22,323 bases of DNA from a virus: IMG/VR virus record IMGVR_UViG_3300020183_000504, positions 1-22,323 of that record. The stretch is one strand, 5' to 3'. The notes beneath the pieces were generated by a model. That model had not been told where the DNA came from. It did no database searches and was given only the letters and a program-made list of their open reading frames with translations. Below, piece after piece: positions 1-22,323 of the stretch. Made by a program: the position numbers and the translations under genes. How positions within the stretch are numbered: the stretch's first letter is position 1; each line of letters starts with the position of its first letter.

Positions 1-270
1 TCCGCCGCCAATTGTTATTTTGTTTGTAGAGTTAAACCTAAATCTGAAAAACGTGGAATCAGACGATGCGGTGCCTATTTGCAATAGGGCTTGATCGCTT
101 ACAATTCCACCCCGCTTGACCCATCCACTCCACGTCCATGTTTTTCTATTAGATGCGGTGGCAGGAGTTCTCGCCAGAAACGCGTTGTTGCTTGCGCGGA
201 AGCGCAGCGAATTCGGGATCTCGTAGCCCGCGCCGCCGCCAATGCGGAACATCGGGTGCGCGCCGAACAT
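1..270 (-). CDS. LamG-like adhesin / receptor-binding protein, N-terminal part (runs off left edge)
   Basis: A frame opens at ATG 270, which shares its A with the stop of the fibre-like gene (TGATG), and stays open to the window edge, giving 90 residues. It starts MFGAHPMFRIGGGAGYEI, then LRFRASNNAFLARTPATASN and RKTWTWSGWVKRGGI, then QALLQIGTASSDSTFFRFRF. The 'FLxRTPxxAxNxxTWTxSxWVKR' pattern is known from concanavalin/LamG-like domains of phage structural and tail proteins, which bind sugars or host surfaces. The first 33 residues are GC-rich like the rest of the window, while the domain itself is AT-richer. Coordinates are partial on the left. It is probably a receptor-binding or tail appendage protein. 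Confidence 0.75.
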   Translation of the reverse strand, partial: MFGAHPMFRIGGGAGYEIPNSLRFRASNNAFLARTPATASNRKTWTWSGWVKRGGIVSDQALLQIGTASSDSTFFRFRFNSTNKITIGGG

Positions 271-974
271 CAGGCAAATCCGTTGCTGATGCGGGCGTAG
301 ATCACGCTGGTCTCAGCGACGAAGTACGCCACCATGTCGCGAGCCGATGCCGTCGTGGACAGGCCGGGGAAGGAGCCGCCCTCCCAGATCCACGAGTTGG
401 TGAACGTCGCCGCGTGGTTGCCCGAGGCGTTCTGGATGCACTCGATGACGCCCGTCGCACCCGGAAGCGCCCCGGTGACGGCATTGAACGTCACGGCACC
501 CGAGATGACCATGCGGTGGTTGAGGGCCGTGTTGAGGTTCAGCGTGATCGTCCCCGCCGTCGTCCCCATGTTGTTGATGGCACCGAACAGGGCCGCAGCC
601 GAGTTGGCCTGCGTGGCTTGGAAGACGTTCCCGCCAATCGTCCCCGCCCCGAGGTTGCCAACCGCCGCCGCCGTCGTGGCTGCCGTGAAGATGGCTCCGC
701 CCACAGCACCCGCCCCAAGGGTCGTCCGGGCGACGGCAGCCGTGTTGGCGGACAAGAGCGCCACACCCGTGTTGCCGACCGGGACGATCCTTGCGGAGGT
801 TGTGGAGTCGAAGACCGCGATCCCCGTGGCCCCGGCAGAGACATCGGCAAGCGCCATCGCCAGCGGATCGGAGTAGTCCGTCCACGAGTCGATGAGGTTG
901 CTGAAGTCTGCGCTGGTGGGCTGGAAGTAAGCCTTCCAGAGGGCCTTCAGGGCGGTCTTCGACAGGGCCGTCAT
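270..974 (-). CDS. Second fibre-like virion protein with PTxxDFxNLIDS module
   Basis: This is a 234-aa protein with GAGGG five bases before the ATG. The N-terminus TALKALWKAYFQPTSADFSN then LIDS is the same attachment module as in the 229-aa fibre-like protein. Residues 45-150 are a Gly/Ala/Thr/Val shaft with repeat-like pieces (TTLGAGAVGGAIFTAATTAA, NLGAGTIGGNVFQATQANSA). The end, about 150-234, is a beta-type head (MVISGAVTFNAVTGALPGAT, WEGGSFPGLSTTASARDMVA, AETSVIYARI). Such proteins usually form trimeric fibres, tail tip or head appendages. The TGA overlaps the next ATG by one base, so it is made with the left-edge adhesin. Confidence 0.7.
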   Translation of the reverse strand: MTALSKTALKALWKAYFQPTSADFSNLIDSWTDYSDPLAMALADVSAGATGIAVFDSTTSARIVPVGNTGVALLSANTAAVARTTLGAGAVGGAIFTAATTAAAVGNLGAGTIGGNVFQATQANSAAALFGAINNMGTTAGTITLNLNTALNHRMVISGAVTFNAVTGALPGATGVIECIQNASGNHAATFTNSWIWEGGSFPGLSTTASARDMVAYFVAETSVIYARISNGFA

Positions 975-981
975 GGCACCC

Positions 982-1167
982 TCAGTAGCTGCGGTTCCGG
1001 CGCGCCGGGGTCGTCTTCTGCGCTCCCATGCTTACCTTGGCCGAGGGGGTTGTGCCAGTAGGGTACTGGCAATTGACCCTGCACGAGGCCATGGACTTCT
1101 TGCCCCCGTACTCGCGGGCCTTCTCGGCCTTGGACTTGTACTTCTCGTAGTTGTAATGGCTGGGCAT
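982..1167 (-). CDS. Small basic protein, unknown function (61 aa)
   Basis: This is a 61-aa protein starting MPSHYNYEKYKSKAEKAREY. ATG 1167 is preferred over the in-frame GTG one codon earlier because GGAGG lies five bases upstream and the ATG overlaps the DUF6496 stop. It is rich in Lys, Arg, Ser and Tyr, with two cysteines in SCRVNCQYP. The end TTPARRNRSY is basic. I do not recognise a family. The 'YNYExYKxKAEKAREYGGKK' start looks like a short amphipathic helix. It is coupled to the gene before, and the fibre gene after follows within 10 bases. Confidence 0.65.
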   Translation of the reverse strand: MPSHYNYEKYKSKAEKAREYGGKKSMASCRVNCQYPTGTTPSAKVSMGAQKTTPARRNRSY

Positions 1168-1334
1168 CACTTCCTCCGCTTCTTGGACATGTTGGCTTCG
1201 GAGAGGGCAATGGCGATTGCCTGCCCCCGCTTCTTGACGACGGGTCCCTTCGCGGAGCCGCTGTGAAGCGTCCCGCGCTTGTATTCGCCCATCACCTTAT
1301 CGACCTTCTTCTGGCCCTTGGACATCTTCTTCAT
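1167..1334 (-). CDS. DUF6496 family small basic protein
   Basis: This is a 55-aa protein starting MKKMSKGQKKVDKVMGEYKR, followed by GTLHSGSAKGPVVKKRGQAI and ending AIALSEANMSKKRRK. I recognise the 'KVMxEYKxGxLxSGSxKGPxVKxRxQAIAIALSEA' pattern as DUF6496, frequent in phages and bacteria and of unknown function. GGAG lies about six bases before the ATG, eight bases after the large ejection gene. The stop TGA contains the start of the next ATG. It is strongly basic with Lys at both ends, so nucleic acid contact is possible but not shown. Confidence 0.85.
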   Translation of the reverse strand: MKKMSKGQKKVDKVMGEYKRGTLHSGSAKGPVVKKRGQAIAIALSEANMSKKRRK

Positions 1335-1342
1335 GGGATCTC

Positions 1343-4300
1343 CTACTGCTGTTGGATTGGAATGACGCTGGTCACGGCGCTGCGACCAGACTCCGCAGCG
1401 GCACGGCCAAGTCTGTTGGCCTGCTCCGACGCATTCGTGTACTCGTTGACTCCAACCGCCAGAGCCTGCGCGGCGGATGTCTTGCCCGCCGTCCGTTCCC
1501 CGGCCCTCACGAGGGCTAGGAAGAAGTCTGGATCAACCATGGCTCTGGCAAATGCCTTCTGGGCGCCGGGAATGGCCTTGTTGATTTGTCGGTTGGCAAA
1601 AGCAGCCAAGCGGTTCAGGGTGCCAAGGACGATAACCTTTGCCTCCTGCATCTTGGATAGCTCCTGCCTGCCAGCCCGCTCGGATTCCCTCAGCACAACG
1701 TTGGCCGGCGGAGGCTCCATAACTCGAAGGGCCTGCTCAACGGTGCGGAACCTGTTAGCCCAACCCGGATCAACCACGGCATTGAGCCACTCGATCCTCT
1801 GCGGCTTCCCCTGAAGCAGGGCGAACAGCTTGTCCTTGTCGATCATGGGCATGTACCCGGATCGCTCTGGGGCGTTCGTGATGTCCTGAGCAAGTCGGTT
1901 CCTGACGTAGGCCCGAACAGTATCCGTGATGTTCTCTCCCGGATTGTTCCTGTCGTACCGATTGAGGCGGTTCATCAGTTCCGTGGCCTGACGGGCGTCT
2001 GCATTGGACCAGAACTTCTCGAACCAATCCCCCATGTTCTTCAGGTCATCGACACCGAAGAGCCTACGCATGCGGCCTGACCACTCCCCGATGCCACGAA
2101 GCTGGCTGATTTCAGAGTCGGAGAAGAACTGCCGCAAGATGGGACGCTTGCTTTCTAGGTACTGGAGGAACTTCTGCCCTTCGATGCCCCGCTCCGCGCT
2201 TCTCCTAGTGGTCCCGAGGGCTTCACGAAGGTATCCACCCTCGCGAGCCAACTCAAATCGCAGCATCGACCTGATCTGTTCGCGCTCAAGGGGGAAGTTC
2301 TGCGCGTTGACAACATTCGAGACAAGAGACGCCGTCTCCGCATTGCCCAAGATACGAGCGCCGATTGACTGGTCGCCAACGATGTCGGCACCACGAGAAG
2401 TCGTGCCGAGGAACTGGTTAAGCTTCGTGCGACGGTATCCATCAATGACCTGACGGTATCCGGCCTCTGCGTCAAGAAGCTGGTCAACGGCACCCTGACC
2501 GGCGCGCTGCCGAACTAGGGCATTGCGGTCTCGCGTCAGGGCCTCCTCAAGACGCATAAGGGTGACGACGTTTGGAGTGTCCATCCCCTGTTGAGCCCCA
2601 GACGCCTGCCTGATTGCTCGACGAAGAGAGGAAAGAGTGGAAGCGTACTCTTCATAAGTGTACGCAAGACCTCTGTCGTTGATGTCATCGAGGAACTGGG
2701 TGATGATCCTCTGGTCGGCCTGATCCAGACCGGCAATGCGGTTGAGTTGTCCGCGCGCCTCTTCATCCAGAGCAGTCTGCTGCGCTTCTCGGGCGGGACC
2801 TCTTGCCCTCGGATTTACGGCATTCCGCACCCGAGTCATTGCATCGGTAGAGCGCACCCTTGCGGCTTCTTCTGCCATCTCAAGCGCAGAAGCAATGGAC
2901 TGTCCTGCGGCAGGATCCGTTGGATCAATGAATGGCTGTGCGGGGCCGTACTGCGGATTCGAGGGACGCGAGCGAGCCATTTGCTGCATGCGAATGGCAA
3001 CCTCGTCAGGAGACCCCGGGGCGATCTGACGGATGCGTTCGCCCAGTTGGCTTGGGGACATGCGCGTCCCAAGCAGAGTCGTGGTCTCGAACTCGGAGCC
3101 AAGAACCCCGGGGCTTGTCTGGAGGGCTTCCTTGCCTGCGCGAACTCCCTCGGCGGCTTGCCGGAGCGTCACTCCAGCATCGCCACCAGTCCGCGCAAGC
3201 TGCGTTTCCATCTCCTGAACAACACGGCCGCGCGGAGATGCGCTAAGGAGCGCCCCGGTGGTGGCCTGAAGTGTTCCGGCAGGAAGGCCAGTCGCTCTTT
3301 CGGCTGTCCTCAAGACAACCTGCCCGGAGCGGATCAGGGCTTCAATTTCGCGAGCGGCCATCCCAATGTCTGGAACGCCGCCCCTCTGGCTACGCAAGAT
3401 CGTTCCCAAGACAAGCTGGCCACCGGCAGAAAAAAGGGCATCAAGCCCTCCCCTTTTTGCTGCCTCAGTCAGAAGATCAATGTCAGGGACATCGCTTGGG
3501 ATCACTCCTGCCTTCTGCCCGGCAATGAGCCTTGCATAGTCCGCAATCGTTGTCGCAAGGCCGGCGCCAATGGCGGTGCCAATGATCGGGCTGACAAACG
3601 AACCGGCAACGCCACCGGCTGTCCCTGCGACCATGGACGGGGCGGCCTCGATTGCCGACGCTGCCGCTCCACCAGCGGTTGGCTGGCGGGGATCGAAGAC
3701 CGTTTCGTAGGGAGCGTCCGGGCTACGCTTGAAGATCGCATAAGCCTGCAAGGTCTCGGTTGGCTGTCCGCGATAGTCGGCCTTGCGACCCTCGGGCTTG
3801 ATGATCCTTACGCTTTTTGCTGCATCCGCACCAAACAACTGCTCCACAAGTCCGCGACTCGACTCCTCAAGATTGCGGCCAAGTCCAAGTTTTGCGACAT
3901 CGGCAATGGGGAGGCCGCCAAACTTGACGGGGCCAAGCTCTCCTGAGCGACGCCGGGCATCGGCCTCGTAGGGCTCGACCTCCTGACGTATCTCCATCCT
4001 GCCAAGAGGCGCAGCCTGTAGACCCCCGGGGTCTACAAACATGCCGAAGAAACGACCGCCAGTCCCGACCGGAGCTTGCTGTTCCTGCTGCGCCCTCTGC
4101 TGCCGAATCCTGCGAAGTCGCTCAAGGGCCTCTGGGTCCTTGCGAAGAGCCTCAATCTCCTGTGGAGTGACGGCTGCCAGAGATCCGCCGCGCAGATAAT
4201 TCTCAAAGGCGCTTCCGGTTGGAGGTGTGATGCGTAAGACTTGACGCATGGGGAGCGAGGCAGACACCACTCCTTCTCCATACCCACCAACGCCACCGCC

Positions 4301-4420
4301 GTAGTCTGGCGCTCCTTGCTGCCGTGGTGCGGGGGTTGCGGCCTCGTCGTCAAGAATGAACCCCGGCGGAAGACCGGTATCCTCTTCATCGAGGGTGAAG
4401 CCCTGCGGGATATCGCTCAT
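1343..4420 (-). CDS. Large ejection / internal virion protein
   Basis: This is a 1025-aa protein. ATG 4420 is chosen because it overlaps the previous stop (ATGA) and GGGAG lies eight bases upstream. A GTG five codons earlier is in frame but less likely. The N-terminus has two copies of a short acidic motif, DIPQGFTLDEED and GLPPGFILDDEA. Residues 248-291 are Gly/Ala/hydrophobic with GxxxG spacing (SMVAGTAGGVAGSFVSPIIG), a candidate membrane-active segment. From about 430 on the protein is mostly charged helix (RSTDAMTRVRNAVNPRARGP, EEARGQLNRIAGLDQADQRI). No transglycosylase or peptidase signature was found by eye. Size, helix content and being last of three such genes fit the largest ejected protein (P22 gp16- or T7 gp16-like role). 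It is the longest gene of the window. Confidence 0.7.
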   Translation of the reverse strand: MSDIPQGFTLDEEDTGLPPGFILDDEAATPAPRQQGAPDYGGGVGGYGEGVVSASLPMRQVLRITPPTGSAFENYLRGGSLAAVTPQEIEALRKDPEALERLRRIRQQRAQQEQQAPVGTGGRFFGMFVDPGGLQAAPLGRMEIRQEVEPYEADARRRSGELGPVKFGGLPIADVAKLGLGRNLEESSRGLVEQLFGADAAKSVRIIKPEGRKADYRGQPTETLQAYAIFKRSPDAPYETVFDPRQPTAGGAAASAIEAAPSMVAGTAGGVAGSFVSPIIGTAIGAGLATTIADYARLIAGQKAGVIPSDVPDIDLLTEAAKRGGLDALFSAGGQLVLGTILRSQRGGVPDIGMAAREIEALIRSGQVVLRTAERATGLPAGTLQATTGALLSASPRGRVVQEMETQLARTGGDAGVTLRQAAEGVRAGKEALQTSPGVLGSEFETTTLLGTRMSPSQLGERIRQIAPGSPDEVAIRMQQMARSRPSNPQYGPAQPFIDPTDPAAGQSIASALEMAEEAARVRSTDAMTRVRNAVNPRARGPAREAQQTALDEEARGQLNRIAGLDQADQRIITQFLDDINDRGLAYTYEEYASTLSSLRRAIRQASGAQQGMDTPNVVTLMRLEEALTRDRNALVRQRAGQGAVDQLLDAEAGYRQVIDGYRRTKLNQFLGTTSRGADIVGDQSIGARILGNAETASLVSNVVNAQNFPLEREQIRSMLRFELAREGGYLREALGTTRRSAERGIEGQKFLQYLESKRPILRQFFSDSEISQLRGIGEWSGRMRRLFGVDDLKNMGDWFEKFWSNADARQATELMNRLNRYDRNNPGENITDTVRAYVRNRLAQDITNAPERSGYMPMIDKDKLFALLQGKPQRIEWLNAVVDPGWANRFRTVEQALRVMEPPPANVVLRESERAGRQELSKMQEAKVIVLGTLNRLAAFANRQINKAIPGAQKAFARAMVDPDFFLALVRAGERTAGKTSAAQALAVGVNEYTNASEQANRLGRAAAESGRSAVTSVIPIQQQ

Positions 4421-6111
4421 TGCACAGGCTCCCACCGGCCATTGCGCATTCTGATGCGGTTACCCTGAGCGTCCGTTGCCGTGCGACCCTCAAGAGGATT
4501 GGGCGCGGGTGTAATTGGGGCGGGTGCAGGAGCGGGAGCGGCGGCTGGCGCTGGTGGCGGCGCTCCACGACGACTGGCTGCGCCCCGCACCGGGCGAAGG
4601 ATCTGGTCAACTTGAGCGCCTACGTTGAGCGTCGGCGACCACGACACTTCGCGCTCATTGAACACGGGTGCATTGCGAAGCAGGGCGGTCATGTTGTTGG
4701 TTAAGCGGGTCCTGAGTTCACCCATCGCACGACGCATGGATGTCGGATTGGACGACTGTGCCGCAGCCTGCTGCATTCCAGCCGCAACGTCCCTGTCGGA
4801 GAAGCGACCGCTCGCATCGTTGGCAGCAGCGTTGGCGTAAGCAAGCGACACGATGTTCGCCCTGAGAACGTCAGCATCCGCGCCCTGACTGATAAGTGCC
4901 TTGATGGCGGGAAGGTCCATGGCGCGGTTCAGGGCTGGCCCAACAACATCAGAAGATTCGGGACTCGCAAGGGCCGCCTGCGCCCGACGAGCGCCCTCTG
5001 CGTCTGCCCCACCAGCGGCGATAGTCGCGTTGAGGATGTTTCCAACCTGATTACGCATTTGCAAAAGGAAGCCAGCGACGCCACCAACAAACGACGCCAC
5101 GGTGCCAGCCCCACCGGTGACATTGGGGCTCTCATCCAGATTGTTCTCGATCTGGGAAAACAGGTTGAACGAAGCCACAGCGGTATTATGCGCCTCACGA
5201 ACCCTTGCAAGAGCCTTGATCCCTTCAGAACCAAGTTGGTCGCGAACTGCCTTCGCGGCCAAGGACGCTTGGTTGTCAAAGTAGAGTCGGTCGTACTCGC
5301 CTAGGTTGTTAGCCCTGAGCGCAAGGTTCATCTGCTTCTCGATGTCGCTCAAGGGCTCACGCTTTGACGGCACCCACAACTTGCGCTGCACCACGTTGGC
5401 GTTCTCGTCCACGACAATGCCACCACGATCAGCATCAGCACCGTCTTCGCCCGGCTGTCGCGCCAATTTGAATCCCTTGGAGGCGAGATCCCGACTCATC
5501 CCAGCCGCCAGTTGTGGAAAGTCCCTGATGGTGGCGCTTGGGTTCTGCTCCTTCCACTTCAAGGCATACTCATATGCGGCAGCCTGCGCGGCAGCGGGAT
5601 CGGCGTACTTGTTGGAAAGCCCGCTAATGGCCCCTTCGAGAAGCCGCGCCTCTGCATTGCCATCGCGAGCGGCGGCTTCAGTCTGCCGCTGGGCAAGCTG
5701 GAGCCTGTCCTTCATGGACATCTGCCCGGCATTCTCGGCCCTCGACAGGCCAGACAAGGCATTGGCGATGTTCACGGCGCGGCCAACGTCCTGCTGCTGC
5801 ATGGCGGCCATGGCTTGCGGGAAGTTGACCTTCCCCTGCCCCGCAAGGACTTGCATGGCAGCGTTTCCAACACGCTCAAGCCCACTTGTACCCTCAAGAC
5901 CCTTCAGGCTGTCGGCAAGGATCTTGGCGACTCGACTGCGCGAGTTGGCGACATCAGCGGAGTAGGACGGGGCAGCGGGGCCTTGAGAGCCGGTGCGGTA
6001 GTCAAGGGCAAGCGCCACTTGCTCTGCGCGAGTTTTGGCGTCAGCAGCAGGCGAAACGGCCACATCTTGCTCATTGTCGTTATCGTCGTCATATGTGGGA
6101 TAGTCGGACAT
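4417..6111 (-). CDS. Middle ejection / internal virion protein
   Basis: This is a 564-aa protein starting MSDYPTYDDDNDNEQDVAVS, with GAGG before the ATG and 12 bases after the previous stop. The N-terminus is acidic. Residues 40-480 are almost all helix, rich in Ala, Gln, Arg and Asn (NFPQAMAAMQQQDVGRAVNI, RLQLAQRQTEAAARDGNAEA, LNRAMDLPAIKALISQGADA), with one Gly/hydrophobic stretch near 335-355 (GAGTVASFVGGVAGFLLQM). A Pro/Ala linker near 500-535 leads to a short end, GNRIRMRNGRWEPV, which looks like a small binding or SH3-like tail. Composition and place between two other such genes fit an ejection protein of the P22 gp20 type. No lysozyme or peptidase motif is visible. Its stop overlaps the next gene as ATGA. 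Confidence 0.65.
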   Translation of the reverse strand: MSDYPTYDDDNDNEQDVAVSPAADAKTRAEQVALALDYRTGSQGPAAPSYSADVANSRSRVAKILADSLKGLEGTSGLERVGNAAMQVLAGQGKVNFPQAMAAMQQQDVGRAVNIANALSGLSRAENAGQMSMKDRLQLAQRQTEAAARDGNAEARLLEGAISGLSNKYADPAAAQAAAYEYALKWKEQNPSATIRDFPQLAAGMSRDLASKGFKLARQPGEDGADADRGGIVVDENANVVQRKLWVPSKREPLSDIEKQMNLALRANNLGEYDRLYFDNQASLAAKAVRDQLGSEGIKALARVREAHNTAVASFNLFSQIENNLDESPNVTGGAGTVASFVGGVAGFLLQMRNQVGNILNATIAAGGADAEGARRAQAALASPESSDVVGPALNRAMDLPAIKALISQGADADVLRANIVSLAYANAAANDASGRFSDRDVAAGMQQAAAQSSNPTSMRRAMGELRTRLTNNMTALLRNAPVFNEREVSWSPTLNVGAQVDQILRPVRGAASRRGAPPPAPAAAPAPAPAPITPAPNPLEGRTATDAQGNRIRMRNGRWEPVQ

Positions 6112-6123
6112 GATCGCCTCACA

Positions 6124-6813
6124 TCAGGTCGGGGCCATGCCGCCGCCGGGAATCTGTAGCGGGTTGTACGACGGGTTAAAGACAAACCCTTCGTATGGCA
6201 TCCTGTATGGCCGCCGGGCTGTCGATTGGAGGGGGGACGCTGGCTTGCTGCCCCCCGGAATTTCGCGGAGGAACTGCGCCGCCCCAAAGAGACCGGACGG
6301 GACGCCAACCTGACGCATGAGGCGGTTCTGGGCCTCAAGGCCGCCAGCCGTGCCAAGTGCCTGCATCGACCCACCAAGGGCCGTCAAGCCACCAGAGATC
6401 GTCTGGCGGGCCTGCTGGTTGGCCTGTGCCTGTTCGTTCTGCCCGGCCATCATCAGGGCGCGGGCAATGGCCTCGTCTCGGCGAGGATTGCGGGCGTAGA
6501 AGGAGGCATTCCCTGCCGACCCCGGGAACCTGCGCGCTTGACGCTCCTGTTCCCGTATGTAGTCCGAGATCCCCTGAAGACGGGCCGTGCGCTGCTGCTG
6601 GAGGGCGTCGGCAGCCATGCTCTGGAAGAGAGGGCTATTCGGGTTGGTCAGGGCCTCCGAAAGTTGGGTCGCTCGTTCGGCTTGCGCGCGAAGGGCCCTT
6701 TCGGTCCTGCGGTCACGCCCCATTCGGAAGAGGTTTGCGACAGATGCACCGGCCCCGGCAAGGCCAAGGGCGGTCTGGGCGGGTCCAAGTGCGGGGGCAA
6801 GGAACTCAAGCAT
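6124..6813 (-). CDS. Small ejection / internal virion protein
   Basis: This is a 229-aa protein starting MLEFLAPALGPAQTALGLAG. The first 30 residues are hydrophobic and Gly/Ala-rich (ALGLAGAGASVANLF), without a cleavable signal. A long Arg/Gln/Ala helix follows (RRTERALRAQAERATQLSEA, QQQRTARLQGISDYIREQER), then Gly-rich and Pro-rich parts. Small proteins of this type, with a membrane-seeking N-terminus and Ala/Gln/Arg helices before two larger ones, are typical of ejected pilot proteins (P22 gp7, T7 gp14). They leave the virion with the DNA and help form a channel in the host envelope. Function is inferred from composition and gene order. Confidence 0.6.
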   Translation of the reverse strand: MLEFLAPALGPAQTALGLAGAGASVANLFRMGRDRRTERALRAQAERATQLSEALTNPNSPLFQSMAADALQQQRTARLQGISDYIREQERQARRFPGSAGNASFYARNPRRDEAIARALMMAGQNEQAQANQQARQTISGGLTALGGSMQALGTAGGLEAQNRLMRQVGVPSGLFGAAQFLREIPGGSKPASPLQSTARRPYRMPYEGFVFNPSYNPLQIPGGGMAPT

Positions 6814-8888
6814 CAGCGTCTCCCATGGATGTCCCCGTATACCGAAAAACCGGCAAGCACGTCAGGGCCGTATGGATCATTTGTTCGGAAGGAAATGCGG
6901 AAATGCGCCCCCCTCCAACGAAGCGGGTTCTTGCCCTCCACCGTGCGCGCCATGCCAACGAAGTCGCTGCCGATGGTAAAGGTCCCGATGGGGCGGCCAC
7001 CAAACTCGTCCTGCGCCGTGACCGTTATCACATCGTATGACTGGAGGTTGAAGTCTCCTGTCGCCTCGATGGTGTAGACGGATCGTCCACCGACTTGGAA
7101 GTTCGGCACAATGTACGACCCGGTCTTGATCCGCATCGACTGGCGCGGCTCCTCAAGGTTCAGCCAGCCGGGCATGTACTCGGTCGGGTAAAGCGCCCCG
7201 TCGTCCGTGTAGGTGTTCTGGTCGAAGCGGTAGACCTTGCCGTCAGCGCCGCCCAGCAGGAGGTCGGAGTTGGCGCGAACGTAGAGGACGCTCTGCAAGC
7301 CGATCTGCCCGTCGAAGTCGGACCAACTCGCCCCGGCCACGATCTTGCCGTCTTCCAGCACGAAGTTGGCATAGTTGTAGACGTAGAGCTTGCTCGCGAT
7401 CTTCATCACGATCCAAGAGCGCCGCTGGTAGTTGACGATCTGGACAGACGGGTTTGGGCTGTCGATGACCTCGCGGATGATTGCGCGGAGCGTGTTCTTG
7501 ATCGGCTCCGAGATGTTCGACCGCTGGAGGTTGTTGGTGTTGATGAGCAGGCTGATGCTCAAGAGCCCGTCGTACCCGATGAACGACAGGTCGTTGCCGG
7601 TGTTCACGAAGCTGTCGCGCGCAATGATGCCCTGCGGGAACAGGCCAGCGGGCTCCAGATCAGCCGGTGCCGTGCCACGAAAAGCGTAGACCGCGCGCTC
7701 CGTGCCGATCACCAGATACGTCTGGAACGAAGCGATGCTGACCGCCGGATCCGCACCCGGCTGCTGCGTCCCGATAGCGACGGTGCGGGTCTCCAGACTC
7801 TGGCTGTCCACCGTGAAGTCTTGGATGTCATTCGCCGCCGAAGCCACGACGTTGCGCGGGTCGCGGGAGTCGATCATCCACGCGCGCCCGTAGTGGACAT
7901 GGATCCACGACGCGACCGGCATTGCAGACTGGTAGAGGACAATGGAGTCGCCAGCCGAGGTCGTCGCAATCGAAGGCGAGACGAAGAACCCGGACGACAG
8001 AATCTCAGACACGAACGACGCAGCGTTCTTCGTGGTGTTGTGGACGATGTCGCCATTCCGCATCGTCGTGGTCGTCCAGTTCGCCACCCGGTCAGCCGAC
8101 ACGGCGATGTAGGTCTGCGTCGGACTGGTGCTGGTCGAGACGATGGTCGCGACGTTGTCCATGATCCCGTCATTGGAGACCACGTTCAACTCGATGCTGT
8201 CGTAGATCCTGTATCCGTCACCCGGAGTCGGCTCGCCGCCAACTGCCGCGCCGCTGATTGGAGCGAAGGTGTTCCCGAACCCACGGGCCGCCGCGCTGAT
8301 CGGAGTGTGGCTGACACGCGACGAGGTCACAGCGGTCACAAGACCGTATGCACCCCGCTTGGCGTTGAACACGATGTCGCCGGGACCAACGAAGGTCTGT
8401 GCCGTCCAATCGGTGATCGCAGCATCCGTAAGAGCCGCAGCCGATGTTGCTGTTCCGCAAGTCCCCTGCTCCATGAGGGGCTGTAGGCGCTCGAAATTGG
8501 CGGTCGCGCTTTCGATGTAGACGTTGCGATCCACGCCATTCCAGAACACCAGCTTCTCATCAAACTGCACGGAGCGGATGCGCGCAGCCGTCGTGGCCTG
8601 CCACACCTGAGTCCATGCCGACGAGCCGTTGTAGCGGAAGACGATGCCATCCGAAGACGCGAACAGGGTGGCCGTGCCGTCCTTGTCCACATACTCGTGG
8701 AGGCCCGTGACGATGCCCTTGGTCGGCAGCGCACCCGAGATGGCGACGTAGCCGGGACGCTTCTCGGCACCACCAGCCGCATTGATGAAGCGGTTGCGGA
8801 ACCTCTGGGCGTAGTCCAGCGGGATCTCGGTCTCGGTGAAGTTGGTCGCCAGACCCCTTCGCGCGATCTGGTAATACCGCTCGGGCAT
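6813..8888 (-). CDS. Large tail hub / DNA stabilisation-like protein
   Basis: This is a 691-aa protein starting MPERYYQIARRGLATNFTET. It contains IPLDYAQRFRNRFINAAGGA then EKRPGYV at 25-48. The 'N-x-x-GG-x-x-KRPG' start is typical of large beta-propeller-like tail proteins such as P22 gp10 and tail tubular B-type proteins, which close the portal channel after packaging. The rest is strand-rich: ATLFASSDGIVFRYN, KLVFWNGVDRNVYI, RAWMIDSRDPRNVVAS, YLVIGTERAVYAFRG and DLLLGGADGKVYRFDQ repeat a blade-like pattern. No catalytic motif is evident. At 691 aa it is longer than P22 gp10 (472 aa), closer to T7 gp12 (about 790). It follows the adaptor gene in the usual order and overlaps the next gene by TGATG. 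Confidence 0.7.
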   Translation of the reverse strand: MPERYYQIARRGLATNFTETEIPLDYAQRFRNRFINAAGGAEKRPGYVAISGALPTKGIVTGLHEYVDKDGTATLFASSDGIVFRYNGSSAWTQVWQATTAARIRSVQFDEKLVFWNGVDRNVYIESATANFERLQPLMEQGTCGTATSAAALTDAAITDWTAQTFVGPGDIVFNAKRGAYGLVTAVTSSRVSHTPISAAARGFGNTFAPISGAAVGGEPTPGDGYRIYDSIELNVVSNDGIMDNVATIVSTSTSPTQTYIAVSADRVANWTTTTMRNGDIVHNTTKNAASFVSEILSSGFFVSPSIATTSAGDSIVLYQSAMPVASWIHVHYGRAWMIDSRDPRNVVASAANDIQDFTVDSQSLETRTVAIGTQQPGADPAVSIASFQTYLVIGTERAVYAFRGTAPADLEPAGLFPQGIIARDSFVNTGNDLSFIGYDGLLSISLLINTNNLQRSNISEPIKNTLRAIIREVIDSPNPSVQIVNYQRRSWIVMKIASKLYVYNYANFVLEDGKIVAGASWSDFDGQIGLQSVLYVRANSDLLLGGADGKVYRFDQNTYTDDGALYPTEYMPGWLNLEEPRQSMRIKTGSYIVPNFQVGGRSVYTIEATGDFNLQSYDVITVTAQDEFGGRPIGTFTIGSDFVGMARTVEGKNPLRWRGAHFRISFRTNDPYGPDVLAGFSVYGDIHGRR

Positions 8889-9601
8889 CAGGACCTCGAC
8901 GTAATGCCGGGTTGCACCCTGACGTACTCTCCGGTCTTGGCCGTCTGCCTGCCGAGGGAGCCGTTGCGCGACGCCAGATACTTCATCTGCGCTGCCTGAT
9001 ACTGGCGTGTCTCGGCTCCTGCGCTCTCATCAAGGATGCAGGCAGCAACAAGGCCAAGGACAACGACGCGACCCGGGAACGGGACCACCACGCTGTCGTC
9101 CGTGCCAGCAACGTACTTCGGCGGCAAGACTTGGAACTTCACATAGGCCGAGTTCCCGTCATAGGTCGCACCCGGGCGCGGGAAGACGCCGATGCGCGGG
9201 TTGCCGATGGAATCCACGCCCTCGATGATGTAGCGCGACGGCTGGCCAATACTGTTGACCCGGTTCAACATCCGAAACTCGTTCTTGTCCGAGATCGGTT
9301 CCAGCGGCGGGACGCGACCGGAGACCGACACCTCTTGGATCGAGTGGATGAACTGCTTGGCAGTCGTAAGGGCCGTGGTGCCAACCGTGTAGATCGACTG
9401 GCCGCAGACCATAGTGATCGCAGCAGAGGCTTGGAGTTCGTTCCAAGTCCCCATGTCCGCGAGTTCCTCCATGATGTCATTCAGGAGGTTGATGCTGTTC
9501 TTCGTAAACTGGTTCTGCGTCGTCGTGGTCACGCGTCGGATGTTCATCCGGTCGCAGACCTCGTTGACGATCTCAAGAACCGTGAGATAGGGGGACGCCA
9601 T
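8888..9601 (-). CDS. Head-tail adaptor / tail tubular A-like protein
   Basis: This is a 237-aa protein starting MASPYLTVLEIVNEVCDRMN. The first 55 residues are helical (EIVNEVCDRMNI, INLLNDIMEELADMGTW) and are followed by a YTV...FIHSIQEVSV strand region, then PRIGVFPRPGATYDGNSAYV and a C-terminal helix (GLVAACILDESAGAETRQYQ, AAQMKYLASRNG). This helix, sheet, helix layout with an N-terminal 'NExxxRxN' helix fits the adaptor class that includes T7 gp11-like and P22 gp4-like proteins, which bind under the portal. It lies just before a large hub-like gene, the usual order. Homology is inferred from layout only. Its stop overlaps the next ATG (TGATG). Confidence 0.6.
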   Translation of the reverse strand: MASPYLTVLEIVNEVCDRMNIRRVTTTTQNQFTKNSINLLNDIMEELADMGTWNELQASAAITMVCGQSIYTVGTTALTTAKQFIHSIQEVSVSGRVPPLEPISDKNEFRMLNRVNSIGQPSRYIIEGVDSIGNPRIGVFPRPGATYDGNSAYVKFQVLPPKYVAGTDDSVVVPFPGRVVVLGLVAACILDESAGAETRQYQAAQMKYLASRNGSLGRQTAKTGEYVRVQPGITSRS

Positions 9602-9602
9602 G

Positions 9603-10292
9603 TCAGACCTCGCGGGCGCGAAGGTTCAGTTTCTCAAAGACGATGTTGCTCACGTTCAGCGTGGCAGTCGCAAAGACCTCCACAAAGGAGTTGGCCGTCA
9701 GCGTCACGATGCCGCCAACATGGCCCGCATAGGGGGCGGAGGAGGCTGCCATACGCAGTTCCATCGTAGTCTTGGCAAGCGAGACTCCGTCCTTGCCCAA
9801 GCGAACACCGACGTTCTGCGCCGCCGTCACCCCGCTGACCGTGAAGTCAACGTCGAACATAAAGGACTTCGGCTGCGTCCCCGTGTAGGTGAGGCGACCG
9901 CTGCCGTTGTGCTGGAACTGGTTGACCGTCTCGGCGCTCGTGCCGATGTTGGTCACGACGTAGGAGTTGATGGCCGTCGTGGAGATGACGCCATTGCTCG
10001 TGCCGTAGCACTCTGCCTTGGCAAGGCCAAAGATACCGTTGGCCGATACCTGAGTGAATGCAGCACCGGATGCCGAGATGGTCCCGAAGGTGCCGGTGTT
10101 GCCACCAACAACCGCCGCCGAGATCGTGGCGAACGTGACGCCACCCGCAAAGTTGACCGGGCCGTTGATCGTCTGGGCCGTGGTCTCCGCGAGGTTGAGC
10201 TGGCTGTCGATCAGGTTCTCGAAATCGCTGCCCGTGGGCGCGTCACCCGTCTCGAAAGCCTGCTTCAGCGTTGCCTTGTCCTGCTGTGCCAT
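9603..10292 (-). CDS. Fibre-like virion protein with PTxxDFxNLIDS attachment module
   Basis: This is a 229-aa protein starting MAQQDKATLKQAFETGDAPT. The N-terminal 35 residues contain LKQAFETGDAPTGSDFENLI then DS, a short module I know from the start of many phage fibre and appendage proteins. A Gly/Ala/Thr repeat-like shaft follows at 40-85 (VTFATISAAVVGGNTGTFGT). The rest, about 90-229, looks like a compact beta domain (QFQHNGSGRLTYTGTQPKSF, FMFDVDFTVSGV, VGVRLGKDGVSLAKTTMELR, VTLTANSFVEVFA) resembling jelly-roll-like head domains. It may be an adsorption or head fibre subunit. It shares the N-terminal module with the 234-aa protein near the left end. Confidence 0.65.
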   Translation of the reverse strand: MAQQDKATLKQAFETGDAPTGSDFENLIDSQLNLAETTAQTINGPVNFAGGVTFATISAAVVGGNTGTFGTISASGAAFTQVSANGIFGLAKAECYGTSNGVISTTAINSYVVTNIGTSAETVNQFQHNGSGRLTYTGTQPKSFMFDVDFTVSGVTAAQNVGVRLGKDGVSLAKTTMELRMAASSAPYAGHVGGIVTLTANSFVEVFATATLNVSNIVFEKLNLRAREV

Positions 10293-10295
10293 GGG

Positions 10296-10670
10296 TCACC
10301 GAGGGGGATAGGGGCCTGTGTCAGGGAAGACGATGAAGGAACACTCGATCTCCATGCTTCCAATGCTGCTGCCGATGTAGAGGTTGTAGCCGGGGAAACT
10401 CTTGATCGGCTTGTTGTTTGCGTCGTAGGCCAGTCCGGTCTTGCAAGCGGGTCCAGCGGCGGCCTCCGGGCGAACGAACGGAAGCGGTGCCGGGTCGTTC
10501 TCGGAGGTGATGAACCATTGCGGGTCGATAGGCTCGTCTTGGTCCTTGCGAACGTACAGACCATCCCAGCGACGGACGACCTGATCCGAATAGTGGACGA
10601 ACCCGCTCTCGTCGTCTTGGACGAGCCACCGGCCACGACGCCAGCGGTTGCGTTCTGTCCACCGTCCCAT
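10296..10670 (-). CDS. Conserved-type phage protein, Trp/Arg-rich (124 aa)
   Basis: This is a 124-aa protein starting MGRWTERNRWRRGRWLVQDD. The first half carries GRWLVQDDESGFVHYSDQVV then RRWDGLYVRKDQDEP and DPQWFITSENDPAPLPFVRP. I recognise this 'GRWLxxDDESGFxxYxDxVxxxWDGLYVRKDQxExxxPQ' pattern from small proteins in the tail or connector region of many phages, with no function known to me. The second half (NLYIGSSIGSMEIECSFIVF) is strand-like. It has one CxxG-free cysteine pair and no membrane segment. The ATG shares one base with the previous stop. It is probably a structural or assembly protein. Confidence 0.65.
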   Translation of the reverse strand: MGRWTERNRWRRGRWLVQDDESGFVHYSDQVVRRWDGLYVRKDQDEPIDPQWFITSENDPAPLPFVRPEAAAGPACKTGLAYDANNKPIKSFPGYNLYIGSSIGSMEIECSFIVFPDTGPYPPR

Positions 10671-11014
10671 CAGGCAACGCGCTCAGGACCGGCCTGAAGC
10701 GCCATCAGTTCCATGGTGGTCGCGCCGCTGGAGCGCACCGTGAAGCGCCAAGCCGCCACGGGGCCAGTAAGGGTTGCCGCCGTTCCGGTGCTGAAGGCGA
10801 TGCGCTCCGTCCAATGCGCCGACACGACGCCGGTCGAAAGGACACGGTCGATGGTCGAGGATGCGGAGCAAGCGGCGGCAAAGCTCCCGGCACCGCTGAT
10901 GACGCGGAAGTTGACCGCATACTCCTGAGTCGAGACCCAAGTGTCCGTGGGCCAGTAGATCGTCGTGGATTCCCCGTTGGCGAGGGAGAAAATCCAGTTC
11001 TTGGGGCGAGCCAT
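10670..11014 (-). CDS. Small beta-rich virion protein, unknown function (114 aa)
   Basis: This is a 114-aa protein starting MARPKNWIFSLANGES, three bases after the previous stop with GGAG upstream. The sequence alternates short strands (TTIYWPTDTW, YAVNFRVISGAG, AAWRFTVRSSGATTMEL) and is poor in charged residues, so a single beta sandwich is likely. Its texture (Ala, Ser, Thr, Val) resembles one domain of the preceding triplicated protein, but I see no clear motif match. Location between that protein and the fibre-like gene suggests a virion surface component. Its TGA overlaps the next ATG by one base. Confidence 0.6.
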   Translation of the reverse strand: MARPKNWIFSLANGESTTIYWPTDTWVSTQEYAVNFRVISGAGSFAAACSASSTIDRVLSTGVVSAHWTERIAFSTGTAATLTGPVAAWRFTVRSSGATTMELMALQAGPERVA

Positions 11015-11017
11015 GGA

Positions 11018-12448
11018 TCAGACTCCGTAGATCGAGGGGTCGAGGCGAGTGTAGACGATCTCGATTGCCGCATTGGCCGAGAGCGCCGCGATGCTGCCAG
11101 ACGCGGCAGCGACGTTGATGTAGATGGCCTGCGCCGTGGCACCGGCCTTGGCCCGGTTGACGCCCGAGCCATCAAAGGCCACCGCAGCCGTAGAGCGCAC
11201 GACCGAGTAGATGCCAGCCGCCGAGACCGAGACGCTGCCGAGGGTGTCCGAGGTGAAGACCGTGGGGGACGTACCCGCACGAACCGTCGCCTCGCCAGCC
11301 GCAGCCGTCCCGGCAATGTAGTTGATCCCGACCAGCGCCGCGCCGATGGGGAGGTAGCCCGCAAGCTGGCCCGAGACCACTCCGTTGGTGGAGGTGATGT
11401 TGGTCGTCAGCTTGGAGAACCGGCCCCAACCGACCTCCGGCTTCTTCTCGCCCCAAGTGCCGAGGAACTGGCCCGTGGCAATCGGACCCTGAAAGGTCGT
11501 CTCCTTCTGGCCGACACCGGGGTAGCCATCGCTCTGGCCGAGGCGGGTGAAGACGATCTCGCCAACCCCGAGGAGGGCCGCCACGCTGCCCGAGGCCGCA
11601 AGGACCGACATCCTGACCGGCTGCGCCGACCCGGTGTTGAGACCGCGATCCAGCGTCGCGCGAACCGCCGTGGTCAGGGCGACCTGATAGACGCCCGCCG
11701 CCGAGACGGAGACGCTGCCGAGGTTGTCCGACTCGCCGTTGATGGCAAAGCGAACCGTCGCCTCGCCAGCCGGGGCCGTGCGGCAGTAGAAGTTGATCTC
11801 GTTGAGGTAGCCGCCATACGGGATCACACCGATGACCTGACCCGAGACCGGGGACGAGGCCGCCGTAGCCTGCTGCGAGGTCTTGAGGGTGCCGCAGGCA
11901 AGCCGGGCCGGGATGCCGACATCCTGCGCCCCGGAACGAACAGGCCCCTGATAAGTCGTGTCATTGCCCTTGTGCGCCGCAACAAGATCGGGACGCTCGG
12001 TCAGGCTGATGCGGGTGTAGACCACCTCCACATAGGCCGCCGAGGAAAGGGCCGACGACGTACCCGAGATCGCGCCCGTGGACAGGTAGATCGGGGTGCC
12101 AAGGGACGAGACGCCAGCGTGGCTGAACGGCAGGGTCGTCTGGGCCGTGGCCGAGGTTACACGATAGATCGTGTTGCCCGAGACCGACACGCTGCCGAGG
12201 TTGTCGGAGCCGCCAGCGACCGTGCCAAACTTGACCACCGCCTCGCCCGTGAAAGCGCCGACCTTCCAGATGTTGATGTTACGAAGGATGGCGTCGAACG
12301 GCAGGACGGCCACCGGAAGCGAGGTAACGGGGACGGTCGTGATGGGAGTCCACACGGTGAACTGTCCAAAGCCCTTGGTCGTGAGCGCGGGAGCGCCGTT
12401 GTCCACGCCAGAAGCGACGGGGCCGAGAAACTGGGTCTTTCCGGTCAT
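11018..12448 (-). CDS. Virion protein made of three tandem beta-rich domains
   Basis: This is a 476-aa protein with AAGGA upstream of the ATG. It consists of three copies of one domain of about 150-160 aa, at about 6-147, 166-302 and 319-468. Each copy starts with FLGPVASG, YQGPVRSG or FQGPIATG, has a GEA segment (68, 228, 385), a LGSVSVS segment (84, 243, 403) followed by IY/VY, and ends in VVYTR, IVFTR or IVYTR. It is very rich in Ala, Gly, Ser, Thr and Val with alternating strands, and has no coiled coil or signal. Location right after the capsid gene and terminator suggests an abundant outer head protein or head fibre, possibly trimer-like by covalent repetition. I do not know the family. 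It could also be a tail spike part. Confidence 0.7.
   Translation of the reverse strand: MTGKTQFLGPVASGVDNGAPALTTKGFGQFTVWTPITTVPVTSLPVAVLPFDAILRNINIWKVGAFTGEAVVKFGTVAGGSDNLGSVSVSGNTIYRVTSATAQTTLPFSHAGVSSLGTPIYLSTGAISGTSSALSSAAYVEVVYTRISLTERPDLVAAHKGNDTTYQGPVRSGAQDVGIPARLACGTLKTSQQATAASSPVSGQVIGVIPYGGYLNEINFYCRTAPAGEATVRFAINGESDNLGSVSVSAAGVYQVALTTAVRATLDRGLNTGSAQPVRMSVLAASGSVAALLGVGEIVFTRLGQSDGYPGVGQKETTFQGPIATGQFLGTWGEKKPEVGWGRFSKLTTNITSTNGVVSGQLAGYLPIGAALVGINYIAGTAAAGEATVRAGTSPTVFTSDTLGSVSVSAAGIYSVVRSTAAVAFDGSGVNRAKAGATAQAIYINVAAASGSIAALSANAAIEIVYTRLDPSIYGV
11280..11301. repeat. 22-bp direct repeat inside the triplicated-domain gene, copy 1
   Basis: These 22 bases are identical to 11751-11772, in frame 157 codons apart. 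They encode the GEATVR segment of domain 3. A nearby stretch (around 11229-11250 versus 11708-11730, and 12188-12205) is also nearly identical and encodes LGSVSVS in all three domains. Confidence 0.8.
11751..11772. repeat. 22-bp direct repeat inside the triplicated-domain gene, copy 2
   Basis: This is identical to 11280-11301 and encodes the GEATVR segment of domain 2. Domain 1 has the diverged form GEAVVK at the same place. Confidence 0.8.
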
Positions 12449-12486
12449 GGGGAGATCCTTTGTTGATCTTCCGAGACTCTACTCTT

Positions 12487-12509
12487 GGGTCCCCTCTTCA
12501 CAAGGACCC
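12487..12509 (-). promoter_or_regulatory. Second small hairpin ahead of the triplicated-domain gene
   Basis: GGGTCC and GGACCC form a perfect 6-bp stem with an 11-base loop, just past the terminator and upstream of the next gene. There is no T-tract. It may protect the 5' end of a processed downstream mRNA. Its function is unknown, and chance is possible in such GC-rich DNA. Confidence 0.35.
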
Positions 12510-12512
12510 CAT

Positions 12513-12536
12513 GAGAAAGGGGGGCCGAAGCCCCCC
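12513..12536 (-). terminator. Rho-independent terminator after the capsid gene
   Basis: The minus-strand transcript reads GGGGGGC-TTCG-GCCCCCC followed by TTTCTCAT. This is a 7-bp all-GC stem with a stable UUCG loop and a short T-rich tail, 25 bases past the capsid stop. It should give partial termination, raising capsid mRNA over the tail genes. Confidence 0.85.
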
Positions 12537-12561
12537 TGTCCCAGCCAGATTGACTCTGGTC

Positions 12562-13452
12562 TTACGCGCCAGCCGACCCGTAGGCGTAGCGCCAATCGGT
12601 CACACCGACCGAGAAGCGCGCCGTCGTCTTGGTCTTCAGGATCTCCGTGTCGAACTCGTTGTCACGGGTGATCTCAGCGTTGCGACGACGGTAGAACGTC
12701 GCACCAGCCTTGGCGTTGGAGATGATGAACCACGCATCCGGGTCCGTAAGGAACGGGTTCACGATCAGGTCAAGCTGGCCCGCCATCGGATTGATGTCGT
12801 TGTCAGCCGAACCCACCGCGAACTTCGTCCCAAGGATCTTCTCCGCCACGAAGCGGTTGGTGGGGGCCACCAGCAGCTTCTCCGGCATGAGGTTGATCTT
12901 CAGGTCCGAATCGTCACGCCAGTCGTGGATGTCGATGTACGACTGCTCCAGCGACGCCTGCGTGAGGTCCGAGGCGACAGCGGGGATGTTGCGCTGCGTG
13001 CCGCCACGGACGTTCGGGTGCGCCGAGTTGAAGAACGAGACGCCATCGGCACCAAGCATCGTGCTGAAGCCAAGGTTGAAGACCGACGCTGAGACCGTCT
13101 CTTCGGTCTGACGCATCGACTCAGCCAGCATCTTCGGCACGTTGTTGATGACGTTGTACTGCTCGTCCTCCATCAGCTCACGAGTGATCGTCGTCCCCAG
13201 CCCGTAGGTCAAGTTGACGTACTCGCGCTGATAGCCCTGAAGCATATCGACGTAGGGGACGGAATCCCCATCGTCCTTCTGCCCGGCAAGGCCAAAGCCC
13301 GTCACGCCCTGCTCCTTCTCGAACGCCTTGTTCGAACGGCGCAGGATCATGAAGCGGTTCCAGAGCGGCGGATAGCGCCGGTAGGAGTCGGCCCAGATCG
13401 TGCTGATGCCGGGCCACAGGAGTTCGGGAAGATTGCCAGTTCCGGTCGTCAT
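12562..13452 (-). CDS. Major capsid protein (HK97-fold type)
   Basis: This is a 296-aa protein with GGGAGGAG before the ATG. It shows the layout of HK97-like capsid proteins of the group related to Mu gpT: an N-terminal arm (LLWPGISTIWADSYRRYPPL), then EKEQGVTGFGLAGQKDDGDS and YQREYVNLTYGLGTTITREL, where an E-loop would be. A helical spine follows (NNVPKMLAESMRQTEETVSA), then FFNSAHPN near 140-147, LLVAPTNRF near 191-199 and a strand-rich end with WFIISNAKAGATFYRRR and FSVGVTDWRYAYG. The FxxxHPN and LLVAP-x-x-x-xxA features are common in such capsids. Position after scaffold and decoration-like genes and before a strong terminator fits. No N-terminal prodomain is evident. An alternative identity is unlikely. 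Confidence 0.88.
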   Translation of the reverse strand: MTTGTGNLPELLWPGISTIWADSYRRYPPLWNRFMILRRSNKAFEKEQGVTGFGLAGQKDDGDSVPYVDMLQGYQREYVNLTYGLGTTITRELMEDEQYNVINNVPKMLAESMRQTEETVSASVFNLGFSTMLGADGVSFFNSAHPNVRGGTQRNIPAVASDLTQASLEQSYIDIHDWRDDSDLKINLMPEKLLVAPTNRFVAEKILGTKFAVGSADNDINPMAGQLDLIVNPFLTDPDAWFIISNAKAGATFYRRRNAEITRDNEFDTEILKTKTTARFSVGVTDWRYAYGSAGA

Positions 13453-13467
13453 GTTCGCTCCTCCCTA

Positions 13468-14058
13468 TCAGGAAGTGTACGAGTGGAGGGCGATGCGGAC
13501 CTCAAGGTCAATGAAGGCATTGCCCCAAGCCGCATTGTTCGCCACGCTTCCGAGGCCGCGAGCCTCTGTCGGCGCAAGGCCAAGGACCTGAAAGGTCTTG
13601 ACCGAGGTGTCCGCCGAAGCCGCACGGATCTGCATCACCGAGGTGCCAGCAGCCGTGTTGCCGTTCGTCGCAGCCGTCAGCGACACATACTGCCCGACCA
13701 GCGTCTCCGCAGCGGAGGCATCGGCCTGACACATGAACGTGATCTGCTGGCTGTCGTAGACCGCCGCCCAACCAGCCGTCGAGGCCGGGAGGAAGGGGCC
13801 ACGGCTCGGCTGGCTGAACGTCAGCGGGCGACCGTTCTCATCGAACAGTTCCGAGACGACGCCGAGGCAGCGGGTGTTCGCCGCAGCATTGGACGAGAGT
13901 CGGATGACACCAAGACCCGCCGAGTTGAACCGGACGGGATCGTTGATGAAGATGCCCTGAGTGTTACCCGACGCCGTGACTCGATAGAGCTTCGTGCGGA
14001 GGGTATTCCCAGCGGCCTTGCTACGAATGGCCTGAAGGCCATAAGGAGCGTCAGTCAT
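13468..14058 (-). CDS. Putative capsid decoration / minor head protein
   Basis: This is a 196-aa protein with AAGGAG seven bases before its ATG. The sequence is rich in Ala, Ser, Thr, Gly and Val with short alternating strands (LRTKLYRVTASGNTQGIFI, LGVIRLSSNA, QQITFMCQADASA, KTFQVLGLAP) and no long helix. This points to a compact beta fold. It has no signal or membrane segment. Small beta proteins directly before the capsid gene are often decoration or stabilisation proteins in phage genomes. This placement, 15 bases before the capsid ATG, is the main reason for the call. I do not recognise a family by motif. It could instead be a head fibre base or a head-completion protein. Confidence 0.55.
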   Translation of the reverse strand: MTDAPYGLQAIRSKAAGNTLRTKLYRVTASGNTQGIFINDPVRFNSAGLGVIRLSSNAAANTRCLGVVSELFDENGRPLTFSQPSRGPFLPASTAGWAAVYDSQQITFMCQADASAAETLVGQYVSLTAATNGNTAAGTSVMQIRAASADTSVKTFQVLGLAPTEARGLGSVANNAAWGNAFIDLEVRIALHSYTS

Positions 14059-14080
14059 TGGTTATCTCCTTGTGGAAGGG

Positions 14081-14533
14081 TTAATCGATGGTGATGTCGC
14101 CATCGACGGTCACACCCGTCTTGGCGCGAATGTCTCTCTTGGCCCGAGTCTTGAGGCCCGAGACCTGCTCCTGAGATGCGTTGCGGTAGAACGCCTCGCG
14201 CTCACGAGCCATCTCTTCGGGCATCTTCATCAGGACCATGTCCCGATACTCCAGCACACCGGCCGGTGTCCCCGCACCGCTCTCCACACCGTTTGGACGG
14301 TCGTGAACGGCGTCCCCAACATCCGCCTGCTCCCAACCTTCTGCTCGCTTTCGGAGCATATTGGCGGGTTCGGCGTGGACCCAGCGAAGCCTGTTGGATG
14401 GGTCCTTTGCCTTGATGCCGAGAGGCGCAGCGGGCGTCCAGCTACGGTTTCCCTTCTTCGCGTTCTTCTTTCGGCCCTTCATCGACTCCGCAAGCGCACC
14501 GGCTCCGGTCTCGATCTCGTGATTATCTGCCAT
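14081..14533 (-). CDS. Conserved-type head region protein, unknown function (150 aa)
   Basis: Starting at ATG 14533 gives 150 residues, MADNHEIETGAGALAESM and onward. This start has GGAGG six bases upstream and lies one base after the previous stop. An in-frame start ten codons earlier would overlap that gene. The first third is basic and disordered-looking (KGRKKNAKKGNRSW), followed by DPSNRLRWVHAEPANMLRKR and AEGWEQADVGDAV. The central WVHAEP...RKRAEGW pattern recalls short proteins found between scaffold and capsid genes in several phages, but I cannot name a family. Residues 105-135 are a charged helix (MPEEMAREREAFYRNASQEQ), then a basic stretch and the end VDGDITID. It may be a minor head protein or an assembly partner of the scaffold. 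Confidence 0.6.
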   Translation of the reverse strand: MADNHEIETGAGALAESMKGRKKNAKKGNRSWTPAAPLGIKAKDPSNRLRWVHAEPANMLRKRAEGWEQADVGDAVHDRPNGVESGAGTPAGVLEYRDMVLMKMPEEMAREREAFYRNASQEQVSGLKTRAKRDIRAKTGVTVDGDITID

Positions 14534-14534
14534 G

Positions 14535-15470
14535 TTAGTCCTCCACCGCAACGGCCCTACCAATGGCCTTCTTCTGTTTCAGGTAAAGCTCGTGCGCCTC
14601 CTTTGCCGTCTTGGCAAGGGAACCGCGTCCGCCCATGAACATCGCCTCCGCAATGACGCGCTCCTGATTGCTCAGGTTCGTCTGCTGGCGCTCTGCTGGT
14701 GCCGGTCGCCCGCGAGGCGACGTAAAGGCGCGGCGCACCGGGTTCGGCGCGTCGTCTTCGTCGTCATCGTCCATCAGGCGAACCATGCGCTTGTCCACCT
14801 CCTTGAGAAGTTCGCGGATCGACGCATTGCCCATGCCGGGCTCGTTTGCCACCTTCTGGATCATCTCTTGGGTGGCCGCGAACTCGGGATGGTTCGGAAG
14901 CGCCCAAGGACGCAGCGGCTCGCCATCGTCGCCCTTAGCCGTCTGCCAGCCCTGAAGGACTTGCATCTCGGTCTGGGTGATTGGCGGCGCGGCTTCGGCA
15001 GCGGGGGCGGGAGGCCTCTTGCTCTCCTGCTTCATCTCAAGCAGGCGCTCGTTGACCTCCATGAAGGCTTCCGTGTCGCCGGTTGCGAGGGCTTCCTTCG
15101 CCTCCTTCTTAAGGGTGGCAAGTTCCGCCTGCGTCTCCTTGTCCTTCAGGCCGCCAGCGATGCTTTCGAGGGCCTTCTGGAGCTTGCCGTTCTGCTCGGC
15201 AAGGAGGGAAATCTGGCGCTCGGTCTTCTCCGCGCGTTCGTTCGCCTCCTTCGTGTGCCGGTATAGGCGGTTGAAGCGGGCCTTCAGCTTGGGGTCTTCG
15301 ATTTCGACCCAGTCCGTGCCTTTCTCTTCACCCTCCTCCGCTTTCGCCTTGGGGGCCGGGGTGGCGGCGGGCTTGGGTTCAGGAGAAACTGCTTGAGGCG
15401 CAGCAGGCTTCTGAGGAGTGGCGACTTCGTCATCCGACACCTCGACCCGGTTTCCGATGCGCTCGCTCAT
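14535..15470 (-). CDS. Putative capsid scaffolding / head assembly protein
   Basis: This is a 311-aa highly charged protein that overlaps groES by ATGA. Residues 16-50 are a Pro/Ala/Glu linker. Residues 55-150 (PKLKARFNRLYRHTKEANER and onward) are rich in Glu, Lys, Gln and Leu with heptad-like spacing and should form coiled coil. A second helical part follows at about 155-230. There is an acidic patch DDDDEDD near 234-240 and a basic C-terminus with KAHELYLK-type helix residues near 290-300. Low aromatic content, charge, coiled coil and location two genes before the capsid protein fit a scaffold that guides procapsid assembly and then leaves. No protease motif is visible. The name is from composition and order, not clear homology. 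Confidence 0.65.
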   Translation of the reverse strand: MSERIGNRVEVSDDEVATPQKPAAPQAVSPEPKPAATPAPKAKAEEGEEKGTDWVEIEDPKLKARFNRLYRHTKEANERAEKTERQISLLAEQNGKLQKALESIAGGLKDKETQAELATLKKEAKEALATGDTEAFMEVNERLLEMKQESKRPPAPAAEAAPPITQTEMQVLQGWQTAKGDDGEPLRPWALPNHPEFAATQEMIQKVANEPGMGNASIRELLKEVDKRMVRLMDDDDEDDAPNPVRRAFTSPRGRPAPAERQQTNLSNQERVIAEAMFMGGRGSLAKTAKEAHELYLKQKKAIGRAVAVED

Positions 15471-15784
15471 GCGGCCACCGCCTTCTCGTCACCCTCGATG
15501 ATCCCGATGATGTCCTCTTCCTGCATGACGTACAGGCCCGGCTCAAAGGCAATGGGTTTGGCTGCCCACTTCCCGAACAGGACCCGGTCACCGGGCTTCA
15601 TCACCTCGCAGGCTTCGCCCACGGAAATGACGATGCCCTCATCGGGGATCATCTTCTCTTCGACGGTCTTGGGGATCTCGAAACCCATCTTGGACAGGCC
15701 CGAGAACTTTGTGGCGATGGACGCTTGTAGCGTCTCAGCGCGAACGACGACCCTTGCAAACAAGGGCTTGAGTTTCTTGCTCAT
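15467..15784 (-). CDS. groES: Phage co-chaperonin GroES (Cpn10)
   Basis: This is a 105-aa protein, in the size range of GroES (about 97) and T4 gp31 (111). GroES caps the GroEL folding chamber. Visible landmarks are KPLFARVVVR at 6-15 (the usual KPL-x-DRV-x-V strand), GFEIPKTVEEKMIPDEGIV at 34-52 (matching GGIIIP-type mobile loop then EG-x-V), SVGEA, KPGDRVLFGKW at 63-73, and YVMQEEDIIGIIE at 85-97 (matching the xxxxEEDILAVIE end). The mobile-loop region is several residues longer than in bacterial GroES. The segment between SVG and KPGD is short, so the roof hairpin is missing, as in gp31. The start ATG has AGGAG close upstream inside a hairpin. The stop overlaps the scaffold-like gene as ATGA. 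Position directly before scaffold and capsid suggests capsid folding with host GroEL. Confidence 0.92.
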   Translation of the reverse strand: MSKKLKPLFARVVVRAETLQASIATKFSGLSKMGFEIPKTVEEKMIPDEGIVISVGEACEVMKPGDRVLFGKWAAKPIAFEPGLYVMQEEDIIGIIEGDEKAVAA

Positions 15785-15835
15785 GCTCTCCTCTTGGGCG
15801 ATATGCCCGTCGCAAACCTAACGACAAGAGGAGAG
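15785..15835 (-). promoter_or_regulatory. Hairpin sequestering the groES ribosome-binding site
   Basis: In the minus-strand RNA, CTCTCCTCTTG (15835-15825) is the exact reverse complement of CAAGAGGAGAG (15796-15786). The second arm ends one base before the groES ATG and contains its whole AGGAG ribosome site. The result is a perfect 11-bp stem that would hide the site. The 28-base loop itself holds a small GGGC-ATATC-GCCC hairpin (15808-15796). It lies in the longest gene-free stretch of the window. This arrangement suggests translational control of the co-chaperonin, for example by temperature, a ligand or ribosome movement from upstream. The pairing is seen directly, and the regulatory role is inference. 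Confidence 0.6.
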
Positions 15836-15857
15836 GGTGCGGAAGGGGGGGATACGC

Positions 15858-15887
15858 AGGAGGGGGAGACGTACCCCGCCCCTTCCT
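15858..15887 (-). promoter_or_regulatory. GC-rich hairpin in the groES leader
   Basis: On the minus-strand transcript, AGGAAGGGG (15887-15879) can pair with CCCCCTCCT (15866-15858). That is eight of nine pairs with one A-C mismatch and a 12-base loop. It lies 24 bases after the stop of the 12-codon ORF and has no T-tract behind it, so it is not a standard terminator. It may be an attenuator-like or RNA-stabilising element. Stability was not calculated. Confidence 0.4.
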
Positions 15888-15911
15888 AGGTGAGCTAGAC
15901 TGGCAGGCTTA

Positions 15912-15950
15912 TCAGCAGCCCCGCCCACCCTTCTTCGGCTTCTTCTTCAT
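15912..15950 (-). CDS. 12-codon polybasic ORF (MKKKPKKGGRGC), possible leader peptide
   Basis: The ATG at 15950 is preceded by AAGGAG at an ideal six-base spacing, one of the best ribosome sites in the window. The site overlaps the TAA of the 418-aa gene, so translation is coupled. The ORF encodes MKKKPKKGGRGC and stops with TGA, followed at once by an in-frame TAA. Five of the first seven residues are lysine. It could be a tiny basic virion peptide or a leader peptide for the structured region ahead of groES. I do not know a family for it. The ribosome site is the main support, and without expression data the coding status is uncertain. Confidence 0.5.
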   Translation of the reverse strand: MKKKPKKGGRGC

Positions 15951-15960
15951 CGTGAACTCC

Positions 15961-17217
15961 TTAGAGAAGGCCCCGGATGGACTCATAGGCCGCCGCTGCA
16001 TCCGAGGGGTTGGTCATCGGTCGGCCCAGAACCTGAGAAGCATACTGCTGTTCGATGGGAAGGACATAGGGATTCTGCACGGGCGCACCGGCATCCGAGA
16101 TCAGGCCGCGCGACAGGAGGTTGGCGTAGTACCGGCGCACCGGGTCCGTGCGGAAGGCGCTGTTGACGCCCTGCGTCCCGTAGGTGGAGATGAGCGCCCG
16201 CTGCTGGAGATCGCTCATGCCGGGGCCGATGAAGGAGGAGATCTCCTGCGGGGCAGCCATCTGGCCGCCGCGAAGATATTGGGGCGTGGGCGTGGGAGCG
16301 GAGACGGGTATAGCACCGAGTGCCATGGCAATGTTGTCGCCGCCGCTTCGGTTGCCGGGAAACCCGGCCTCAAAAAGCGCCTGCTCTCTGGCCGCCTGTT
16401 CCGGGCTACGACCGGGGCGAGCGCCGCCGGGGGCAATCACATCGTAGCCCGCCTCGCGAGCGGCGCGGCTCAAGCCAGACATGGCTTGGCCAAGTACCAT
16501 CCCGACTACCCCAAGGCCCGGAATTGAATCGGGATCTTCAAGGACCTGACCAATGTATCCCCGAACATTCTGCATGGTTGTCGGCTGCTCTGGTCCGAAC
16601 GGCGTTTCGGTGTCAACGCCCGTGGCATTTGTTCCTAGGCCACTAGTCCCGACATTCGTGCCTTCTCCAGCCATCGCGCTCTCAACAGAGAAATCGCCTC
16701 CGGGTTCTGCCCCGGCGTAATACTCCCGCAGGCCCGTGCGCGGGTTCACGGTCCCGGCACCGCCAAGACCCTTCAGGATGGCTCGGTCGCGAGGGGTCGT
16801 CGGGACAACCTCCGTATCTCCGTAGCGGCCCTTGTTGGCGACCTCGGAGATGAGGTCGTGGAGGATGCGGTACGCCTCGTCATAGGCCGACTTGTGGCGC
16901 TCAATGACCTTTGGGGCAGACCCAGCACTACGGGCCATCGACTCTGCGTCCATGGCGCGCAAGGAACTGGCCTCTGCCTCGTCAATGCGGCGCAGATCCT
17001 CGGGGGAGATGTAGTCCGGGTCCATGCTGGCATCGTAATACTCCCGCAGGCCCGTGCGCGGGTTCCTGCTTCCAGCCCCGCCCATGGCCTTGAGGATGGC
17101 CTTCTCGCGAGGGTTCACATGGGCCAGTTCGGTATCGCCACGGCGACCGGCGCTGCGGAGCATCTCCATGGCAGCGTCGATCTGGCTGGTCTTCATGCGC
17201 TTCTGGCGTCGTATCAT
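15961..17217 (-). CDS. Virion-associated protein with duplicated GDTE...NPRTGLREYY module
   Basis: This is a 418-aa protein. ATG 17217 is preferred because CGGAG lies six bases upstream. An in-frame TTG at 17238 has no clear ribosome site and overlaps the preceding stop. Residues 27-63 and 133-168 are two copies of one module, GDTELAHVNPREKAILKAMG and GDTEVVPTTPRDRAILKGLG, each followed by GGAG then NPRTGLREYY. I know similar 'GDT-x-x-AH-INP-x-E-x-x-LK...NPxTGLxEF' modules from many phage and prophage virion or tail-associated proteins, where their role is not settled. Between the copies is a charged helix. After residue 175 the protein is Gly/Pro/Ala-rich and probably loosely folded, with a hydrophobic GLGVVGMVLGQAM stretch near 240. 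It may be an internal or minor capsid protein. Its stop overlaps the ribosome site of the 12-codon ORF. Confidence 0.7.
   Translation of the reverse strand: MIRRQKRMKTSQIDAAMEMLRSAGRRGDTELAHVNPREKAILKAMGGAGSRNPRTGLREYYDASMDPDYISPEDLRRIDEAEASSLRAMDAESMARSAGSAPKVIERHKSAYDEAYRILHDLISEVANKGRYGDTEVVPTTPRDRAILKGLGGAGTVNPRTGLREYYAGAEPGGDFSVESAMAGEGTNVGTSGLGTNATGVDTETPFGPEQPTTMQNVRGYIGQVLEDPDSIPGLGVVGMVLGQAMSGLSRAAREAGYDVIAPGGARPGRSPEQAAREQALFEAGFPGNRSGGDNIAMALGAIPVSAPTPTPQYLRGGQMAAPQEISSFIGPGMSDLQQRALISTYGTQGVNSAFRTDPVRRYYANLLSRGLISDAGAPVQNPYVLPIEQQYASQVLGRPMTNPSDAAAAYESIRGLL
16716..16747. repeat. 32-bp perfect direct repeat, copy 1
   Basis: These 32 bases are identical to positions 17034-17065. 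They encode the NPRTGLREYY end of the second module copy in the 418-aa protein. The separation of 318 bp is exactly 106 codons, so the duplication is in frame. Confidence 0.9.
17034..17065. repeat. 32-bp perfect direct repeat, copy 2
   Basis: This is identical over 32 bases to 16716-16747 and encodes the same NPRTGLREYY segment in the first module copy. The flanks diverge more at DNA level than this core, so the core has been kept identical, or recently copied, between the two modules. Confidence 0.9.
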
Positions 17218-17234
17218 GCGGGTCTCCGTTTGCC

Positions 17235-17441
17235 TCAACCTATCCCATCGGGGGAATTGAGCAACCTACCCATCAGGGCAAGAGCCTCGTCAAAGCCCTG
17301 TGCGCGGCCAAGCGTCAGGAGATCGGTGGCGACCCGGTAGCGGTGGTTGACGTTCTGCCGCCGCACCTCCTGTAGGAGGTACTGGGTTACCGGGTGCCGC
17401 CGCCAGCTCTCGATCTCGTCTGGGTCGATGTTGTGGATCAT
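17235..17441 (-). CDS. Small phage protein of unknown function (68 aa)
   Basis: This is a 68-aa ORF starting MIHNIDPDEIESW whose ATG overlaps the previous stop as ATGA, a common coupled junction. The composition is that of a folded helical protein: EIESWRRHPVTQYLLQEV, then RVATDLLTLGRAQGFDEALA, with a mild negative-positive balance and no cysteine. The phrase 'I-x-x-WRRHPVTQYLL' resembles small phage proteins that sit after the portal gene, but I do not recognise a named family. It has no signal peptide or membrane segment. It could be an assembly accessory protein. Real coding status is supported by the tight coupling on both sides. Confidence 0.6.
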   Translation of the reverse strand: MIHNIDPDEIESWRRHPVTQYLLQEVRRQNVNHRYRVATDLLTLGRAQGFDEALALMGRLLNSPDGIG

Positions 17442-17665
17442 CGTTTGCGTCCAGATGGCGTGACGGGCCAGTTCTTTCGAGCTGGACCAGTCTTCTTGGA
17501 AGCCATCGAGGCCTTCTGAGTGGGGGTCATCTTTGCGGCAGCGGCTGCTGGGCGGCAGGCAGGATATCCACGCCTAGACTTCTCTGCACCACTACGACCA
17601 CACGGCTTGCCGGTCTTAACATCAACCCATCGCTCGCCAAACCACTTGCCGAGACCGCCCTTCAC
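17438..17665 (-). CDS. DUF5872-like protein, C-terminal half (KWFGERWVDVKTGKPCGR motif)
   Basis: The frame contains GGLGKWFGERWVDVKTGK then PCGRSGAEKSRRGYPACRP and a basic tail ending in SGRKR. This matches the second half of DUF5872 proteins as I know them. Independent initiation would have to use GTG 17665, whose last two bases begin the upstream TGA (GTGA), giving 75 aa with only a weak purine-rich site before it. The open frame extends further upstream to 17734, but that part is out-of-frame overlap with the previous gene and looks non-coding. Alternatively the segment is made by -1 frameshifting from the upstream gene at the AAAAAG run. Four cysteine-free residues separate the two CGR/ACR-like turns, and no metal-binding array is obvious. 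Function unknown. Confidence 0.7.
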   Translation of the reverse strand: MKGGLGKWFGERWVDVKTGKPCGRSGAEKSRRGYPACRPAAAAAKMTPTQKASMASKKTGPARKNWPVTPSGRKR

Positions 17666-17671
17666 TTTTTC
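17662..17671 (-). other. Candidate -1 frameshift or split point in DUF5872 genes
   Basis: On the minus strand the upstream frame ends GTC AAG AAA AAG TGA. The downstream motif-bearing frame is -1 relative to it and reads GAA AAA GTG AAG through the stop. The GAAAAAG heptamer is near but not equal to the classic AAAAAAG slippery site. A -1 slip, or a one-base homopolymer error, would fuse the two halves. Confidence 0.4.
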
Positions 17672-17832
17672 TTGACGCGATTGTCCGCGCCTCCCCAAGT
17701 CCCGCCCTTGCGCTTGTATTCCTTGGCTGCCCACGCATTGGCATATGCGCTTGGGTACACGTCGAACTTCTGCTTGGCAGCGGCCTTTGCGGCAGACCAG
17801 AGTTTGGGGTTCTTCGGAATGGACTTTGCCAT
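17662..17832 (-). CDS. DUF5872-like protein, N-terminal half (YPSAYANAW motif)
   Basis: This is a 56-aa basic protein if started at MAKSIPKNPKLW (ATG 17832, GGAAG seven bases upstream, one base after the preceding stop). An earlier in-frame start at 17850 would overlap the preceding gene and lacks support. The core FDVYPSAYANAWAAKEYKRK and the following GGTW are the motif I associate with the first half of DUF5872 proteins. Those usually continue in the same protein to a KWxxxKWVDxxTGKPCGR motif. Here the frame stops after VKKK, and the second motif is found in the next gene in the -1 frame. The function of the family is not known to me. It may be an intact small gene, the upstream product of a frameshifted pair, or a broken gene. 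Confidence 0.75.
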   Translation of the reverse strand: MAKSIPKNPKLWSAAKAAAKQKFDVYPSAYANAWAAKEYKRKGGTWGGADNRVKKK

Positions 17833-17833
17833 G

Positions 17834-18082
17834 TCAGCACTTCCATGCACGGAGGGACTTGTTGATACGGGAGTTGGGATCGTTGGCGGTCTTGGCCGAG
17901 GTGAGCTTCTTCTTCATGCCGCTCATCCTCGCACAGAATGACCGCTTGCGCGCCCCACCTTCGGGCTGCGGGGGCTTGAGGGTGCCGCCGGTCGCAGCCT
18001 TGTAGCTGGCCCGGCCCTTGGCATTCAAGCCACCCCTTTCGTTCTGTCCTTCCTTGCGTTGCCACGCTGGCGTCTTGGGCAT
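17834..18082 (-). CDS. DUF6321 family small basic protein
   Basis: This is an 82-aa protein starting MPKTPAWQRKEGQN. It contains GGLNAKGRASYKAATGG near residues 17-33 and ends with SRINKSLRAWKC. I recognise this pattern (NAKGRASY, SFCARMSGMKKKLT, NDPNSRINKSLRAW) as the DUF6321 family, common in environmental phages and without a known function. It is strongly basic with two cysteines (in SFCARM and at the C-terminus). A GAGGAG-type ribosome site lies before the ATG, 12 bases after the portal stop. The stop is one base before the next ATG. Its place between portal and capsid genes suggests a virion or packaging accessory role, but that is inference. Confidence 0.8.
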   Translation of the reverse strand: MPKTPAWQRKEGQNERGGLNAKGRASYKAATGGTLKPPQPEGGARKRSFCARMSGMKKKLTSAKTANDPNSRINKSLRAWKC

Positions 18083-18094
18083 CTTCCCGTCTCC

Positions 18095-20221
18095 TCAAAG
18101 CGAAGTTGTCTGGGATCCCGGCTGCATCCGGGCGATGGTGATCTTGGCTTCAGCCTCGATCTGCGCCTTCTGCGTCGCGATGGCCTGCTGCACGGAAAGT
18201 TCCTGCTGCATTCGCAGGCTATCGAACTCCTGCTTCATCTGGGCAATCTGCATCTCGTTCTGGATGCGGAGTTCCTGCATGGCGCGCTCGTTGTCGATAC
18301 GCATCTGCTGAAGCTGCTGGTCGGCAATCATCGCCGCCTGCTTCATCTGCTGGTCGATCTGCATCTTCTCAGCCTGCAACTGGATGTCCTGTTGGGCCGA
18401 CTGAGCCTCTAGCTGGAGCTTCTGCTGCTCGACCTCTACCTTGGCCTGCTCCGCCATGACCTTCGGATCCGGCGGAGGTGGCGGAAGTTGGTCAGCAGAT
18501 CGCGGAAGAATGCTGTCAATGCCATCGATTTCCATCTCCTCTAGCAGCCTCCTCGACACCGCAAGGAGGACCTCTGGGTTGTTGCCGACGATGGGGTTCT
18601 TGGTCGCGAAGTCGAACAGGAACTGCGCCTTCTGGAGACGGCTCTGCTGGTTCATCATGCGGGGATCGGCCACGGGCATGATGAGCATGTCGTCAGCAAA
18701 GTCCTGCTCTGTCACAACCATCTCCTGCGGACCTTCAGGAGTGACCGAAATGAAGCCCTCGATTCCACGGAAGTAGATCCCGTGCAGGCGATAGATCTTG
18801 TTCAGTTCCTTGCTCCACGAGTGCAGCAGGAACTCCTGTACGCTCGTGAACATCACCAGCGACTGCTCGACCATCGTCTGCATGGTCGTGGGCTGGAAGA
18901 CCTTGTTGATGTCGCCAGCGGCAGCGTCCGTGGTCGCGCCGATGCGCTGGGCGCGGGTCTCTAGCTGCGCGATGGCCTGCATGAGCGTAGGCGGCGGCGC
19001 GGGGAAGGAGAGGGTCTTGATGCCCTTCTGGATGTCGTCCGTACTCGCGGAGACCGTCTTCAGGCTGCCAAGTTCGATCTTGACCGGCCCCTTGCTGATG
19101 TTCAGGGCCTCCGAGATGAACCCGCTCATGTTGCCATGGATCGACAGGGTGGTGGCGTCGATGAACTGGCGCAGCAGCTTGTTGATGGCGATGTTGGTCT
19201 TGCCCAGCAGGAAGCCCAGTCCGTAGCCGTAGAAGCCATCCGGGTTCGCGAGGAAGCGGTAGTGGGTGTATTCCTCGATGGGCATCCGACCGTTCAGGGG
19301 GCGGCCAAACTCGTCCACCTCGTACCGGACCTCGATGCGGAGCAGCTTCTCCGAGGTCACATCCACCCAGACCTTGTAGGGCTCGGCAATGCCGTCGCCG
19401 TCGATGTCCAGATCGCGATGCTGCTCGATGATCTGGGCCATGTCCTCGCTTTCCATAGAGGACGGCTTGATCCCGTTGTCCTGATCGTTCTGCTGCTGGA
19501 TCAGCGAGGTGACGTTGCCGATCATCATCGGCTCGGGCGGCAAGAGGAAGTAGCCCTCAGACGCCCGGATGCGGCCCTCGTTCAACTGGATGTAGATCAG
19601 TTCGGTCTTCCGATGCACATCCTCGATGTTGATTGGGCCGATGTGGTAGGGGACGAACAGGTCCTCCGCGCGCACGGGACGGGTAACGATCCGGTTCATC
19701 ACGGGGTCGAAGTACGTCTTGGAGAAGTCGCTGCCGTGGACAGCCACGCGCAGGAGCATCGCGGACTTGTCCTCCTTGTAGGTCTGATCCTTGAAGAACA
19801 GGGACCATTGGAGGAACTGGGTGACCCGCTTGGCGCGCTCGGACGACCCCGGGATCGAGGGGTTGGTCGAGATCGCAGAGACCGGCAGGCGGGAGGAGAA
19901 GAACGCCTTGTAGGCACGGCTTTGGAACGAATTGCAGGCTTCCGTCAACAGGCCAAGCGACTCGTCCGACGAGCCGGGCCACGGGCGGTTCATGGGGGCG
20001 TCCTGCTGGTTGTAGACAGCCACCCAGTCCGCATGCATGGCATCCCACTCGGAGCGGCTTTCCTTGTCGGAACGGAAGTCCTCAAGGCACACCTGTGCGA
20101 TGGACTCCCGCTCTTTCTCATCGAGCGAGTCCGCAATGTTGACGAGAAGCGCATTCAGGGCCTGACGCTTTTTGCGCTTGACCTTGTCGTTGTCGCCTCT
20201 CCACTTGCGGTCATCGTGCAT
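18095..20221 (-). CDS. Portal protein (head-tail connector)
   Basis: This is a 708-aa protein. ATG 20221 is chosen over the in-frame TTG just upstream because GAGGAG lies eight bases before it and the ATG overlaps the previous stop (TGATG). Portals form the dodecameric ring at one capsid vertex through which DNA is packaged and ejected. The sequence shows portal-like features: an early NRPWPGSSDES segment, a central mixed region with DLFVPYHIG and GYGLGFLLGKTNIAINKLLRQFIDA split around 330-350, and a C-terminal quarter from about 575 dominated by Gln, Glu, Met and Lys (VEQQKLQLEAQSAQQDIQLQ and onward). That quarter should form a long helix or coiled coil like the barrel of P22-type portals. 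The length is close to the 725 aa of P22 portal. The order, portal first in the head cluster, supports the call. Confidence 0.85.
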   Translation of the reverse strand: MHDDRKWRGDNDKVKRKKRQALNALLVNIADSLDEKERESIAQVCLEDFRSDKESRSEWDAMHADWVAVYNQQDAPMNRPWPGSSDESLGLLTEACNSFQSRAYKAFFSSRLPVSAISTNPSIPGSSERAKRVTQFLQWSLFFKDQTYKEDKSAMLLRVAVHGSDFSKTYFDPVMNRIVTRPVRAEDLFVPYHIGPINIEDVHRKTELIYIQLNEGRIRASEGYFLLPPEPMMIGNVTSLIQQQNDQDNGIKPSSMESEDMAQIIEQHRDLDIDGDGIAEPYKVWVDVTSEKLLRIEVRYEVDEFGRPLNGRMPIEEYTHYRFLANPDGFYGYGLGFLLGKTNIAINKLLRQFIDATTLSIHGNMSGFISEALNISKGPVKIELGSLKTVSASTDDIQKGIKTLSFPAPPPTLMQAIAQLETRAQRIGATTDAAAGDINKVFQPTTMQTMVEQSLVMFTSVQEFLLHSWSKELNKIYRLHGIYFRGIEGFISVTPEGPQEMVVTEQDFADDMLIMPVADPRMMNQQSRLQKAQFLFDFATKNPIVGNNPEVLLAVSRRLLEEMEIDGIDSILPRSADQLPPPPPDPKVMAEQAKVEVEQQKLQLEAQSAQQDIQLQAEKMQIDQQMKQAAMIADQQLQQMRIDNERAMQELRIQNEMQIAQMKQEFDSLRMQQELSVQQAIATQKAQIEAEAKITIARMQPGSQTTSL

Positions 20222-22185
20222 CAATAGGTCTCCTCAAGGGGGGGCATAATGCCACGAGTGTTCTTCCACAACCACGACACCATCCCCGGTCCATGTGCAT
20301 CCCATTGGATCCACGGACTCTCTTGGAGGAACCGGGTGAAGTCCTGCGCCTGACAGAGGATGTCACGGTCAGTCCAGAACTGCTTCGTCTGGCCCCCAAC
20401 TGCCACCTCCATGAGGACGTACTTGGGAGTCCCGTCCTGATGCCGCGCGGACTTGTCCAGCTTGCTCTCGTCCAGATGACACGAGTCAAAGCCGTACAGC
20501 CCAATCGACTGGAAGCCAAGGAACTGCCACGCGAGGATCATTGCCCTTCCAGCAGAAGAGGAACCGCCACCCATAAGGAACTTCTGGTGTTCCTTGGGGA
20601 GGACATCCTTCTCGTCAGCGCCTACCGCCGCGTGCCAGCCATGGACCTTCCCGCCAGTCTCGATCAGGCGCTTCACGACGCCGGGATCGACCATGGAGGC
20701 GCAGAAGTACCGGACGCCCGGGTGGGCGGCGGGGATCAGATTGGCGCGGGCGTGGCCGTGGGTGCTGAAGCCCTCGTGGGGGCGCGGGTCGAGGAGGACG
20801 CAACCCCACGGGGTCAGCCCGGCGTCGATCAGCTTCTGGTGGCTGTGCTTCACGCAGAAGAGGACGGCCCCGTTCTCCACCTCGTCACGGATGGCGTCCA
20901 TCGTCTCTTCCATGTCGAGCGACGGACCAGCGGAGACGATGATTGCCCGGCGCATGTGGTGGCGGGTGTAGCTGACCCAGTTCTGGATCTGGTCGAGGTT
21001 CGCCTTGATGTTGGCATGGATCGTCTCGTTGGGGACGCAGTTCTGCGTCTGTACGAGCATGTTGGTCCGGTACGCATTATTGGTGATTGCCTTGATCTGC
21101 TCCTTCTTCACCGCCGACATCTGGCGCTGGTGAAACACGGGGAGGTCATCGGGGATCAGCGGGAAGTCGCGGGTGACCGCCACATGGACGAACCCCAGCC
21201 CGTCCTTGGCCCGCTCGACCGACTCAAAGACAATCGTGTCCGTCCGCACGGCATTGATGCCAAAGCGGCTGGTGTCGATGTGCTTGCCCTCCTCGTCGGA
21301 CGAGTAAAAACCAATTAAAATCAATGGCTTATCCTCAAGCGCCAGCAGGGCGCGGCGGATGTCCTCGACTGGGACCATGTCGCAATCGACCACCGGCACA
21401 GCATCCTCTGGCACCTCGCCATCGAAGTTTCGTGGGTCGATCCGCACCGACTTCGCCCCGCAGAGCAGGCGCTCCACGATCTCGGCATTGGTCCTCCCGG
21501 CCTTGCGGTTGCCCTTCTTGTGTACGAACACGTTGTCCAGCGAAGATGCTTCAAAGGCGTCTAGGCCATATGGTCCAGCCCCAGCCGGGCAAAGATCATG
21601 CCACTCGCTTTTCTCGGCCTCCATGTGCGCGAGGACGCAGACCATGAAGACGTAGCTGTCGTGGAGTTCCGAGAGCTTCAGGACATCGTCCTTTTCGTAC
21701 ATCCCCACAAACTTCTTGAGGAGGTCCCCGCCCTTGCGACGGAGGTTGAAGGCCATGAATCCACACTCGGGATGCGTGGCGGTCTGAGCGCGCGAGAGCA
21801 GCACTCCGTCCTTGTCATCTGGGAGGATGCGCTTGAGGAAATCCATGGTCAGAGGGGCGCGGGTCTCGACATCGCCATCGAGCCACACCAGCCAATCATG
21901 GCCGTCCTCCTCGGCATCCTTGAGGGCGATCTTCAGCGCAAAGACCTTGTGGGCAAAGCGCAGCAGGTCCTGCCGGTAGTCGTAGCCGGGCTGGGTCGGG
22001 TCCAACTTCTGAGCCGCGTGGCGCACCATGAAGTTTCGGAAGCCGAGATCGATCTCCAGCCGCGCGTCGTTCACCACGTTGATGTCGATCTCGCCGTCCC
22101 AATGCTCTTCAGCCGTCTCCAGCCAACGACGCCCGTAGAGGTCGAAGCCAGCCTCGGACCACGACGAGCAGATCATCACCTTCAT
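20221..22185 (-). CDS. Glycosyltransferase-like / DUF115 (MptE-like) two-domain protein
   Basis: This is a 654-aa protein if started at ATG 22185. The frame is open 19 codons further upstream, but those residues overlap the methyltransferase end and the protein then begins with a typical strand, MKVMICSSW. Residues 1-230 look like a GT-A glycosyltransferase, with an acidic LDGD motif at about 102-105 preceded by LVW, and HPECGFMAFNL about 35 residues later. Residues 410-610 carry DUF115/MptE-like signatures: AGPSLD near 419, GGGSSSAG near 539 and GLYGFDS near 562. A middle region of about 160 aa (VVDCDMVPVED, LILIGFYSS) is unassigned. The likely role is sugar transfer, perhaps decorating virion or host-surface glycans with the neighbouring methyltransferase. 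Substrate and site of action are unknown. Its TGA overlaps the portal ATG. Domain calls are from motif recognition only. Confidence 0.72.
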   Translation of the reverse strand: MKVMICSSWSEAGFDLYGRRWLETAEEHWDGEIDINVVNDARLEIDLGFRNFMVRHAAQKLDPTQPGYDYRQDLLRFAHKVFALKIALKDAEEDGHDWLVWLDGDVETRAPLTMDFLKRILPDDKDGVLLSRAQTATHPECGFMAFNLRRKGGDLLKKFVGMYEKDDVLKLSELHDSYVFMVCVLAHMEAEKSEWHDLCPAGAGPYGLDAFEASSLDNVFVHKKGNRKAGRTNAEIVERLLCGAKSVRIDPRNFDGEVPEDAVPVVDCDMVPVEDIRRALLALEDKPLILIGFYSSDEEGKHIDTSRFGINAVRTDTIVFESVERAKDGLGFVHVAVTRDFPLIPDDLPVFHQRQMSAVKKEQIKAITNNAYRTNMLVQTQNCVPNETIHANIKANLDQIQNWVSYTRHHMRRAIIVSAGPSLDMEETMDAIRDEVENGAVLFCVKHSHQKLIDAGLTPWGCVLLDPRPHEGFSTHGHARANLIPAAHPGVRYFCASMVDPGVVKRLIETGGKVHGWHAAVGADEKDVLPKEHQKFLMGGGSSSAGRAMILAWQFLGFQSIGLYGFDSCHLDESKLDKSARHQDGTPKYVLMEVAVGGQTKQFWTDRDILCQAQDFTRFLQESPWIQWDAHGPGMVSWLWKNTRGIMPPLEETY

Positions 22186-22186
22186 G

Positions 22187-22323
22187 TCACTTATCCACGA
22201 AAACGCTGTCCTTGCCGACGACATCAGCAAGACGGTAGCCAAGCAGGCGGATGACGTTCATCGAGTCCTCCTTGGGTCTCTCGATGATGAGAACGGGCTT
22301 GTGGCGCTTGAGGGTCTCCAATG
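22187..22323 (-). CDS. FkbM-family methyltransferase, C-terminal fragment (5' end outside window)
   Basis: An open frame enters from the right edge and ends at TGA 22189-22187, giving 45 visible residues. They contain the segments LKRHKPVLIIE, then VIRLLGYRLADVVGKDSVFV. This pattern, a hydrophobic strand ending in IE, then a helix, then LLGY and a closing D-x-x-F strand, is what I know from the C-terminus of FkbM-type SAM-dependent O-methyltransferases. Those enzymes usually act on sugars or other small hydroxylated groups. The SAM-binding part lies outside the window, so activity cannot be judged. The stop lies one base before the ATG of the glycosyltransferase gene, so the two are probably co-translated and may work on the same glycan. 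The family call rests on a short tail and could be wrong. That it is a gene end is more secure than its family. Confidence 0.55.
   Translation of the reverse strand, partial: LETLKRHKPVLIIERPKEDSMNVIRLLGYRLADVVGKDSVFVDK

Follow-up and report, generated by a model that had tools for sequence, protein, structure and literature searches.

Transcripts that reach the transposase genes of IS10 and IS50 from outside fold the ribosome site away, and the promoter belonging to each gene lies inside the element. In phage T4, the long early RNA of gene e hides the Shine-Dalgarno (SD) sequence, and late promoters in the region coding for the 5′ strand of the helix give a translatable RNA (PMC3014915). T4 genes soc, 49 and I-TevI carry leader locks like that of gene e (PMC3014915), and a read-through hairpin has been described at the sigG gene of B. 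subtilis (PMC5942855). SD sequences are also held in stems by RNA thermometers such as ROSE and FourU; a thermometer in phage SPβ has been described for blyA, and λ cIII is cited there as an earlier phage case (PMC10586365).

We analysed a window of 22,323 nucleotides of viral DNA (IMG/VR record IMGVR_UViG_3300020183_000504), in which the SD of a groES gene on the minus strand lies in an 11-bp stem. Our best reading is that this stem is a read-through lock with the logic of T4 gene e, in a different gene and a different phage group. A predicted SD helix in RNA initiated upstream and conservation in related phages are shared with the gene e type, and so would be the putative internal promoter. 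The T4 locks have been demonstrated, whereas we infer that of groES from sequence, with a σ70-like promoter in place of a T4 late promoter; the gene is another one, the phages have a Mu gpT-like capsid gene, and the locking arm changes place between lineages. The proposed design is shared with sigG, which differs in being a bacterial chromosomal sporulation gene and in having a second small hairpin at the ribosome-binding site of the RNA from its own promoter. IS10 and IS50 differ in that the gene is a mobile-element transposase, and we know of no sequence relation between them and the groES leader. Like the thermometers, the groES leader has its SD in a stem before a stress-related gene, but the helix is perfect and very stable, is not predicted to melt and has a promoter-like site between its arms.

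The features of the leader in 5′ to 3′ order, and a comparison site in the same window, are as follows.

Positions 15912 to 15950, minus strand: conserved micro-ORF MKKKPKKGGRGC of 12 codons, with GGAG in front.
Positions 15841 to 15886, minus strand: terminator-like hairpin GGAAGGGGCGGGGTACG...CGTATCCCCCCCTTCC with a C-rich CCUCC loop.
Positions 15839 to 15844, minus strand: −35-like hexamer TTCCGC, 18 nt before the −10-like hexamer here and 16 nt in other lineages.
Positions 15825 to 15835, minus strand: 5′ (locking) arm CTCTCCTCTTG, complementary to the SD arm and situated between the −35-like and −10-like elements.
Positions 15808 to 15825, minus strand: inner hairpin of the predicted read-through fold, GTCG (15825–15822) with CGAC (15811–15808), with one double-changed pair in close relatives.
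Positions 15815 to 15820, minus strand: −10-like hexamer TAGGTT, TAnnnT in 14 of 14 lineages.
Positions 15796 to 15808, minus strand: small hairpin GGGC-AUAUC-GCCC immediately before the SD, with the putative +1 at its first G.
Positions 15786 to 15796, minus strand: 3′ arm CAAGAGGAGAG, which includes the groES SD; AGAGGA is invariant in 14 lineages.
Positions 15467 to 15784, minus strand: groES (Cpn10), 105 amino acids, assigned by PF00166 and the PHROG co-chaperonin GroES family.
Positions 12476 to 12542, minus strand: comparison site (control leader) with a terminator at 12542–12513, TTGTGA at 12503–12498, N16 and TAGAGT at 12481–12476.

The initial annotation had reported that 15835–15825 and 15796–15786 are exact complements over 11 bases and bury the groES ribosome site one base before the ATG, and both points were confirmed. 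The SD core AAGAGGAG lies within the 3′ arm, and a single C (15785) separates this arm from the ATG (15784–15782, minus strand). The most stable predicted fold, at about −30 kcal/mol (37°C), was a three-way junction with two inner hairpins and an outer stem of 10 bp, because the C at 15796, the last base of the 3′ arm, is shared with the GCCC closing the smaller hairpin. The stem had been placed in the longest gene-free gap, which needs the qualification that the gap contains the conserved 12-codon ORF at 15950–15912. Chance had been considered unlikely, and this judgement stood for the position at the SD and not for the repeat as such. Dinucleotide-shuffled windows held a mean of 0.6 perfect 11-bp repeats and 35% of the shuffles had at least one, so that the bare repeat proves little; in the window it is the sole one with a loop of at most 60. 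A helix of such strength on the SD gave p = 0.0005 against 2000 shuffles of the groES leader, the floor of that test, and no other SD among 21 examined gene starts of the window was as occluded as that of groES (P unpaired 0.019).

Hairpins at the SD are the usual form of RNA thermometers and groES is a bacterial heat-shock gene, and the stem might melt as the temperature rises, with groES translated in heat stress. Phage thermometers are known, that of SPβ blyA (PMC10586365) and before it that of λ cIII, so that a phage thermometer here would not be the first. We consider opening by heat very improbable here. ViennaRNA predicted exposure of the window SD below 1% at 5–45°C, with values of 0.05% and 0.5% at 50 and 70°C, respectively, and fold scans gave little trend at 5–45°C in most relatives, but the temperature scan alone is weak because E. 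coli ibpA, a known thermometer, gave no trend with the program either; as the model failed this positive control, the no-opening result rests mainly on the strength of the helix, which has 10 to 11 uninterrupted canonical pairs within the junction. Rfam gave no match at the gathering score and none to the ROSE, FourU, cspA and Hsp90 thermometer families at E ≤ 10. The helix would also be absent from RNA begun at the putative promoter.

Relatives of groES were gathered by protein-guided scans of IMG/VR and belong to one uncultured phage group. Their leaders comprised 22 distinct sequences, which were grouped by eye into 14 lineages. All lineages except L083 and near-identical copies shared a common layout, which begins with a micro-ORF and one or two hairpins with C-rich loops; a brief variable segment then leads to a small hairpin of the type GGGC/GCCC or GCGC/GCGC, followed by the SD AGAGGA and the ATG. 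L083 kept the promoter-like elements and the SD and had the hairpin at a different place. A groES protein search of a phage collection found no isolate with such a leader, a DNA pattern scan of viral contigs returned only known members of the set, and further scans with groES of L083 and L080 gave no new lineage.

Versions of the micro-ORF in relatives, including MKKKPMKKGGRGC and MYKKNGKKKKGGRSC, showed synonymous changes; it was absent in L081 and L083. In L025 and L028 the arms of the upstream hairpin had an entirely different sequence but were still complementary. Hairpins with such a loop were also noted in the leaders of L022, L030, L080 and L081; the anti-SD-like CCUCC loop motif was kept in 12 of 13 lineages, with an extra copy in some. 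A second lock by pairing of the C-rich loop with the groES SD seemed convincing on inspection of several lineages and was rejected, as native pairs were not better than swapped ones (p = 0.64). By likeness only, the hairpins with C-rich loops recall the alphaproteobacterial cuckoo/CcsR RNAs, which are located after small DUF1127 proteins (PMC10253847).

The two arms of the stem co-varied in the window-like lineages, being CUCUCCUC/GAGGAGAG in the window, CUUUCCUC/GAGGAAAG in L005 and CCUUCCUC/GAGGAAGG in L009. Pairs in these leaders were counted on an alignment starting at the locking arm; automatic alignment misplaced that arm. The compensatory changes proposed as a check in the initial annotation were seen in close relatives, as double changes at two pairs of the SD helix and one of the inner helix (G-C to A-U), and shifting the partners by 1–3 bases abolished the pattern. 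The partner was relocated in L008 (UUUCCUCU/AGAGGAAA), L028 (UUUUCCUCU/AGAGGAGAA), L019 (GUUCUCU/AGAGGAC) and L030 (UCCUUUG/CAGAGGA). In these four lineages it adjoins the small hairpin, just 3′ of or overlapping the −10-like element and still upstream of the putative +1.

SDs were then exchanged computationally among lineages, a swap that preserves base composition. Across the 14 lineages the native leader-SD duplex had −11.6 kcal/mol compared with −9.7 kcal/mol for the SDs of other lineages (p = 5×10−5); with seven deep lineages, one per deep branch, p was 0.0018, without the window-like lineages 0.00015, and for the spacer-to-+1 stretch 1×10−4, all of these values being approximate because the lineages are related. 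The control leader behind the capsid-gene terminator of the same phages gave no co-evolution in this test (p = 0.30). The SD-hiding arrangement was retained across the 14 lineages and was weakest, with short or weak pairing, in L022, L032, L025 and L083.

A pyrimidine-rich promoter region might complement a purine-rich SD by chance, so that the lock would be an unselected by-product. The leaders are indeed C/T-rich, swapped duplexes already reach the −9.7 kcal/mol given above, and 11-bp repeats are not rare in this GC-rich window. However, the swap test kept the composition and was still significant, the double changes were compensatory, and the sister leader lacked the signal; we regard this explanation as quite unlikely. 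Selection on the SD pairing is strongly supported by these comparisons, and co-evolution in the relatives likewise supports the hidden ribosome site first noted in the window.

Both promoter-like hexamers were picked by eye before conservation was measured, and sites were anchored on the small hairpin. The consensus was TTnCnn-N16-TAnnnT-N6/7-G, with N18 in the window; the 16-nt spacing held in 13 of 14 lineages. The T, A and T of TAnnnT were invariant, compared with identities between lineages of about 40% in the spacer and about 29% in the discriminator. The first G of the small hairpin lay 6 or 7 nt past the −10-like hexamer in all 13 lineages with a GGGC or GCGC hairpin. The arms of this hairpin were fully paired in 14 sequences, five of which had a G-C to C-G double change. 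Exceptions at the −35-like hexamer were TTCTTT in L022 and CTCCGA in L081. This TTnCnn is far from TTGACA and overlaps an arm of the upstream hairpin whose conservation may have a separate cause; a strict consensus promoter scan reported no site in the groES leader.

In the window the promoter core lies between the arms of the repeat, and an inverted repeat around the −10 could be a DNA site with two half-sites, bound by a protein that represses or activates the groES promoter. However, the half-sites vary between lineages in sequence and in spacing, the window having a loop of 28 nt and L008 and L028 one of about 16 nt. With one half also coinciding with the SD in every case, we regard such an operator as extremely improbable.

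The control leader independently showed this geometry again, as TTGTGA, TTGGTG or TTCCCC, N16, TAGAGT, TAGACT or TAGATT, N6 and a purine, and TATGAT or TATAAT stood at about the −10 place in other lineages. The terminator after the capsid gene (12542–12513, minus strand) is intrinsic with a UUCG loop, and the gene that follows has its SD inside a 5′ AGATC...GATCT hairpin. From this geometry, the groES leader and post-capsid sites are probably σ70-like promoters placed after terminators.

The junction could also serve on a long, working mRNA. As a translational operator it would be bound or cut by a protein or ligand that opens the SD, with GroES itself, the capsid protein or RNase III as candidate factors. 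The junction is ordered, its hairpins are conserved with covariation, and phage precedents exist, such as T4 gene 43 (PMC3014915). Against this, the partner arm changes its position, and the inner hairpin is altered or lost, between lineages (L008, L028), therefore no fixed protein-binding shape is kept; the features kept are the SD pairing and the start point, and the only constant shape is the small +1 hairpin. No conserved specific RNA shape, as expected of a protein-bound operator, was found at the ribosome site, and we consider such an operator rather unlikely. A riboswitch-like sensor, in which free GroES, capsid protein or another factor of phage or host would open the junction of the long mRNA and so make co-chaperonin synthesis track the folding load, is quite unlikely.

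The groES product matched PF00166 with E = 7.6×10−9 and 35.9 bits (cut-off 21.1), residues 4–96 covering profile positions 1–93 of 93, so the Cpn10 domain spans the whole protein and the Cpn10/GroES assignment holds. The gene is the first in the order groES, a 311-aa gene, 160 aa, 196 aa and the major capsid protein, which is Mu gpT-like. For the capsid gene, too, the prediction had most of the SD paired (13452, minus strand; P unpaired 0.08). Elsewhere in the window, about 146 bases of a DUF6321 gene (17981–17836, minus strand) matched DNA of Synechococcus and Planktothrix phages at 82%; within the 4.6-kb stretch searched, no phage record gave a stronger DNA match. Next to the portal gene, 20221–22242 (minus strand) encodes a protein of 673 aa in which an MptE-like domain (PF01973) was recognized. 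Eight contigs of relatives contained no phage-encoded GroEL (controls were positive). No PF00940 match to a T7-type RNA polymerase occurred in 8 relatives' contigs, in a search in which the control genomes matched none either, and ten large genes examined in one relative included no such polymerase.

T4 gene 31 (gp31) is a phage co-chaperonin. A groES gene upstream of a gpT-like capsid gene was also found in other, more distant phages, namely Alcaligenes phage vB_Af_QDWS535, MW202785, MW202796, Roseobacter CRP-902, Synechococcus MinM2, Pelagibacter HTVC027P, DSL-LC04 and 023Pt_psg01. A separate groES leader was absent in these phages, and groES touches, closely follows or overlaps a small upstream ORF; that of QDWS535 is unannotated and was identified directly in the sequence. 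The proposed lock is seen where groES comes first in a transcription unit of its own.

A read-through lock on groES is the best account of the 11-bp stem and, in our judgement, probably the right one. The genes from groES to the capsid gene would form a transcription unit of their own, with the terminator-like hairpin before it, the σ70-like promoter in the leader and the intrinsic terminator after it. Polymerase entering from upstream genes would transcribe both arms, and the 5′ arm in this long RNA would pair with the SD and leave groES untranslated. RNA from the groES promoter would begin at the GGGC/GCCC hairpin without the 5′ arm and would expose the SD. The co-chaperonin would thus stay silent until the groES promoter becomes active, or its dose would be independent of upstream transcription. 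Every locking arm, in both positions, is upstream of the putative +1, therefore the long RNA is predicted to hide the SD and the short RNA to expose it. Computed at 25°C, P(SD unpaired) in read-through versus +1 RNA was 0.000 and 0.38 in the window, 0.000 and 0.81 in both L002 and L009, 0.04 and 0.93 in L008, 0.02 and 0.97 in L019, and 0.01 and 0.93 in L030; the +1 RNA of L025, L028 and L083 was predicted to expose the SD only 20–30%. We infer a working promoter, its start position, and the existence and poor translation of the read-through RNA. Silencing until the own promoter fires, or insulation from variable read-through, would fit the position ahead of the capsid gene.

Relocation of the arm upstream of +1 would be a natural case of selection for SD hiding only in read-through RNA with no fixed shape, and swapping SDs between leaders, with a sister leader for comparison, may serve as a general sequence test for such locks. 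If the proposed lock is true, it brings a phage chaperonin gene, from an uncultured group, under the principle known from T4 gene e, and suggests that the dose or timing of the co-chaperonin is important enough to be locked against stray transcription.
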